DNA of 64,000 nucleotides from Lachnospiraceae bacterium (GTDB lineage: Bacteria > Bacillota > Clostridia > Lachnospirales > Lachnospiraceae): positions 1 through 64,000 of the forward strand of contig JAGAOO010000022.1 of the NCBI GenBank assembly GCA_017623675.1. Reading direction: 5' to 3'. The notes under the pieces were generated by a model, which was not told the origin of the DNA, did not search any database, and saw only the letters and a list, made by a program, of their open reading frames with translations. Made by a program: the position numbers and the translations under genes. Of this stretch, positions 1 to 64,000 are shown one piece after another (positions within the stretch are counted from its first letter, which is position 1; each line of letters starts with the position of its first letter).

Positions 1-3000
1 TAATACTTTTACATATTCTTCATTACTTAAATTCTTACTTTGAAATTCATATGAATTTATAAAGCATTCTGCAACTTCTTCCGGTGACTGTGCTCTGCTT
101 AATAAAACATTGCACCATGCGTTGAGTCCTTCTTCCTCACCAGGTCTTTCCAACGCCTTTACATACAAGCGGTTTACAAATTTCGTTAACTCCGCATTCT
201 GATCACGTGGTTGTGTTAATGTTACACTTCCCCGTTCAATACCATAAGAATTACAAAGATTTGTATATTCCTGTGAATGTGCAAAGCCATAAAACACATA
301 TTCTCTGGAAACACCTTGATTTAATAAATCTACCCATGCCGCTTTACCGGAAGGATCTGATGGACGGTCCAAAAACACCTGATACATCATTTCAACATAC
401 TCTTCGTTAGTTGTATGCTTATTCTTGTATTCCTGGCTAAATACAAATCCCCATCCAACTTCAACACCACTGTTTCGTTTCGTAACAAGTGCTTCATTCC
501 ATGCATTCAAGCCACTTGCATCCGGTTCTCTGCCCAGACATTTATTATATAACCGCACAACAAACGCTTCTGTGTCGGTATATGGATTTACTACGGTAAC
601 CGTACAGGTTGTTTTTACCCCATTCACTGCGGTTGCTGTGATTTTCGTAGTTCCTGATGCGATAGCATTAACCTTACCACTTGCATTTACTGTAGCAACT
701 GACGGATTAGAACTACTCCAGGCAATGGTCTTGCTCTGTGTTGTATTCTGCGGTTGAATGGTTGCCTGCAAAACCACTTCGCTTCCAACATTCATTTGAA
801 CACTACTCCGGTTCAATGTGATACTCTGTATTGGAATTGGACTAACGGTTGATGCTGCCAACGCACTATGGCTTTTAATTCCCTTCAGCTCACTACCCTG
901 ATATGCAATATATATGGTTCCGTTATCCACATATCCATTCACACTGCTTACCATCTGGCTGAATACATTCATGCCTACCTGTTTCCAACTGTTATCCTGA
1001 TAGCCCTGCACCAGAACTGCATTTCGAATGGTGTCATAATAAGCAACATATAAGGTTCCATTTCCATCAAAGAACATATCTACAGCGGTGGTTTCATTGG
1101 TCGAATAAGCCCCTGTATATTTCACAAAGGCACTGCTGTTTGTTACATTACACTGATAAACATAATTTCCGTTGCCATTAGCAGTTGTCAGATAGATATC
1201 ATTTCCATTTGCACATATCTGAAAATAGTTGCCCGTTATGGTTGTTCCGGTACTGATTTCCTTCCACGTGGTACCCTGCTTATAAAATACATGTATGGTA
1301 TCAGATGCTAAATAATCCCGATAACAGATTACCACTCCATTTGGTGTAACTGCAAGCTTTGGATTGGTCACACTGTATCCACTAACTGTAAAAGTACCGG
1401 TAGCATCTGTAATCGTGCCGGAAGAAGTCATGGTATACAGATAAAAGCCACTATAATCACCCTTCCCACATAGAATGTACAAAAGTCCATCTGCTCCTAC
1501 TTCAAAATCCACATCATAGCAATAGTCCTGCGTTAAAACTTTTACACTCTTCCATGCCCCGTTTTCATAGCAAAGCAGTTCTGCTTTTCCACTTGCATTA
1601 GAATATAAGCCGTAGATTTTTCCATTGTAAGTCAGAACCTGTACATTACTGCCATACAATTGTCCATTTAACATGGTAACATCCAGACCAGCTCCTGAAT
1701 CATACGTTGTGAGCAGCGACTGATAGGTTTCCGCCTCCCAATATTTTCCTGTCATATCAATGGAGTACTCAATATCAAAGGAAATACTGTCTCCACCGGC
1801 ACTGTTAACATTGGAGATTATAATCCCACTGTTGGTTCCGTCTGTATATGTAATGGCACCATCGATCGTCGTAGCTGTTACGTCACTGCTACCAAAGCAA
1901 GTCCTCCCCGATTCTGCCGACAAATATGCATTTCTGGCATTTGTTTTTGTAGCTGTTGCTTCTGACTCTCCACTGCGGAATACATAGATATAGTCTTCTG
2001 TCAGATTTGACTTTGTAGAAGCTGCCATATTCACCCGATAAACAATAATGCCACTGCCACCGATTTTATCATCTATTTTATCTATATTCGCTTCATTATA
2101 AAAGCTCCCTTGTTTGCGATATTCAATAACAAAAATTTCTGTATCTGAATATGGTGTTTTCAAAAGCATGGAATACTGATTACTGTCTGCCTGTGGACTG
2201 GTTAACGTATAATGTCCGCTTGTCAGACCTTCCTGCATCTCAATCCAGCCTAACTCGTTTCTGGTATATGCCAATGGATATTGAAGAAACGCTGAAGTTT
2301 CTGCCATAATATCCCAGCATCCAACCGGACCTTCTCCGCAACTTCCAACTCCTGTATTGCATATGCGATAAGTATCTAATGGTTCTAAAACATGAAGAAG
2401 CTCATGAGCAACCACACCGGCTCCTCCTGCTGCACTGCTTACTCTTCCATAGTTAATTACGTTATATGCATTTAGATATTTGCCTTTTATATTCAAGTTA
2501 TAGTGTCCAGCATTTGCTTTATGAGGATAAAGCTGTGAATCCCGTTCTGTTTCCGCAGATGCCACCAGAAAGGTTACATTATCAATATAACCATCATTGT
2601 TATAATCTAATTCTTCTGTCAGATTGTTTAATAAACTGCTATCACTGTTTAATTGAGACAATGTTCCCTGAATCAAATCATAATCACTGTCTGCATTACT
2701 GTAATATTCCGTAGTATGACTCAAGGTAATTGGTACAATGATTGTGTTATCCGAGGCATCTACCGAAAGCTGTGGCATGATGTTTTCCAGTTCCATCTTT
2801 TCACAGGAAGCAAGGGTAAAATAATCTTTTACGGACAAGGCATCATATCGTCCTGTTGTGTTATAAATCCGGTATATATTTTCCCCTTTATCATTCCAGT
2901 AATCAGCTCCAGAATCACTAAAGCTCACATATAGAACCAAATTGGCAAATTTCGTAGAGGTTGCCGCAAAAGTTTCTGTGGGTGTAATATGCAATGTCAT

Positions 3001-3093
3001 TACAACCATTAGAATAGATAACATCATACAGATAAGAGGTCTTACTTGTTTTTTGATATTCTTTTTCTTTTCATTTTTCATTCGTCTACCCAT
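1..3093 (-). CDS. Secreted M6-like zinc metalloprotease with Ig-like and DUF4214 repeats (3' end outside window)
   Basis: Reading open from an ATG at 3093 to the left edge, 1031 codons visible and no stop, so the C-terminus lies outside the window. GGGAGGAG sits just upstream of the ATG. A basic N-terminus and a hydrophobic stretch ending in TFAA near residue 43 form a Sec signal peptide. The zinc motif HELLHVLE starts at about H230 and is followed by PLDTY and a G.WDIM segment, the pattern of M6 (immune inhibitor A-like) peptidases. A long beta-rich region follows, then a bacterial Ig-like (Big_2) domain at roughly residues 750-830. At least three DUF4214-type repeats follow (NRLY/VRLY...LxRxPxxxGLxAW) from about residue 835 onward. 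It is probably an extracellular or surface protease; the substrate is unknown. Family assignment is by motif only. Confidence 0.8.
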   Translation of the reverse strand, partial: MGRRMKNEKKKNIKKQVRPLICMMLSILMVVMTLHITPTETFAATSTKFANLVLYVSFSDSGADYWNDKGENIYRIYNTTGRYDALSVKDYFTLASCEKMELENIMPQLSVDASDNTIIVPITLSHTTEYYSNADSDYDLIQGTLSQLNSDSSLLNNLTEELDYNNDGYIDNVTFLVASAETERDSQLYPHKANAGHYNLNIKGKYLNAYNVINYGRVSSAAGGAGVVAHELLHVLEPLDTYRICNTGVGSCGEGPVGCWDIMAETSAFLQYPLAYTRNELGWIEMQEGLTSGHYTLTSPQADSNQYSMLLKTPYSDTEIFVIEYRKQGSFYNEANIDKIDDKIGGSGIIVYRVNMAASTKSNLTEDYIYVFRSGESEATATKTNARNAYLSAESGRTCFGSSDVTATTIDGAITYTDGTNSGIIISNVNSAGGDSISFDIEYSIDMTGKYWEAETYQSLLTTYDSGAGLDVTMLNGQLYGSNVQVLTYNGKIYGLYSNASGKAELLCYENGAWKSVKVLTQDYCYDVDFEVGADGLLYILCGKGDYSGFYLYTMTSSGTITDATGTFTVSGYSVTNPKLAVTPNGVVICYRDYLASDTIHVFYKQGTTWKEISTGTTITGNYFQICANGNDIYLTTANGNGNYVYQCNVTNSSAFVKYTGAYSTNETTAVDMFFDGNGTLYVAYYDTIRNAVLVQGYQDNSWKQVGMNVFSQMVSSVNGYVDNGTIYIAYQGSELKGIKSHSALAASTVSPIPIQSITLNRSSVQMNVGSEVVLQATIQPQNTTQSKTIAWSSSNPSVATVNASGKVNAIASGTTKITATAVNGVKTTCTVTVVNPYTDTEAFVVRLYNKCLGREPDASGLNAWNEALVTKRNSGVEVGWGFVFSQEYKNKHTTNEEYVEMMYQVFLDRPSDPSGKAAWVDLLNQGVSREYVFYGFAHSQEYTNLCNSYGIERGSVTLTQPRDQNAELTKFVNRLYVKALERPGEEEGLNAWCNVLLSRAQSPEEVAECFINSYEFQSKNLSNEEYVKVL

Positions 3094-3199
3094 GCTTCTC
3101 CTCCCTTGTCACTTTTATTCTATTCCACAAAAAACGGATGCCTTAACTTTTACATATCACACAAAACCCATAGAAATAGGCAGGGCTTTTACTAATGAA

Positions 3200-3220
3200 T
3201 TCTTGTTGTTTTAACAAGAA
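3200..3220. repeat. Perfect 8-bp inverted repeat upstream of the metalloprotease gene
   Basis: TTCTTGTT and AACAAGAA are separated by a 5-bp loop. The site lies between the stop of the DUF2156 gene and the start of the protease gene. No clear U-tract follows on the minus strand, so an operator is as likely as a weak terminator. Confidence 0.35.
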
Positions 3221-3278
3221 GATTGTTATGGAATTATTATACTTTAATTGGAAATTACAAGCAAGAAAATATATGCTT

Positions 3279-4184
3279 TTATTTCTCCTTGACAATACCC
3301 TTCTCCAACAAGATTTCAGGATGATAAGAAAGTTTTGCCTTTCTCAGTCCTTCAATGCCTAAGTCCTCTTCTCGATTGATATATACATAATCTTGAAGTT
3401 CATGCATAACAAATTGCTGGTTAATCATTGGATATGCACCTTCTATTTCCGAAAATGCCTTTTCAAAGCTTACATCAAAGGTATCACTGGTAATAGGGCT
3501 GCCTAAGGTAATAGCAACAACTCCCTCCTTGGTTCGCAACAGTCCACCCTTCATAGACAATTTCTGAAAATTCCTCAATGCCCGTATTACAAGATTGTTT
3601 TCTTCTTTCTTTTCCTCGTCGCTCTTAGAACAATTCTCCTTACACCATTGTTTTGCCATTGCAACGCATTCTTCTACATTTTTTTCTGTTAATGTTTCAT
3701 AGCTCCATTCTGGATTCTGTTCCTGAAACCGCTTGATATGATTTCGTTTTCCATGCAGTTTTTTACCCGCTAAGTTCGTCAGTTTTTCTCTGCTGTAGAT
3801 ATAATCTGCCCAGTCTCGTTCATATTGTATACTGAATCGCTCCGGATACCATTGATTAATACGGTCATACATGACTGGATCAATCAACCCAAAGTATGGC
3901 TCCTGACATAATTCTTTAAAATACTCCAACTCCATTTCAAAAATAACATGCTCCGCTTCTTCTGTATCTGCACCAATAGGATAAGACAAACGGTATTTAC
4001 CATCCTCATCTGTATGTCTTAAAATTAATGTATTCTCCACGATAGTGTATTCCATATGATAGTAATCAGCCCAAAGTATCAGGTTAGATACACTAAGTTC
4101 ACAGCCTCTATATTGATTTTTTTTCAGTATTTGTTTCAATTCCTCAAAGTCAACCATGTCTGGTTTTTGAAATATCCAATTCAT
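3279..4184 (-). CDS. DUF2156 protein (phosphatidylglycerol lysyltransferase C-terminal-like)
   Basis: 301 codons; the start at 4184 has AGAAAGGA about 8 nt upstream. The N-terminal part (KNQYRGCELSVSNLILWADYY) and the central segment with repeated W/Y residues match the DUF2156 / LPG-synthase C-terminal fold, two GNAT-like halves that in MprF-type enzymes transfer an aminoacyl group. No membrane segments are seen, so it is a soluble single-domain version whose acceptor is unknown. It is divergent from the phosphofructokinase gene at 4368, with about 180 bp between them. Confidence 0.75.
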   Translation of the reverse strand: MNWIFQKPDMVDFEELKQILKKNQYRGCELSVSNLILWADYYHMEYTIVENTLILRHTDEDGKYRLSYPIGADTEEAEHVIFEMELEYFKELCQEPYFGLIDPVMYDRINQWYPERFSIQYERDWADYIYSREKLTNLAGKKLHGKRNHIKRFQEQNPEWSYETLTEKNVEECVAMAKQWCKENCSKSDEEKKEENNLVIRALRNFQKLSMKGGLLRTKEGVVAITLGSPITSDTFDVSFEKAFSEIEGAYPMINQQFVMHELQDYVYINREEDLGIEGLRKAKLSYHPEILLEKGIVKEK

Positions 4185-4308
4185 ATCGGGAATCCTTTCT
4201 CTTTGTTGTATTCGTTATAACCCTTAATCAGTAACTTTATACCATTTTATCAAAAAGTGCAAATAACTTATTTTCCTAACAAGTATTTCACTTATTTCTC
4301 TTTTTCGA

Positions 4309-4336
4309 TTGCACTTTTTCTCAAATCGTTTATACT
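4309..4336 (+). promoter_or_regulatory. Sigma-A promoter for the phosphofructokinase gene
   Basis: TTGCAC (4309-4314), a 16-bp spacer, then TATACT (4331-4336). TATACT also forms an inverted repeat with AGTATA at 4343-4348, overlapping the expected start site, so an operator is possible. The ribosome site AAGGAG is at 4355-4360. Confidence 0.6.
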
Positions 4337-4367
4337 AAAAGCAGTATAAAACGCAAGGAGAAACATT

Positions 4368-5609
4368 ATGTCAACTAATCAAAAGAAGAACTGTATCGTT
4401 GCTCAATCCGGTGGGCCAACTGCTGCCATTAACGCCAGTCTTGCCGGTGTGATTCAGGGTGTATTTTGCAGTGAGGAATTTGACACTGTCTATGGTTCCT
4501 TGAATGGTATTCTTGGTATTCTCAATCAAAAGCTGATGAATTTAACAGAAATCAGTCAGGAAAAACCCCATTTTATTGAGACTTTAAAAACTTCTCCTGC
4601 CATGTACCTGGGCTCTTGTCGATATAAGCTTCCGGATTACAAAGAGGATGACGAACCTTATCAACAGATATTTAAAACATTTGAAAAGATGAATATACAG
4701 GCATTTTTCTATATAGGCGGAAATGATTCCATGGATACGGTAATGAAGCTTGGACATTACGGTAAACGAATCGGCAGTCCGGTTTCTATTATTGGTATTC
4801 CAAAGACGATTGATAATGATTTATGCGTCACTGACCACACCCCCGGTTATGGATCTGCTGCCAAGTTTGTCGCCTCTTCCTTATTGGAAATTGCACACGA
4901 CACTTTTATCTATGCTGTAAAAAGCGTTACTATCGTTGAAATCATGGGGCGGGATGCCGGTTGGCTCACTGCTGCTTCTGCTCTTGCCCGCAATTCTTAT
5001 AATAATGCTCCTCACCTGATTTATCTGCCGGAAGTAGCATTTTCAAAAGAAGCGTTTTTGAAAGACGTAGAAAAATTATTAGCGGTTCGTAATAATGTCA
5101 TTATTGCTGTTTCTGAAGGAATTCGGGATGAGTCAGGAAATTATATCAGTGCCACTACTGCTGCGGCAGACACCTTTGGACATAGTCAATTAAGTGGTAC
5201 CGGCAAAGCTTTGGAATATATGGTGAAGGACAATTTGGGTGTCAAGGTTCGTTCCATTGAATTGAATGTCTTACAACGTTGTGCCTCTCACACAGCATCC
5301 TTAACAGATTTAAATGAATCCTTCCAACTGGGTCTAAGAGCAGTAGAGGGTGCAGAACAAGGGCAAACCATGTGTATGCTGACCATGCATCGCACCAGTC
5401 AGCATCCATATTGTATTAACATTCATTTCTCACCGGTGGACGATATTGCGAATCAGGCAAAATCCATCCCAAGAGAATGGATTAACGAAGCCGGTAATGA
5501 TGTCATGCCGGAGTTGCTGGATTACATGCGTCCATTAATTCAAGGGGAACCGGATTTGAAATATGAAGACGGACTACCAATCTATCTCCCTGTTGACCAT
5601 CTAATGTAA
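4368..5609 (+). CDS. pfp: 6-phosphofructokinase, PPi-dependent type (diphosphate--fructose-6-phosphate phosphotransferase)
   Basis: 413 codons, the usual size for the long clostridial PPi-type enzymes. It interconverts fructose 6-phosphate and fructose 1,6-bisphosphate in glycolysis. SGGPTAAINASL lies at the N-terminus. GGNDS at residues 117-121 replaces the GGDGS of ATP enzymes, and PKTIDND at 145-151 has the Lys (K146) typical of PPi users where ATP enzymes have Gly. MGRDAGWL is also present. AAGGAG precedes the ATG by 7 nt. It is monocistronic: a separate strong promoter lies before the next gene. PPi dependence is inferred from these two motifs and not measured. Confidence 0.88.
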   Translation: MSTNQKKNCIVAQSGGPTAAINASLAGVIQGVFCSEEFDTVYGSLNGILGILNQKLMNLTEISQEKPHFIETLKTSPAMYLGSCRYKLPDYKEDDEPYQQIFKTFEKMNIQAFFYIGGNDSMDTVMKLGHYGKRIGSPVSIIGIPKTIDNDLCVTDHTPGYGSAAKFVASSLLEIAHDTFIYAVKSVTIVEIMGRDAGWLTAASALARNSYNNAPHLIYLPEVAFSKEAFLKDVEKLLAVRNNVIIAVSEGIRDESGNYISATTAAADTFGHSQLSGTGKALEYMVKDNLGVKVRSIELNVLQRCASHTASLTDLNESFQLGLRAVEGAEQGQTMCMLTMHRTSQHPYCINIHFSPVDDIANQAKSIPREWINEAGNDVMPELLDYMRPLIQGEPDLKYEDGLPIYLPVDHLM

Positions 5610-5623
5610 TTTTTACTTTTTTA

Positions 5624-5651
5624 TTGACTAATATTCACCATCTGTTATAAT
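5624..5651 (+). promoter_or_regulatory. Strong sigma-A promoter for the coiled-coil gene
   Basis: TTGACT (5624-5629), 16-bp spacer, TATAAT (5646-5651), followed by AGGAGGTGA at 5671. The promoter begins 14 bp after the phosphofructokinase stop codon. Confidence 0.75.
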
Positions 5652-5685
5652 TGTATCATATCAGTTGTAAAGGAGGTGAATTACG

Positions 5686-6243
5686 ATGCTGACACAAGAT
5701 GATTTCGAAGCACTGGAGCAACTTTTTGTAAAGCACATTTCAAAAATTGAGGACAGACTTACTTCTCTCGAAGAAAAGGTTGAACGGCTCGAAACCAGAA
5801 TAACTGCTCTCGAGGAAAAAGTTGAACGCCTCGAAGCCAGAGTGACTGCTCTCGAGGAAAAAGTTGAACGGCTCGAAGCCAGAATGACTGCTCTCGAGGA
5901 AAAAGTTGAACGGCTCGAAGCCAGAGTGACTGCTCTCGAGGAAAAAGTTGAACGACTCGAAACCAGAATAACTGCTCTCGAGGAAAAAGTTGAACGGCTC
6001 GAAGTCCGAGTGACTTCAGTTGAAAGCAGACTCTCTTTGGTTGAGGACAAGCTCATACATATTGAAATCGAATTGTTGGAAAACAATGTTCTTCCTCGTC
6101 TTATTACGATTGAATCCTGTTATACATCTACCTATCGACGGTATGTAACAGGCATTAATCAGCTGGACGCAATGCAAATCGATATTGATATGATGAAAAA
6201 GACAATTACCAGACATTCGGAACTACTGCAATTTCTTGCGTAG
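5686..6243 (+). CDS. Coiled-coil repeat protein of unknown function
   Basis: 185 codons with a near-perfect ribosome site (AGGAGGTGA). Residues 1-27 are a short acidic/hydrophobic lead. Residues 28-111 are six copies of a 14-residue unit, LEEKVERLEARVTA and close variants, with a heptad L/V pattern that predicts a continuous helical coiled coil. The C-terminal 60 residues (NVLPRLITIESCYTSTYRRY...) are non-repetitive. There is no signal peptide or membrane segment. I recognise no enzymatic domain; a scaffold or oligomerising role is only inference. An intrinsic terminator follows directly after the stop. Confidence 0.75.
   Translation: MLTQDDFEALEQLFVKHISKIEDRLTSLEEKVERLETRITALEEKVERLEARVTALEEKVERLEARMTALEEKVERLEARVTALEEKVERLETRITALEEKVERLEVRVTSVESRLSLVEDKLIHIEIELLENNVLPRLITIESCYTSTYRRYVTGINQLDAMQIDIDMMKKTITRHSELLQFLA
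5767..6018 (+). repeat. Six tandem 42-bp repeats inside the coiled-coil gene
   Basis: Six units of 42 bp (14 codons), each beginning CTCGAGGAAAAAGTTGAACG or a close variant. The units are nearly identical at DNA level, including synonymous sites. That suggests recent duplication or gene conversion and probable copy-number variation between strains. Confidence 0.9.
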
Positions 6244-6285
6244 AACAAAAATACCGCACGGGGGCTGCGGTATTTTTGTTTACGT
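6244..6285. terminator. Bidirectional intrinsic terminator
   Basis: A perfect 15-bp stem (6244-6258 with 6266-6280) with a CGGGGGC loop and T/A runs built into the stem. It lies between the convergent coiled-coil gene and the GH3 gene and can serve both. Confidence 0.88.
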
Positions 6286-6292
6286 ATTATAC

Positions 6293-8572
6293 TCACTGAT
6301 TCATTTTTTCCAACAATTTCTCTACATACTCTCTGGAAATTTTACCCTCAGAGAAACTTGGCAGGCTCTTAAGTGGCATTTCTCTTGTCTGTGCTTCCAT
6401 CATATCTGCCATTCCTTCTCCCAGTAAGTCCTCTCCCTGAGTATCAAACATGCTATCGCACATCCGCTTTAACTCTGCAACTTCTTCTTTTACAGTTTCA
6501 TTTTGATACAAGTCTCCTAAAATTGTATTCATGGTATAAGTTCGCTTCACCTTTTGTACCGGTGTGATATAAACCGTTTTCTGTTGGCGAATATCCTGAG
6601 AAGAAGCCCCAATTAGTATTCTGAATTCTCCTTCTTCCGTATACCAGCCATGGGACTCTACATCATAATATGCCCATGCCCGTTTTCCTAATGTAAAGGT
6701 AACGGTCTTACTCTCTCCCGGCTCTAACCCAATCTTTTCAAAGCCCTTTAGTTCTTTCACCGGGCGCGGAATCTGACTAATGACATCCTGTACATAGAGC
6801 TGTACAGCCTCTTTTCCATATCTGTCACCTGTATTGGTAATTGTTACAGATACTGTTATTTCTTCTTCATCGGAAAACCGCTCTTTACTGACTGTCATAT
6901 CACTATATTCAAAGGTGGTGTAGCTCAGTCCATGTCCAAATGGGAACAATACTTTCATATTCTTCTTTTCATAATACCGATATCCAACGAAAATTCCCTC
7001 TTTATACTCTACCTTCGTTGCTTCTCCCGGAAAATTCAAGTAAGATGGATTGTCCGAAAGCTGAATTGGAAATGTTTCCGGCAGCTTACCGGAAGGGTTG
7101 GATTTACCAAATAAGGTATCAACAGTTGCTTCTCCTACTCCTTCCCCGCCAAGATAGGTTTCTAAAATTGCTTTAACATTATTTACCCAAGGCATTTCAA
7201 CAGGGGAACCATTGTGCAATACTACCACTGTATTGGGCTGAATCTCTGCAACTGCCTGAATCAGCTGATTCTGAATTTCCGGCAACTGCATATGTTTACG
7301 GTCAAATCCCTCTGATTCATAGGTGGCAGGCAGACCGGCAAATATCACGGCAACATCTGCCTGTTTGGCTGCTGCAATCGCATCATTGAATCTCTGCTTT
7401 TCCAGTCTTACATCCTCTTCACTGACGGCATCCTTTGTATCAAAGCCGGACACATAGGTGACATTCTCCATGGTCTTTACCTGTTCCAAGGCAGATGACC
7501 AGTTCTTCGAATTTACATGAGAGCTTCCCCCGCCCTGGAATCTAGGCTTTTCTGCAAATTTACCGATAAATGCAACCGACTGCTCGTTCGATAACGGAAG
7601 CACTTGGTCATCATTCTTCAAAAGCACCATACATTCCTTTGCTGTTTCCACTGCCAGCTTATGATCCGCATCTTTATCCCAGACTGCCTGTTCCTCTCGA
7701 TTTTCTACATAAGTCATAATCCGACTGACAATCCGTTCACAGGTATCATTTAATATTTCTTCCGGCACTTCACCGTTTTTTACAGCCTCAACAATATCTT
7801 TATCTGTATTTCCACCACTGCCGGGCATCTCAAGGTCCAAGCCTGCAAGCAGACCTTTCACCCTGTCATTCACTGCTCCCCAATCTGTTACCACCAAGCC
7901 TTCGTATCCCCATTCTTCCTTAAGCACATCCTTCAACAGCCATTTATTCTCAGACGAAAATGTACCATTAATCTGATTGTACGAACACATAACGGCCCAC
8001 GGCTTTGCCTCCTTGACTGCATCTTCAAAGGCTGCCAGATAAATTTCCCGCAAGGTCCTTTCATCTACTTCAGAGCTTATGGACATTCTTCTGGTTTCCT
8101 GATTATTTGCCGCAAAATGCTTAATGCATGCACCTACATTCTTACTCTGTACTCCTTTAATATGCGCTGATGCAATCTGGCTGGACAAATATGGGTCTTC
8201 CGAATAATATTCAAAATTCCGACCACAAATAGGACTTCTCTTAATATTGGTGCCCGGTCCTAATAATATGCTGATACGTTCTGCCTGACAGGCATTTCCC
8301 ATTGCCTGCCCTGCACGATACATAGTTTCCCGGTCAAAGGATGCTGCCTCTGCACATGAACCCGGAAAGCAGACTGCCTCTATACTATCGTTAATATTCT
8401 CGCTGTCCTCCCGCTGCTTCCGCAAACCATTCGGTCCGTCACACACCATAACTTCCGGTATTCCCAGACGCTCCACTGATTTCAACCGCCAGAAATCCTT
8501 ACCGGAACATAACCCTGCCTTCTCCTCCAATGTCATTTGAGATACAATACTTTTTGCTTCTTCTCTTGTCAT
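6293..8572 (-). CDS. Glycoside hydrolase family 3 beta-glucosidase
   Basis: 759 codons, full length for a GH3 enzyme with a fibronectin-III-like C-terminal domain. It hydrolyses terminal non-reducing beta-linked sugars from oligosaccharides. The N-terminal TIM-barrel domain carries KHF at 151-153 and the nucleophile in VVTDWGA (D230). The alpha/beta sandwich has GGGSSHVN and GLPATYESEGFDR. The C-terminal part has FGHGLSYTTF and the FnIII-like VSVTITNTGDRYGKEAVQLY segment. No signal peptide is seen, so it is cytoplasmic and probably acts on imported sugars. GGGAGGT lies 6 nt before the ATG. Confidence 0.92.
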   Translation of the reverse strand: MTREEAKSIVSQMTLEEKAGLCSGKDFWRLKSVERLGIPEVMVCDGPNGLRKQREDSENINDSIEAVCFPGSCAEAASFDRETMYRAGQAMGNACQAERISILLGPGTNIKRSPICGRNFEYYSEDPYLSSQIASAHIKGVQSKNVGACIKHFAANNQETRRMSISSEVDERTLREIYLAAFEDAVKEAKPWAVMCSYNQINGTFSSENKWLLKDVLKEEWGYEGLVVTDWGAVNDRVKGLLAGLDLEMPGSGGNTDKDIVEAVKNGEVPEEILNDTCERIVSRIMTYVENREEQAVWDKDADHKLAVETAKECMVLLKNDDQVLPLSNEQSVAFIGKFAEKPRFQGGGSSHVNSKNWSSALEQVKTMENVTYVSGFDTKDAVSEEDVRLEKQRFNDAIAAAKQADVAVIFAGLPATYESEGFDRKHMQLPEIQNQLIQAVAEIQPNTVVVLHNGSPVEMPWVNNVKAILETYLGGEGVGEATVDTLFGKSNPSGKLPETFPIQLSDNPSYLNFPGEATKVEYKEGIFVGYRYYEKKNMKVLFPFGHGLSYTTFEYSDMTVSKERFSDEEEITVSVTITNTGDRYGKEAVQLYVQDVISQIPRPVKELKGFEKIGLEPGESKTVTFTLGKRAWAYYDVESHGWYTEEGEFRILIGASSQDIRQQKTVYITPVQKVKRTYTMNTILGDLYQNETVKEEVAELKRMCDSMFDTQGEDLLGEGMADMMEAQTREMPLKSLPSFSEGKISREYVEKLLEKMNQ

Positions 8573-8591
8573 ATGCTACCTCCCAATATTT

Positions 8592-8630
8592 GGCATGAGG
8601 TGTCACCGCAGGTGACGGAGTCCTGATGCC
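8592..8630 (-). other. Palindromic leader element upstream of the GH3 gene
   Basis: Outer arms GGCAT(8592-8596)/ATGCC(8626-8630) plus AGG/CCT enclose a perfect GTCACC-GCA-GGTGAC hairpin (8602-8616). The element lies 20 bp upstream of the GH3 start, in its 5' leader. It may be a dispersed repeat or an mRNA structure. Confidence 0.45.
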
Positions 8631-8803
8631 GTTTTGTTCATATTTTACCTTACACTAGCTACTTTCAATCATTATAACAAGCCATATACTTCCATTCCTT
8701 GTAATATCTGGTTCAAAATTACAAGATTCAATCTTTTTATTCTGTCATATAAAGAATATGAATCATTCTTGAAATCTCACTTTTAAAAAATTTCCATGAA
8801 ATC

Positions 8804-8833
8804 TGCATATATATCTTTCTTCGGTACATACTA
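8804..8833 (+). promoter_or_regulatory. Sigma-G-like (forespore) promoter for the spore coat pair
   Basis: TGCATA (8804-8809), 17-bp spacer, CATACTA (8827-8833). The sigma-G consensus in Bacillus and Clostridia is about TGAATA-N17/18-CATACTA, so there is one mismatch in the -35 and a perfect -10. This fits the coat-like products downstream. Confidence 0.55.
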
Positions 8834-8866
8834 CCTATTGAAATTTCAAAAAAGGAGAATGGACAT

Positions 8867-9052
8867 ATGAGTAATTTATCAGAACTTGAATTACAGAACC
8901 TTCGTCATCTGATTGGTGGATATGAAACCTGCCATTGCAAAATGCAGGCATATGCACAGGAAGCAACCGACCCACAGGTAAAATCTTTCTTTGAGGATGC
9001 TGTTACCTCTTCTATGGACAACAAGCAGACACTCATGAAATTCTTACAGTAA
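8867..9052 (+). CDS. Small CotF-like spore protein (61 aa)
   Basis: 61 codons, preceded by AAAGGAG (8851-8857). The helical sequence LSELELQNLRHLIGGYETCH followed by YAQEATDPQVKSFFEDA resembles the first helices of Coat_F / spore coat proteins. It pairs with the next gene, 29 bp downstream, which carries the rest of a Coat_F-like fold. The two are probably co-transcribed late in sporulation. The spore role is inferred from family resemblance and the promoter. Confidence 0.7.
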   Translation: MSNLSELELQNLRHLIGGYETCHCKMQAYAQEATDPQVKSFFEDAVTSSMDNKQTLMKFLQ

Positions 9053-9081
9053 AAGAACAGACAAACAGGAGGTAATTTAGC

Positions 9082-9324
9082 ATGGAAGAAAAAACTATGG
9101 TAGCCGATGCCTTAGAAGGCATCAATTCAGAATTAAAGAAATATGCAGATATGATTCCTCAAACTGAAAACCAGGAATTGAAGCAGACCTTAAAGCAGTT
9201 CAGAAATGCTGCTGAAATGTCACAGGAGCAGATTTATACCATTGCCAGAGAACGCCAGTATTATGTACCGGCAGCCAAAGCAACCGAAGATGAGGTTGCT
9301 CATGTACGGAATCTGTTCTGTTAA
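9082..9324 (+). CDS. Spore coat protein, CotF-like (80 aa)
   Basis: 80 codons with AGGAGGT upstream. It contains the Coat_F signature: VADALEGINSELKKYADMI, followed by QTLKQFRNAAEMSQEQIY and a C-terminal Tyr-rich YYVPAAKA segment. There are no membrane segments. It forms a two-gene unit with the 61-residue protein upstream and is expected to be a structural component of the spore. Confidence 0.82.
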   Translation: MEEKTMVADALEGINSELKKYADMIPQTENQELKQTLKQFRNAAEMSQEQIYTIARERQYYVPAAKATEDEVAHVRNLFC

Positions 9325-9349
9325 TCAAAAACAGTTTTTTAATAAAAAT

Positions 9350-9421
9350 ACTCCGGTCTACATCTATATGATATCTCACCTGCCTGTTTGACAAGCTATC
9401 ACGTATTATGTATACCGGAGT
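9350..9421. terminator. Long hairpin between convergent coat and lipoprotein genes
   Basis: ACTCCGGT-C-TACAT (from 9350) pairs with ATGTA-T-ACCGGAGT (to 9421) across about 40 nt of loop. T-rich sequence flanks it on the right. It probably acts as a terminator for one or both convergent genes. Confidence 0.45.
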
Positions 9422-9431
9422 TTATATTGCA

Positions 9432-10025
9432 CTATTCAACCTGTAATGTCATTTCAAAGATGACTCTTGTTTCCGGATCTCCAAACACACTATAGATTAA
9501 TCCATCTTCCATATTAAATCCACCTGCTGATTTACCGGCAATATAGCTGCAAGCTGCCTCTTCATTTTGTACAGAAGAATTATAACGATCCTTGAGATCC
9601 TTATCAAATTCAGCCAGCTCATCAACTGTTGATACACCAAATTCGATTCCACCAGGACCTACAATAGAAGTATGTTCGGTATCAATCTTCATATCATCAA
9701 ACTCTTCTCTTGCATACAGATATGTAACTCTGCCATCTGCTTGAACAGTGATTCCTATTGTACTGTAACCATCCGACACCTTACGATAGGTATAGTCACC
9801 ATAATCGCTTGATTTAATTTCTTGATTAAATCCGGTTATCTCCATGAAATCATCAATCTTTGTCTTACCAAGTGTCACGACTCCGCCGTTGATTTCCATG
9901 ACGCCTTCCGTCCAATCTTTACAGTTCCTTGGATCTGCTGCCCCACCTGTAGCACCGCAGCCTGCCAAAGCCAGACACATTACAGACAGTAGAACAGCTG
10001 TTAGTTTCTTCATCATTTTCTTCAT
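9432..10025 (-). CDS. Predicted lipoprotein of unknown function
   Basis: 197 codons. The N-terminus has several Lys, a hydrophobic core and the lipobox LALAGC (cysteine at about residue 23), so it should be lipidated and anchored to the outer face of the membrane. The rest (for example YGDYTYRKVSDGYSTIGI and DELAEFDKDLKDRYN) contains no motif I recognise. AGGAGG precedes the ATG. It is flanked by the coat operon (convergent) and the Rpn-like gene (divergent). Confidence 0.75.
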   Translation of the reverse strand: MKKMMKKLTAVLLSVMCLALAGCGATGGAADPRNCKDWTEGVMEINGGVVTLGKTKIDDFMEITGFNQEIKSSDYGDYTYRKVSDGYSTIGITVQADGRVTYLYAREEFDDMKIDTEHTSIVGPGGIEFGVSTVDELAEFDKDLKDRYNSSVQNEEAACSYIAGKSAGGFNMEDGLIYSVFGDPETRVIFEMTLQVE

Positions 10026-10299
10026 ATACCTTTTCCTCCAATGCTTTTATGCTAATATTATGATGGTATGATAACACAGAAGGAGAGTAAAGGAACTCTA
10101 AAAACGATGAACTGTAGCAAAAAAACGACGAGCGACACTAACTTTTTTCTTATTGTTATTAATTTTAATATTGTAAATTTAATATTTATATGTTATTATC
10201 AGTTTACTTCAAAACAAATTATAAAATTACTTTAATCACGAACGAATTCAGTTCACATTTCCATCTTAAATAATAATAAAATTTAAAAGGAGAATGCCT

Positions 10300-11169
10300 A
10301 TGCCAAAAATGATATATCAAATCTATGACAAGATGTTCAAAAAAATACTCACCTTATCTTCTACTGCAGTTATCAATCTTATCAATGGCTTATTCGAAAC
10401 CAATTATCCACCAAATAGTACCATTACTTATAACTGGACAGAATTTGAGGATAATGAACTTCGAAAAACTTTAGCAGACACTATAATAACCATCAACAAT
10501 CTTCACAGCTATCATTTGGAAGCCCAAATGTCCATTGATGAAAATATTATTTTTCGTGTATTTGATTATGGTTATAGCCACGCCAAACGTAATTTTCAGG
10601 ACGAATTTCATTCATACACATTACAATTCCCAGAGCCTAAAATTATTTACTTATATGCAGAATCCGATATTCCGGATGCATACATATTAACTTTAGATTT
10701 TGGAACGCAAGGAAGCTTTGAATACAAGGTTCCTACCATGAACTATCAGAAAATCACTACTGAAGAATTAAATCAGAAAAAAATGATTATTCTCATCCCT
10801 TTTTCTTTACTGAAACTACGAAATACCTTGGAAAAGGAACGATCACCGGAAAATCTTGTACGATTGCAAACTCTAATCCAGAATGATATAATTCATAGTA
10901 TTGATAACAATTTAAGAGTTGGAAATATTACTATGGATGATGCCAGAAAACTACGAAGTCTGACTCACAAGTTATATTCCCATCTCTATGCCCATTATGA
11001 AGAAATGGAGGAGTTAAATGAGATGACTGACGAATCATTATTGCTGGATATTGAAATCATTGAGAAGAAACACGAGCAGGAAATAGCTGCCCTACAGGAA
11101 GAACTAAAACGCCAACAGGAAGAAGTAATCCGATTAAAAAAGCAGTTAGAAGAAGCACACCGTTCTTAG
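10300..11169 (+). CDS. Rpn/YhgA-like PD-(D/E)XK nuclease-fold protein
   Basis: 289 codons from the ATG at 10300. That start is chosen because AAGGAG (10287-10292) is 7 nt upstream of it, while the ATG at 10294 would be only 1 nt away. The N-terminal region shows the D...ExQ pattern of the PDDEXK_2 / recombination-promoting nuclease (Rpn) superfamily: LADTIITI then YHLEAQM. A central IPFSLLKLR segment follows. The last 40 residues are a charged coiled coil (EEMEELNEM... ending LKKQLEEAHRS). Rpn proteins cut DNA and promote RecA-independent recombination; activity here is inferred only from the fold. Confidence 0.7.
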   Translation: MPKMIYQIYDKMFKKILTLSSTAVINLINGLFETNYPPNSTITYNWTEFEDNELRKTLADTIITINNLHSYHLEAQMSIDENIIFRVFDYGYSHAKRNFQDEFHSYTLQFPEPKIIYLYAESDIPDAYILTLDFGTQGSFEYKVPTMNYQKITTEELNQKKMIILIPFSLLKLRNTLEKERSPENLVRLQTLIQNDIIHSIDNNLRVGNITMDDARKLRSLTHKLYSHLYAHYEEMEELNEMTDESLLLDIEIIEKKHEQEIAALQEELKRQQEEVIRLKKQLEEAHRS

Positions 11170-11195
11170 CGGTGTGCTTCCATTTTATTTAAAAT
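11152..11195 (+). terminator. Intrinsic terminator overlapping the end of the Rpn-like gene
   Basis: GAAGCACACCG (11152-11162) pairs perfectly with CGGTGTGCTTC (11170-11180). The TAG stop codon lies in the 7-nt loop, and a CATTTTATTT tail follows. Confidence 0.85.
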
Positions 11196-11207
11196 ATTAT
11201 ACTTCTA

Positions 11208-12728
11208 TCACTGAAGGTTGGTATACCCCATCAAACTGATATCCACAGCCTTTGCCACCTCTCTGCCTTCCCGGATAGCCCATACCACTAAGGACTGACC
11301 CCGGTGCATATCACCGGTAACAAATACCCGGTCAACACTGGTTGCGTACTGTCCCGGTTCCGTCTTCACATTGGTTCTGCCATCTAATTCAACCTTGAAA
11401 GCCTTCGTTACATAATCCTGAGAACCTAAGAATCCGGCTGCTATCAATACAATATCGCATTCGATTTCATATTCACTTCCCGGCACTTCAGACATATTCA
11501 TGCGTCCGGTTGCTTCGTCCTTTTTCCAGTCTAGCATTACGCATTTTGCCTTAATCAGCTTACCATTCTTATCCCGAACGAATTCTTTTACTGTTGTCTG
11601 ATAGATTCGTGGGTCGTGACCGAATACGGCAATGGCTTCCTCCTGACCGTAATCTGTCTTGAGAATCTTCGGCCACTCCGGCCATTGATTATCATCTGCC
11701 CGTTCTACCGGTGGTTTTGGCATCATTTCCAACTGAGTTACGCCACTTGCTCCAAGACGTATGGAGGTTCCTACACAGTCATTTCCTGTATCACCGCCAC
11801 CGATAACCAAAACCTTCTTATCCTTGGTAGAGATGAAATTCTGATCCTTAAAATTAGAATCCAACAGGCTCTTAGTGGTTGCCTTTAAGAAATCCACTGC
11901 AAAGTAGATACCTTCTCCTTCTCTTCCCGGTGCCTTGATATCTCTTGGGTTAGATGCACCACAGGCAAGAATGACTCTATCATACTCTTTTAACAGTTCT
12001 TCAACCTTAATTGCCTGCATATCTGTTCCTGCCACCTGTTTTGCAGTTGCACCAACATTGGCATTGGTTACGAATTTCACGCCTTCTTCCTTCATAACCT
12101 CCACTTTCCGGTCTATAATTTTTTTCTCAATCTTCATATTCGGAATACCATACATCAACAGACCACCAATTCGGTCGCTCCGTTCAAATACAGTTACAGA
12201 ATGTCCTCTTCCATTTAACTGGTCTGCAGCCGCCAGACCGGAAGGCCCGGAACCAATGACAGCAATCTTCTTACCGGTACGAACCTTTGGAGGATTCGGT
12301 GCTGCCAAGCCATGTGCATAGGCATATTCAATAATACTACGCTCATTTTCCTTATTGCTGACCGGTAATCCATTCAGATTACAGGTACAGGCAGCTTCAC
12401 AAGGAGACGGACATACTCTTGATGTAAATTCCGGGAAACAATTGGTTTTCCGAAGACGGTGGTAGGCCTGCTCCATATTGCCATTGTATAATAAGTCGTT
12501 CCATTCCGGAATCAGGTTATTTAACGGACAGCCGGATGCCATACCCTTAATCAGCATACCGGACTGACAAAACGGAACACCACAATCCATACATCTGGCA
12601 GCCTGTGTCCGCTGTGCCTCTAATGATAACGGTGTATGGAATTCGTTAAAATTCTTGATTCTCTGCTTTGGACTGGTCTCGTCACTTGTTACTCTTGCAT
12701 AATCTAAAAATCCGGTTGGTTTACCCAT
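11208..12728 (-). CDS. gltD: Glutamate synthase (NADPH) small subunit
   Basis: 506 codons. It supplies electrons from NADPH to the large subunit for making two glutamates from glutamine plus 2-oxoglutarate. N-terminal cysteine clusters CMDCGVPFC, GCPLNN and CPSPCEAACTC bind [4Fe-4S] centres. The FAD fold is VIGSGPSGLAAADQL and the NADPH fold is VIGGGDTGNDCVG. It starts 12 bp after the gltB stop with a good ribosome site, so the two form one operon. Confidence 0.96.
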   Translation of the reverse strand: MGKPTGFLDYARVTSDETSPKQRIKNFNEFHTPLSLEAQRTQAARCMDCGVPFCQSGMLIKGMASGCPLNNLIPEWNDLLYNGNMEQAYHRLRKTNCFPEFTSRVCPSPCEAACTCNLNGLPVSNKENERSIIEYAYAHGLAAPNPPKVRTGKKIAVIGSGPSGLAAADQLNGRGHSVTVFERSDRIGGLLMYGIPNMKIEKKIIDRKVEVMKEEGVKFVTNANVGATAKQVAGTDMQAIKVEELLKEYDRVILACGASNPRDIKAPGREGEGIYFAVDFLKATTKSLLDSNFKDQNFISTKDKKVLVIGGGDTGNDCVGTSIRLGASGVTQLEMMPKPPVERADDNQWPEWPKILKTDYGQEEAIAVFGHDPRIYQTTVKEFVRDKNGKLIKAKCVMLDWKKDEATGRMNMSEVPGSEYEIECDIVLIAAGFLGSQDYVTKAFKVELDGRTNVKTEPGQYATSVDRVFVTGDMHRGQSLVVWAIREGREVAKAVDISLMGYTNLQ

Positions 12729-12740
12729 TCCATATCCCTC

Positions 12741-15700
12741 CTATCGTTTCATCGCATAGAATGCTTCAATCTGTGCCTGTTCACTGCTAAGTCCCTTTTC
12801 CTCCATCTGAACAATCATATTCATCATACGCTTGTAATCATGAGGAACAATCTTCTTGAACTTCGGCAGATAATCTCCAAAGTTTTCCAAAATCTCTTTA
12901 CCAATTGCGGAATTGGTGTAAGCTACATGCTCTTTGATTAACTCATTCAATTCCATAACGTCATACTTGTTGCTGACTGCTTCAATAGCAACCAAAGACT
13001 TGTTCAGCTTCATATACAGGTCACTTTCCATATCCAGAACATAAGCGACACCACCGCTCATTCCGGCAGCAAAGTTCTTTCCGGTCTGACCAAGAACGAC
13101 CACACGACCACCTGTCATGTATTCGCAACCATGGTCACCCACACCTTCTACAACTGCAATGGCACCGGAATTACGGACTGCAAATCGTTCTCCGGCCACA
13201 CCATTGATAAATGCTTTACCACTGGTTGCGCCATATAAAGCTACATTACCAATAATAATGTTCTCTTCATGCTTATAGGTGACACCCTTTGGTGGATATA
13301 CAATTAACTTACCGCCGGATAAGCCCTTACCAAAGTAATCATTACTGTCACCGGTCAGTTCCAGTGTCACTCCCTTTGGCACAAATGCACCAAAGCTCTG
13401 TCCGCCGCTTCCGTTACAGTGAATGGTGTAAGTATCTTCATCCAAGCCCTCCGGATACAACTTTGTTACATACGAACCAAAAATCGTACCTACGGAACGG
13501 TCCGTATTTACCACATCAATTTCAACACTCTTCTTTTGTCCTTTTTCCAAGGCACCCTTTAACTTCTTAACCAGAATCTTCTCATCCACGGTCTTTTCTA
13601 ATTCGAAATCATATACCTGCTTCTGATTGTATACCACCTTGTTCTGATCATCATTATAAAATGGATTTTCCAGAATCTTGCTTAAATCCACATTCTTCTC
13701 TGCCGCCATAGAACCTGCTTTTAACAAATCCGTCCGGCCAACCAGTTCATCTACAGTACGGACACCTAATTTTGCCATATACTCCCGCAATTCCTGTGCA
13801 ACGAACCGCATAAAGTTTACCACATATTCCGGTTTACCCTTGAACCGCTTCCGAAGTTCCGGATTCTGGGTTGCAACACCTACCGGACAGGTATCCAGGT
13901 TGCAGACACGCATCATAACGCAACCCATGGTTACCAATGGTGCAGTTGCAAATCCGAATTCCTCTGCTCCCAGAATTGCTGCAATAGCAACATCCCGGCC
14001 ACTCATCAGCTTACCATCTGTTTCCAAAACAACCTTATTTCTTAAATCATTCATAATCAAGGTCTGATGGGTTTCTGCCAATCCCAGCTCCCAAGGAAGT
14101 CCCGCATTGTGAATAGAATTGCCCGGTGCTGCTCCGGTACCGCCATCATAACCGGATACCAGAATAACCTGAGCTCCTGCCTTGGCAACACCGGCAGCTA
14201 CCGTACCGATTCCTGCTTCCGATACCAGTTTTACCGAAATTCTTGCATCCTGATTGGCATTCTTACAATCATAGATTAACTGTGCCAAATCTTCAATCGA
14301 ATAAATATCATGATGTGGTGGTGGCGAAATCAAACTTACTCCCGGAGTTGACATACGTGTCTTGGCAATCCATGGATATACCTTTGCTCCCGGTAAATGT
14401 CCGCCTTCTCCCGGTTTTGCTCCCTGTGCCATTTTAATCTGGATTTCTTTCGCACTTACCAGATATCTGGAGGTTACACCAAACCGCCCGGAGGCTACCT
14501 GCTTAATAGCGGAACAACGATTCTTGCCATCTGCACCAACCGTCAAACGTGCAATATCCTCTCCACCTTCACCACTGTTGGACTTTCCACCCAGCATGTT
14601 CATGGCAATGGCAAGAGTTTCATGTGCTTCCTGTGAAATAGAACCATAAGACATCGCACCGGTCTTAAACCGTTTCACAATGGAGTCCACCGACTCTACT
14701 TCCTTAATATCAATTCCTTTTTCCGGATAATTGAATTCCATTAAACCACGCAGATTCTTTGGTTTTGTTTCATCATTGACCAAAGCTGTGTATTGCTTAA
14801 AGGTTTCATAATTACCGGTTCTGGTTGCCTCCTGCAGCAAATGAATGGTTTGTGGATTATAGAGATGTTCCTCTTTTCCACTACGGAACTTGTGCAGACC
14901 TGCACTTTCCAGACTGGTATTTACAGCTAATCCAAGCGGGTCAAAGGCAGCAGAATGCAAGATATCAACGGTCTTCTCAATATCAGCAATACCGATACCG
15001 CCAATGCGACTGACCGTATTGGTAAAATACTTATCAATTACTTCCTTGCTTAAACCAATCGCTTCGAATATCTTCGAGCCTTGATAAGACTGAATCGTGG
15101 AAATACCCATCTTAGAAGCAATCTTTACAATTCCATGGATAATTGCAGAATTGTAATCCTCTACTGCCGCATAATAATCCTTATCCAGCATGTTGTTATC
15201 GATTAATTCCCGTATACTTTCCTGTGCCAGATATGGATTGATAGCAGAAGCACCGAAGCCTAATAAGGCTGCAAAATGATGTACCTCTCTTGGTTCTGCA
15301 CTTTCCAGAATCATGGCAACCGAAGTACGTTTCTTGGTGTTAACCAAATGTTGCTGCATGGCTGACACTGCAAGTAAAGACGGAATCGGCACACGGTTCT
15401 CATCTACGCCCCGGTCAGACAAAATCATTATATTTACACCGTCCCGATACAGGCGGTCTGCTTCAACAAATAACCGTTCTACCGCTTTTTCCAATGAAGT
15501 GTTCTTATAATACGTAATTGGAATTACACCAACCTTTAAGCCCGGAACGTTCATATTTTTGATTTTCATAATATCCGTATTCGTCAGAATCGGGTTATGA
15601 ATCTTCAACACATGACAATTCTCCGGTTTTTCTTCCAATAAATTACCTTCCTTACCAATATAAACCGAAGTAGAGGTTACAACTTCTTCTCGAATGGCAT

Positions 15701-17297
15701 CAATCGGAGGATTGGTAACCTGTGCAAATAACTGCTTAAAGTAATTAAATAATGGCAGATGCCTTTCAGATAATACTGCAAGAGGGCTGTCAATACCCAT
15801 TGCCTGAATGGCTTCTGTACCATTTTTTGCCATAGGAAGAATCTGATTTTTCAAATCATCATAAGAATATCCAAATGCCTTCTGCAATCTTGCCCGTTCT
15901 TCCGGTGTATATTCCTCCGGTTTTTTGTTCGGAATATTTAGGGAATGTAACGTAATCAGGTTGCTGTCCAGCCATTCACCATATGGCTGACGATGTGCAT
16001 ACTTTTCTTTTAATTCATCATCTGCAATTACTTTACCATTTACCGTATCCACCAGAAGCATTTTTCCCGGACGCAGACGGTCTTTTACTAAAATCTTTTC
16101 CGGCGGTATATCCAACACACCAACCTCAGAAGACAAAATCATGTAATCATCATTGGTAATGTAATAACGAGATGGACGAAGACCATTCCGATCTAACACC
16201 GCACCCATATAATCACCATCGGTAAACAGAATAGAAGCCGGTCCATCCCAAGGTTCCATCATGGTGGCATAATACTGATAGAAATCCTTTTTTGCCTGTG
16301 ACATATACCGGTTATTCTCCCATGGCTCCGGAATCAGCATCATAACTGCTAAAGGCAGATCCATACCACTCATAACCAGGAATTCCAAGGTGTTATCCAA
16401 CCGTGCTGAATCGGAACCATCCGGATCCACAACCGGTGTAATTTTATGCATTTCACCCTTGAAATACTCAGATTCCATAGTTTCTTCCCGTGCTAACATA
16501 CGGTCTGCATTACCCCGAATGGTGTTAATCTCACCATTATGTACCATAAAACGATACGGATGGGCACGCAGCCAGCTTGGTGTTGTATTGGTAGAGAATC
16601 TGGAATGAACCAATGCAATCGCTGATACATAATCCTTATCCTGTAAATCATGGAAGAACAAACGAAGCTCTCCTACCAGGAACATACCCTTATATACAAT
16701 AGTACGACTGGATAAAGAAACCACATAGGTATTGTCATTGGTCTGCTCAAATACCCGTCTGACAATAAACAGCTTTCTATCAAAATCCAGTCCTTTATTT
16801 ACATCCTCCGGACGTTTAATAAATCCCTGCATGATACATGGCATTACATCCAACGCCTTGCTTCCTAAAATGGACGGATCCGTCGGAACTTCACGCCAGC
16901 CAAGGAATTCCATTCCCTCTTTTTCTACAATAATCTCAAACATTTTCTTAGCCTGATTTCTCTGCATCTCATCCTGAGGGAAGAAAAACATACCTATACC
17001 ATAATCCCGTTCTTCTCCTAATTGGAACCCTAACGGTTTTACTGCCTTTTCAAAGAATTTATGGGAAATCTGTAACAGAATACCTACACCGTCACCGGTT
17101 TTTCCTTCTGCATCCTTTCCGGCTCTATGCTCCAGATTCTCAACAATCTTCAGAGCATTGTCAACCGTTTCATGTGTCTTAATTCCTTTGATGTTGACTA
17201 CGGCACCAATACCGCAGTTATCATGTTCAAAGCGGGAGTCATACATACCAATCTGGCATTTGTCCGCTTCCGTTCGATGTAGCTTCTGCATAACCAT
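12741..17297 (-). CDS. gltB: Glutamate synthase large subunit
   Basis: 1518 codons, full length. The N-terminal Ntn-type glutaminase has its catalytic cysteine at C28 (HDNCGIG), so a 27-residue propeptide is expected to be removed. A central domain follows, then the FMN-binding synthase domain (GAKPGEGGHLPG..., SVKLVSE), the 3Fe-4S cysteines (MRVCNLDTCPVG) and the C-terminal beta-helix GXG domain. AAGGA is close to the first ATG (17297) and better spaced for the ATG two codons later (17291), so either may be the start. Ammonia assimilation operon gltBD. Confidence 0.96.
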   Translation of the reverse strand: MVMQKLHRTEADKCQIGMYDSRFEHDNCGIGAVVNIKGIKTHETVDNALKIVENLEHRAGKDAEGKTGDGVGILLQISHKFFEKAVKPLGFQLGEERDYGIGMFFFPQDEMQRNQAKKMFEIIVEKEGMEFLGWREVPTDPSILGSKALDVMPCIMQGFIKRPEDVNKGLDFDRKLFIVRRVFEQTNDNTYVVSLSSRTIVYKGMFLVGELRLFFHDLQDKDYVSAIALVHSRFSTNTTPSWLRAHPYRFMVHNGEINTIRGNADRMLAREETMESEYFKGEMHKITPVVDPDGSDSARLDNTLEFLVMSGMDLPLAVMMLIPEPWENNRYMSQAKKDFYQYYATMMEPWDGPASILFTDGDYMGAVLDRNGLRPSRYYITNDDYMILSSEVGVLDIPPEKILVKDRLRPGKMLLVDTVNGKVIADDELKEKYAHRQPYGEWLDSNLITLHSLNIPNKKPEEYTPEERARLQKAFGYSYDDLKNQILPMAKNGTEAIQAMGIDSPLAVLSERHLPLFNYFKQLFAQVTNPPIDAIREEVVTSTSVYIGKEGNLLEEKPENCHVLKIHNPILTNTDIMKIKNMNVPGLKVGVIPITYYKNTSLEKAVERLFVEADRLYRDGVNIMILSDRGVDENRVPIPSLLAVSAMQQHLVNTKKRTSVAMILESAEPREVHHFAALLGFGASAINPYLAQESIRELIDNNMLDKDYYAAVEDYNSAIIHGIVKIASKMGISTIQSYQGSKIFEAIGLSKEVIDKYFTNTVSRIGGIGIADIEKTVDILHSAAFDPLGLAVNTSLESAGLHKFRSGKEEHLYNPQTIHLLQEATRTGNYETFKQYTALVNDETKPKNLRGLMEFNYPEKGIDIKEVESVDSIVKRFKTGAMSYGSISQEAHETLAIAMNMLGGKSNSGEGGEDIARLTVGADGKNRCSAIKQVASGRFGVTSRYLVSAKEIQIKMAQGAKPGEGGHLPGAKVYPWIAKTRMSTPGVSLISPPPHHDIYSIEDLAQLIYDCKNANQDARISVKLVSEAGIGTVAAGVAKAGAQVILVSGYDGGTGAAPGNSIHNAGLPWELGLAETHQTLIMNDLRNKVVLETDGKLMSGRDVAIAAILGAEEFGFATAPLVTMGCVMMRVCNLDTCPVGVATQNPELRKRFKGKPEYVVNFMRFVAQELREYMAKLGVRTVDELVGRTDLLKAGSMAAEKNVDLSKILENPFYNDDQNKVVYNQKQVYDFELEKTVDEKILVKKLKGALEKGQKKSVEIDVVNTDRSVGTIFGSYVTKLYPEGLDEDTYTIHCNGSGGQSFGAFVPKGVTLELTGDSNDYFGKGLSGGKLIVYPPKGVTYKHEENIIIGNVALYGATSGKAFINGVAGERFAVRNSGAIAVVEGVGDHGCEYMTGGRVVVLGQTGKNFAAGMSGGVAYVLDMESDLYMKLNKSLVAIEAVSNKYDVMELNELIKEHVAYTNSAIGKEILENFGDYLPKFKKIVPHDYKRMMNMIVQMEEKGLSSEQAQIEAFYAMKR

Positions 17298-17350
17298 ACT
17301 TCCTTTCTCGCCTTATTGTTATCTCACCCTATGTCTGTGTAAGCATAAAA

Positions 17351-17386
17351 TAAAAAAAGACAGGGAACACCTATGTGTTCCCCGTC
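17351..17386 (-). terminator. Terminator hairpin upstream of gltB (degV terminator or leader attenuator)
   Basis: On the minus strand, GACGGGGAACAC-ATAG-GTGTTCCCTGTC is followed by TTTTTTTA. It lies about 165 nt downstream of the degV stop and 55 nt upstream of gltB, and after the candidate gltB promoter at 17397-17425. Confidence 0.75.
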
Positions 17387-17396
17387 GAACAACGTC

Positions 17397-17425
17397 ATCA
17401 TACAATACTTTTTTTCATTTGTAAA
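17397..17425 (-). promoter_or_regulatory. gltB: Candidate gltBD promoter
   Basis: On the minus strand, TTTACA (17425-17420), 17-bp spacer, TATGAT (17402-17397). The expected start site is about 17390, only a few bases before the terminator hairpin. Confidence 0.55.
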
Positions 17426-17552
17426 GCCTTAAACATAAAAAATATTTATTAAATTGTCTGATAATTCATCTTTTTAATTATATTGCAGTAATTTTCCGAT
17501 AATTTGCAACGATGTTTCATTGTTATTTTTATTTTTTACTCATTTTTAACAA

Positions 17553-18434
17553 TTAAACAATTTTCTTTATCCAAGTCAAAGCCAGTGCACCCGGACCAAT
17601 ATGACAAGCCACACTTAATGATAATGGATCAATATGAATCTCATATCCCGGAAAATCTGCTGCCAATTCCTCTCTCCATTGCAAAGCTTCTTCCTCATTC
17701 TTTGTATATGCCATTGCCAGCCATGGAGCATTCGCCTCCTCTGCCTTTGGTATATATCCCAAATTATCTGTAATATCCTTTTTAATTGCATTTACCATCA
17801 TTGTCTTTGCCACTTTCACATTTCTGGCTTTTGCAAAGGCGTCTAATTTCTCCCCATGTATCTGTAATACAGGCTTTAACCGTAGAATCTCTCCAATTGC
17901 TGCCGCAGCAGGTGTAACTCGTCCACCCTTCTTCAAGTATTTCAGGGTATCTACCATGATATAGATATCTGAATCCATTTTGGTCGCCATCAATATGTCT
18001 GCAATTTCCGCAGCTGTTTTTCCCTGATCTGCCAGCTTTTTAGCATCTAGTGCAGATTGTCTCTGTGTTACGGAAATCCGCTGGTTATTAACCACAACAA
18101 CCCTGCCATCGTAATCTTCAGCCAGCATCATTGCTGTCTGACAGGTTCCACTTAATCCGCTTGACATAGGAATGCAGAGAATTTCATCATACTCTTCCAA
18201 TACCTGATCCCACAATTTTGTAACAGATTCCGGTGATGGCTGAGAAGTTGCTATCTCCGTATCTCCTTCTAAGTTTTCATAAAACTCTTCCTGAGACAGT
18301 GTGATATCCTCCAAATATTCCTTTTCATTCATAAAAAAGGGCATTGGCTGAACAAAAATTCCTAATTCCTTCGCCGCCGTCTGGGTAATGCCACTGTTGC
18401 TATCTGTTATGATTGCTACCTTACTCATACACAT
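17553..18434 (-). CDS. DegV family fatty-acid-binding protein
   Basis: 293 codons, the normal family length. The N-terminal KVAIITDSNSGI and the TSQPSP motif followed by GLSGTCQTA are DegV signatures that contact the lipid carboxylate. DegV proteins bind fatty acids, as FakB does for fatty-acid kinase. The ATG at 18434 and another at 18428 are both usable behind AAGGAAGG. No fakA-like kinase is visible nearby, so the lipid partner cannot be named. Confidence 0.88.
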   Translation of the reverse strand: MCMSKVAIITDSNSGITQTAAKELGIFVQPMPFFMNEKEYLEDITLSQEEFYENLEGDTEIATSQPSPESVTKLWDQVLEEYDEILCIPMSSGLSGTCQTAMMLAEDYDGRVVVVNNQRISVTQRQSALDAKKLADQGKTAAEIADILMATKMDSDIYIMVDTLKYLKKGGRVTPAAAAIGEILRLKPVLQIHGEKLDAFAKARNVKVAKTMMVNAIKKDITDNLGYIPKAEEANAPWLAMAYTKNEEEALQWREELAADFPGYEIHIDPLSLSVACHIGPGALALTWIKKIV

Positions 18435-18562
18435 TTATCCTTCCTTAAACATCTTCCTATTCTAATTCATAAGCAATTATCTTATACAACCCTTTCCAGT
18501 TTATTACAAATTCATTCATAAAGCTACTACTTTTTAAATGAAACCTCTTTCCTTTTGAACTT

Positions 18563-19375
18563 TTATTGATATCTCTGACGCATGGCTTCATACATCAGCA
18601 CCGTCGCCGCAGTTGACGCATTTAAGGATTCTACCTGCCCTTCCATTGGAATTCGAATTCGCTCATCTGCCGCCGCCGTCAGCTCCGGCGTCAGTCCATT
18701 CCCTTCGTTTCCAATGAAAAAACAGCTCGGTTTACAGTAGTCATAATCATAGAATATGGTGCCGTTCAAATGAGCTGCATAACAGCATATTCCTTGCTCC
18801 TTTAACCAGGATACTCCCTCTTTGATATCCTTCTCATAATAAAAAGGCATACGGAAAATGGCTCCCATAGTAGCACGCACCACCTTGGAATTATAGATAT
18901 CCACAGTATCCTGACTCATCATAATTCCTGTTACACCTGCACCTTCTGCGGTTCGGAATATGGTCCCTAAGTTGCCGGGGTCCTGTATGTTTTCCAATAC
19001 CAGAACACATGGTGTTGGCACATTTTCACAGCTGCCAGAGTTTGTATGAGCTGTTACAATCCCGGTCAGTAACGATTCCCGTTCATAGGTCATCTGTCGT
19101 ACCACTGCCAATACTCCCTGAGGTGTCTGTGTATCTGAAATCTCACGAAATACGCTGTCGCTAACCACTTCGTATGTCTTTCCCTCTTCCCAATGGGCAG
19201 GGAGCTGTTTCTTCCAATCTTCTGTTACATAAGCCTTTACTAATTCATGCTCCGGAATTTCCCGAAACATACGTATCCCTTCCACAAGAAAGACCTGCTG
19301 TTCCCGTCTGGCTTTACTGCTTTTTTGCAGTTTCATGATTGTTTTTATTTGTTGATTTGATGTACTGGTTATCAT
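18563..19375 (-). CDS. SpoU/TrmH family RNA 2'-O-ribose methyltransferase
   Basis: 270 codons. The N-terminal substrate-binding part contains KLQKSSKARREQQVFLVEG. The SPOUT catalytic domain has the three SpoU motifs: NIQDPGNLGTIFRTAEGAG, FFIGNEGNGL, and IPM...ESLNASTAA. It methylates ribose of rRNA or tRNA using S-adenosylmethionine; the target nucleotide cannot be inferred. Its ATG overlaps the dnaE stop by one base (TAATG), indicating translational coupling to dnaE. Confidence 0.9.
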   Translation of the reverse strand: MITSTSNQQIKTIMKLQKSSKARREQQVFLVEGIRMFREIPEHELVKAYVTEDWKKQLPAHWEEGKTYEVVSDSVFREISDTQTPQGVLAVVRQMTYERESLLTGIVTAHTNSGSCENVPTPCVLVLENIQDPGNLGTIFRTAEGAGVTGIMMSQDTVDIYNSKVVRATMGAIFRMPFYYEKDIKEGVSWLKEQGICCYAAHLNGTIFYDYDYCKPSCFFIGNEGNGLTPELTAAADERIRIPMEGQVESLNASTAATVLMYEAMRQRYQ

Positions 19376-22300
19376 TATTTACGTTCCTTTACAATAACGT
19401 TTTCATTGCCTAACATGGTTCGAAGCCTTTCTAAGCCGATACCACTTGCCTGAATTCCAAACTGCGCCGGAAGATTTTTCCGCAGTTTTCCTTCTTTAAT
19501 GTATATCTTTACCATGGAACTGCCGGAATACTGGTCGATAATATCATACATACGACTTTCCAGCTCATCATACTGCTCTCTGGTTTCAAACTGCAACCAG
19601 ACATCTCTTGGTATATCATCAAAGGAAACCGCCTTACTGAATAACAGTTTCGCTTCATCCTCTGATACAGAAGCCCGTCCTGTAATAAAGAGCTTAGCAT
19701 CCTGTACCAATATACTCCGATTCTTCTCAAAATCCTTAGGAAATACAACAACCTCTATGGTTCCATACATATCTTCCAAGGTGACAAATGCCATATTCTG
19801 ATTATTTCTGGTCAGCTTTAAGGTAACCGCCGAAACCATACCGCCAACGGTATAGATACCCTGATCTCGTACATTGGTATCTCCGGTTTCCTCATCCAGT
19901 ACAAAATCCATGGAGGTAGCATCCGCCTGTTTTTTTACCAGGTCTAAATAATCTTCCAAAGGATGTCCACTGACATAAACACCTAACACTTGTTTTTCAA
20001 ATGCCAGTTTCTCTTCTTTCTTATAATCCTCTACCTGTGGCATTTTTATCTCAAATTCTTCTTTTTCTTCCTCTCCAAGAAAATCCAGTAGGCTCATTTG
20101 CCCTGCTATGGAATTCTTATTAGAAGCATTAATATTTCCAAGAATCTGAGGATAAATTAACATCTTTTGCCTCCGATTCCCCTCCAGTTCGTCAAAGGCT
20201 CCTGCCAAAATCAGATTTTCAATGGTGCGCTTATTTACTTCTTTTCCCGGCATACGCTCTAAGAAGTCCTGTAAGCTTTTATATGGTCCATGAGCTTCCC
20301 GTTCTTCTACAATCTCATCAATCACATTTCTACCGATATTTTTAATGGCAGACAGACCATATACCATTTTTCCGTCTTTTACAGAGAATTCTGCCACTCC
20401 GGAATTGATGTCCGGCGGAAGTATTTCAATTCCCATCTGTCGGCATACATAGATATATTCTGTTACTTTACCTGCATTTTCAATAAAGGAGGTCATCAAT
20501 GCCGCCATGAATTCTACCGGATAATAATATTTCAAATATGCGGTCTGATATGCCACCACTGCATAACAGGCAGCATGGGATTTATTAAAAGCATACTTGG
20601 CAAAATCTGTCATCTCATCAAATATCTTATTGGCGATTTCTTCTGAAATCCCCCGCTTGATGCAACCCGGAACCCCTTCTGCTTCATTGCCATAGACAAA
20701 GTTCTTCCGCTCCTTCTCCATGACATCTGCTTTTTTCTTAGACATGGCTCGACGTACCAAATCACTTCGTCCCAAGGTATAACCTGCCAGCTCCATAACA
20801 ATCTGCATAACCTGTTCCTGATAAACAATACATCCATAGGTTGGAGCCAGAATTTTTTCCAGTTCCGGTGTATCGTATTTGATTTCAGAACGATTATTTT
20901 TTCCTTCAATATACGCCGGAATAAAATCCATAGGCCCCGGACGATATAAGGAAATACCGGCTATGACATCTTCCAGATTCTCCGGCTTTAATTCCGTCAT
21001 GAATGACTTCATTCCTGCACTTTCCAACTGGAACACACCTTCTGTCCGCCCGGAACTGATAAGGCCATATACATTCGCGTCATTATAATCAATACCATCG
21101 ATGGAAAATGAGATTTCTCCATTCTTTGCAATCATATCACAGGCATCCTGAATCACAGTTAAGGTTCGCAATCCAAGGAAGTCCATTTTTAACAGACCAA
21201 GCTGCTCAATGGTCGTCATAGTAAACTGGGTGGTAATCGCATCATCACCGCCCTTAGAAAGAGGTACATATTCATCAATCGGTTCCTGACCGATTACTAC
21301 GCCTGCAGCATGCATGGAGGTATTCCGCGGCAAACCTTCTAACTTCTTAGACATATCAATCAGATACCGAATCTGCTCGTCTTCTTCATACATCTTTCTC
21401 ATATCCGGGCTAACCTGTAATGCCAGCTCCAGTGTCATATTCAGGTCACGAGGAACTGCCTTAGCCACAGAATCTACCAGTGCATATGGAAGGTCTAAGA
21501 CCCGTCCCACATCCCGCAGAACTGCTCTGGCTTTCATGGTACCAAAGGTTACAATCTGTACCACCTTTTCTTTTCCATATTTTTCAACAACATAATCAAT
21601 GACTTCCTGCCTGCGAACATAGCAGAAGTCAATATCAATATCCGGCATGGACACACGCTCCGGATTCAAAAATCGCTCAAACAGCAGGTTATAACGAATC
21701 GGGTCAATATTCGTAATCTCCAGACAATATGACACAATACTGCCGGCTGCCGAACCACGCCCCGGTCCTACCGGTATCCCATGTTCCTTGGCATAGTGAA
21801 TGAAGTCCCATACAATCAGGAAATAATCCACGTATCCCATTTGACGAATGGTATTCAATTCATAGTCCAGCCGTTCCTGTAATTCCTCCGTTACAGGCTG
21901 ATAGCGTCGCTCCAGGCCCTCTTCGCATAAATGCTTCAGATATCCAAACGCATCAAAAGGTGCCGGAACATCGAACTTTGGTACCTTCTGTTCTCCAAAG
22001 ACAATTTCTACATTGCAGCGTTCCGCAATCCGATGAGTGTTTTCCAATGCTTCCTTGGCGTACGGGAATAAAGCCAGCATTTCTTCCGGTGATTTCAAAT
22101 AATACTGACCACCCTCATACCGCATCCGGTCTTCATCCTTTAATTTTTTATTGGTCTGAATACATAACAGGAAATCATGAGCTTCCGCATCCTCTGCATT
22201 CACATAATGGATATCATTGGTAACCACTAATGGAATTCCCAGCTCCTGATGCATGTTCAACAGTTCCGTATTAACAGTTGTCTGCTCCGGAATTCCATGG

Positions 22301-22830
22301 TCCTGTAATTCCAGGAAATAATTATCCTTTCCGAAAATCCTCTGGTATTTCAGTGCTGCCTCTCTGGCTTCTGCAACGAATCCCCGACGAATCTGCACCG
22401 CCACCTCTCCTGCCAGACAGGCACTTAAGGCAATCACACCCTCATGAAATTCTTCTAAGACTTCCATATCCACACGGGGTTTATAATAATATCCTTCCGT
22501 AAAACCTCTGGAAACAATTTTCATCAGATTATGATAACCCTTATCATTTTCCGCCAACAATACCAGATGATAGTATCGGTCCTCTCCCTTGCTGGCCTCA
22601 CGGTCAAATCGGGAGCCGGGTGCCACATAAACCTCACAGCCAATAATTGGTTTAATACCAATCTCCCGACAAGCACGATAAAAATCTATCACACCATACA
22701 TAACACCATGATCCGTAATTGCAATGCTGTCCATACCCAGTGCCTTTGTCTTTGCTACTAATTCTTTTATTTTACTTGCTCCATCCAACAGACTATATTC
22801 TGTATGGACATGTAAATGAGTAAATTCCAT
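19375..22830 (-). CDS. dnaE: DNA polymerase III alpha subunit
   Basis: 1151 codons. DnaE-type (not PolC) replicative polymerase. The PHP domain is at the N-terminus (HLHVHTEYSLLDGA). The palm carries the catalytic acidic residues in PDIDIDF, and a GPGRGSAAGS loop precedes it. The finger and beta-binding regions and a C-terminal OB-fold (ATSMDFVLD... onwards) follow. AGAGGTTTC lies upstream of the ATG. It is the middle gene of DUF5662-dnaE-trmH, with 28 bp upstream and a 1-bp overlap downstream. Confidence 0.97.
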   Translation of the reverse strand: MEFTHLHVHTEYSLLDGASKIKELVAKTKALGMDSIAITDHGVMYGVIDFYRACREIGIKPIIGCEVYVAPGSRFDREASKGEDRYYHLVLLAENDKGYHNLMKIVSRGFTEGYYYKPRVDMEVLEEFHEGVIALSACLAGEVAVQIRRGFVAEAREAALKYQRIFGKDNYFLELQDHGIPEQTTVNTELLNMHQELGIPLVVTNDIHYVNAEDAEAHDFLLCIQTNKKLKDEDRMRYEGGQYYLKSPEEMLALFPYAKEALENTHRIAERCNVEIVFGEQKVPKFDVPAPFDAFGYLKHLCEEGLERRYQPVTEELQERLDYELNTIRQMGYVDYFLIVWDFIHYAKEHGIPVGPGRGSAAGSIVSYCLEITNIDPIRYNLLFERFLNPERVSMPDIDIDFCYVRRQEVIDYVVEKYGKEKVVQIVTFGTMKARAVLRDVGRVLDLPYALVDSVAKAVPRDLNMTLELALQVSPDMRKMYEEDEQIRYLIDMSKKLEGLPRNTSMHAAGVVIGQEPIDEYVPLSKGGDDAITTQFTMTTIEQLGLLKMDFLGLRTLTVIQDACDMIAKNGEISFSIDGIDYNDANVYGLISSGRTEGVFQLESAGMKSFMTELKPENLEDVIAGISLYRPGPMDFIPAYIEGKNNRSEIKYDTPELEKILAPTYGCIVYQEQVMQIVMELAGYTLGRSDLVRRAMSKKKADVMEKERKNFVYGNEAEGVPGCIKRGISEEIANKIFDEMTDFAKYAFNKSHAACYAVVAYQTAYLKYYYPVEFMAALMTSFIENAGKVTEYIYVCRQMGIEILPPDINSGVAEFSVKDGKMVYGLSAIKNIGRNVIDEIVEEREAHGPYKSLQDFLERMPGKEVNKRTIENLILAGAFDELEGNRRQKMLIYPQILGNINASNKNSIAGQMSLLDFLGEEEKEEFEIKMPQVEDYKKEEKLAFEKQVLGVYVSGHPLEDYLDLVKKQADATSMDFVLDEETGDTNVRDQGIYTVGGMVSAVTLKLTRNNQNMAFVTLEDMYGTIEVVVFPKDFEKNRSILVQDAKLFITGRASVSEDEAKLLFSKAVSFDDIPRDVWLQFETREQYDELESRMYDIIDQYSGSSMVKIYIKEGKLRKNLPAQFGIQASGIGLERLRTMLGNENVIVKERK

Positions 22831-22858
22831 ATGAAACCTCTTTTTATTCTTACATCCT

Positions 22859-23428
22859 CTACTTTACTATATTTTCACTTGCTGTTTGCTTCTTCCTTTT
22901 ATTTTTCAACACTTCCAGCCTTATATATGCAAAGGTTTTCGCTTCTCCTTCTTCTGCAAGCATATGAAGCAGTTTTTCTAACAACGCCCGAGTATTCGGA
23001 TGCATGGGATATTTATTCTTTCCTCGTTCATAATAAGTCAGTGGTGCATCCTCCGTATAAGTATCCGGATTATAATTCTTACAGGCAGCAATCCGGTCAC
23101 AAAACATTTCCACCACATAATTCACCGGCATTTCCATACCAGCCAGTCCTTCTTCCGGATTTAAGCTGTAATCAATCCAATATTCCAAATGATGCTTATT
23201 TCTTCCTTTATGGTGTAACCAGGCAGAGGTATATCCTTTTGCCTCCCGTTCTGCATTATTGGGGCTACGATTTCCCTGATAGTATTTGACTCCAACAGAA
23301 AACTCTGTCCATGAATATTTTGATAAATCATGGAGTAAACCCTGCTTATACAAGCCACACTGAAAGCAATGCTTCATAACCAGCCATTTATGATGATTAA
23401 TCGTCTTTAGATGGGAAAACCACTTCAT
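22859..23428 (-). CDS. DUF5662 family protein
   Basis: 189 codons. It contains LLHDLSKYSWTEF and LHHKGRNKHHLEYW, giving a His/Asp-rich arrangement (H..HD..HH) resembling an HD-type metal site, as in DUF5662 proteins that are common in Firmicutes. The biochemical activity is unknown. There is no signal peptide or membrane segment. It lies 28 bp upstream of dnaE and may be co-transcribed with it. Confidence 0.75.
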   Translation of the reverse strand: MKWFSHLKTINHHKWLVMKHCFQCGLYKQGLLHDLSKYSWTEFSVGVKYYQGNRSPNNAEREAKGYTSAWLHHKGRNKHHLEYWIDYSLNPEEGLAGMEMPVNYVVEMFCDRIAACKNYNPDTYTEDAPLTYYERGKNKYPMHPNTRALLEKLLHMLAEEGEAKTFAYIRLEVLKNKRKKQTASENIVK

Positions 23429-23505
23429 TTTTCTGTCCTCGTTCCTTTTGCAACAAACAAAGATGTGAGTAAAGCATTTCTGCCCTGCCTCACATCTGTC
23501 AGCTT

Positions 23506-24597
23506 TTATTGATTCAAATATTCCTGTAATGTACTATCATCTACAACAATCCGATTATCCATTGTTTTCATGACATCTTTAATCTGCAAGGTTGCGGCTG
23601 CTCTCTCTGAGCTTAAATCATATACCTGATTCTTATCAAAGCTTAATACAATCGGCTGCAATGGATTCTTATCATTTTCCCGAATTACCAATCCTCGTTC
23701 CCGATTGGTCAGTTCTACACAAACACCGGGCGAAAGAATACGAATACTATCTAACAATGCTTTTACCACTGTTTTATCAAAGCTCCTTGCATTTTCTAAC
23801 AGGCTGCGAACCACCCAAACCTCTGATACCGGTTCCTCATAAAGATTCATAGCCGTCTTTACATCATAATAATGTGCAACCTGAATTACCCGTACTCCCC
23901 AAGGAATATTTTTAGAATTTGCCTCGGAAGAATAATCATAATCCTCCTGCCAGCTCTTCACCAGACGTTTCACACTGTTGTTAATATCAACGCTGTCATT
24001 GATAATTTTGCCACCATCCAATTGTGCTTTCCGGTACATCTGGTATTCTTCTGCTGAAAAATCATCTGTCTTATTCTGCATCTTAGTTGGCAGGAACAAC
24101 CGTCCAATATCATATAATAACGCTGCCACTACGATGTTTAATTGCTCTGAACTGTCAACATGTAGCTTGTGAGAAATCAAAGCTGCCAGTATTCCAACAT
24201 TTAAAGCATGTTTATAAACATAATCCTCAGGGCTTCGAAGATTCTGAGTAAAATTAATCTTATGCTCCAGATTTCCATACATCCTCACAATCTGGTTTGC
24301 CAATATCATTAATTCTCCCGGACGTTTTCCGCTCTTTAATGCTTTTAAATCATCTTTGATGCTAAATACTGCCATGGTTTGAAAGCGTTCAAATTCGATA
24401 TCTTCTGCCGACATTGGCGGTAACGGTTCTGCCGGTTCCAGAATATACAGGCCAATCAATCCAAAATTCTTAACACTATATATTCCCTGCAGCGTTAACT
24501 TCGTATTCCGTTCATAAAGTAATACACCATTTTTATTATAAATAGGCTTTGCCAACCGCATCCCGACTTTCAAATCATCTGTTGGTACGAAAATCAT
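23506..24597 (-). CDS. HD-GYP-like protein with degenerate active site
   Basis: 363 codons. The N-terminal 70 residues (VGMRLAKPIYNKNGVLL) resemble the region that precedes many HD-GYP domains. The following helical domain keeps the first His (KHALNVG) but has LLYDIGR where active enzymes have LLHDIGK. The HHE..dG.GYP segment is not recognisable. The C-terminal ELTNRERGLVIREN segment is typical of HD-GYP proteins. HD-GYP enzymes degrade cyclic di-GMP; this copy probably cannot and may be a sensor or adaptor. AAGGGGAT precedes the ATG. Confidence 0.75.
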   Translation of the reverse strand: MIFVPTDDLKVGMRLAKPIYNKNGVLLYERNTKLTLQGIYSVKNFGLIGLYILEPAEPLPPMSAEDIEFERFQTMAVFSIKDDLKALKSGKRPGELMILANQIVRMYGNLEHKINFTQNLRSPEDYVYKHALNVGILAALISHKLHVDSSEQLNIVVAALLYDIGRLFLPTKMQNKTDDFSAEEYQMYRKAQLDGGKIINDSVDINNSVKRLVKSWQEDYDYSSEANSKNIPWGVRVIQVAHYYDVKTAMNLYEEPVSEVWVVRSLLENARSFDKTVVKALLDSIRILSPGVCVELTNRERGLVIRENDKNPLQPIVLSFDKNQVYDLSSERAAATLQIKDVMKTMDNRIVVDDSTLQEYLNQ

Positions 24598-24705
24598 GAA
24601 AACATCCCCTTTCGCTTATTCTTCTCCTGTGCTACAATTGTTTACAATATAATATCATTTTTCCGATTTTCTGTCTATAAAGAAAACGGAATCGAAAGGA
24701 CAATT

Positions 24706-25107
24706 ATGAAACCCATTATCAAACGCTGTTTGATTGTAACACTAATCATCAGCTTCATTCTTTTATATGCATTTCTTTCCTATCGCTTTCAAGCCGGATT
24801 CATCTGCGTATTCTACCAGTTTACGGGCTGGTATTGTCCAGGTTGCGGTATTGGAAGAAGCGTACTAAGTCTGCTCAACGGCGATTGGATGCAGGCATTT
24901 CGATATAACGTACTTTTAATGCCATTCATCATACCGGGAGTACTGCTTTTGCTTTTTACAGCATGGCAGTATATTAAGGGAGTATCTCCCCAAGATTTCC
25001 TCATCTTCCGTATCACCAAACGCTTTGGAATACCAATTGCTATCCTTTTGCTTGTTTATGGATTTTTAAGAAATATACTGGACATACTCGCGCCTACAAT
25101 GCTATAA
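24706..25107 (+). CDS. DUF2752 membrane protein
   Basis: 133 codons with three to four hydrophobic segments. The family motif is clear: GWYCPGCGIGRSVLSLL followed by GDWMQAFRYN. The CPGCG cysteines are conserved in DUF2752, whose function is unknown. GAAAGGA precedes the ATG. The CD225-like gene follows 31 bp downstream, so the two probably form an operon of small membrane proteins. Confidence 0.85.
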   Translation: MKPIIKRCLIVTLIISFILLYAFLSYRFQAGFICVFYQFTGWYCPGCGIGRSVLSLLNGDWMQAFRYNVLLMPFIIPGVLLLLFTAWQYIKGVSPQDFLIFRITKRFGIPIAILLLVYGFLRNILDILAPTML

Positions 25108-25138
25108 TGAATTGAATCTATGAGAGGAGGATTTAATA

Positions 25139-25405
25139 ATGGAGCAGAAGAATAATTTTGGCTTATTGTTAGGTTTAAGCATTGCAGAAATCATTTGCTG
25201 TTGCTTACCTGCCGGTGTAGTTGGTTTAATTATGGCTATTCAGGCAAATAATGCATTTAGAAGTGGAGATTATACTACATACGATTCTAAAGCAAAGGTA
25301 GCAAGAATTGCTTTAATCATTGGTGCAATTGTTGGTATAGTTATTAATGTCTTAACCTTTATTTCTAATTTTGCTATGATTGCATCATCAATGGGTTCTT
25401 ATTAA
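25139..25405 (+). CDS. CD225/dispanin-like small membrane protein
   Basis: 88 codons with AGAGGAGG upstream. There are two membrane segments: a Cys-rich first one (AEIICCCLPAGVVGLIMAI), an intervening loop with the conserved GDY motif (RSGDYTTYDSKAK), then a second hydrophobic helix. This is the layout of the CD225 (interferon-induced transmembrane/dispanin) family as found in bacteria. Its role is unknown. It is co-oriented with the DUF2752 gene. Confidence 0.75.
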   Translation: MEQKNNFGLLLGLSIAEIICCCLPAGVVGLIMAIQANNAFRSGDYTTYDSKAKVARIALIIGAIVGIVINVLTFISNFAMIASSMGSY

Positions 25406-25435
25406 AATCAAAACCTAAATAAAGTCATTGATTTT

Positions 25436-25470
25436 TCAACAGCAATATAGTAATATATTGCTGTTGATTT
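25436..25470 (+). terminator. AT-rich perfect hairpin between the CD225-like gene and tRNA-Thr
   Basis: A 14-bp perfect stem (25436-25449 with 25454-25467) with a 4-nt loop, followed by TTT. It probably terminates the membrane-protein operon. It ends 3 nt before the tRNA, so a role in tRNA 5' processing or insulation is possible. Confidence 0.6.
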
Positions 25471-25543
25471 GCTGGAATAGCTCAGTCGGTAGAGCACTTC
25501 ACTCGTAATGAAGGGGTCGAGGGTTCAAGTCCCTTTTCCAGCT
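25471..25543 (+). tRNA. tRNA-Thr (anticodon CGT)
   Basis: 73 nt. The acceptor GCTGGAA pairs with TTCCAGC, the D-arm is GCTC...GAGC, and the anticodon stem CTTCA/TGAAG has loop CTCGTAA. The anticodon CGT reads ACG. The T-arm contains GGTTCAAGTCC and the discriminator base is T. No CCA is encoded. Confidence 0.95.
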
Positions 25544-25554
25544 CTCAAATCTGA

Positions 25555-25590
25555 AAACGGACATCCATACGATGTCCGTTTCTTTCTTTA
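25555..25590. terminator. Intrinsic terminator after tRNA-Thr
   Basis: AAACGGACATC (25555-25565) and GATGTCCGTTT (25571-25581) form a perfect 11-bp stem with a 5-nt loop and a CTTTCTTT tail. It also overlaps the 3' end of the convergent ATPase gene. Confidence 0.85.
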
Positions 25591-26883
25591 AAAATTCCAC
25601 AATCCATAAATTGGTACATTTAATCTTCCTTTATGGAAACTCAAAGGCTCCAAGGAAATTCGAATTGCCATACGATTATTATATTTCTGATGAAAGACCT
25701 TTAGATTCTGTGCCTTTGTCCGAATCCTGGTCTGCACATCCACAGGAATAACTTCTCCATCATCCTCAAAAATAAAATCGATTCTGGCAGTTGCCTCTGA
25801 TGTCCAAAAATACAATTCTTTAATGTTCGAATTTAAGGTCAGTTCAGCCAGCACTAACTGTTCCGATAAGATGCCATTCATCTCATCGAATACCTGCTCG
25901 CTCACTTCTGCCTCCTTTGCTGAGATTCCGGCTGTGTTTCGTAACAAACCATGATCCAGATGATATAATTCAAAGGACTTCTTATCAATGTAATCCTCTA
26001 ACGGTGCAATTCCCCGTGAAACCTTCCACACCTTTCTTACATATCCGGCTTGTACCAGCCAATCAACAGCTCCTTCATATTCTCTTGCCCTCGCCTTTAC
26101 ATCAATGGCACCATACATAAATTTCTTATTTTCCTTAGTGAGCTGCATCGGCACACTATCCCATACCTGAAGTATCTTTTTTACTAAAAGCTTCGGAGCA
26201 AACCGTAAAATGTCGTCCCGTAAATCCTGTAAGATACGGTGCTGAAGCACATCCGTATTACTCACATCCCGGTGCTTAATAAAATCCAAAACCACCTCCG
26301 GCATTCCACCGGTAATATAAAAATATCGCAGATAATTCAAAATCATAGGTTGTAAGTCGCTCTTTAATCCATCTACCTTTTCCTGCTCTATAATTCTGCA
26401 AAGTTCCTGTGCTTTATTTGCAATCAGAAATTCTTCAAAGGTCATTGGATACATGGTCTTAATCGTTATTTCCTCTTCTACCAGATTCTCTGCCGGCAAT
26501 TGTCCCACCCAGGAAGCAATTATCACGATTGGAAACTGCTGTCTCTGCCTTGCATATTGCAAGACACCTGCAAACAAATCTTCTTCCACCTGGACCTCGT
26601 CAAATACGAATAAAACCTCAGAAGGATTTACTGTCTGTAAGTCAATATCTGTCAATACCTTTAACTGCTCATCAATGAATTCCACCCGATTGGGCATCAT
26701 GAATAATTCTCGCAAAATAGTATCTTTATCAAATTCAATATGTATGGTTTTAGGAAAAAACGCCTCGGCAAAATCCATCACACACCATGTTTTTCCCACT
26801 CCCTTTGCACCCTTTAACAGCAAAATTCCAGGTTGTTCCTTTTCCTGCCATGCCGCCAAATCATTTACCATGTTTCGATACAT
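25588..26883 (-). CDS. AAA-type ATPase with DUF4143 C-terminal domain
   Basis: 431 codons. Walker A is KGAKGVGKTW near residue 25 and Walker B is VLFVFDEVQ near 110. The C-terminal third (WTSEATARIDFIFEDDGEVIPVDVQ) is the DUF4143 region, which has a PD-(D/E)XK-like D...D.Q arrangement. This family is widespread and often multicopy in gut Firmicutes and Bacteroidetes; the cellular role is unsettled. AAGGAAGG precedes the ATG. It looks monocistronic. Confidence 0.88.
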   Translation of the reverse strand: MYRNMVNDLAAWQEKEQPGILLLKGAKGVGKTWCVMDFAEAFFPKTIHIEFDKDTILRELFMMPNRVEFIDEQLKVLTDIDLQTVNPSEVLFVFDEVQVEEDLFAGVLQYARQRQQFPIVIIASWVGQLPAENLVEEEITIKTMYPMTFEEFLIANKAQELCRIIEQEKVDGLKSDLQPMILNYLRYFYITGGMPEVVLDFIKHRDVSNTDVLQHRILQDLRDDILRFAPKLLVKKILQVWDSVPMQLTKENKKFMYGAIDVKARAREYEGAVDWLVQAGYVRKVWKVSRGIAPLEDYIDKKSFELYHLDHGLLRNTAGISAKEAEVSEQVFDEMNGILSEQLVLAELTLNSNIKELYFWTSEATARIDFIFEDDGEVIPVDVQTRIRTKAQNLKVFHQKYNNRMAIRISLEPLSFHKGRLNVPIYGLWNF

Positions 26884-26965
26884 ATTGCACCTTCCTTCTA
26901 GAATTCACATTATTCTAAGCAAATCATACCATGTGATAAATTCATTGTAAAGTCATTATTTCCTG

Positions 26966-28363
26966 TCAAATTTCCCACATCTTTTCCAACAAATGCAAAC
27001 CATCTTCCATCTCCTCCTCTGTCAGATTGGCATATCCCAACAACACCGTAGGGTACACAGAGCATCCGGTTATATAGTAAGCAGACAAAGGATACACTTT
27101 TATTCCTGCCTGTTCTGCCCGTTCTACCAACTCTGCTTCCGAATACATGGCATCCTGAAATTCCAATAAAATATGCAGCCCTGCACTATGCCCCTCAATA
27201 ATTACCCGTTCCTTCCATGTTGCCAATCGGCTTAAGAGATAATCATGCTTTGCCCGATAAATTCCCCGCATTCGATTTAAATGGCGTTCAAAATACCCTT
27301 CTGCAAAAAATCTTCGAACAATCTCCTGATCAATTCTGGAAACAGTCGTTGCATAAAAGGAAGCCTGTTGCTGATATACCTCATATAAGGACTTTGGAAG
27401 TACCATATATCCCATTCGGATTGCCGGAGATATCGCTTTGGACAAGGTTCCAAGATAAATCACCTTGCCCTTTGTATCTAAACTCTGTAATGCAGGAATC
27501 GGCTTTCCCTGATAGCGAAATTCACTATCATAATCGTCCTCCAGAATATAACAATCTTCTTTCTCATATGCCCAATTCAATAACTGCAAGCGACGATTCA
27601 CAGGCATAACAATTCCCAACGGAAATTGGTGAGAAGGAGTAACAAATGCAAGATTGGCATCTGATTCCTTCAATGGTTGTATTTCCATCCCCTCTTCATC
27701 TAAGGGCATGGGATAAATGGTATAATTAAAGTTATGAAATACTCTATAGGCTTGCTGATACGCCGGATTTTCCATGGCAACCTTAGTATCCTTTGGCAGT
27801 AATCGTGTCAGAAGCATTAAAAGATAATCGGTTCCCGCCCCAATAATAATCTGCTCCTCCCTACAATTCACTCCTCGGGAGCGATGCAGATAGTCGCGAA
27901 TAGCAGTACGCAGTCCTATATCTCCCTGTGGGTCTCCATTTCGAAACAAATCTGCACCGGTATCCAGCATCGTTTCTTTCATTAATCTCTGCCAGCGATG
28001 ATTTGGAGCATACCGTAAATCGATACCAAAAGGAGAAAAGTCAACTCGATATTCTTTTATGGTTTCTCCTCCTGTATTGGATAGCTGTACTTCTAACGGA
28101 GTATTCAAATCAAGAAGTCCATCCATTTCCCGGACAAAATATCCCCGTTTAGGCTGTGCTTCAATATATCCTTCGGATTCCAGCTGTTCATATGCCATAT
28201 TCACTGTATTCCGGCTGATATTTAAATCCTGCGCCAGCTCCCTCCCCGAAGGAAGCTTACTATTACAAGGTAACTGTCCTTGTTTAATCTCATTTACTAT
28301 ATATTCATAGATTTGCAGATACATTGGCTTTTTACTCTCATGATCTACGGATATGTGAAACAT
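26966..28363 (-). CDS. MocR/PdxR-type regulator (GntR HTH fused to aminotransferase domain)
   Basis: 465 codons from the ATG at 28363, which has AGGTGA 5 nt upstream; a TTG five codons earlier has no ribosome site. Residues 1-80 are a GntR winged helix (YLQIYEYIVNEIKQG, SGRELAQDLNISRNTVNMAYEQL). The rest is a fold-type I aminotransferase domain with the PLP lysine in YLGTLSKAISPAIRMGY. PdxR-like members control vitamin B6 synthesis; others control GABA or amino-acid genes. No pdx genes are adjacent, so the target is open. Confidence 0.9.
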   Translation of the reverse strand: MFHISVDHESKKPMYLQIYEYIVNEIKQGQLPCNSKLPSGRELAQDLNISRNTVNMAYEQLESEGYIEAQPKRGYFVREMDGLLDLNTPLEVQLSNTGGETIKEYRVDFSPFGIDLRYAPNHRWQRLMKETMLDTGADLFRNGDPQGDIGLRTAIRDYLHRSRGVNCREEQIIIGAGTDYLLMLLTRLLPKDTKVAMENPAYQQAYRVFHNFNYTIYPMPLDEEGMEIQPLKESDANLAFVTPSHQFPLGIVMPVNRRLQLLNWAYEKEDCYILEDDYDSEFRYQGKPIPALQSLDTKGKVIYLGTLSKAISPAIRMGYMVLPKSLYEVYQQQASFYATTVSRIDQEIVRRFFAEGYFERHLNRMRGIYRAKHDYLLSRLATWKERVIIEGHSAGLHILLEFQDAMYSEAELVERAEQAGIKVYPLSAYYITGCSVYPTVLLGYANLTEEEMEDGLHLLEKMWEI

Positions 28364-28387
28364 GCTATCACCTCTCAAACCAAAACA

Positions 28388-28421
28388 ACGGACTGACTAA
28401 GGAATCCCCAAGCCAGTCCGT
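28388..28421 (-). terminator. Terminator after the Sel1/TPR gene
   Basis: On the minus strand, ACGGACTG pairs with CAGTCCGT around a 17-18 nt loop and is followed by TGTTTTGGTTTG. Confidence 0.6.
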
Positions 28422-28440
28422 CTATACTTACTGAATCATT

Positions 28441-31290
28441 CTATTCATCCAATTTACCAATGGATAAGAAACCATTCTCACCGGCAGACAATAACCGAGA
28501 TAAACCAACGGTCTGATTCGCTCTGTCACCGGTTGCAACATATGTCTCTCCTGTTTCAACTAAAGAATTAGCAAGTTCGAATACCTTATCCTTAAAGCCA
28601 AGTAGTTCAATCTTGCTTTGAGAACTCAGCTTAAACAGATACTGATTCTTAGCACTTACCAGCAGAATACTGAATGTACATACCTCTCCATTGGTATTGG
28701 TCATGGCAGAACCTATCATTCTTGAATTCACTACCATAATGTCCGCATTTTCTACCGGGAGATACTCACCTACAATCAATTTATATACCTTTAAGAATTC
28801 CTCTTCTACTTCTGCCTGTACCGGCATTTCTGCCACTGCGAATTCCACAACCGAATCCGCAATCTTAATGGTACCGCCTTCATCATCAATTACAGCAGTA
28901 TATTCTTTTGGTACTGATAATTTGAAGAACTTATTATTAATTACTTTATAACCTTCCCGTTCCTGCACCTGACGATATAACAATTCCGGGAATGCCCGTT
29001 CTAACCGGTTCATTGAGGTCAAGGCACCTTCGTTACCCTTACGAGCCATCTCCCGTAAATTCTCATACAAATGTGTAGTTTCTTCCGTCATACTTGGTGC
29101 CAAGGCAACAATCTTCTCTATAGAAGGTGCATAACCGTTCATAGCTGCCTTATAGTAAATCTTTAACATCTCGTCTTTCGGAAGTCCCTGTTTTGCCTTT
29201 TCTTCAACAACTTCGCAAAGGGATTCATTATCAAAACCTTCGAATCCTAAATCTAAAGCTTTTTCCAATAACTTCTTACCAATTCCGCCGTCTTTTAAGT
29301 CGCCTTCCTTTTCTCTTCCCCTTACAATTTTACCATAGCGGTAGAATGCTTCTGCACTTCCCAGATTACAAGCGGTTTTAAATGCTTCATCTATTTCTCG
29401 CTCACTTGCCAGATAGAACACTTGATTTCGCTTCTTCATGGCTACCTGTAAAGCAGTTTCTGCATTTCCGTCTTCGATTTCTTTTTCCCAACGATTGACC
29501 GCCAGTTGCAGTTCTTCACCATTTAAGCCTTCTATATCTTCAATATAAGCAGCTGCTTCTGCAATGCCATTCTCTGCTGCCCGTTTGAAGTATTTAAGTG
29601 CTAATGAACCATCCCGCTTTGTACGAAGCAAACCATAATAATATAAGCGTCCCAGATAAAATGGCACTCGTTCATGTCCTAATTCATCTGCTTTTTCATA
29701 CCAATTCAAAGCCTGAATATAATCCTTCTTCTGTTGCTCAAAAATGGTACCAATCAGGAATGCCAAATCGGAATCATCATTGGCCTCAAACAACTGCTTT
29801 GCCAAAGATAAAGCCTTTTCGTAATTAATATATGGGCTATCTTCATCATAATACAATTCAATCAAAAGATAGCTTGCTTTTTTACTTCCTACATTTAAAG
29901 CCTTTCTTGCAAACTCCATAGATTTATCATATTGTCCAAGGAAATAGTAGAAGACCGCCTCACTGTAATACTGTTGATCCTTTCGATTTGCACTTTCATC
30001 ACTAATAACTGTCGGATCCACAAATGCAAAAGAATTGGCCACTTCAAAAATGATTTCCTCATACTGTTCAATAATTTCCATGGTAGCACATACGAATTTG
30101 ATACATGCCAATCGATTTCTCTGCTGGAATGCAAAGGTAACGATACCACGTTCTAACTCTCTATGATAGTACGTTGCACAGATTCCATCTGCATACTCTG
30201 TAATATACTCCTGAATATTCAGGTCATAATCCAATACATCGTTATCATACCGAAGGAATAATTCCAAATCACGGGTTGATTCCTTTGGTATACTGTCATA
30301 TGTAACATAAATGGCAAAATCCTTATAGTTCTCATTTGGAGCATAATACTCTTCTTCTGCTTCTTCGTTAACAACCTTTACCCAGTCCTTTGGAAGCTTA
30401 TGAATATATCCTTCAACTTCATCATGCACATACGTATATTGATACTGCAATTTTGAACCTTCAATGGTTTTAAATCGATATTCAATATTCTGTGACTTTC
30501 TGCGTTCTGAAATCTTGGAATATAATTTTTCTTTTTCCTCAAATTCAATACTATCCGTATTATTTAAGGCATAGTCCACACGTTCAAAGCCAGCCTGTCC
30601 CTGCTCATCGCCCATTCCTGCTGCTTTTTCGTAATAGGTTCTAGCCTTTTCCAAATTAATTTCAATTACGGTATCTCCCCGATTACCAAAAGCATCATAC
30701 TTATACAGACCTTCTTCATAGATACTTCCCAGTTTTAATAAGGAAGCCCGATCCTTGAGACCCGCACCTTTTTCCAAATATGACAAGCCTTTACTAAAGT
30801 TATTCTTACTAAGCAAATCTCTTGCCACTTTAAAATATATTTCTCCATCCGGTTCCAATGCTAAAAGTCGTTCATAATATCCAATAGATTTATCACTATT
30901 CACCTGAACGGTTGAATTACCATAGCTACCTGTTTCATACATTTCACCCAGAATACGAAGTGCCTGACAGCCATAGTAGATATATTGCTCACTGGACTCT
31001 ACTACTTCCGCTGCCTCTTCCAGCTTTCCGATTGCATCTATTGCCTTTCCCTGATTCAAAAAATCAATAGCCTGACTTACCGCTTCTTCTGCCGGATTTG
31101 CAAATTTTTGTTTCTTGCTTCCACCTATGGAATCAATCAGATTATCAATAAATCCAATTTTACCAAAAGCAATTATCAGTGCAAGAATCACCAATATTGC
31201 GGCTATCAACAATCCAACGCCACCTTTTAGAATAATTGCTAACAGAATGCCTATAACGCCGATTCCACCGGCTACCAGATACTTTTTCAT
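28441..31290 (-). CDS. Membrane-anchored Sel1/TPR repeat protein
   Basis: 949 codons. It begins with two closely spaced membrane segments (GGIGVIGILLAIIL and LIAAILVILALIIAFG). Many Sel1-like/TPR helical repeats follow, such as GDEQGQAGFERV, ALNWYEKADELGHERVPFYLGRLYYYG and ALKYFKRAAENGIAEAAAYI, interrupted by a beta-rich insert at about residues 280-430. The C-terminal 170 residues (FFKLSVPKEYTAVIDDEGGTI) are a separate domain. It is probably a protein-interaction scaffold at the membrane; the specific role is unknown. AGGGAGC precedes the ATG. Confidence 0.8.
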   Translation of the reverse strand: MKKYLVAGGIGVIGILLAIILKGGVGLLIAAILVILALIIAFGKIGFIDNLIDSIGGSKKQKFANPAEEAVSQAIDFLNQGKAIDAIGKLEEAAEVVESSEQYIYYGCQALRILGEMYETGSYGNSTVQVNSDKSIGYYERLLALEPDGEIYFKVARDLLSKNNFSKGLSYLEKGAGLKDRASLLKLGSIYEEGLYKYDAFGNRGDTVIEINLEKARTYYEKAAGMGDEQGQAGFERVDYALNNTDSIEFEEKEKLYSKISERRKSQNIEYRFKTIEGSKLQYQYTYVHDEVEGYIHKLPKDWVKVVNEEAEEEYYAPNENYKDFAIYVTYDSIPKESTRDLELFLRYDNDVLDYDLNIQEYITEYADGICATYYHRELERGIVTFAFQQRNRLACIKFVCATMEIIEQYEEIIFEVANSFAFVDPTVISDESANRKDQQYYSEAVFYYFLGQYDKSMEFARKALNVGSKKASYLLIELYYDEDSPYINYEKALSLAKQLFEANDDSDLAFLIGTIFEQQKKDYIQALNWYEKADELGHERVPFYLGRLYYYGLLRTKRDGSLALKYFKRAAENGIAEAAAYIEDIEGLNGEELQLAVNRWEKEIEDGNAETALQVAMKKRNQVFYLASEREIDEAFKTACNLGSAEAFYRYGKIVRGREKEGDLKDGGIGKKLLEKALDLGFEGFDNESLCEVVEEKAKQGLPKDEMLKIYYKAAMNGYAPSIEKIVALAPSMTEETTHLYENLREMARKGNEGALTSMNRLERAFPELLYRQVQEREGYKVINNKFFKLSVPKEYTAVIDDEGGTIKIADSVVEFAVAEMPVQAEVEEEFLKVYKLIVGEYLPVENADIMVVNSRMIGSAMTNTNGEVCTFSILLVSAKNQYLFKLSSQSKIELLGFKDKVFELANSLVETGETYVATGDRANQTVGLSRLLSAGENGFLSIGKLDE

Positions 31291-31345
31291 AATGCTCCCT
31301 CATTTCCATTCATAATTCTTGGTCCTTGTGTCCTATCCCACCATT

Positions 31346-32149
31346 TTATAAGTAGCTGTTATATAAGGTGCCTGATAATGCATTAACATAAGCTGCATTA
31401 TTGTTATACAAAGAATTAGAAGAAGCAGCATTGGCCGATAAATTATAGATATCTGCTGCTTTTTGATATACTTTTCCGGTCATGGATACTGAGCCATTAA
31501 ACATACTCTTTACATCAAGCATATCTGCCTTCTTAAACTTCTCTTCATCAATAGATAAAGTATTATCTTCATTAATGGTAATTCCTATATCAGAAAGGGA
31601 TTCTTCATATGATGCCGTATTTTGTATCATGTTTACACCTTTACGAAGAATGGATGTATTGTCTGTTTTAGCAGTCTGTGTGACCAATGCATTATAATCC
31701 TCTGTAAAGCTTTTAACAGCCTGAAATATCTTATCCCTGTCATATTGACTGGTAATAGCTCCTGTTTCATCTTTCACTTCTTTTTTCTGGAACAGGGAAT
31801 CAGAGCCACGTTTCATTAAAGCCTCTGATGATGTCTTCAACGCATCGGCTTTTGTACTCAATTCTACTAATGGCTTTTTATCGAATGAATTTGTATTGCC
31901 GGCTAACACATCATAAGCAGAATTAACAGTACTCTTCTTATTGTTTTCGCCAGACTTATTTGTCTCCTCTGCCTGCTGTGCATAATATGCTTTCACCAGC
32001 TTGCGGTAAGAACCATTCTTAATCGCTGCATAATCCCCTAAAGATGCAGATAAGCTACTATACAAATTATTACTGCCAGAACTGCTCCCCAACATACTGT
32101 TAAAAAAACCGGAACTGGTATTCGTGTTCAATCCGTAAAATGTCGCCAT
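31346..32149 (-). CDS. Stand-alone FliD C-terminal-like protein
   Basis: 267 codons from the ATG at 32149, which has AAAGGGGTGA 6 nt upstream. The N-terminal part is Ser/Asn/Gly-rich (LGSSSGSNNLYSSLSASLG). The C-terminal 130 residues resemble the FliD hook-associated C-domain: IFQAVKSFTEDYNALV, then LSDIGITINEDNTLSIDEEKF. FliD caps the flagellar filament, but no other flagellar gene is present here and the protein is about half the length of FliD. It may be a specialised extracellular or cytoplasmic relative. The resemblance is moderate. Confidence 0.55.
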   Translation of the reverse strand: MATFYGLNTNTSSGFFNSMLGSSSGSNNLYSSLSASLGDYAAIKNGSYRKLVKAYYAQQAEETNKSGENNKKSTVNSAYDVLAGNTNSFDKKPLVELSTKADALKTSSEALMKRGSDSLFQKKEVKDETGAITSQYDRDKIFQAVKSFTEDYNALVTQTAKTDNTSILRKGVNMIQNTASYEESLSDIGITINEDNTLSIDEEKFKKADMLDVKSMFNGSVSMTGKVYQKAADIYNLSANAASSNSLYNNNAAYVNALSGTLYNSYL

Positions 32150-32176
32150 AATCTTCACCCCTTTATTCTCTAATGG

Positions 32177-32431
32177 CTACGCCTGTAAAAAATCTGCAAT
32201 TCCTTCCATTGCTTCTACTTCATCTTCACCATCGCAAGAAACAAGCAATTCATCTCCTTGTGATAATGCAATGCTCATCATACCCATAATACTCTTGGCA
32301 TTAATTTTCTTATCTTCCAGCTCCAGATAAATCTTACTTTCATACTGACTGGCAACCTGTACAAACATTGCAATCGGCGGTTTTGTATCCGGACCTTCTT
32401 TAATATTAACGACCATTTTCTTCGTTGTCAT
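32177..32431 (-). CDS. HPr-like phosphocarrier lacking the catalytic His (Crh-like)
   Basis: 84 codons from the ATG at 32431, placed 8 nt after AAGGAG; a more upstream ATG would put that ribosome site inside the gene. The fold matches HPr (AMFVQVASQYESKIYLE, NAKSIMGMMS, ELLVSCDGEDE). The GLHARPA phosphorylation loop reads GPDTKPP, so His15 is Asp. The regulatory serine (S47, in AKSIMG) is kept. Such proteins cannot pass phosphate to sugars but can be phosphorylated by HprK and serve as CcpA corepressors, like Crh. hprK lies in the same cluster at 36504-37448. Confidence 0.85.
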   Translation of the reverse strand: MTTKKMVVNIKEGPDTKPPIAMFVQVASQYESKIYLELEDKKINAKSIMGMMSIALSQGDELLVSCDGEDEVEAMEGIADFLQA

Positions 32432-32551
32432 ATGATTCTCTCCTTGTACACTTCTGCTCATAATTCAAACAGTTTTTTGCATACTTAATGCTTTACCCTT
32501 CATTATGCCATTCAAATGAATATCTGTCAAATCAACTTTCTGATTTTTTAC

Positions 32552-33475
32552 TTATTTTTCGACAAAATATTCTTCTCTCAAGGCTTCCGCTATCTCACTC
32601 AGCTTTCGCAAACGATGATTTACGCCGGATTTACTCACCTTCGGTTCCAACATTTCTCCTAATTCCTTCAGGGAAACCTCCGGTTCCTGTAAACGAAGTT
32701 CTGCCACCTGACGTAAGCCTTCATTTAGACTTCCAAAGCCCTTATTCTGCTCAATAAACCGAATATCCTCCAATTGACGTTGTGACGCAGTCAAGGTTTT
32801 ATTAATATTGGCAATATCGCAATTCACTTTACGATTCGTCTGGTTACGTACATCCTTTAATATTCGTACATTTTCCATATTCATTAAGGCACGATGTGCT
32901 TCCATAACATTTAGGGCATCTACTATCATAGAGCCTTCTTTTAAATATACTACATGATATTTCTTTCGCTGTACAATTTTCCCATCTAATTCAAAAAAGG
33001 CCAGTAATTCACGAATATCCTTTGCCAAATGTTCATTTTCGCAGGCAATTTCAAAGTGATAGGATTTTTCAGGATTGTTTACAGAACCGCTGGTTAAAAA
33101 AGCACCTCTTAAAAAAGCTCGTTTACAGCAATCCTTCTGAACGATTAAGTGATTCAATTCATCACCTTCCGTTAATTTACACGCCTGTAAAATCTGAGTT
33201 GTTGCTGCCCCTTCGGGAATGACTGCTTCATAGACAGTCGCCGCCTTGTGTTTTCGATAACTTTTTATTCTAACTTGACAGACAACTCCAAATATTCGAT
33301 ACACCAATGTGGTAAACTTTTTTGCCACTCGAAAATTCTCTGTTTTCAAGTAAATATTCGGACCTGATCCTGCGCCACTCATCAACATCAATGCTGTCAA
33401 TTCTGCAATCCGACAATGTCTGGCTCCTGCTACCTGACGTACCAATTCCTCTTTTACTTCTGAGGAAAATGACAT
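32552..33475 (-). CDS. whiA: Sporulation/cell-division regulator WhiA
   Basis: 307 codons from the ATG at 33475, 5 nt after AAGGGGTGA. The N-terminal LAGLIDADG-like domain contains RAFLRGAFLTSGSVNNPEKSYH. A C-terminal helix-turn-helix follows (LKELGEMLEPKVSKSGVNHRLRKL). WhiA binds DNA and affects cell division and chromosome segregation in Firmicutes. It lies directly downstream of rapZ, whose stop overlaps the start region. Confidence 0.95.
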   Translation of the reverse strand: MSFSSEVKEELVRQVAGARHCRIAELTALMLMSGAGSGPNIYLKTENFRVAKKFTTLVYRIFGVVCQVRIKSYRKHKAATVYEAVIPEGAATTQILQACKLTEGDELNHLIVQKDCCKRAFLRGAFLTSGSVNNPEKSYHFEIACENEHLAKDIRELLAFFELDGKIVQRKKYHVVYLKEGSMIVDALNVMEAHRALMNMENVRILKDVRNQTNRKVNCDIANINKTLTASQRQLEDIRFIEQNKGFGSLNEGLRQVAELRLQEPEVSLKELGEMLEPKVSKSGVNHRLRKLSEIAEALREEYFVEK

Positions 33476-33480
33476 ATGCA

Positions 33481-34353
33481 TCACCCCTTTGTCACAGCAT
33501 CTTTTTCAATATCCCGATGTTCAATTCTAACACTTTCATCGGCGGATAATAATGCACGATATAGTCCGTTTGCCAAGGTTACGGACCGATGTTTGCCTCC
33601 GGTACAGCCAATAGCGACCACCAATTGGTTCTTTCCTTCTTTTATATAATTCGGAATCAGAAACTTCATCATATCCTGAAGTTTATCCAAGAAAATACCG
33701 GCTTCCGGTGCACTCATAACGAATTCCTGAACCGGTTTCTCATTACCGGTCAGTGGTTTCAATTCCGGAACATAATAGGGATTTGGCAGAAACCGCACAT
33801 CAAAAACTAAGTCTGCATCTCTTGGTATTCCATACTTAAATCCAAAGGAAACAATCGTAATGATAAAATTCGCATATTCCTGATTATCTACGAATATTTT
33901 TTCCAGTTCGCTCCGGCATTCCCTTGTCAGCAAATTCGACGTATCAATAATATAACTTGCCATTTCCCGCAAAAAACCTATGGTCTGACGTTCCTTCTCG
34001 ATTCCGGCCTCAACTCTTCCGGAACGGGCAAGTGGATGGCTACGCCTGGTTTCTTTATACCGTTTCACAATCACTTCATCAGAAGCATCTAAAAATAAGA
34101 TTTCAAAAGGATATCCCTGACCCTTTAATTCTTCCAGATAACCAGACAAGCGAACAATACCATCTCCACTTCGAATGTCTACTCCTATTGCAACATTATT
34201 AACATCTGTTCCGGAATCATATGCTATTTCTGCGAATTTAGGTATCAGTTCTACAGGAAGATTATCTACACAAAAATATCCAAAATCCTCCAAATTCTTT
34301 AACGCTGTACTTTTTCCCGCACCAGACATTCCTGTTACAATTACAAATCTCAT
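33481..34353 (-). CDS. rapZ: RapZ/YvcJ nucleotide-binding protein
   Basis: 290 codons. Walker A is TGMSGAGKST at the N-terminus, with Walker B-like LFLDASDE. The C-terminal domain carries the GCTGGKHRSV phosphate-binding loop that binds the regulatory RNA or metabolite in RapZ. In E. coli RapZ controls amino-sugar synthesis through sRNAs; in Bacillus YvcJ is a GTPase/ATPase of less clear role. It sits between murB and whiA, a conserved order (yvcJ-whiA) in Firmicutes. Confidence 0.95.
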   Translation of the reverse strand: MRFVIVTGMSGAGKSTALKNLEDFGYFCVDNLPVELIPKFAEIAYDSGTDVNNVAIGVDIRSGDGIVRLSGYLEELKGQGYPFEILFLDASDEVIVKRYKETRRSHPLARSGRVEAGIEKERQTIGFLREMASYIIDTSNLLTRECRSELEKIFVDNQEYANFIITIVSFGFKYGIPRDADLVFDVRFLPNPYYVPELKPLTGNEKPVQEFVMSAPEAGIFLDKLQDMMKFLIPNYIKEGKNQLVVAIGCTGGKHRSVTLANGLYRALLSADESVRIEHRDIEKDAVTKG

Positions 34354-34427
34354 GTTATCGCCTCTTGTCTTCTCATCCTTGTGTTAGAATGATTATTTCT
34401 CTACGCTTCCTTTTTACCTGCTTACTG

Positions 34428-35342
34428 TCAAAACTCACCAATTTTCCGTACTTCCGGTTCTAAGGTTACCTTAAATTGTTCTTCTACCCGATTCACAACA
34501 TCATTCATTAGTGTCAAAATCTCTTTTGCTGTTGCATTTCCACGATTAATTACAAATCCACAATGCTTCTCCGAAACCTGTGCATCGCCAACTCGGTATC
34601 CTGCCAAGCCTGCCTCCATAATCAGCTTGCCGGCAAAATATCCCTCCGGACGTTTAAAGGTACTGCCTGCACTTGGAAATTCCAAAGGTTGTTTTTCTCT
34701 GCGTGCCGCATTCAACTCCTTCATTCTGGAGGCTATCGAATCTACATCTCCCGGCTCCAATCGCAGCTTTACCTCTAAAACAATATAATTCTTTTTGGAA
34801 ACTATACTCTCCCGGTATCCGAATTCCATCTGATCCTGTGGTAGAATCAATACCTCGCCATCCGGTGACAGTAAAGTTACACACTCTATAATGTCCTTGA
34901 TTTCTCCACCGTATGCACCGGCATTCATCATAACTGCCCCACCAATGGTTCCCGGGATGCCGGATGCGAATTCCATTCCGGTCAAACCATGCTCTAAAGC
35001 TACATTTGCCACCTTTCCCAACATACAGCCTGCCTGTACCCAGATTGTGTTATCCTCTCCTACTTCAATTTCAGAAAAATCAGTTCCAATCTGAATAACT
35101 ACGCCTCGAATTCCATTATCACCAACCAAAAGATTGCTTCCATTCCCAATAATATAATATGGTATGGACTGTTCTTCACACCAGCCAATAACAGCCTCGA
35201 TATCTGTAATACAGGTTGGTTTTACCAACACGTCAGCGGTTCCTCCAACCCGGAAGCTGGTATGATTTTTCATTGGCTCCTCAAAAAAAACTTGTTCTGG
35301 GTTTATGACTTCTCGAATGTTACCTAATATGTCGCCTTCCAT
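34428..35342 (-). CDS. murB: UDP-N-acetylmuramate dehydrogenase
   Basis: 304 codons from the ATG at 35342, which has AAAGGAT 5 nt upstream; an earlier in-frame ATG at 35360 has no ribosome site. It is a FAD enzyme of peptidoglycan precursor synthesis that reduces UDP-GlcNAc-enolpyruvate to UDP-MurNAc. Motifs are NHTSFRVGGTADVLVKP, GNGSNLLVGD, ASGIPGTIGGAVMMNAGAYG and SAGSTFKRP, which carries the proton-donor serine. This is the short type IIb form. Confidence 0.97.
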   Translation of the reverse strand: MEGDILGNIREVINPEQVFFEEPMKNHTSFRVGGTADVLVKPTCITDIEAVIGWCEEQSIPYYIIGNGSNLLVGDNGIRGVVIQIGTDFSEIEVGEDNTIWVQAGCMLGKVANVALEHGLTGMEFASGIPGTIGGAVMMNAGAYGGEIKDIIECVTLLSPDGEVLILPQDQMEFGYRESIVSKKNYIVLEVKLRLEPGDVDSIASRMKELNAARREKQPLEFPSAGSTFKRPEGYFAGKLIMEAGLAGYRVGDAQVSEKHCGFVINRGNATAKEILTLMNDVVNRVEEQFKVTLEPEVRKIGEF

Positions 35343-35458
35343 AGTTATCCTTTCAATCATTATTTTTATTAATTTATGTTCTGACCAAATTCTTCATTCC
35401 CGGTTGACAATGCTTGAGACATTAAAATCTTACATCATACATTTTATATAATCATTCT

Positions 35459-36397
35459 TTATCCAAGAATCAATTTTGCGCCACCATAGATACCTGCATC
35501 ATTTCCTAGTGTTGCCAATTCAAATTTGGTTCCTCTGCATGCATGAAATGCATACTTTTCAAAATACTTAGCTGTTGTATCAATTAATACCTTTCCGGCT
35601 TTTGACACACCTCCGCCAATAACAAAGACTTCCGGATCAACAACACATGCAATCTGTGCTAATGCCCGTCCCAAGCATTCTCCATGTGCTTCAACCAAGT
35701 CATTTGCCAGTTCATCGCCTTCCTTAGCAGCATCAAAAATCTCTTTTGCAGAAATATACTGTACGCTCCGTAGCTTTGATGGAGCATCCGTATTATTTAA
35801 TAATATCTTTGCCTGTCTTACAATTCCGGTTGCAGAGGTATACTGTTCTAAACACCCCTTCTTACCACAGCCACAGGTTTCTGTTTCATCATCCTTAACC
35901 TGAATATGTCCGATTTCACCACCGGCACCATTTACACCTGCTAACATCTTTCCACCAAGAATAATACCACCGCCAACTCCGGTGCCTAATGTAACCATGA
36001 CGATATCAGAATAGCCCTTACCGCCACCCTGCCACATTTCACCCATGGCAGCCATATTGGCATCGTTTCCGGCTTTTACCGGTAATCCTGTCAGCTTACT
36101 TAATTCATCTTCGACGTTAAAAATGCCCCAACCTAAGTTAACACATTTTAATACAGTACCGTCCTGCTTTACCGGTCCCGGAACACCCATTCCAATTCCG
36201 GCAACATCTTCTTTATCAATAGAATTTTCACACAATTTATCTGCAACCGATTCCGCTACGTCACTTAAGATATAACATCCACCTTCATCTTTTCTGGTAG
36301 GGATTTCCCATTTCTTCAACAATTCTCCCTCCACTGTGAATATACCAATCTTAACGGTTGTTCCTCCGATATCAACACCTACTGCATATTTAGCCAT
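35459..36397 (-). CDS. glk: ROK-family glucokinase
   Basis: 312 codons. The phosphate-binding DIGGTTVKIGIF is at the N-terminus, with GTGVGGGII and the ROK zinc site CGCGKKGCLEQYTS in the middle. It phosphorylates glucose with ATP to feed glycolysis. AGGAGGAT precedes the ATG. It sits between hprK and murB, and co-location with hprK and the HPr-like gene fits a carbon-control cluster. Confidence 0.93.
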   Translation of the reverse strand: MAKYAVGVDIGGTTVKIGIFTVEGELLKKWEIPTRKDEGGCYILSDVAESVADKLCENSIDKEDVAGIGMGVPGPVKQDGTVLKCVNLGWGIFNVEDELSKLTGLPVKAGNDANMAAMGEMWQGGGKGYSDIVMVTLGTGVGGGIILGGKMLAGVNGAGGEIGHIQVKDDETETCGCGKKGCLEQYTSATGIVRQAKILLNNTDAPSKLRSVQYISAKEIFDAAKEGDELANDLVEAHGECLGRALAQIACVVDPEVFVIGGGVSKAGKVLIDTTAKYFEKYAFHACRGTKFELATLGNDAGIYGGAKLILG

Positions 36398-36449
36398 CTT
36401 TATATCCTCCTTTTATCTTATACTGTCTTTCATTTTAGACAAATCATTC

Positions 36450-36491
36450 TATTCTCATTGTTGCACATACTATTCTCATTGTTGCACATAC
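36450..36491. repeat. Tandem 21-bp duplication in the hprK-glk spacer
   Basis: Two identical 21-bp copies of a sequence beginning TATTCTCATTGTTGCAC (36450-36470 and 36471-36491). A third partial copy reads TATTCGCAT. It lies between the hprK stop and glk. Confidence 0.85.
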
Positions 36492-36503
36492 TATTCGCAT
36501 ATC

Positions 36504-37448
36504 TTATTGTGGAGTTTCACTCTGGTGCTTCTGCATATTTCCGGTTACACGGTTATACAATTCCTGAGCTGCATTATATCCCATTTTCTTCTGCCTGTGA
36601 TTAACCGCTGCCGACTCAACAATAATTGCAATATTTCGTCCCGGTCGAATCGGAATGGAATGGCTCACCACCCGATTGCCCAGTATTTCAGTATACTGGT
36701 CATTCAACCCCAGTCTGTCATACTCCGTTTCCTTACTCCACTCTTCCAGCTTAATAATCAAATCTATGGTTTCTGACATTTTAACACACTCTACACCAAA
36801 TAGAGTCTTAACGTCTATAATACCGATACCACGAAGTTCAATAAAATGTCTGGTAATATCCGGTGCAGTTCCAACCAGAGTTTCATCACTGACTTTTTTG
36901 ATTTCTACCACATCATCTGAAACCAAACGATGTCCTCGCTTAATCAATTCCAAAGCCGCCTCGCTTTTACCGATTCCGCTTTCTCCCATAATCAGAATTC
37001 CTTCACCATAAACATCTACCAGTACACCATGAAGACTAATTCTCGGTGCCAGTTCTACATGCAACCAGCGTACCGCCTCATGTACGAAGGATGATGTAGT
37101 GGAATTGGAAGTTAAGATTGGAATTCCATATTCCCTTGCCACATCTATAATGAAATCATGTGGTTCCAGTCCTCGGCAAAAAATTAAGCAAGGAATTTTA
37201 TAAGAGAATAATTTCTTGAATATCTCTCTATTCTCTTCCTCTGTATGCATATTGGCAATATAGGCATGCTCCACATTTCCGCATATCTGAATCCGATTTG
37301 CATCAAAATGTTCAAAAAAGCCTGCCAACTGAACTGCCGGTCGATTAATATCCGGGTCTGTAATCATGATTTTGTCTGTATCGATTTCCGGTATATGGTT
37401 TACCAAATGTAGTTTTTCAATTAACTTAGTTAATGAGACTTCGTACAT
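36504..37448 (-). CDS. hprK: HPr kinase/phosphorylase
   Basis: 314 codons from the ATG at 37448, which has GAGAAGG just upstream. A longer in-frame extension to 37583 would run through a palindromic repeat and exceeds family length. Walker A is GESGIGKSEAA, and the family signature is RGIGIIDVKTLFG. It phosphorylates or dephosphorylates the regulatory serine of HPr and Crh according to ATP, Pi and fructose bisphosphate, controlling catabolite repression. A His-less HPr substrate candidate is encoded five genes downstream. Confidence 0.95.
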   Translation of the reverse strand: MYEVSLTKLIEKLHLVNHIPEIDTDKIMITDPDINRPAVQLAGFFEHFDANRIQICGNVEHAYIANMHTEEENREIFKKLFSYKIPCLIFCRGLEPHDFIIDVAREYGIPILTSNSTTSSFVHEAVRWLHVELAPRISLHGVLVDVYGEGILIMGESGIGKSEAALELIKRGHRLVSDDVVEIKKVSDETLVGTAPDITRHFIELRGIGIIDVKTLFGVECVKMSETIDLIIKLEEWSKETEYDRLGLNDQYTEILGNRVVSHSIPIRPGRNIAIIVESAAVNHRQKKMGYNAAQELYNRVTGNMQKHQSETPQ

Positions 37449-37505
37449 AACCTTCTCCCTTTCATTTCGAATTATCCTTATCCGAAGTAACGGATTCTCA
37501 ATGTG

Positions 37506-37563
37506 TTTTTTCGCCTTATGCCGATGTCCGCAAGCGCACATCGTCGCAAGGCTCATTATATCA
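37506..37563 (-). repeat. Palindromic promoter-linked repeat, copy 1 (upstream of hprK)
   Basis: On the minus strand it begins TGATATAATGAGCCTTGCG and forms GCCTT/AAGGC outer and CGATGT/ACATCG inner stems, ending in a run of A. It is nearly identical to 63347-63403. TGATATAAT is an extended -10 box, so the element could carry the hprK promoter. Confidence 0.75.
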
Positions 37564-37593
37564 TACTTCCAGTAAGCATGCATTAGTTAAATT

Positions 37594-39480
37594 TCATTCA
37601 CCCTGTTTCTCTTTATGAAAGAATTGGTATACTGCAATAGCCGTTGGTTCATTCATGTTAGGTGCCTGTTTCAATTCCTCCACTGTTGCCTGCCGAATAG
37701 CTTCTATTGTCTTAAAATGCTGCATCAACGCCTTTCTTCTTGCAGGTCCCACTCCTTCAATCTCATCCAAAATGGATTTCACCTGAGTTTTACTGCGTAG
37801 CAGCTTATGGTATTCGATTGCAAAACGATGTGCTTCATCCTGAATTCGCGTAATCAGGTCAAAGGCTTCATTCCTTGGCGGAAAAGCAATTTCCTGATTA
37901 TTATAATATAGGCCTCTGGTTCGGTGATTGTCATCCTTTACCATGCCACAGACCGGAATATTCAGATGCAGCTGTTCTAATACCCGTAATGCCACATTCA
38001 CCTGTCCTCGTCCACCATCCATCATTATCAAATCCGGAAAACGATTAAAGCTGCCTAACTCTTCCTGCATTCCTTCCTCTGTCATCTGACGTTGTTCCTC
38101 TTTTCCATGAAGAAAACGTCTGGTTAAGGTTTCTTCCATACTCTTATAATCATCGGGGCCTGTCACCGTCCGCAAGCGGAACTTCCTATAATCACTCCGC
38201 TTCGCTTTTCCCCTTTCGAACACCACCATGGAAGCAACTGCATTTACACCACTGATATTGGAAATATCAAAGGCCTCAATCCGATCTGCCTTTTCAATGC
38301 CTATCAATTCCGCAATTTCTCTTGCAGCTCCTATGGTTCTTGCTTCCTCCCTTTTTATCTTCTCCAAGTCTTGATGCAATACCAGCATGGCATTATCTTT
38401 TGCAAGTTCAACTAATTTATGCTTTTCTCCTTTTTGTGGCGTTAAAATATGCACCCGCTGTTCCCGCTTCTGCGACAGCCATTGCTCCAGCAAGTCCCGT
38501 TCCTCCACTTCCGTTTCCAGCAGTAATTCTTTCGGAATATATGGTGTTCCGGCATAATACTGCTTAACAAATGCAGCCATGGTATCTGCCGGTTGTTCCG
38601 GTTCCACACCTGACATATGAAAATGCTCTCTTCCAAGCAGTTTTCCTTCCCGAATAAAGAAAATAGATACGACTGCTTCTTTTCCTTCCACTGCCATAGC
38701 CACTACATCCCGGTCTACAGCGTTAGAATTCGTGTTAGTAATTCTCTGCTTTCCTACGATGTGATTTACACTCTCCATTAAATCCCGGTATTCTGCTGCC
38801 TGTTCAAATTCGAATTCCGCAGCCGCCGCCTGCATTTTTCGTTTCAGTTCTTCCATAACCTTTTTGGTATTACCATTCAGAAAATCCAAAACTGCATCCA
38901 CATTTTTACTATATTCTTCCTGAGAAATATATCCCTGACATGGTGCCAGACACTGTTTCATCTGATAATACAAACAAGGTCTTTCCATCCCTTGTTCCTT
39001 TGGTAACTTCTTATTGCAAGAACGAATGTGGTATAACTTTTGCAGCAATTCAATCGTATCCCGTACTGCACCGCTGCTGGTAAATGGTCCAAAATATCTT
39101 GCTTTATCCCGTTTGATTTGACGGGTAAGCAATATCCTTGGAAAGGGTTCCTCTACCGTAACCTTAATAAACGGATAGGTTTTGTCATCCGTCAGCATGG
39201 TATTGTATTTCGGAGCATATTCTTTAATCAGATTATTTTCCAATACCAGTGCTTCCAGTTCTGAATCAGTCACGATATATTCAAAATAATGAATCAGAGT
39301 AATCATTTTCTCAATCTTCGGAGAACGATTCCGCCCGGATTGAAAATATTGCCGCACCCGATTCTTCAAATTAATTGCCTTACCCACATAAATAATCTCA
39401 TCGCTCTTACTGTGCATGAGATAAACCCCAGGCTGTTCCGGAAGTTTTTTCAATTCTTCTTCTATATTAAAATCCTTCAT
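37594..39480 (-). CDS. uvrC: Excinuclease ABC subunit C
   Basis: 628 codons, full length. The N-terminal GIY-YIG nuclease ([18 protein letters not shown]) makes the 3' incision in nucleotide excision repair. A Cys-rich segment with [13 protein letters not shown] and the UvrB-binding UVR helix ([14 protein letters not shown]) follow. The RNase H-like C-terminal nuclease has FDISNISG and MDGGRGQV, and helix-hairpin-helix repeats close the protein ([16 protein letters not shown]). It is the first gene of the minus-strand cluster running to whiA and the HPr-like gene. Confidence 0.97.
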
Positions 39481-39511
39481 AATCCTACTCTTTCTGCTTT
39501 GTTGTATGTTC

Positions 39512-39540
39512 AGTATACGAGATTTTGCTGTGCTTTTAAA
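39512..39540 (-). promoter_or_regulatory. uvrC: Candidate uvrC promoter
   Basis: On the minus strand, TTTAAA (39540-39535), 17-bp spacer, TATACT (39517-39512), about 30 bp upstream of the uvrC ATG. The -35 is weak. Confidence 0.4.
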
Positions 39541-39584
39541 GAATCAATTGTATAAATTAAGGTTTGTTGGTTTAGTCGCCTTAT

Positions 39585-39724
39585 CGGTTTCTGATGACAG
39601 ATAGTTACCGCAGACACGCTTGCACTCCGGTCAGCACGTAATGGTGCATAAGGTGCGACAATACCGCACCTAAGCACCAACGTGCTTTTAAGGTCTGCTT
39701 GCAACTATCTATCACCAGAAACCG
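39585..39724 (-). ncRNA. Large structured element A (candidate RNA or repeat), minus strand
   Basis: A 140-bp imperfect palindrome. The outer 22-bp arms differ at two positions, and both become G-U pairs if the minus strand is the RNA. The core (39613-39695, minus) contains GACCTTAAAAGCACGT, a stem with TTAGG facing CCTTAT, and ACGTGCTGACCGGAG, followed by a GCAA loop hairpin and GTGTC. The same core recurs in element C on the plus strand. No open reading frame, promoter or terminator is obvious for it. Confidence 0.55.
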
Positions 39725-39746
39725 GTAGCCAACTTTACAGAATAAT

Positions 39747-39834
39747 CCATAATTTATATGGGAAGCAAAGTACCGCGCCGCGCAAGTTATCAATGACTGC
39801 GGAGCCATACTACTTTCCCCAATATAAATTATGG
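39747..39834. repeat. Large palindrome B between elements A and C
   Basis: Arms CCATAATTTATAT...AAAGTA and TACTACTTTCC...ATAAATTATGG pair over about 25 bp with one or two bulges. A GC-rich 35-nt interior contains CCGC/GCGG. It does not share the core of A and C. Confidence 0.6.
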
Positions 39835-39855
39835 TTCATATCCATTCCTACAGCA

Positions 39856-40022
39856 GCGGTTTTGAGGGTATATGTTCACGCAACGACCTTAGAAGCACGT
39901 CGGTACTTAGGCTGTGCTTTGCAATCAATAATACATGATATCTGGATGCACAGCCTTATGTACCGCTACGTGCTGGCCAGAGCGCAAGCGTGTCGTGCGG
40001 GAATATATATCCTTAAAACCGC
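39856..40022 (+). ncRNA. Large structured element C (candidate RNA or repeat), plus strand
   Basis: A 167-bp imperfect palindrome. Three outer-stem differences are all G-U on the plus strand. The core is at 39885-39994: GACCTTAGAAGCACGT, CGGTAC-TTAGG facing CCTTAT-GTACCG, ACGTGCTGGCCAGAG, GCAA loop, GTGTC. Relative to element A, two base pairs changed on both sides (T-A to C-G, G-C to A-T), which is covariation. Confidence 0.55.
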
Positions 40023-40051
40023 GGTCGCAGGCATTACGTTAAACCATAATT

Positions 40052-41803
40052 TTACTGTCTAACCTTAATATGCACTTCCCGTAACTGCTGTTCTGTCACC
40101 TCTCCCGGAGCTCCGCACATCAGATCCTGTGCGTTACCGTTCATTGGGAACGCAATAACCTCACGAATATTTTCTTCGTTACGAAGGAGCATAATCATAC
40201 GGTCAACACCCGGTGCCATACCGGCATGTGGTGGTGCACCAAACTGGAATGCATTGTATAAAGCTCCAAACTTTTCTTTTAAGTCTTCCTCGGTATATCC
40301 GGCGATTTCAAATGCCTTTACCATAATCTGCATATCATGATTCCGAACCGCACCGGAAGACAGCTCTACACCATTACATACAATATCATACTGATATGCC
40401 AGAATATCTTCCGGATTCTTGGTGTTCAAGGCTTCCAATCCGCCCTGTGGCATAGAGAATGGATTGTGGGTGAAAATCATCTGTTTTGCTTCCTTGTCAT
40501 ATTCATACATTGGGAAGTCGTTAATATAGCAGAAACGATATGCATTTTTCTCTAACAAATCCAAACGCACGCCTAATTCTGTACGAATCTGTCCTGCATA
40601 CTCTGCTGCCCGTTGTTCATTATCTGCAATGAAGAAAATAGTATCTCCGGGAACTAAGCCTGCAATATCTGCAATTTCCGTCTTCATATCATCCGGAATA
40701 AACTTGTCAATTGGTCCCTTATAGCTCTTATCTTCCAATACTTCCAAATAACCAAGTCCACCCATACCAATCGAGGTTGCAAACTTCAACAACTTTTCAT
40801 GCTGACCCTTTGATAACTTTTCATGTACGTTAATCGCACGTACTGTCTTGCCATGGAACGGCTTAAAGGTACAACGTTGGAAGAAATCTGTCACATCCAC
40901 AATACGAAGTGGATTCCGCAAATCCGGCTTATCCGTACCGAATTCCAGCATTGCCTGCTTATAGCTAATAACCGGATAAGGGGCTTCTGTAACTGCATAG
41001 CCTTCCGGTGCAAATTTCTTAAATGTAGCAGATAATACTTCCTCACCTACACGGAATACATCCTCCTGGGTAGCAAAGCTCATTTCAAAATCCAACTGAT
41101 AAAATTCTCCCGGTGAACGGTCTGCTCTTGCATCCTCGTCACGGAAACAAGGTGCAATCTGGAAGTATTTATCAAAGCCGGACACCATTAACAACTGCTT
41201 ATACTGCTGTGGTGCCTGTGGCAATGCATAGAACTTACCCTTGAACTTTCTGGACGGTACAATATAGTCTCTGGCACCTTCCGGTGAAGAAGCGCAAAGA
41301 ATCGGAGTTTGAATTTCCAAAAAGCCCATTTCTGTCATTTTTTCCCGCAGGAAGCTAATCACCTTTGAACGGAAAATGATATTATCCTTTACCTTCTTAT
41401 TTCTTAAATCCAAGTAACGATATTTCAGACGTACATCCTCACGGATTTCCTTAGAGGTCATGATTTCAAATGGAATCTGCTTATATACTTTACCTAATAC
41501 GCTAACGCTGTGTGCCTCTAATTCGATCGTTCCGGTCTCAATATTCGGATTGTAGGTTTCCTCATCACGATGCTCTACTACACCTTCAATCGATACACAG
41601 TCTTCCTTTGTTAATCCGTCCAACAGGGTAGTATCACGCATTACTACCTGTAATACGCCATACATATCTCTTAAGTCTACGAAGGAAACACCGCCGTGGT
41701 CACGGATATTTTCTATCCAGCCTGCCACCTTTAATGTTTCTCCAACATCTGATTCCTTGATGTTATCAATGGTTCTGTTCCGATACATGTTTGATGTGTT
41801 CAT
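40052..41803 (-). CDS. aspS: Aspartyl-tRNA synthetase
   Basis: 583 codons from the ATG at 41803, 7 nt after AAGGAG; an upstream in-frame ATG at 41857 lacks a ribosome site. The N-terminal OB-fold anticodon-binding domain (KVAGWIENIRDHGGVSFVDLRD) is followed by the class II catalytic core with FRDEDARADR and the C-terminal GAPPHAGMAPGVDR. The bacterial-type GAD insertion lies between. It charges tRNA-Asp; whether it also charges tRNA-Asn is relevant to the T-box leader upstream. Confidence 0.96.
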   Translation of the reverse strand: MNTSNMYRNRTIDNIKESDVGETLKVAGWIENIRDHGGVSFVDLRDMYGVLQVVMRDTTLLDGLTKEDCVSIEGVVEHRDEETYNPNIETGTIELEAHSVSVLGKVYKQIPFEIMTSKEIREDVRLKYRYLDLRNKKVKDNIIFRSKVISFLREKMTEMGFLEIQTPILCASSPEGARDYIVPSRKFKGKFYALPQAPQQYKQLLMVSGFDKYFQIAPCFRDEDARADRSPGEFYQLDFEMSFATQEDVFRVGEEVLSATFKKFAPEGYAVTEAPYPVISYKQAMLEFGTDKPDLRNPLRIVDVTDFFQRCTFKPFHGKTVRAINVHEKLSKGQHEKLLKFATSIGMGGLGYLEVLEDKSYKGPIDKFIPDDMKTEIADIAGLVPGDTIFFIADNEQRAAEYAGQIRTELGVRLDLLEKNAYRFCYINDFPMYEYDKEAKQMIFTHNPFSMPQGGLEALNTKNPEDILAYQYDIVCNGVELSSGAVRNHDMQIMVKAFEIAGYTEEDLKEKFGALYNAFQFGAPPHAGMAPGVDRMIMLLRNEENIREVIAFPMNGNAQDLMCGAPGEVTEQQLREVHIKVRQ

Positions 41804-42189
41804 CTCATTTCTCCTTCTTTTCTTTCTTCTCTGAACAAAGGGCTCATTCTCTATCATTTAAAAATAAGAAAGTCCGCCCTAAACAACTACTTGTTCAGGA
41901 CGAACAGTACATTCTTTCTGTCCGCGGTACCACCTGATTTACTGCTTTTGCAGTCTCTCACCGGTTACAGGAACTCCTTATAACCTGCTGTTTTTCGCAC
42001 AACTGCGGCGCACCTACTGCCAAAAGCTCACACAGACTGAGTTCTTTTACTCATTTGTCCTGTTTCCTTTCGGGTTCAGATTGCGGCTGGTAAAGTGTTA
42101 TTCACGCCAATTCATTTTATGGAGCTTCCACCCTCCTCCACTCGCTGGAAACGATAATTGGGCTACTTCTCTTCGTCATCGCCTATACG
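41804..42189 (-). promoter_or_regulatory. aspS: T-box riboswitch leader of aspS
   Basis: On the minus strand the T-box sequence TGGTACCGCG sits at 41923-41935. The competing terminator is a 15-bp stem (41872-41886 with 41891-41905), ending in TTTCTTATTTTT. Stem I contains AGTA opposite GTGAA, and a distal loop GGTGGAAGCTCC. The 3' side of the specifier loop reads GTGAATAACACTTT, so the likely specifier is AAC (Asn) rather than GAC. Uncharged tRNA would stabilise the antiterminator and allow aspS transcription. Confidence 0.88.
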
Positions 42190-42195
42190 TTTGTC

Positions 42196-42225
42196 ATTAT
42201 ATATCACCGGAAAATCTGCTGTCAA
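42196..42225 (-). promoter_or_regulatory. aspS: aspS promoter
   Basis: On the minus strand, TTGACA (42225-42220), 18-bp spacer, TATAAT (42201-42196). This places the transcript start at about 42189, just before stem I of the T-box. Confidence 0.8.
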
Positions 42226-42271
42226 GTCCAGACCTTGAAATAGGCACCAGTCAGCCTTGAACCATCTACGT

Positions 42272-42949
42272 TCACGGCATCACCTTAACATTATGCACAA
42301 TTACCCGATTTTCTACTACATGAAACCAGATATCATGATTACCGAACATCATACGATATTCTTTATCTACAGCCTCCTGTGTACCGGGTCTTGGGTCTTG
42401 CCTTAATAACTGGATTACCGTTTCCCGTTGTTCTTCCGGCAGACGGTTCAATAATTCTTCCGGGAATTCCACTTCCAATTCATAATCCATGACCGTTCCG
42501 GCAAATCCGGCTGTAGCTTCCGGATGGCTGTCTGTGTATGCCAGATAGGGCTTGATATCATAAATTGGTGTTCCATTTAACAAATCCGCACCGGACACAT
42601 ACAATACCGGTCCCAGCTTCTCATCCAGCTCCACCCGTTCCAGCTTTACAGAAGAAAGTCCAATGGAATTGGGACGATAGGGCGAGCGGGTCGCAAATAC
42701 CCCCATGCGTGTCCGCCCTCCCAGTCTGGGCGGAGCAACCGTAGCAGTCCAGGTATCCTGAACTGCTTTTGAAAACTGCCATAGAAGCCAGATATGTGAA
42801 AACTCCTCCAATCCTCGAACCGCATCGGGATTGCGAAATTCCGGTTCAAATACTATCTTCCCCTGCAAGGACTCTACCAGTCCACTCTGCCTTGGTATTC
42901 CGAATTTTGCAGTGAAATCCGTTTGAATATGTGCAATTACTTTCATCAT
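42272..42949 (-). CDS. trmO: tRNA (m6t6A37) methyltransferase TrmO-like
   Basis: 225 codons from an ATG at 42949 that overlaps the DHH gene stop (ATGA). A GTG at 42967 is an alternative. VIAHIQTDF, KFGIPRQSGLV, GLEEFSHIWLLWQFSK, and TRSPYRPNSIGLSSVKL are signatures of the TsaA/TrmO family, which N6-methylates t6A37 of tRNA-Thr using S-adenosylmethionine. No ribosome site stands out, consistent with translational coupling to the DHH gene. Confidence 0.88.
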   Translation of the reverse strand: MMKVIAHIQTDFTAKFGIPRQSGLVESLQGKIVFEPEFRNPDAVRGLEEFSHIWLLWQFSKAVQDTWTATVAPPRLGGRTRMGVFATRSPYRPNSIGLSSVKLERVELDEKLGPVLYVSGADLLNGTPIYDIKPYLAYTDSHPEATAGFAGTVMDYELEVEFPEELLNRLPEEQRETVIQLLRQDPRPGTQEAVDKEYRMMFGNHDIWFHVVENRVIVHNVKVMP

Positions 42950-43866
42950 GCATTTGCCATCTGGCACAATTCTTCTAACATTTTTGGAAGCTCTGTTGCC
43001 ATATTTTCATCTGTAAACTGGCAGGTTCCTACCTTCTTGTGTCCACCACCATTATATTTCAACATTAAGCTACCAACATTCACATCACTGGTTCGATTCA
43101 AAATACTGTATCCGACGGCTGCAGAACAACCTTTTCCGCCACGACCGCTTACAATCCATGCAGAAATATTCTGTTCCGGATACATACTGTAAATCATAAA
43201 ACGATTTCCTGTATAAATCGGGTCAACTCCCCGCAAATCAGAAATAATCACATTTCCTTCCACACGGGTATATTTCGTAACCATTTCCTTGAATTTTTCT
43301 GTCTGCTCGTTATAAACCTCAATACGTTCCTGCACATCAGGCAAAGCAAGTATTTCATCTGTTGTCATGGTACGACAAGCGTCCATCAGTTTTTCCATTA
43401 ATTGATAATTGGAAATGGTAAACTGTCTCCATCGTCCCAAGCCCGTTCTAGGATCCATTAAAAATCCTACCAAAATCCATCCCGTAGGATTCATCACTTC
43501 ATCAATGGTCAGATTACCGGAATCTACCTTATCTACCGCTTCCATCATATCATCAAACTGTGGAAACCGTTCTTTACCACCATAGTATTCATATATGATT
43601 CTGGCACAAGAAGGAGTAATCCGGCTTTCACCCTTGTATTTTCCCTCTAATTGCTGGCGTTCAAATTCGCTGGAATGATGGTCAAACCAAAGTCCGCATC
43701 CTTCTACAAAAGGTACATTAGCCAGACAATCATTCTCATTTACTTCTATCAATCCATCCTGCAAATCCTTTGGATGTGCAAACATCCAGGAATCAATAAT
43801 TCCTGCTTCCTTTAATAAAGCTCCACACGCAAGCCCATCAAAATCTGAACGTGTAACTAATCTCAT
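42946..43866 (-). CDS. DHH-family phosphoesterase
   Basis: 306 codons. The N-terminal TRSDFDGLACGALLK and the DHH motif WFDHHSSEF coordinate the metal pair. The C-terminal substrate part has SAAVGYSILNRTSDVNVG and GGGHKKVGTC. Members hydrolyse oligoribonucleotides, cyclic dinucleotide products or polyphosphate; the substrate here cannot be told from sequence. It ends with a 4-nt overlap to trmO. GAGGAAT precedes the ATG. The 110-bp direct repeat lies in its upstream region. Confidence 0.85.
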   Translation of the reverse strand: MRLVTRSDFDGLACGALLKEAGIIDSWMFAHPKDLQDGLIEVNENDCLANVPFVEGCGLWFDHHSSEFERQQLEGKYKGESRITPSCARIIYEYYGGKERFPQFDDMMEAVDKVDSGNLTIDEVMNPTGWILVGFLMDPRTGLGRWRQFTISNYQLMEKLMDACRTMTTDEILALPDVQERIEVYNEQTEKFKEMVTKYTRVEGNVIISDLRGVDPIYTGNRFMIYSMYPEQNISAWIVSGRGGKGCSAAVGYSILNRTSDVNVGSLMLKYNGGGHKKVGTCQFTDENMATELPKMLEELCQMANA

Positions 43867-43909
43867 TTTCTAATTCCTCGCTTCCCTTCGCCTTTATATA
43901 TCTTAAGTT

Positions 43910-44140
43910 CTCCCGCATGAACGCTCACCTCGTGTGCTCCGCACCCTCGGTGTTCGTTGCACTCACATAAGCTCTTAGCCAATCCCTTGCCTGCAAGCAG
44001 GCAGTGCTTGGCCTGCGACACTGCGGTTCTCTCCCGCATGAACGCTCACCTCGTGTGCTCCGCACCCTCGGTGTTCGTTGCACTCACATAAGCTCTTAGC
44101 CAATCCCTTGCCTGCAAGCAGGCAGTGCTTGGCCTGCGAC
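43910..44140. repeat. Perfect 110-bp direct repeat rich in small hairpins
   Basis: Copies at 43910-44019 and 44031-44140 are identical over 110 bp, separated by 11 bp. Each contains GCCTGC-AA-GCAGGC inside GCCAA/TTGGC and a chain of short GTG/CAC hairpins. GCATGAACGC near the left and GCGTTCATGC after the right copy form a long inverted pair. The region is GC-richer than its surroundings. TATAATG is found at its outer end on the minus strand. Confidence 0.92.
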
Positions 44141-44302
44141 CTTGCGTTCATGCTTATGCGTTCATTATACTCTCTTTCTGGGGTTTCGTCTAGGTCATGT
44201 ATGGAAGATTTCCGCATCTATTATGAATGTATTTTTAATATATTAATAATGTCTGTTTGATTTGCTGGAAAAAATATACACTACCAACAGGAGGGTCGAA
44301 TT

Positions 44303-44707
44303 ATGTCGTCAATGCATTCAAGAAATAATAATTGTCAGGATCGTATTAAACAAGTTCGAAAGCAACTGGGGCTTACGCAGGAAGCATTTGCAGAAGCACT
44401 GGACATTTCTTATTCCGCATATAAGAAATTAGAAAGCGGTGAAAATATTCCCTCTGTAGATACCTTGTTCAAATTTAAAAAGAAATTTCATATTTCATCT
44501 GATTATATTTTATTTGGAGAATTAAATTCTGCAGACGATAATTGGAATCATTTCTTAAACTCCTCGGTTCAGGAACAGGCAGAGTTATACTATCGCATAT
44601 TATACTACTATTCTCACATTCAAACGATTAATTTTCTGTCTGAGCAGGAACAGCAGGAAATTACGGATTACATAGAAACCATCTTTCCAAAATCATCTGA
44701 CAAATAA
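44303..44707 (+). CDS. XRE-family HTH transcriptional regulator
   Basis: 134 codons with AGGAGG upstream. Residues 10-65 form a Cro/C1-type helix-turn-helix (IKQVRKQLGLTQEAFAEAL, SAYKKLESGENIPSVDTL). The C-terminal half is short and helical without a known ligand domain. It is a small single-domain DNA-binding regulator. It is divergent from the DHH gene across the 110-bp repeats. An intrinsic terminator follows. Confidence 0.88.
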   Translation: MSSMHSRNNNCQDRIKQVRKQLGLTQEAFAEALDISYSAYKKLESGENIPSVDTLFKFKKKFHISSDYILFGELNSADDNWNHFLNSSVQEQAELYYRILYYYSHIQTINFLSEQEQQEITDYIETIFPKSSDK

Positions 44708-44712
44708 AACTT

Positions 44713-44765
44713 AGGGCGGTTCTACACACATTTTTTTCTATGAACCACCCTCTTTTTATTTTTTA
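44713..44765 (+). terminator. Intrinsic terminator after the XRE gene
   Basis: AGGGCGGTTC (from 44713) pairs with GAACCACCCT (to 44751) with one mismatch and is followed by CTTTTTATTTTTT. Confidence 0.82.
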
Positions 44766-44791
44766 CGTTTTTCTTAAATTTCTGATTTTTC

Positions 44792-44820
44792 TTGTGAAAT
44801 GCTGAGTATTATACTATAAT
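44792..44820 (+). promoter_or_regulatory. Promoter of the GT2 gene
   Basis: TTGTGA (44792-44797), 17-bp spacer, TATAAT (44815-44820), 57 bp before the ATG. Confidence 0.6.
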
Positions 44821-44877
44821 ATGTGAGGTAAAATGAATGTAGTTCAATTTTGATTCACTGACTTTAGAGGGAATGCT

Positions 44878-45615
44878 ATGAGTAAAACGAAAGGTATGCT
44901 GTCTGTTGTGATTCCGGCATACAACGAAGAAAAATGTATATATCAGAATTTATTAACAACCTGCACCTGCATTTCAGAATTCTGTCCGAATTATGAATTA
45001 ATCTTAGTAAATGACGGAAGTCCTGATAGAACCTTTGAAGAAGCGATGCGTGCAAAATCGGAGAATCCTCACATTAAAGTTGCCACTTATCAAATTAACC
45101 GTGGAAAAGGTGGTGCCATCAAGGAAGGAATTGCAAGAGCCTCCGGTGAATATATCGCTTTTCTGGATGCTGATTTGGACTTATCACCTACGCACCTGAA
45201 AGACTTTTTGCAGGCAATGCTTGATGAGGATGCAGATATTGTAATTGGTTCCAAGCTCCATAAGGATTCCAAGCTGGAATATCCTTTGAAACGTAAAATC
45301 ATGAGCTATGGCTATTATATTCTCCTGCGACTTTTATTTCATTTAAAACTAAAGGATACTCAAACCGGAATCAAATTATTCCGTTCCGATGTTATCAAAC
45401 CAATTGCAGAAGAATTAAAAACCTCCGGTTATGCATTTGATATCGAAATTCTTGCTAAGGCTAATCAATTTGGGTGCCGCATCTTAGAAATGCCTGTACG
45501 TTTGGAATTCAAACGGGGATTAGAAAACGGTTCGGTTCGTATCCGTATTAAAGATATTTTCTCTATGTTTATTGATACTTTAAAAATCTTCTGGGATATT
45601 AAGATTCGTTCTTAA
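44878..45615 (+). CDS. Family 2 glycosyltransferase, dolichyl/polyprenyl-phosphate mannose synthase-like
   Basis: 245 codons. GT-A fold with MLSVVIPAYNEE, LVNDGSPDRT, INRGKGGAIKEGI and the metal-binding FLDADLDLS. It keeps the DTQTGIKLFR motif found in polyprenyl-phosphate glycosyltransferases. There is no C-terminal membrane segment, so it is a soluble or peripherally bound enzyme. It probably moves a sugar from a nucleotide donor to a lipid carrier; donor and acceptor cannot be named. Confidence 0.85.
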   Translation: MSKTKGMLSVVIPAYNEEKCIYQNLLTTCTCISEFCPNYELILVNDGSPDRTFEEAMRAKSENPHIKVATYQINRGKGGAIKEGIARASGEYIAFLDADLDLSPTHLKDFLQAMLDEDADIVIGSKLHKDSKLEYPLKRKIMSYGYYILLRLLFHLKLKDTQTGIKLFRSDVIKPIAEELKTSGYAFDIEILAKANQFGCRILEMPVRLEFKRGLENGSVRIRIKDIFSMFIDTLKIFWDIKIRS

Positions 45616-45630
45616 TACCCCAGTTTTTTA

Positions 45631-46404
45631 TTACCACTGTTGAAATACCGTTTGTAAAATAACATATAATACTGCCTGATGTGCCATATAAATAATCAAG
45701 GAATGACGCCCAATAAAGCTTAACACCGGCACTTTCCAGCCCAATACCTTTTGAGTCATTTCATTTTTCTCCAAAACATCCATCTTCCTAAGTCCCTGAA
45801 AAAGAAAATACCCTACAAGAAATAAGAACATCCAGGGAACCAGCGAAAAATAGTCCGTAGAGAAAAATGCAGACTCTGGAAAACCAAAAAAAGTTGAAAC
45901 CAGGTTATGATATAGTTCCCTTGGAAGCTTCATAAGTTTCCAGCCCTCAAATCCAAGAAATCCTATATTGACATCTCTTGTTACTGTGAAAAGAATACCA
46001 CTGCAAACCAGTCCCAGCCATGGATTTATCTTTTCCAGTAATTTATGTAACGGAATCATAAGTAACATGCAACTACCCAGCAATGTCAGCACACCAAATA
46101 CCACCCGGTTGTCCGGCATGGCAATCAACGTAACCAATGTAATGATTGCACCGCCGCCAAACACCATAAGACCTCGCTTTAAGTGGTGTCTGCCCATACT
46201 CCAGCAAAAGCCGGAAAGCAAGATAAAGGTCCAACAGATGCTTTGTTGCCAAATGTACGCAAGTGTCCCATGATACCACTGCCAGTCAACTCCGTATAGA
46301 TAAACCAAATCCCAGGTTCCATGATACAGAATCATGCTGATTAAGGTCAATCCTCGAAGACTGTCCAGTAAATGATATCGTTTCTTCTCACTTATTCTTT
46401 CCAT
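45631..46404 (-). CDS. DUF1624 (heparan-alpha-glucosaminide N-acetyltransferase-like) membrane protein
   Basis: 257 codons with seven or more hydrophobic segments. The N-terminal RYHLLDSLRGLTLISMILYHGTWDL and the C-terminal FIGRHSLIIYMAHQ are DUF1624 / acyltransferase-3-like signatures. These proteins may acetylate cell-surface sugars across the membrane. It lies 3 bp downstream of the DUF gene at 46408 and is convergent with the GT2 gene (15 bp apart), so no terminator space remains between the two. Confidence 0.82.
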   Translation of the reverse strand: MERISEKKRYHLLDSLRGLTLISMILYHGTWDLVYLYGVDWQWYHGTLAYIWQQSICWTFILLSGFCWSMGRHHLKRGLMVFGGGAIITLVTLIAMPDNRVVFGVLTLLGSCMLLMIPLHKLLEKINPWLGLVCSGILFTVTRDVNIGFLGFEGWKLMKLPRELYHNLVSTFFGFPESAFFSTDYFSLVPWMFLFLVGYFLFQGLRKMDVLEKNEMTQKVLGWKVPVLSFIGRHSLIIYMAHQAVLYVILQTVFQQW

Positions 46405-46407
46405 TTA

Positions 46408-47139
46408 TTACTCCCAGAATAATAATTTATTATATATCAGCTTTTGCAACGGACCACTGATAATCAATACAACAAAGGATAAAACAATTGCCGTACCCGA
46501 ATGTAAAACTGCTCCCAGCGCCATTGTTCCTGCAAGAATATTCACAATGAAAACAATCAAAAACATTCCACGTCCATCACAGACCTGTTCCGGTTCTGCT
46601 TCCTTAATCCGTAATGGCACTACTTCACCAATCCACTTTTTACCACTGGTAGACAATCTGCTTCGATAACGATGTTCTTTTCCCTTATAGGTATAACGAT
46701 AAACCGGTGTCGATGTTTCTGCATCGCCTTTCACCGCAATCACTGTTCCATATACTACAACCGGATATTTCTTTCGCATAATAAGAATAGCCAAAGCGTT
46801 GTTCAGGATGAAAACAATTAGCGATACAATCAGTATTACAATCGGTGGAATCGTAATAGAAGTTCCTCCCAGTAGTGACATGAAAATGCTTAGTATTATA
46901 CCAATAACAGGGCAAAGGGACATCAGTGCAAACACCACACCAACTATAATGAACGACTTCGCAATTGCCGACATACCTGTTTCATTCTTATTTTTCGTAT
47001 TAGGATTGACAGGTGCCGGGGCTACGTAATCTTCCCCCGTTACACTTACCACAATGCCTGTACCAATCAGTACATTTTTTATGTAATCCTCAACATCTTC
47101 TCTGTCAGCAAGACAGATTGTAGTTCCCATACTCTGCAT
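46408..47139 (-). CDS. Membrane protein, C-terminal part of a probably frameshifted gene
   Basis: 243 codons from the ATG at 47139 (or 47130). Neither ATG has a clear ribosome site. It has membrane segments at about residues 60-90, 100-120, 195-215 and 220-235. A central DUF3592-like block contains YGTVIAVKGDAETSTPVYRYTYKGKEHRYRS split across a loop. It overlaps the upstream gene by 35 bp in another frame. Its first residues continue the upstream protein naturally if one base of GGG near 47125 is ignored, so it is probably the 3' half of one gene. Confidence 0.65.
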   Translation of the reverse strand: MQSMGTTICLADREDVEDYIKNVLIGTGIVVSVTGEDYVAPAPVNPNTKNKNETGMSAIAKSFIIVGVVFALMSLCPVIGIILSIFMSLLGGTSITIPPIVILIVSLIVFILNNALAILIMRKKYPVVVYGTVIAVKGDAETSTPVYRYTYKGKEHRYRSRLSTSGKKWIGEVVPLRIKEAEPEQVCDGRGMFLIVFIVNILAGTMALGAVLHSGTAIVLSFVVLIISGPLQKLIYNKLLFWE

Positions 47140-47518
47140 TTTGCTTCATCGGAACCGTCCATGCAAATCCATTTACATTTCGCCTGTCTCCAAGTTCTAT
47201 GGATTCTCCGTATTTCTTACCATTAAATATACCATGTTCTAAGTCTGCTTCCAAGTGTTGAAACTGATTTGATTCAAAAATTACTTCAATGCTCTTACCT
47301 AAATCCTTGTATCGAATTGCATAACTCTTTCGTTCGTCTACCGGGTAGCACGCCACTAAACGGTTTTCTCCGGCATTATCCGTATACCGGATAATCGGTA
47401 TATTAACAAAGTTAAAATCAGTCTCGTTATACGAATAATTCGGTGTAACCAGCATAAGTCGCTCAACAATGGTTCCTTTTAAATGATAACCGGTTTCTCG
47501 AATTGTCTTTTCATCCAT
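47105..47518 (-). CDS. Hypothetical protein, N-terminal part of a probably frameshifted gene
   Basis: 137 codons from the ATG at 47518, which has GGAGGGGC 8 nt upstream. No recognised domain; beta-rich, with HLKGTIVERLML, VACYPVDERKSYAIRYKDLG and FNGKKYGESIELGDRR. It ends 12 codons after the point where the downstream frame begins. A TATAAT and hairpin leader element lies upstream. It may be the extracytoplasmic or regulatory half of the membrane protein that follows. Confidence 0.6.
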   Translation of the reverse strand: MDEKTIRETGYHLKGTIVERLMLVTPNYSYNETDFNFVNIPIIRYTDNAGENRLVACYPVDERKSYAIRYKDLGKSIEVIFESNQFQHLEADLEHGIFNGKKYGESIELGDRRNVNGFAWTVPMKQNAEYGNYNLSC

Positions 47519-47539
47519 CGTAATCTGCCCCTCCATAAA

Positions 47540-47609
47540 TTATATCATAATGAAACATGCTGATGCACGTGTAGGTCATCAACCTTCGGCTGGTGACATT
47601 ATATCATAA
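47540..47609 (-). repeat. Hairpin leader element flanked by TTATATCATAA direct repeats
   Basis: TTATATCATAA at 47540-47550 and 47599-47609 brackets a 48-bp segment with GTCA...TGAC and an ACGTGT/ACGTG-like palindromic core. On the minus strand each repeat gives TATGATATAAT, an extended -10 box. It resembles the promoter-linked repeats at 37506 and 63347 in layout but not in core sequence. Confidence 0.55.
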
Positions 47610-47650
47610 CCCTCTGGAGGGAGAGTAAAATATATGTAAAATACAATAGA

Positions 47651-47896
47651 TTACAAAGTAAACAATAATTTTAAGAGTTCTAACAGCAACAAATGTGCTG
47701 GATAAAATACATAAAAAAACCATTTATGCACCGGCTTTCTACTGCCACCCGCTCCATTATAAAATCCTTTAAGCAAGAATGGAACTAGAAAAACACCCAA
47801 TTGATATAAACTCCACCAAGAAATTCCAAGGTTATTATTGCCCTTATTGATTTATGCTTCAATTTCTGCATTTGTTCTGATTTCTTCGTATGTCAT
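47651..47896 (-). pseudogene. Chimeric remnant: HD-protein N-terminus joined to TraX C-terminus
   Basis: 82 codons in one frame with a stop at codon 15. The ATG at 47896 follows GGAGAG and reads MTYEEIRTNAEIEA, then TAA, then INKGNNNLG; this resembles the first 24 residues of HD-domain proteins. From about codon 27 the frame reads WSLYQLGVFLVPFLL, then GGSRKPVHKWFFYVFYPAH, the C-terminal signature of TraX membrane acetyltransferases. Both parts are truncated, so neither is functional. Recognition is from memory of these families. Confidence 0.6.
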
Positions 47897-48435
47897 AGAT
47901 TGACTCTCCACTATTCCTTCTGATTCTGCAAATACTTATTTTCTTTAATATTTACTCGTAAATCCCCATACTGTTGCTATAAGCATTTATAGCTTTATTC
48001 ATTAAGTTTTGACGATTGTCTCCATGATTTTGGGAACTTAGATACGATGATTCTTCCACTGCAAAAACCACAGGGAACATATCTGCTTTTTCAATCCAAG
48101 CGATATCTCAGCTTCTGATAAGAAATAATCCATCAATTTTAAAGTTTTGCATATTTATTCCGATTGATTCTATGCGCAAATTAAAATCTCCTTCCATATA
48201 CACTTCATAAAGAACTCATTTTTCAAGCTCATATAATCGATAAATCTTTCTGTATCTCCGCTTTGAAAACACAGTTCTAGAGAAAATTTGCTCAGACAAC
48301 CTCAGTTCCTTGACAAGAAAATCAGGTGTGAGAGAATGTTCTTTTTTTCGATAACTGCCACCCCTACAAACATCAATCCGTTTAAATTGTACTATTTCTT
48401 ATTTAGAAATTATAACTACCGTTTCCCGTTACAGT
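47897..48435 (-). other. Gene-free stretch with degraded coding relics
   Basis: No intact gene. Minus-strand relics in different frames include a 50-codon piece ending RRYRKIYRLYELEK-stop (about 48215-48375) and a piece reading ADMFPVVFAVEESSYL (about 47960-48110). Frames are broken by stops and the relics could not be assigned. This looks like decayed accessory DNA. Confidence 0.5.
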
Positions 48436-49461
48436 TTACTTTTCAGTCTTTGACAACCCTTTGACCATCCTATCAAAATCAGACTCGATTGGCTGTGTCT
48501 TATTGAAGATGTCATATTCCTGATATGCTTTCTCCACTGCCTGTTTATGGGAAATACGCCCATTATCTTTCAGAATATCGTATCTGCGGAATTCAAGGAA
48601 CTCATTGACACTTTTTGAGAATTCTTTCATTGTAAACACATTTTCCCGTTCAATCAAATCCTCTATATAATCAAAATACCCTGTAACAGCACGTTCCAAT
48701 TGTCGAATCTGTTTTTCATCCAAGTAGTTTTTGGCAATCGGTGTATCTGATTTAAGTATCCGACCATCGGGAGCATTTTTCCATGTAGTTAATCCCATAT
48801 TCTCCTTGGTGTGATTAGCCTGATTGTACACAATTTCAGCCGCAGTCTTACCGGTAATGGCATAGTGGAATTTGTTCTGTATGGTGGCATAAAAATGATA
48901 TGCAGTATCGGAATCTCTATCATAATCAATGCTGCACTCAGCAAATATATCCGTTATCTGTTGCCATATTCTGCGTTCGCTGGCACGGATGGAGCGAACT
49001 CTTTCCAGCAATTCACGGAAATAGTCTTTTCCAAAAGCTGTTTTCCCCTGTTTCAGGCGTTCATCATCCATAGCAAAGCCTTTAATCATATATTCCTTCA
49101 ATATACTGGTTGCCCAGATACGGAACTTGGTCGCCTGAATGGAATTCACTCTGTAACCTACAGAAATAATGGCGTCCAGATTGTAATAATTGGTAAGAGA
49201 AAGCTGTGTTTTTCCGGGAATCGCACCGTGTGGAGTGGGTATTTCCATTTTGGAAACTACCACTTCTTCACGAAGTTCTCCCTGCTCGAAAATATTTCTT
49301 AAATGCTTGCTGATTGCCGGTGTCTGAACACCGAATAATTCAGCCATTGCCTTTTGGGTAATCCAGATGGTTTCATCTTTTATTAATGCGCTGACCGTTA
49401 CATTATCATCTTCGGTTCTGTACAGCACCATTTCCATTTGTTTTGTAATATCTGTATTCAT
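48436..49461 (-). CDS. RhuM family protein
   Basis: 341 codons. The first third has TIWITQKAMAELFGVQTPAISKHLRNIF, then PGKTQLSLTNYYNLDAIISVGYRVNS and ATKFRIWATSILKEYMIKGF. These are hallmark motifs of the RhuM (virulence protein from Salmonella pathogenicity island 3) family, distant from phage antirepressors. The function is unknown; these genes are usually found in islands and near defence or toxin loci. A good promoter lies at 49712-49740. AAGAAGG precedes the ATG. Confidence 0.9.
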   Translation of the reverse strand: MNTDITKQMEMVLYRTEDDNVTVSALIKDETIWITQKAMAELFGVQTPAISKHLRNIFEQGELREEVVVSKMEIPTPHGAIPGKTQLSLTNYYNLDAIISVGYRVNSIQATKFRIWATSILKEYMIKGFAMDDERLKQGKTAFGKDYFRELLERVRSIRASERRIWQQITDIFAECSIDYDRDSDTAYHFYATIQNKFHYAITGKTAAEIVYNQANHTKENMGLTTWKNAPDGRILKSDTPIAKNYLDEKQIRQLERAVTGYFDYIEDLIERENVFTMKEFSKSVNEFLEFRRYDILKDNGRISHKQAVEKAYQEYDIFNKTQPIESDFDRMVKGLSKTEK

Positions 49462-49660
49462 ATAAAGCCTTCTTTCTTATAGCAGGTGCATTAGTTATTG
49501 TTATCCTTATCCTTCGCCGGCTCTTATACACATTATACTGGTTTTTACATTTTCCACTGCAAAATACGCTGTTGGGTCTGCCGGCAACAAAGGCATTTCC
49601 GCAGTGTTTACATACCTTCAGTGAGAACTTTTCATCTAAAACCAGAAGAAAGGAGCCGGA
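49406..49660 (-). pseudogene. Zinc-ribbon protein fragment overlapping the start of rhuM
   Basis: 85 codons open between two stops, without a convincing start. It reads KVCKHCGNAFVAGRPN and then VFCSGKCKNQYNVYKSR, two Cys pairs of a treble-clef or zinc-ribbon tail as seen at the C-terminus of DUF6076-like proteins. The upstream part of such a gene is missing. It ends inside rhuM in another frame, so it was probably truncated when the RhuM gene arrived, or is read through from the shared promoter. Confidence 0.55.
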
Positions 49661-49711
49661 TTATATGAAGATTTATTTTATCCGTTGTCGCAGTCCGTCA
49701 AAGATACTTTG

Positions 49712-49740
49712 ATTATACCAAACATATGTTTGCATTTCAA
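49712..49740 (-). promoter_or_regulatory. Promoter reading toward rhuM
   Basis: On the minus strand, TTGAAA (49740-49735), 17-bp spacer, TATAAT (49717-49712). The spacer contains the palindrome AAACATATGTTT, a possible operator. Confidence 0.7.
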
Positions 49741-49759
49741 GAAGGAGGTGACTGTTCTT

Positions 49760-50800
49760 TTACTTTCCATCTGCATCCCCCTCAAATGAGAACTTCGCAC
49801 TACCGGAAGTCAGGGACACCCAAATCCGTTTTTCTCCGTTCACATAGGATTGAGGCAGATTACAACTGCCGGAAGTCAAATCCGTATCGATGCTGTAATT
49901 CTCCATTTTATCCGAAAGAGAGATTGTAAAATCACCGGAAGTAGCATCCAGATAAATACCCTCTTCCACAGCAACCTGTGTCAAATCATAATCGCCGGAG
50001 GTAGCATTTAAGTACACCTCCTTGGCACTGAAGCCATCACAGGATACGCCACCGGATGTATTTTCAAAAGTAGCAGCACCCTCTACATCTACATTCGTTA
50101 CATTTACACTGCCTGATGTGAAATTCACTTCAAAATTCCCAGCAACCGTCATATCCTCCAACTGTGTATTGCCACTGGTCAGATAGGACTTATAATCCCC
50201 TTGGGCTTCAACATTCTGAAGCTTCAAAAATCCAGAGGTTATATCTGCTCTTATATCCTGCATGCACTCAACATCTTCAATGGTAATGCTTCCGGATGTA
50301 CCATATACAATAAGTTCTCCTTCTACCGTTAATTCAGACATATAGATACTGCCGGAAGCAATATCCAAATCATATTCTCCCACATAACTTTGAGGAACCG
50401 TAATTGTCATTTCATGGGCATCATCTTCATCCATCGCGTCAAACAAATCTTGGAAGGTGGGTATATAGAACAGATGAAAGGTTCCTGATGTTTTTTTATC
50501 AATCAGAAGCGTTCCATTCCGTTCTGAAATCTGAATGTTAGGTTCTTCCACCTCATCCCAGTACGTAATCTCTATTTCATCACCATCACCCGGTTCTATC
50601 TTAATATCATCTGAATACATATCTAAATCAATCTTATCGATTTCATCGGCGGCAATGGAATAATACTTTTCTTCATAAACCGGATCATTTTTTGTTGTTT
50701 CTCCGCTAACATAAATAATTGCGTTTCCAATACATCCGAGAATGACACCACTTACCACCATGCAGCCTGCCACAATCATTGCTTTTCCAAATCGTTTCAT
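49760..50800 (-). CDS. DUF4097 beta-strand repeat protein, membrane anchored
   Basis: 346 codons. The N-terminus is a single membrane anchor (FGKAMIVAGCMVVSGVILGC). The rest is a regular array of beta-helix rungs (YDLDIASGSIYMSEL, TSGSITIEDV, TSGNTQLEDM, TSGDFTISLSD), typical of the DUF4097 adhesin-like family. It lies 1 bp after the DUF1700 gene with AGGAGG within that gene's end. It is the last gene of a PadR-DUF1700-DUF4097 operon, which in other Firmicutes is linked to cell-envelope stress. Confidence 0.9.
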   Translation of the reverse strand: MKRFGKAMIVAGCMVVSGVILGCIGNAIIYVSGETTKNDPVYEEKYYSIAADEIDKIDLDMYSDDIKIEPGDGDEIEITYWDEVEEPNIQISERNGTLLIDKKTSGTFHLFYIPTFQDLFDAMDEDDAHEMTITVPQSYVGEYDLDIASGSIYMSELTVEGELIVYGTSGSITIEDVECMQDIRADITSGFLKLQNVEAQGDYKSYLTSGNTQLEDMTVAGNFEVNFTSGSVNVTNVDVEGAATFENTSGGVSCDGFSAKEVYLNATSGDYDLTQVAVEEGIYLDATSGDFTISLSDKMENYSIDTDLTSGSCNLPQSYVNGEKRIWVSLTSGSAKFSFEGDADGK

Positions 50801-50801
50801 A

Positions 50802-51416
50802 TTATGCTTCCTCCTTTCCGATTAAACTCTTCTTAATCTGTAAAAAACACCACTTCGTACCATGACAGATTCCTTTCGTGATTAAGAGGCTTCCAAGAAA
50901 TGTAAAGATTCCGATTCCTCCTGTAAATAGAGTTGCCCCCAGATAGAGGAAAGCAGATCCAAATGCTCCTTTGAATAAGCAGACAAAAAATCCTGCAATT
51001 CCTGTTAAAGCAGATGCTCCAAATGCCAACACAAGGCACCAAAGCATGATATCAAAACACCATACCAAGGCATAGAACATAAGTACCATTCCTAGAATAA
51101 ATATTAATATACTGCCCCATAACGGAAAACCAATCACCAGCAATACAATTGCCCATGCAGGCATCCGTTTACCTTTCGTCTTTTCTCTGGTTTTCTGCTT
51201 TACCAAGGTTGTTATTGGCAGCTCACATTTTATTTGCTCTGCAATCTGGCTGGCCGCACCAAGAGACGCTACTGCCTCCGATTCACTCATACCGTCTTCC
51301 ATACGGTCATCTATCATTTCCGCATAATATTCCATGGATTTTTCTGTTTCCTCCACGGGATATTCCTGAATACGTCGTTTTAATTCTTCTAAGAATTCCG
51401 CTTTATTCATTTTCAT
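50802..51416 (-). CDS. DUF1700 membrane protein
   Basis: 204 codons. The N-terminal 80 residues are soluble and helical (KAEFLEELKRRIQEYP, SEAVASLGAASQIAEQI), the DUF1700/HAAS pattern. Four hydrophobic segments follow. HAAS domains bind the partner PadR-like regulator or a lipid-linked protein. It overlaps padR by 14 bp (51403-51416). Confidence 0.9.
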   Translation of the reverse strand: MKMNKAEFLEELKRRIQEYPVEETEKSMEYYAEMIDDRMEDGMSESEAVASLGAASQIAEQIKCELPITTLVKQKTREKTKGKRMPAWAIVLLVIGFPLWGSILIFILGMVLMFYALVWCFDIMLWCLVLAFGASALTGIAGFFVCLFKGAFGSAFLYLGATLFTGGIGIFTFLGSLLITKGICHGTKWCFLQIKKSLIGKEEA

Positions 51417-51723
51417 TCATCTCCCCTTTGATATATTCGTAAATTGCAAGCATACCTTTCCATTCCTCTAAGAATTCCCGAATACGCTCTCGCCCAGTTT
51501 CTGTTATTGCATAATACTTTCGTAATCTGCCATTATGTTCTGCTGAATATACATTCAATGCACCGGCACCTTCCAACCTCCGCAGGATGGGATACAAGGT
51601 TGATTCTGATATTTCTACATAAGGCTGTAAATCCTTGATAATCTTATATCCATAGGAGTCTTCTCGCAACAAAGCACTCAGCACACATATATCCAGCATT
51701 CCTCTTTTTAACTGAATATCCAT
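51403..51723 (-). CDS. PadR family transcriptional regulator
   Basis: 106 codons. The winged helix contains MLDICVLSALLREDSYGYKI, STLYPILRRLEGAGAL and the RKYYAITETGR wing; the short C-terminal helix marks a compact PadR. First gene of the operon with the DUF1700 and DUF4097 genes, which it probably represses along with itself. AAGGAGG precedes the ATG. Confidence 0.93.
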   Translation of the reverse strand: MDIQLKRGMLDICVLSALLREDSYGYKIIKDLQPYVEISESTLYPILRRLEGAGALNVYSAEHNGRLRKYYAITETGRERIREFLEEWKGMLAIYEYIKGEMNENE

Positions 51724-51746
51724 TCTTATACCTCCTTATGCACAAT

Positions 51747-51775
51747 ACTATATATCGCATTGTATTATGTGTCAA
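51747..51775 (-). promoter_or_regulatory. padR operon promoter with overlapping inverted repeat
   Basis: On the minus strand, TTGACA (51775-51770), 17-bp spacer, TATAGT (51752-51747). ACAAT and ATTGT arms about 12 bp apart span the -10, a plausible PadR operator for autoregulation. Confidence 0.75.
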
Positions 51776-51816
51776 GTGGTATTTATAAAATATTTTAAAG
51801 TTCTTTTCACCACATA

Positions 51817-51868
51817 AAAAATGAGGCAACCCTAAAAGTCAGACTTTTGAGGGCTACCTCATTTTCTA
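51817..51868. terminator. Bidirectional intrinsic terminator after yqeY
   Basis: AAAATGAGG..ACCCT and AGGG..TACCTCATTTT form a long stem with a small loop around AAAAGTCAGACTTTT. A and T runs at both ends suit both strands. It separates yqeY from the padR promoter. Confidence 0.82.
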
Positions 51869-51885
51869 TATATTCTGTTTCTATA

Positions 51886-52332
51886 TTATTGACACAACTT
51901 TGCCACTACCTGATTAATTACTTTTCCGTCTGCCTTGCCTTTCAATTCCGGCATAACTGCTTTCATTACCTGTCCCTTATTCTTGGTTGCCAGTACCTCA
52001 GCAAACTTTTCAGTCAGGAATGTTTCTACCTCTGCTTCCGACATCATAGCCGGTGCATATTCCTGGAACACCTGATATCTTGCCTGATACTGTTCCAGCA
52101 AATCTGTTCTGTCAGCCGGGCAGGTATCAATCTGCTCTTTCACACTTTTAATTTCCTTTAGGATAACCTGATTTACCATATCCTCCGGAATATCATCCCG
52201 ACATCCATTGTCAATTCCAACTTTTTTCACTGCCGAAACCAAAGATGCAATGCTGTCCTTTCGCTCTTTATCCTTAGCCTTCATTGCTGCTATCATGTCT
52301 TTTTGTAATGTTTCTAATTTCATGTTCTCCAC
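51886..52332 (-). CDS. GatB/YqeY domain protein
   Basis: 148 codons, full length for YqeY. All-helical; it starts with LETLQKDMIAAMKAKDKERKDSI-type sequence and ends with GKADGKVINQVVAKLC. The domain is shared with the tRNA-binding tail of GatB (Asp/Glu-tRNA amidotransferase). Its function is unclear; binding to tRNA or mis-acylated tRNA is inferred. AAGGTGGAG precedes the ATG. It lies 59 bp downstream of trxB. Confidence 0.9.
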   Translation of the reverse strand: MENMKLETLQKDMIAAMKAKDKERKDSIASLVSAVKKVGIDNGCRDDIPEDMVNQVILKEIKSVKEQIDTCPADRTDLLEQYQARYQVFQEYAPAMMSEAEVETFLTEKFAEVLATKNKGQVMKAVMPELKGKADGKVINQVVAKLCQ

Positions 52333-52391
52333 CTTTTCCTTTCTGATATAGATTTTATTATAACCTGTCGATTATTTACAGATTCATCCTT

Positions 52392-53321
52392 TTATTTCCC
52401 CGCATTCAGATAATCCACAGCCGCTAAAGCCGCAACCGCACCATCTGCAGCTGCTGTCGTTAACTGCCTTACACTCTTGGTTCTGCAATCTCCCGCAACG
52501 AAAACACCGGCTGTGTGGGTTCTACAATCCTCTCCAGCCACCACATAGCCTCCTTCATCTAATTGTACCAGATTCCGGAATACCTGATTCTCCGGTGTCT
52601 GCCCCACAGCTACGAACAAACCATCTATCGTCAGTCTCTTGGTTTCCTTTGTTCTGACATCTTCCAAGCGTATCTGTTCTAAACAATCAGTTCCAACCAG
52701 TTCCGTTACTACTGCATTACGTATCAGTATTACATTCTCTTTTTTCTCTAACTGTTCTGCCAATCCGGCATCTCCACGGAATTCCTCCCTGCGGTGAATC
52801 AAAAATACTTGTTTGCAAATATTGGATAAGTATTCTGCATCACCCAAAGCTGTGTTGCCACCACCGACTACCGCTACTGACTTATCTTTATAAAATGCTC
52901 CGTCACAGGCGGCACAATAAGATACACCCTTACCTGTCAATGCTTCTTCCTGTTCTAAGCCCAGTTTCCGATTCTTTGCTCCGGTTGCCAGAATCACTGT
53001 TCGGCCTTCAAAGATTGCTTCTTCCGTTTGTACTCTGAAAAACGATTGTGAAGAGGCTTCTGGTGATTGCTTCTGAATATCAATCACCTTTCCGGTTTCC
53101 AGTTCTGCTCCCAAGCCGGTTGCCTGTTCATACAGGTTCATAGCAAATTGAAAACCGGCTATATTCTGAATCCCGGGATAATTCTCAACCTCCGGTGTAT
53201 TCACAATCTGCCCACCGTAGATTCCTTCCTCTAACAACAATACATTCTTACCGGCACGCCTGCCGTAAATTGCCGCTGTCATACCGGCAGTTCCGGCTCC
53301 TACGATAACAATGTCAAACAT
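52392..53321 (-). CDS. trxB: Thioredoxin reductase
   Basis: 309 codons, the low-molecular-weight flavoenzyme. FAD-binding GAGTAGMTAAIYGRR is at the N-terminus, the redox-active disulfide is CAAC in SYCAACDGAFY, and the NADPH-binding VVGGGNTALGDAEYL follows. It reduces thioredoxin with NADPH. It lies 23 bp downstream of trxA, in the same operon. Confidence 0.96.
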   Translation of the reverse strand: MFDIVIVGAGTAGMTAAIYGRRAGKNVLLLEEGIYGGQIVNTPEVENYPGIQNIAGFQFAMNLYEQATGLGAELETGKVIDIQKQSPEASSQSFFRVQTEEAIFEGRTVILATGAKNRKLGLEQEEALTGKGVSYCAACDGAFYKDKSVAVVGGGNTALGDAEYLSNICKQVFLIHRREEFRGDAGLAEQLEKKENVILIRNAVVTELVGTDCLEQIRLEDVRTKETKRLTIDGLFVAVGQTPENQVFRNLVQLDEGGYVVAGEDCRTHTAGVFVAGDCRTKSVRQLTTAAADGAVAALAAVDYLNAGK

Positions 53322-53344
53322 TTCCTTTGTTCCTTCTTTCCACT

Positions 53345-53659
53345 TTAAGCCTGTGCTAACATCTTTTGTAAAGCAGATTTTGGTAATGCTCCTACCTCTG
53401 TCTTCACTGCTTGTCCATCTCGAATCAAAACGAAGGTTGGAACAGAAATAACCCGATATTGTCTGGCAATATCCGTATTTTCATCTACATCTACCTTCAC
53501 GAACTTTACATTTGGAACTTCCGCTGACAACTGTTCAACAATTGGTCCTACCATTTGACAAGGTCCACACCAGGTTGCAAAAAAATCTACCAATACCGGC
53601 TGGTCTGCCTTTAATACCTCTGCTTCAAAATTATCCGTTGTTACATGTACCACTGCCAT
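53345..53659 (-). CDS. trxA: Thioredoxin
   Basis: 104 codons from the ATG at 53659; the more upstream ATG would include the AAAGGAG ribosome site. Active site FFATWCGPCQMVGP, followed by the cis-proline ISVPTFVL. A general disulfide reductase, paired with trxB. Confidence 0.96.
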   Translation of the reverse strand: MAVVHVTTDNFEAEVLKADQPVLVDFFATWCGPCQMVGPIVEQLSAEVPNVKFVKVDVDENTDIARQYRVISVPTFVLIRDGQAVKTEVGALPKSALQKMLAQA

Positions 53660-53783
53660 ATGCTTCTCCTTTCCCATGCTTCTGTCTAAGCATTACAAAA
53701 GCATCTTATCCTTAGTATCTGAAATTACTCATATTTTATACATCTTTCCAATTCAAACCCCAATTACGCCTGAACATCTTCCT

Positions 53784-55055
53784 CTAATTCTCATTCAGAT
53801 GTTCCTTTGCAACTGCCAGCATCAGTTTGATTCGATTTTCCTGATTGACCTTTGTTGCTCCCGGGTCATATTCAATATCCACTGCATTTACTCTTGGGTC
53901 AATCCGACGCACCTTATTAATCATACCTTTAACAGATACATGACATGGCAGACAGCCAAAAGGCTGAACACACACGATATTCTCATATCCATGATCTGCC
54001 ATTTCTAACATTTCTGCCGCCAGATACCAGCCTTCGCCCATGCTGTTGCCGATGCCAATGACCCCTTCTGCCCGTTCCTTCAGCGTATTTACCCGCTCCG
54101 GTGCAGTAAACTGGTCAAATGCTTCAATGTTACGAATCAACATATCTTCCACTTTGAATAAGAATTTCATGACTATATTCATAATCAGCTTTTTCAATGG
54201 TTTTCCACCATAAAGCCGCAAATCCTCCAAGGCACCGTTGGTTTTATACACACCAAAGCCCAGCATACTAGGCATAAACACTTCACAGTCCTGTTCCGCC
54301 AGAAATTCTTCCAGATGATTATTTCCCGGCACAGAATATTTTAAGAACAGTTCTCCAACCACTGCTACCTTTACCTTTGGAACCTTCTGAATTGGAATAG
54401 AAGCAAAATCTTCACCAATTGCATGCAGGTTCTTCTCAATTGCTTTCGGCATAAAGCCTCTGCCCTTCTTAAAAGTAGCCGTCAACCGCTCAATCCATCG
54501 GTCTACCATGGCATCCGTATCTCCCTTATTGATTTCATAAGGTCGTACCTGATTACTAACAATCATAATCATATCGCCATATATCATACCTGCCAATGCC
54601 ATTAACAATGTTCTTGGTGTCAGATTAATTCCGCTATTCAATTCCAAGCCCCAGATATTTGCTGATATGAACGGAACATTTGGATAACCTGCTTTCTCAA
54701 ATGCCTTTCGCATCAAATGGATATAATTGGAATCTCTACATCCACCACCGGACTGGGTAATAACCATTGCCACCTTGCTCGGATCATACTTTCCGCTTTC
54801 CATTGCAGTCAGCATCTGTCCGGTAATCAGCAATGCAGGATAACAGATATCATTGTGGACATACTTCAAGCCTTTCTGCAATACATCCGGTCCCTCTGCT
54901 CCCATCAAATCAATATGAAAGCCTTGTCGGCTCAAAATCGGCTCTATCAGGCGAAAATGCAAAGGAGCCATTTCCGGAATTAGGATCGTATAATCCTTTT
55001 TCATTTTTAATGTGAATTTTACCCGCTCCTTATAATGGGTATTTTTATTGTTCAT
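53784..55055 (-). CDS. Acyl-CoA dehydratase activase-associated protein (COG3581/DUF2229-like)
   Basis: 423 codons from the ATG at 55055, 8 nt after AGGAAGGA and inside the end of the activase gene (11-bp overlap). Motifs VHNDICYPALLITGQML, TQSGGGCRDSNYIHLMRKAF and VQPFGCLPCHVSVKGM show the cysteine pattern of the DUF2229 / HgdB-like family that binds iron-sulfur clusters. It works with the large activase upstream; the actual reaction is not established. Confidence 0.82.
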   Translation of the reverse strand: MNNKNTHYKERVKFTLKMKKDYTILIPEMAPLHFRLIEPILSRQGFHIDLMGAEGPDVLQKGLKYVHNDICYPALLITGQMLTAMESGKYDPSKVAMVITQSGGGCRDSNYIHLMRKAFEKAGYPNVPFISANIWGLELNSGINLTPRTLLMALAGMIYGDMIMIVSNQVRPYEINKGDTDAMVDRWIERLTATFKKGRGFMPKAIEKNLHAIGEDFASIPIQKVPKVKVAVVGELFLKYSVPGNNHLEEFLAEQDCEVFMPSMLGFGVYKTNGALEDLRLYGGKPLKKLIMNIVMKFLFKVEDMLIRNIEAFDQFTAPERVNTLKERAEGVIGIGNSMGEGWYLAAEMLEMADHGYENIVCVQPFGCLPCHVSVKGMINKVRRIDPRVNAVDIEYDPGATKVNQENRIKLMLAVAKEHLNEN

Positions 55056-58020
55056 GTAAATTCGTTCCTTCCTCTGTCTGTTCAATGGCCGCCATCAGGC
55101 TTCGAAGCCGGATTTTTACAGCCCCCAGATTCGTAACTTCATCTATTTTAATCTGTGTATACAGTTTACCTGCATCCTCCAGAATGCTTCTTGCTTCATC
55201 TGTTGTGACCGCATCCAATCCACATCCAAAGGAAACCAGATGTACCAGATACATATCCGGTTGTGTGGCAACATACTGAGCTGCTGAAAACAGTCTGGCA
55301 TGATAGGTCCATTGATTCAGCAGATTCACCTTAAATTTCGGAACCAACGAAGCTACTGCATCCTCTGAAATCACTGCAAAGCCTAATGCTGCAATCAGTT
55401 TATGAATACCATGATTAATTTCAGGGTCTGCATGATATGGTCGTCCGGCAAGTACTATGATTTTTTTCTTCTGTTCTCTTGCCTGACCAATGATACGCTG
55501 TGCTTCCTCCTGAATCTTTTGCATATAACTGTCATATTCTGCATATGCCTTCTCACAGGCATTCTTCACCTCAGCTTTCGTAAAGGATCCTAAGTGTTTC
55601 TCTAACACCTGATGTATCCGCTTCGGAAATTCCTTCTTCACATGAGGTCCCACATAATCATTGATATACTTTATATTACCAAAATTAACGGTATTGGCTT
55701 CAATTACTTCCGGATAACCGGCAATGACTGCACAATTATAATGGTTCGCACCCTTCTTTTCATCAAAATTATAGGTCATGCAAGGATAGAAAATGGCATC
55801 TACCCCCATCTCAATTAACTGTTGAATATGCCCGTGCATCATCTTCGCCGGAAAACATACCGTATCAGAAGGAATGGTACCTTGTCCTTTCAGGTACAGC
55901 TTCCGATTGGAGAAGCCGGACATTTTCACCTGATAACCCAGACTGGTGAAAAAGGCATGCCAGAACGGATACATTTCATACATATTCAGTCCCATCGGAA
56001 GACCAATGACTCCTCTGGTGCCATGACCCGGTTCATACCCGGCCAACAGTTTTAACTTATATTCATACAGGTTCAGGGAATCGTCCTGTGCCTGATTGGT
56101 TACCGGCTTTTCACAACGGTTTCCGCCAATGAATCTCCGTCCATTTCCAAAATCATTTACCGTCAATTGACAGTGGTTATTACAACCGTTACAGGTAACA
56201 CTCTTAATAGAATAGGTAAATTCCTTCAATTCCTCATAATTCAGAATGTCGCTATCCTTGGTTGCCGCAGCTTCCTGTTCCCCTGTTGTTTTCTGATGTT
56301 GCTTTTCATGCTCCATCATCTGCTTTGCATATAAGGCAGCCCCATAAGCACCCATCATCCCTGCAATATCCGGGCGAATTACATCTACACCCATTTCCTG
56401 TTCAAATGCACGAAGTACCGCATCATTTAAGAAGGTACCTCCCTGTACAACTATTTTCTTTCCCAATTCCTCTGCGGAATGTACCCGAATGACTTTATAT
56501 AATGCATTTTTCACTACACTGATAGAGAGTCCGGCAGAGATATTTTCTACCGTTACGCCTTCCTTCTGTGCCTGCTTTACGGAGGAGTTCATGAATACAG
56601 TACAGCGGGAACCCAAATCCACCGGATTGTCACCAAACAATCCAAGCTTTGCAAATTCATCAATGGGATATCCCAAAGAGCTTGCAAAGGTTTGAAGGAA
56701 AGAGCCACAGCCGGAAGAACAAGCTTCATTCAAGAAAATGTTATCGATTGCACCGTTACGGATTTTAAAGCATTTCATATCCTGTCCACCAATATCAATG
56801 ATGAATTCCACATCCGGCATAAAGTATTTTGCTGCTGTAAAATGTGCAACCGTCTCAACTACGCCAACATCCACACCCAATGCGTTTCGTATCATATCTT
56901 CCCCGTATCCGGTCACTGCACCGGAAACAATATGAACATCAGGATATTGTTCATACATTTCTACCAACGTATCCCGTACTACATCAATGGGTTTTCCCTG
57001 ATTGGACTGATATTTGGAAAACAGAATGGAACCTTCCGAATCTGTCAGGATTACCTTCAAAGTGGTGGAGCCGGAATCAATCCCCAAATAGGCATCTCCA
57101 TGATATTCCATACCTTCCTTACGAGGCACCTGATGCTCCTTATGTCGGGCAGTAAATACTTCATATTCCTCTTGATTCCGAAACAACGGCTGTAAGGCAG
57201 ATTCCGTTACAAAATCTGCCTGTTCTCCAATCTTTATTAATGCCTGATTCAAATCCACAGTATCTTCTGCATAGTATGCAGCACCTAATGCTACAAAATG
57301 CAGGGAATCCTCAGGACAAATTCCCTTGCAATTCAATGTCCTGTCAAAGCTTTTCCGCAGTTCTGACATGAAGGTCAATGGACCTCCCAGATAGACAATA
57401 TTTCCCTCAATCGGATGTCCCTGCGCCAGACCGGTAATCGTCTGGTTTACAATAGCATAAAAGATACTTGCAGAGATATCCTCTTTTCTTGCTCCCTGAT
57501 TTAACAATGGCTGTATGTCCGTTTTTGCAAATACACCACAACGGGAGGCAATGGAATAAATCTTCTCATGCTGCTTTGCCAGTTCATTCATTTCATCAAC
57601 GGTAATCTGCATCAGGCTTGCCATCTGGTCTGCAAATGCTCCTGTACCTCCGGCACAGGTACCATTCATTCGAACCTCCAGATTCCCCTGAAGGAACAGA
57701 ATCTTAGCATCTTCTCCACCTAATTCAATTACCACATCTGCCTCCGGCAGACGATGATTCATGGCGACCTTTGTAGCATATACCTCCTGAACAAATGGAA
57801 TATTTGCCCGTTCTGCCAGTCCCATACCTGCCGAGCCGGAAATGGCACAAACCACCGGTTCCGTTATCTGAAACTGTTCAATCAACCCCCGAATCACTTC
57901 CTGGGTCTTTTCTGTTATCATGGCAAAATGCCGTTCATAGCTTTTATGTATAATGACTCCCTGATCATCCAGTACAACACACTTAATCGTTGTTGAACCG
58001 ATATCAATTCCTATCTTCAT
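55045..58020 (-). CDS. Double-headed 2-hydroxyacyl-CoA dehydratase-type activase (BcrAD/BadFG ATPase plus DUF2229)
   Basis: 991 codons. The first ASKHA ATPase domain (residues about 1-255) has GIDIGSTTIKCV, TCAGGTGAF and SRCGVF. The second (about 310-565) has GIDSGSTTLKVI, EACSSGCGSF and SRCTVF. Each pair of cysteines would bind a [4Fe-4S] cluster between protomers. A Cys-rich linker (CNGCNNHCQL) leads to a DUF2229 domain (about 655-990). Such proteins use ATP to fire low-potential electrons into dehydratase-type partners. It overlaps its downstream partner by 11 bp; no classical dehydratase subunits are present. Confidence 0.88.
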   Translation of the reverse strand: MKIGIDIGSTTIKCVVLDDQGVIIHKSYERHFAMITEKTQEVIRGLIEQFQITEPVVCAISGSAGMGLAERANIPFVQEVYATKVAMNHRLPEADVVIELGGEDAKILFLQGNLEVRMNGTCAGGTGAFADQMASLMQITVDEMNELAKQHEKIYSIASRCGVFAKTDIQPLLNQGARKEDISASIFYAIVNQTITGLAQGHPIEGNIVYLGGPLTFMSELRKSFDRTLNCKGICPEDSLHFVALGAAYYAEDTVDLNQALIKIGEQADFVTESALQPLFRNQEEYEVFTARHKEHQVPRKEGMEYHGDAYLGIDSGSTTLKVILTDSEGSILFSKYQSNQGKPIDVVRDTLVEMYEQYPDVHIVSGAVTGYGEDMIRNALGVDVGVVETVAHFTAAKYFMPDVEFIIDIGGQDMKCFKIRNGAIDNIFLNEACSSGCGSFLQTFASSLGYPIDEFAKLGLFGDNPVDLGSRCTVFMNSSVKQAQKEGVTVENISAGLSISVVKNALYKVIRVHSAEELGKKIVVQGGTFLNDAVLRAFEQEMGVDVIRPDIAGMMGAYGAALYAKQMMEHEKQHQKTTGEQEAAATKDSDILNYEELKEFTYSIKSVTCNGCNNHCQLTVNDFGNGRRFIGGNRCEKPVTNQAQDDSLNLYEYKLKLLAGYEPGHGTRGVIGLPMGLNMYEMYPFWHAFFTSLGYQVKMSGFSNRKLYLKGQGTIPSDTVCFPAKMMHGHIQQLIEMGVDAIFYPCMTYNFDEKKGANHYNCAVIAGYPEVIEANTVNFGNIKYINDYVGPHVKKEFPKRIHQVLEKHLGSFTKAEVKNACEKAYAEYDSYMQKIQEEAQRIIGQAREQKKKIIVLAGRPYHADPEINHGIHKLIAALGFAVISEDAVASLVPKFKVNLLNQWTYHARLFSAAQYVATQPDMYLVHLVSFGCGLDAVTTDEARSILEDAGKLYTQIKIDEVTNLGAVKIRLRSLMAAIEQTEEGTNLHEQ

Positions 58021-58092
58021 TCCGGTTATCCCTTCTTATGTTTTCAAACCCTTTCCTGCTGGTCATGGTGTAGATTTTCCTTCTGCACCCAA

Positions 58093-61035
58093 TTATAACG
58101 TCTTCAAATAATTCAAGTAGCGGAGATTAATCTTCGACCACTTAAAGCCTAATTTCTTCAATTCATTTACCGTAAATTCATTACTTATCGGTACATTCTT
58201 CGAGGAACTGGCAATGGTATTGTAGAAAGAAAGAACTGCAATTTCTTTATCCTGAATTCGTTCCTTCAAGCTCCGTTCAAGCACTTCCTTAGGTACACGT
58301 TTTACACGTAACAACATCTTATTGCATAAGCTTTCCAAATAAAATACATTCGGATTATACAGGTTATAAATATTATTTACCCGATTGTGTAATGCCAGAC
58401 GTACATAGGCATCCGCACACTCATCCACTGCAGTAAAGTCAATTGGATAAGCAGCCAGTTCACTACTGTACATGCCAAGCTTAAACAAGCCTCTGCAACG
58501 ATCAAGGAAACCATTGTCCTGAGAATTCTTCTGGAACTTACCATCCTTCATTCTCCAGGTCAGATTACCAATCCGGAAAATGTTCGCCTTCAAGCCCTGT
58601 TCTCTGGCAAGCAGCACCCGCTCTTCTGCTTTGAACTTGGAGTGAATATATACATTTTGTGTGTAATTCTGTCCAATATCCAGACTGAATTCATCAAATT
58701 TTGCGTCCGCCTTACTTTGAGAAACGGTTCCTGCTCCATTGACACTTGCAGTAGAGGTGTATTGCAAGACTGCGTTAGCATCTCTACAGAAATCAATTAC
58801 ATTCTGAGTTCCTATTACATTGGTTCGTTCAAAATCCGAATAATTCCCTGCATGATGCACATTAGCAGCTGTATGAATTACCATATCTACTTTGTTCGTC
58901 AGGGTCTGGTATTCCTCCGGTGTCAAGCCAAACTGTGGCTGTTCAATATCACCTTTTGCAACCTTATATGTAAAATACTCATATTCCTTCGGAAAATAGT
59001 ATTTTAACGTTGGACGTAACCGTTCCTCGTTTCGCACCAGACAAACCACATTCATCTTTCGACGTAACAATTCCCGTAATATGTGGGCTCCTAAAAAGCC
59101 GGTTGCTCCTGTCAGCAGAATATATTTTGGTTCTGTTTCATATACCAGATTGCTGTTATTTTGAATTAATGCATTTACATCAACATAATCTTCTTCCGTA
59201 GCTGCCTGCTCGCTCATTAACAGAGTTTTTTCCAGCTGTTCTACCGTTGGATTTTCATAGATGTCCTGTGCCTGAACTCCTACAACTGCTGCCAATTCCA
59301 ATGCAGTTAAACTGTCGCCGCCCAGTTCAAAGAAATCATCCTTAATACCAATCTGTCTTCGCCCTAATGCCTGCTCGAATGCCATAACCAGCCGTTTTTG
59401 TTCTGCCGTTACCGGTGGCACATAGTCAACCGCCCGCTTACTCCGCTGTTCCTTTATCCATTTCATAACCTCTCTACGCTTAATTTTAAGCGTGGTGGTC
59501 TTAGGGAAGTCCTGTGCCCGGAAGTCCAAGCCCACAATCCGTTTGTAAGCCGGTAATTTTTCATTCAGCTTTCGAATCCCCTGTTTAATTCCTTTTAACA
59601 CAGACTTTTCATTTGGATTCACAGGTTGTACAATGGCACTGATTTTGCCGTTATCATCATATACCATAACGTCCTTAACACCGGGAACCGTCATCACATA
59701 TTCCTCTAATTCTTCCGGATAAATATTTTTACCATTATCTAATATAATCAGATTCTTTGAACGCCCGGTTATATAAAGGTATCCTTCATCATCCAAATAT
59801 CCCAAATCACCGGTATGGAACCAGCCATTCTGAATTGCTTCGGCAGTGGCTTCCGGGTTCTTATAGTATCCCAGCATAACACCATCGCCTTTTACCAGAA
59901 TCTCCTGATTCTCAATCTTTACTTCCATATAAGAAACCGGCTTACCCACGGAACCAAACTTATTATGTCCCGGATAATTTGCTGCCACCAATGGTGCACA
60001 CTCTGTCAGTCCATAGCCTTGATACATATTAATACCAAATTCATCAAAGGCTTCTGCCACTTCTGAACGCAATGCCGCACCACCAACTACTACATTCGTC
60101 AGGTTGCCACCAAATTTCTCCAATAAACTTTTATATAAACTTCTTCTGGCATCAATTTTCAGACTGCTCAATGCCTTATTACACTTTTTCGCAAATGCAA
60201 TCTTTCCCTTGTTGCCACCGGATTCTATTCCTTCCATTACCTTCTTATAAAAGATTTCTGCAATGGTAGGAACCACGAGAATCACCGCCGGTTGAAACCG
60301 ATTCAGATTTGCAACAATGTTTTCTAATTTATCATTGATACAAACCGTAGCTCCACAATAAAGTACTCCTAAATTATCTACTGTCAATTCAAAGGTATGA
60401 TGAATTGGAAGTACTGACATAACTACCGGATTGGTTTTCAGATTTTGCGTAAAATCCATACGGTAAATATCATTGATATTACTTACAATATTCTTATGGC
60501 TCAGCACAACTCCTTTGCTGGTTCCGGTTGTACCGGAAGTAAAAAGTATCTCAGCCATAACATTGGGATCAAGCTTCGGCAGTGCAACCGGTTCTGTCCG
60601 CAATATTTCGCGATATGTAGTTCCGGAAAAGCTTACAACATCTGTAACTGCATTCTCACTTTCCCGAATTTTTGTCATCATTGGTTCAAATTCCTCAGAC
60701 AAAAACACTACATCTACATCACCCATTACAAGGAGATTTAATATTTCCTGCTCCGGCAGCATTCTGTCCAACGGAATAACAACATTATCACTATTTGCAA
60801 TTCCTAAAAAAGTTACAATCCAAGGATAACAGGAGGAGCCTAAGATTGCGATATGCTTTCTTCTCCAGCCTTTATTCACCAGCCAGGACGCAACTGCATT
60901 GACATCCCGTTCTAACTCCTGAAAGGTTTTACTTACCACCGTATCTTCTACGAAATACTGATATGCCTTCCGCTCACCATATAATTTTGAAATCTCTTTT
61001 ACAAATTCTTGCAAATCCACAAGCATCTTATTCAT
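58093..61035 (-). CDS. Stand-alone adenylation, carrier and thioester-reductase enzyme (carboxylic acid reductase-like)
   Basis: 980 codons from the ATG at 61035, 7 nt after GGGAG. The AMP-forming domain covers about residues 10-520: LFTSGTTGTSKGVVLSHKN near 160, YGLTECAPLVA, GWFHTGDLGYLDDEGYLYI, and a terminal LKIKRREV lysine. The carrier domain has ELGGDSLTALEL with the phosphopantetheine serine at about S575. The NAD(P)-binding thioester-reductase domain starts at LLTGATGFLGAHIL (about 640) and runs to the end. There is no condensation domain. It should activate a carboxylic acid, load it and release it as aldehyde or alcohol. Confidence 0.88.
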   Translation of the reverse strand: MNKMLVDLQEFVKEISKLYGERKAYQYFVEDTVVSKTFQELERDVNAVASWLVNKGWRRKHIAILGSSCYPWIVTFLGIANSDNVVIPLDRMLPEQEILNLLVMGDVDVVFLSEEFEPMMTKIRESENAVTDVVSFSGTTYREILRTEPVALPKLDPNVMAEILFTSGTTGTSKGVVLSHKNIVSNINDIYRMDFTQNLKTNPVVMSVLPIHHTFELTVDNLGVLYCGATVCINDKLENIVANLNRFQPAVILVVPTIAEIFYKKVMEGIESGGNKGKIAFAKKCNKALSSLKIDARRSLYKSLLEKFGGNLTNVVVGGAALRSEVAEAFDEFGINMYQGYGLTECAPLVAANYPGHNKFGSVGKPVSYMEVKIENQEILVKGDGVMLGYYKNPEATAEAIQNGWFHTGDLGYLDDEGYLYITGRSKNLIILDNGKNIYPEELEEYVMTVPGVKDVMVYDDNGKISAIVQPVNPNEKSVLKGIKQGIRKLNEKLPAYKRIVGLDFRAQDFPKTTTLKIKRREVMKWIKEQRSKRAVDYVPPVTAEQKRLVMAFEQALGRRQIGIKDDFFELGGDSLTALELAAVVGVQAQDIYENPTVEQLEKTLLMSEQAATEEDYVDVNALIQNNSNLVYETEPKYILLTGATGFLGAHILRELLRRKMNVVCLVRNEERLRPTLKYYFPKEYEYFTYKVAKGDIEQPQFGLTPEEYQTLTNKVDMVIHTAANVHHAGNYSDFERTNVIGTQNVIDFCRDANAVLQYTSTASVNGAGTVSQSKADAKFDEFSLDIGQNYTQNVYIHSKFKAEERVLLAREQGLKANIFRIGNLTWRMKDGKFQKNSQDNGFLDRCRGLFKLGMYSSELAAYPIDFTAVDECADAYVRLALHNRVNNIYNLYNPNVFYLESLCNKMLLRVKRVPKEVLERSLKERIQDKEIAVLSFYNTIASSSKNVPISNEFTVNELKKLGFKWSKINLRYLNYLKTL

Positions 61036-61192
61036 ATAAAATCTCCCACACGCATTATTCCAACAAATTCCCTTTAGTACAAAAATCAACACATATGATA
61101 ATTATACTCTGCCACATTATTAAATTCAATTCCTAATCTCTGAATTCGTGATAAATTCTTAATCGAGTAGGTTGCTTGTCGGGCTTTTGCTA

Positions 61193-61238
61193 CAAAAAGC
61201 TGCCATGCATATGGTATTCACCATTTACATGACAGCTC
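61193..61238 (-). terminator. Intrinsic terminator after ilvE
   Basis: On the minus strand, AGCTGTCATG ... CATGGCAGCT, extended by TGGT/ACCA, is followed by TTTTTG. Confidence 0.85.
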
Positions 61239-61255
61239 ATCCTTATCATTATCTT

Positions 61256-62281
61256 TTATAGAATTACCTTAATCCAGTCCTTAGGAGCTTCAATCCGTCC
61301 CATCTGAATTCCGGTCAAAGTGTCATAAAGCTTCTGGGTAACCGGACCCATTGCATTCATACCACTTGGCAGACAGATTTCTTCACCATGGTCAACTATC
61401 TTACCAACAGGAGAAATAACAGCTGCAGTACCACAAAGACCACATTCTGCAAAATCCTTCAACTCATCTTTATAGATTTCCCGTTCTTCTACTTCTAATC
61501 CTAAGTATTCTTTTGCTACTACCATCAAAGAACGTCTGGTAATAGAAGGTAAAATACTATTGGATTTTGGAGTAACTACCTTATTATCCTTTGTTACAAA
61601 CAGGAAGTTTGCACCACCGGTCTCTTCTACCTTGGTTCTTGTACCCGGGTCTAAGTACATATTTTCATCATAGCCTTCTTTATGGGCTGTTACAATTGCG
61701 TGTAAGCTCATGGCATAATTCAAACCAGCTTTAATATTACCGGTTCCATGAGGAGCTGCACGGTCAAAATCGCTGATACGAATGGTCAATGGTTTTACTC
61801 CGCCCTTGAAATATGGTCCAACCGGTGTGGTGAAAACACGGAACTGATATTCGTCTGCCGGTTTTACTCCAATAACAGGATTAATTCCGAACATATATGG
61901 ACGAATGTATAAGGTTGCTCCTGAACCGTATGGTGGTACATAAGCTTCATTTGCACGTACGGTTTCTACAACTGCCTCTACGAATTTATCTTCCGGAAAA
62001 ATCGGCATTTCCAATCTTGCTGCTGACTGTGCCAAACGTTCTGCATTCAAATCCGGGCGGAAACATACAATATGTCCATCTTCCGTTGTATATGCCTTTA
62101 ATCCTTCAAAAATTGTCTGTGCATACTGTAACACACATGCGCACTCACTCATGGTAATCATATCATCTTCAATCAGCTGACCATTATCCCATGCACCATC
62201 CTTGAATGTCGATACAAATCTCTTATCTGTCTTCAAATAACCAAAGCCAAGATTTGCCCAATCAATGTTCTTCTTTTCCAT
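61256..62281 (-). CDS. ilvE: Branched-chain amino acid aminotransferase
   Basis: 341 codons from the ATG at 62281, the usual length. GGAGG is only 3 nt before it; a GTG four codons upstream is an alternative. Fold-type IV PLP enzyme: GAWDNGQL, ARLEMPIFPEDKF, YIRPYMFG, GNIKAGLNYAMSL (with the PLP lysine) and EVEEREI. It transfers amino groups between 2-oxoglutarate and Leu, Ile or Val keto acids. It is followed by a terminator and appears monocistronic. Confidence 0.95.
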   Translation of the reverse strand: MEKKNIDWANLGFGYLKTDKRFVSTFKDGAWDNGQLIEDDMITMSECACVLQYAQTIFEGLKAYTTEDGHIVCFRPDLNAERLAQSAARLEMPIFPEDKFVEAVVETVRANEAYVPPYGSGATLYIRPYMFGINPVIGVKPADEYQFRVFTTPVGPYFKGGVKPLTIRISDFDRAAPHGTGNIKAGLNYAMSLHAIVTAHKEGYDENMYLDPGTRTKVEETGGANFLFVTKDNKVVTPKSNSILPSITRRSLMVVAKEYLGLEVEEREIYKDELKDFAECGLCGTAAVISPVGKIVDHGEEICLPSGMNAMGPVTQKLYDTLTGIQMGRIEAPKDWIKVIL

Positions 62282-62346
62282 TATCCTCCACACCTTTCCT
62301 GATGAAATCTCTCGTATTCCCTTTGAGTTTCTTTTCATTTTGCTTT

Positions 62347-62375
62347 ATTTTAGTCCTTGATTTCTCTACTGTCAA
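62347..62375 (-). promoter_or_regulatory. ilvE: ilvE promoter
   Basis: On the minus strand, TTGACA (62375-62370), 17-bp spacer, TAAAAT (62352-62347); transcript start about 60 nt before the ATG. Confidence 0.78.
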
Positions 62376-62399
62376 CCCACAACCAACGGAATCTGTCTG

Positions 62400-63278
62400 C
62401 TACTGCGCAATAATTGTATATTCCGCTTCGAATACCTTGCCGGGACGCAATTCATTTCCATATTCTCTATCTGCCAGCATACCATCAAAGGATTCTTTAT
62501 CACAGCGTCCATACCATGGTTCAATGCAGACAAATGGTGCCTGTTTCTTTGCAGGTGACCAAAGTCCAAATAATGGTGCATCGAATACTACCGTCAGATA
62601 CGGTTTCTTATCCGGTCCTGCCAACGCCACTTTATGTGCCTGCTTTCCTTCTATTACCAATGCATCCTCATCGAATAAATGGGCATCTATTTTCATACAA
62701 CCGCCCTGTGTATCCAGCACATGTCCTTCTGTTTCAATTAATCCGTTACTGCTTAGCTTACTGTATGTTAATTTCTCTTTATTATCAAACAGCAAATAAT
62801 AATCCGTTTGCTTTCCCTCCTCTGCAATCGGACACATAAATGCAGGATGTCCTCCAATAGAGAAAAAGATGGTTTTCTTATCTGTATTGCTTACTTTCCA
62901 CATCACCTTTAATTCTCTTCCAACCAGCTGATAGCCAATTTCCAAACAGAATTCAAAGGGATACTTTTTCTTAGTTTCTTCATCGGACACTAACCGGAAC
63001 CAAATCGTATCCGGTGTATGTTCTGTCATAGCGAATTCCATATCTCTTGCAAATCCATGCTGTGACATTGGATAAGTCTTTCCGTTATACTTATACTCTT
63101 TATTCTTTAGGCTTCCTACGATTGGAAACAACACCGGAGACCTCCTGCCCCAATATGCCGAATCTCCATACCATAAATATTGCTTTCCGGTTAAAATATC
63201 TTCTATACTTATCAATTCAGCACCGGCATCCGAAATCACAATTCGTAAGTCCTTACTTTGCACTGTATGTAATGCCAT
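62400..63278 (-). CDS. Aldose 1-epimerase-like protein
   Basis: 292 codons from the ATG at 63278, 4 nt after GGGAGG. Galactose-mutarotase-like beta-sandwich: LRIVISDAGAELISIED, WGRRSPVLFPIVGSL, MSQHGFARDMEF with a likely catalytic His, SIGGHPAF, and the C-terminal FVCIEPWYGRCD with a catalytic Glu. This is the COG2017 subgroup of mutarotase relatives that act on sugars or sugar phosphates; the substrate is unknown. A promoter-linked hairpin repeat is upstream. Confidence 0.88.
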   Translation of the reverse strand: MALHTVQSKDLRIVISDAGAELISIEDILTGKQYLWYGDSAYWGRRSPVLFPIVGSLKNKEYKYNGKTYPMSQHGFARDMEFAMTEHTPDTIWFRLVSDEETKKKYPFEFCLEIGYQLVGRELKVMWKVSNTDKKTIFFSIGGHPAFMCPIAEEGKQTDYYLLFDNKEKLTYSKLSSNGLIETEGHVLDTQGGCMKIDAHLFDEDALVIEGKQAHKVALAGPDKKPYLTVVFDAPLFGLWSPAKKQAPFVCIEPWYGRCDKESFDGMLADREYGNELRPGKVFEAEYTIIAQ

Positions 63279-63306
63279 TCTTCTTCCTCCCAATCTAATC
63301 AATGTT

Positions 63307-63323
63307 CAAGGCTCATTATATCA
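63307..63323 (-). repeat. Truncated end of the promoter-linked repeat
   Basis: 17 bp identical to the TATAAT end of the full copy at 63347-63403 (minus strand: TGATATAATGAGCCTTG), placed just upstream of the epimerase ribosome site. Confidence 0.7.
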
Positions 63324-63346
63324 CGTCGATTACCGTCTCCGTGTAG

Positions 63347-63403
63347 TTTTTCGCCTTATGGCGATGTCCGTAAACGCACATCGCCGCAAGGCTCATTATA
63401 TCA
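63347..63403 (-). repeat. Palindromic promoter-linked repeat, copy 2 (upstream of the epimerase)
   Basis: 57 bp that match 37506-37563 with only a few differences. The hairpin loop changes (GCAAGC to GTAAAC) and a stem base changes. The order is the same: extended -10, GCCTT/AAGGC stem, CGATGT/ACATCG stem, A-run. Confidence 0.75.
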
Positions 63404-63451
63404 CAATTATTCAAGGTACGGAAGATATATCTATAAAGCTGTGACATGAGA

Positions 63452-63500
63452 AGAGGAAGTGTTTTCTTTTATTGAAAAGCACTTCCTCTAATTTTCCTTA
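63452..63500. terminator. Strong hairpin near the right end
   Basis: AGAGGAAGTG..TTTTC (from 63452) and GAAAA..GCACTTCCTCT (to 63489) pair over about 15 bp with one bulge. AATTTTCC follows on the plus strand. Confidence 0.6.
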
Positions 63501-64000
63501 TTCATTTTTTGATCTCCCTTTGAGATTATTTGAGAAACTCTCCTCGATAATTAATTTCCCACACCTGCCATTACTCATCAACTTTTCAACTATATGTATC
63601 ATTATCACAATTTGCATCTTTTGAAAGGATAAGTTATTTGCTTGTAAGCCAATCGTTTCATACTCATGTATTAACTACCTAGTGTCCGGTTTCTTCTATC
63701 GTACATTCAGGTACGTTCTATTTGGACTTTTGTTTTCGAATTTATATTTTAAGGCATTCTGTGTGGATTCTATTCCATGAGTTTGAAATCTGATTGACTG
63801 ATTTCAACTGCGTGTCCAAGGGTATCTCCTCCTAACATTTTAATTTTCAATGGTTGTTATCGTTTTGCTTTAGCTATGATTTAATTATAATCACCTCTCT
63901 TTAATTTGTCAACACATTTTTATGATATTTTTAATATTTTTCTATTATTTATTCTGTTTTCTATTTCTTATCTATCTATTTTACTCTATTTCTTTGACTT
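63501..64000. other. Gene-free stretch with a degraded minus-strand reading
   Basis: No intact gene. A minus-strand frame with two internal stops reads KYKFENKSPNRTYLNVR, stop, KKPDTR, stop, LIHEYETIGLQANNLSFQ (about 63510-63760). It is preceded in another frame by a TTG with AGGAGGAGAT and about 25 codons. This may be a decayed gene or a non-coding transcript. I could not assign it. Confidence 0.4.
63884..63912 (-). promoter_or_regulatory. Perfect consensus sigma-A promoter
   Basis: On the minus strand, TTGACA (63912-63907), 17-bp spacer, TATAAT (63889-63884); both hexamers are exact. It reads left into the gene-free stretch. Confidence 0.85.

Follow-up and report, generated by a model that had tools for sequence, protein, structure and literature searches.

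What makes a repeat that resembles a transposon retain, across genera, a strand-specific, GNRA-capped fold, even though its ends vary from lineage to lineage? This question is raised by an intergenic locus between uvrC and aspS in the window, that is, the whole stretch of 64,000 nucleotides of Lachnospiraceae bacterium DNA that was analyzed. An initial annotation, made from the letters alone, had described two homologous hairpins, A and C, in opposite orientation at this site. As described, both hairpins are present, and their inverted match covers 41 nt at 85%. The element exceeds the extent given to the feature (39585–40022); it is a composite repeat of approximately 505 bp (39549–40053) with a third hairpin, B, and end repeats. 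The features of the locus are as follows.

37594–39480, minus strand: uvrC
39549..40053, unstranded: whole composite element (repeat structure and copies in its own genome)
39553..39565, plus strand: outer left end repeat, TAAATTAAGGTTT (end-repeat matching)
39582..39727, folded strand minus, as for aspS and uvrC: hairpin A with its outer stem (repeat structure, fold)
39599..39709, minus strand: conserved core of A (covariance-model match)
39620..39623, minus strand: GNRA loop (GCAA) of the side hairpin of A (sequence, alignment, loop statistics)
39742..39839, unstranded: spacer hairpin B, with inward end-repeat copies at 39744–39756 (minus) and 39825–39837 (plus)
39826..40052, folded strand plus: hairpin C with its outer stem and end repeats (repeat structure, fold)
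39871..40008, plus strand: conserved core of C, with a long apical loop (covariance-model match)
39984..39987, plus strand: GNRA loop (GCAA) of the side hairpin of C (sequence, alignment, loop statistics)
40041..40053, minus strand: outer right end repeat, AAAATTATGGTTT, overlapping the aspS stop codon
40052–41857, minus strand: aspS open reading frame, its stop codon overlapped by the outer right end repeat

Hairpins A and C form an inverted pair flanking the small hairpin B. Both outer ends carry short repeats, TAAATTAWGGTTT, and opposite-facing copies of these surround B. The arms of A (39582–39606 and 39703–39727) are 88% complementary and those of C (39826–39882 and 39996–40052) 74%. Fold z-scores were −8.9 for A and −8.4 for C, with 0 of 200 shuffles as good, and −5.7 for B. 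The double changes that had been reported in the shared stem (T-A to C-G and G-C to A-T) are visible in the alignment, and the apical stems of A and C indeed differ in sequence with pairing kept. The claim that mismatches in the outer stems are G-U only was not borne out, since A contained four G-T, one A-C, and two other mismatches, and C four G-T, two A-C, and three others. A covariance model gave two matches on the window (E of 3e-37 and 8e-34) and no third up to E 10; this is no independent test, because the model was made from relatives of these sequences. The open reading frames listed for the element were just small overlapping frames, and it accounted for no long one.

We then analyzed the copies of the element. 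The repeat far exceeds chance in its own draft genome (2.8 Mb in 84 contigs): BLAST returned 130 matches, each copy accounting for several of them, and the covariance model returned 47 (E up to 0.01) from the 150 candidates scored out of 262. Many copies are placed at contig ends, and the element may for this reason account for assembly breaks. Copies inside one genome were often 92–99% identical. By DNA similarity, 6 of the 61 genomes searched were positive, all of one genus, and close copies were found in the window's genus only. A covariance-model search of Lachnospiraceae genomes, as the initial annotation had proposed, detected the core in 154 of 397 genomes and 137 of 334 genera (model R1); this is a lower bound, because the filters were strict and few candidates were scored per genome. 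With model R2, a sample of 295 genomes from the order gave 34 with a match, 32 of them in the same family; the other two, from two other families of the order, gave weak, mostly partial matches upon rescoring (best E 4.9e-6) and are treated as unproven homologues. Five of 398 genomes matched in a phylum sample, one of which lay outside the family and carried three full-length copies with a convincing best E of 1.5e-15. An exact-pattern search of a named collection returned 22 stretches in three assemblies (Clostridium sp. NALB_7811_6, Lachnospiraceae bacterium SC0385_S15_2, and an uncultured Clostridium bin). A phage or plasmid origin was rejected, as viral contigs gave no exact-pattern match and plasmids and phages no similarity.

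The initial annotation had recognized no known family, and neither did our searches. At family gathering scores, Rfam 15 matched neither the window nor 20 relatives; a permissive search gave two matches at chance level only, and 10 further loci showed nothing but a nearby glmS ribozyme. A known Rfam family is thereby ruled out, and a conserved motif present in more than a third of the sampled Lachnospiraceae genomes without an Rfam 15 family represents an annotation gap in major gut bacteria.

Complete composites in the window's genus carried B in either orientation and varied in their arms. Single hairpins were also present (L080, L081, and L086), and at what are by eye apparently the same genomic sites (L049/L080 and L047/L086), module content differed between two species. 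In L053, L055, L084, and L100, from three species of the window's genus, a longer insertion takes the place of the GNRA side loop. These insertions have CTTGTCGCAAGGAGGGACCC in common and appear to be a further structured repeat, nested within the loop of the hairpin.

Dispersal of the family is established by computation, and end-repeat matching was employed to analyze how copies are bounded. Matches numbered 96 in the window's own genome (33 in the control) and 70 in genome G140 (1 in the control). In genome G196, the elements that contain the core had a uniform length, their ends are based on GTGTCAAAAGCCCTT (59 matches, control 0), and direct repeats of 8–9 bp were found at the ends of 10 of 11 located copies, the eleventh having 5 bp. 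A second lineage group had ends based on TAGGYAATTGCGAAAC (92 matches in G218, control 7); here, the search pattern located 9 of 14 loci and missed five, and direct repeats of 7–13 bp flanked 7 of the 9 located copies, the remaining two having 5 bp and none. Other lineages showed different ends, or none recognizable. The window copy has no detectable target duplication, nor does the one empty site found (in G460 as compared with G237), two observations that count against the reading proposed below. Judging from these ends, transposition is strongly suggested in the two other lineages. The MITE-like mobile hairpin, which the initial annotation had named as its main alternative, also holds, with dispersed copies, end repeats, and, in two related lineages, direct repeats that resemble target duplications.

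The spacing of the ends bears on the core. Among 31 end pairs within 400 bp in G218, 22 were at 200–211 bp, where a full core is expected, six at 263–266 bp, and three at 82–140 bp; judged by length only, 28 of the 31 are spaced widely enough for a full core. Four long elements that were read carry an insertion, and three short ones have lost most of the core. The 263–266 bp class corresponds to L265–L268, which contain an extra hairpin of ~55 nt at the ACTTAG internal loop of the core. Core-less derivatives also occur (L269 and L270), and thus the core is not strictly required for a copy's existence.

As for the source of mobility, no transposase was found between the hairpins and none recurred beside them. 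No autonomous transposon relative was recognized in the end-repeat listings for the own genome and other lineages, which are non-exhaustive and come from drafts that break at repeats. An autonomous transposon inside the hairpin pair was also rejected; the wide pairs in the congeneric species G237 and G460 enclose a gene that, from its sequence, appears to encode a polysaccharide deacetylase.

Next, the structure was examined by covariation. The window and 60 loci provided 72 cores, of which 43 distinct ones were aligned (alignment A1). With the proposed structure, 98.9% of cells paired, double-sided changes occurred in 18 of 27 pairs, and the covariation score was 0.383 compared to 0.133 when shuffled and at most 0.096 when slid. 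Further pair types showed no excess (29 versus 29.4 in shuffles). In a larger alignment (A4; 97 sequences from 75 chosen loci, effective number 79), structural pairs accounted for 19 of the 20 strongest column pairs by mutual information, and the non-structural one (20–133) was 93% complementary and extends a helix. Unpaired bases were conserved across genera, and the side loop was GNRA in 94 of 97 sequences (GAAA 40, GAGA 27, GCAA 18, GCGA 4, GGGA 3, GGAA 2, other 3). The initial annotation had held that a search showing only mobile copies with target duplications and no covariation would refute an RNA function; half of this applies, since the copies are mobile but show covariation.

The strand that folds was then considered. 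In the outer stem beside the core, G-T exceeded A-C mismatches 46:13 and then 31:8, and farther out the counts were 37:25, 35:57, and 19:19, so that the disappearance of the excess marks the extent of the folded unit. Over all outer stems, the ratio was 168:122, and in the window's genus it was 158:48, or 79:35 by unique context. Of 84 non-redundant cases, the stated strand was the more stable of the two in 76 when RNA parameters were applied (73 if no flanks were added) and in 63 when DNA parameters were applied. The core itself had balanced numbers of G-T and A-C mismatches (26:24), unlike a typical RNA. Selection for the folding of one particular strand is well supported, because the covarying pairs are structural, the side loop is almost always GNRA, and the stated strand is the stabler one. 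The folded strand is likely to be RNA, which we prefer over single-stranded DNA because of the GNRA loops; the balanced core mismatches and the weaker bias with DNA parameters leave room for single-stranded DNA. Of the initial proposal of selection for, or recent spread of, an RNA structure, selection on a strand-specific structure is thus strongly supported, and its RNA nature stands as likely, short of proof.

These results can be set against plain MITE palindromes, in which the fold would have no function, cruciform repair or gene conversion would keep the arms complementary, and the cores would be alike because they are recent or converted. Such a reading is consistent with the lack of a G-T excess in the core, the core-less derivatives, and the high identity of copies within a genome. 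However, repair of the arms gives no reason to expect a strand bias limited to the stem beside the core, the GNRA loops, unpaired bases conserved across genera, or one core inside elements with different end repeats, and we regard this reading as quite unlikely.

The arrangement of the hairpins was counted for neighbors closer than 800 bp. All 21 pairs in the window's genus were divergent, and other genera showed 12 divergent, no convergent, and eight tandem pairs, such that 33 of 33 inverted pairs were divergent; independence is overstated in this count, because several pairs are copies of one another (e.g., in G068). Further listed pairs outside the count comprised five divergent ones and one tandem. 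Tandem arrays of three and four hairpins, with spacings of 211 and 178 bp, were observed at L170 and L174 of G140. Promoter-like sites between divergent pairs were not enriched (27 found versus 21.7 expected), and bidirectional promoters between the hairpins were accordingly rejected.

Relative to host genes, the orientation of the hairpins is random. Of 94 hairpins, three lacked two neighbors, and the rest lay between co-directional (70; 31 sense and 39 antisense), convergent (14), or divergent (7) genes, as called by the simple longest ORF; this count supersedes a rougher first one (++ 18, −− 26, +− 10, −+ 8, and five one-sided). No neighbor gene recurred, as the 130 neighboring proteins matched 205 Pfam families, of which none occurred in more than four proteins, and no partner gene in cis was found among them. 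Because of the random orientation and the lack of a recurrent neighbor, the element is the leader of no particular gene; it differs in this from a cis-regulatory leader RNA, which would be placed in consistent sense orientation before a gene class. We inspected five relatives that have a close aspS; by eye, the ~560 bases downstream of the gene contain no element, and the next gene differs there. A single-copy regulatory RNA of aspS or uvrC was rejected, given the dispersed copies and this absence. Four relatives (L230–L233) have a terminator-like stem after aspS where the window has the element, followed by a sequence that, by eye, resembles a T-box leader.

The gene context also bears on the idea that the element is an RNA acting in cis, as a leader, terminator, or stabilizer, on the aspS-uvrC transcript or on host mRNAs in general, and was copied around. 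In its favor, the elements are intergenic and 70 of 91 lie between co-directional genes, and among 11 hairpins orthologous between G237 and G460, core identity was 95–100% in eight; in the other three, it was 77–86%. The flanking 125-nt stretches ranged from 40% to 98% identity, and the core-flank comparison is rough because the flanks mix coding and intergenic DNA. Against such a role stand the near-equal sense and antisense counts, the scattered neighbor families, and the aspS relatives without the element, and we consider this already disfavored reading very improbable. In one assembly (G207), two copies of a presumed fhs-folD intergenic region, L165 and L166, contain one and the same hairpin but in opposite orientations, as would be seen after a flip of the core or in an assembly of two strains.

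The fixed arrangement also recalls REPINs. Alternatively, the element could be a giant relative of these, whose hairpin is folded single-stranded DNA for a Y1/HUH enzyme akin to REP-associated transposases and whose divergent doublets are the mobile unit. The single fixed orientation of inverted doublets, the tandem arrays, the random gene orientation, and the greater stability of the stated strand with DNA parameters as well are all consistent with this. Furthermore, a copy in G237, between genes that we take to be murB and rapZ, is missing in G460, where the flanks abut without duplication, gain and loss being indistinguishable. Y1_Tnp matches occurred at three places in the own genome, and one of them (C61:189-317, a 90-aa frame) lies ~650 bp from an element (C61:967-1276). 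However, two lineages carry end repeats with direct repeats of 7–13 bp, which are unexpected of Y1 enzymes. Moreover, Y1 is absent from the 25 commonest families of the 130 neighbors, the outer stems and feet vary between copies, and the GNRA loops point to RNA. Published REPs, REPINs, and BIMEs with their RAYT transposases, to judge from the portions of the papers used here (PMC3116915 and PMC6006769), share with this family intergenic high-copy hairpins, inverted doublets, clusters, and compensatory changes, the doublets and compensatory changes being described in PMC3116915. The fixed inverted doublets are found here along with eight tandem pairs. In contrast, our hairpins measure ~110–150 nt rather than 21–65 nt (PMC6006769), some lineages have end repeats with direct repeats, and no conserved tetranucleotide foot such as the GT[AG]G of REPs is seen by eye. 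We hold the giant REPIN-like reading to be unlikely.

MITEs, as non-autonomous DNA transposons, resemble this family in their short, non-coding, dispersed copies, their terminal inverted repeats, and, as far as most located copies of two lineages go, direct repeats at insertion sites. They differ from it in that the interior here has a strand-specific fold common to elements whose end repeats are not alike. Among described categories, the nearest is that of the mobile/repeat sequence candidates (MRSC) of a 50-genome ncRNA survey (PMC11109978), which, in the sections of that survey used here, are defined by copy number and often by inconsistent orientation. MRSC and this family have in common many copies per genome, covariation, inconsistent gene orientation, and an undecided RNA or DNA form. 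MRSC are often, not always, associated with transposase, integrase, nuclease, or helicase genes (PMC11109978), whereas no such family was among the 25 commonest of our 130 neighbors. The printed example, MRSC-65-2, is described as one long stem that contains a UYCCGG repeat and comes from diverse phyla; by that description, it is a motif different from our branched, GNRA-capped core, which is nearly confined to Lachnospiraceae in our samples. We file the repeat family under neither MRSC nor REPINs. The motif could also be among the human-microbiome candidate structured RNAs under a number (a set of 3161, including 250 palindromic candidates; PMC8040213); the terms Lachno-, mobile, and transpos- had no match in the main text of that paper. 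None of the literature listings searched on MITEs, structured RNAs, and Lachnospiraceae showed a description of the element.

Altogether, we assign this locus to a family of mobile repeats that is MITE/REPIN-like and carries a conserved structured payload, and both alternatives of the initial annotation are partly right, since the repeat is mobile and has a conserved structured core. More specifically, it is somewhat probable that the locus is a copy of a non-autonomous mobile Lachnospiraceae repeat family, whose payload, a conserved hairpin of ~110–150 nt, has a fold that is recognized. Computation shows the features on which this proposal builds: copies occur throughout the genome, between genes that are unrelated and in both orientations; most located copies in two related lineages have end repeats and direct repeats such as DDE-type transposases leave; and the hairpin units, single, tandem, or in divergent pairs, have a GNRA-capped side hairpin and are under selection for folding of one strand. 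As with MITEs, transposases of the host would act on the end repeats and so move the elements in trans; the folded strand would work as RNA, or less likely as single-stranded DNA, that some factor recognizes; and this recognition may help the element to spread or persist. The transposase, the identity of the fold as RNA, and its benefit to the element are inferred. A recognized fold that aids spreading would explain why the core has been preserved in both sequence and structure although the end repeats vary by lineage. A bolder possibility, which we consider doubtful, is that the core is a new structured-RNA class and the real selfish unit, a transposon passenger acting in trans through its fold. 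The core is shared by more than 100 genera and lies within different sets of transposon ends by lineage; its fold might, for example, recruit a transposase or a host RNA-binding protein to its own copies, somewhat like eukaryotic SINE RNAs.

Other repeats were also observed in the window. A 73-nt repeat pair (37496–37568 and 63336–63408; 86% identical), each member hairpin-like by eye with a GCAA or GTAA loop, is possibly another hairpin repeat family. An intergenic tandem repeat with a 121-bp unit, 1.9 copies, and palindromic content lies at 43909–44146. Finally, a 42-bp repeat occurs six times at 5754–6015, and one of its frames gives a 14-residue repeat that is coiled-coil-like by eye.
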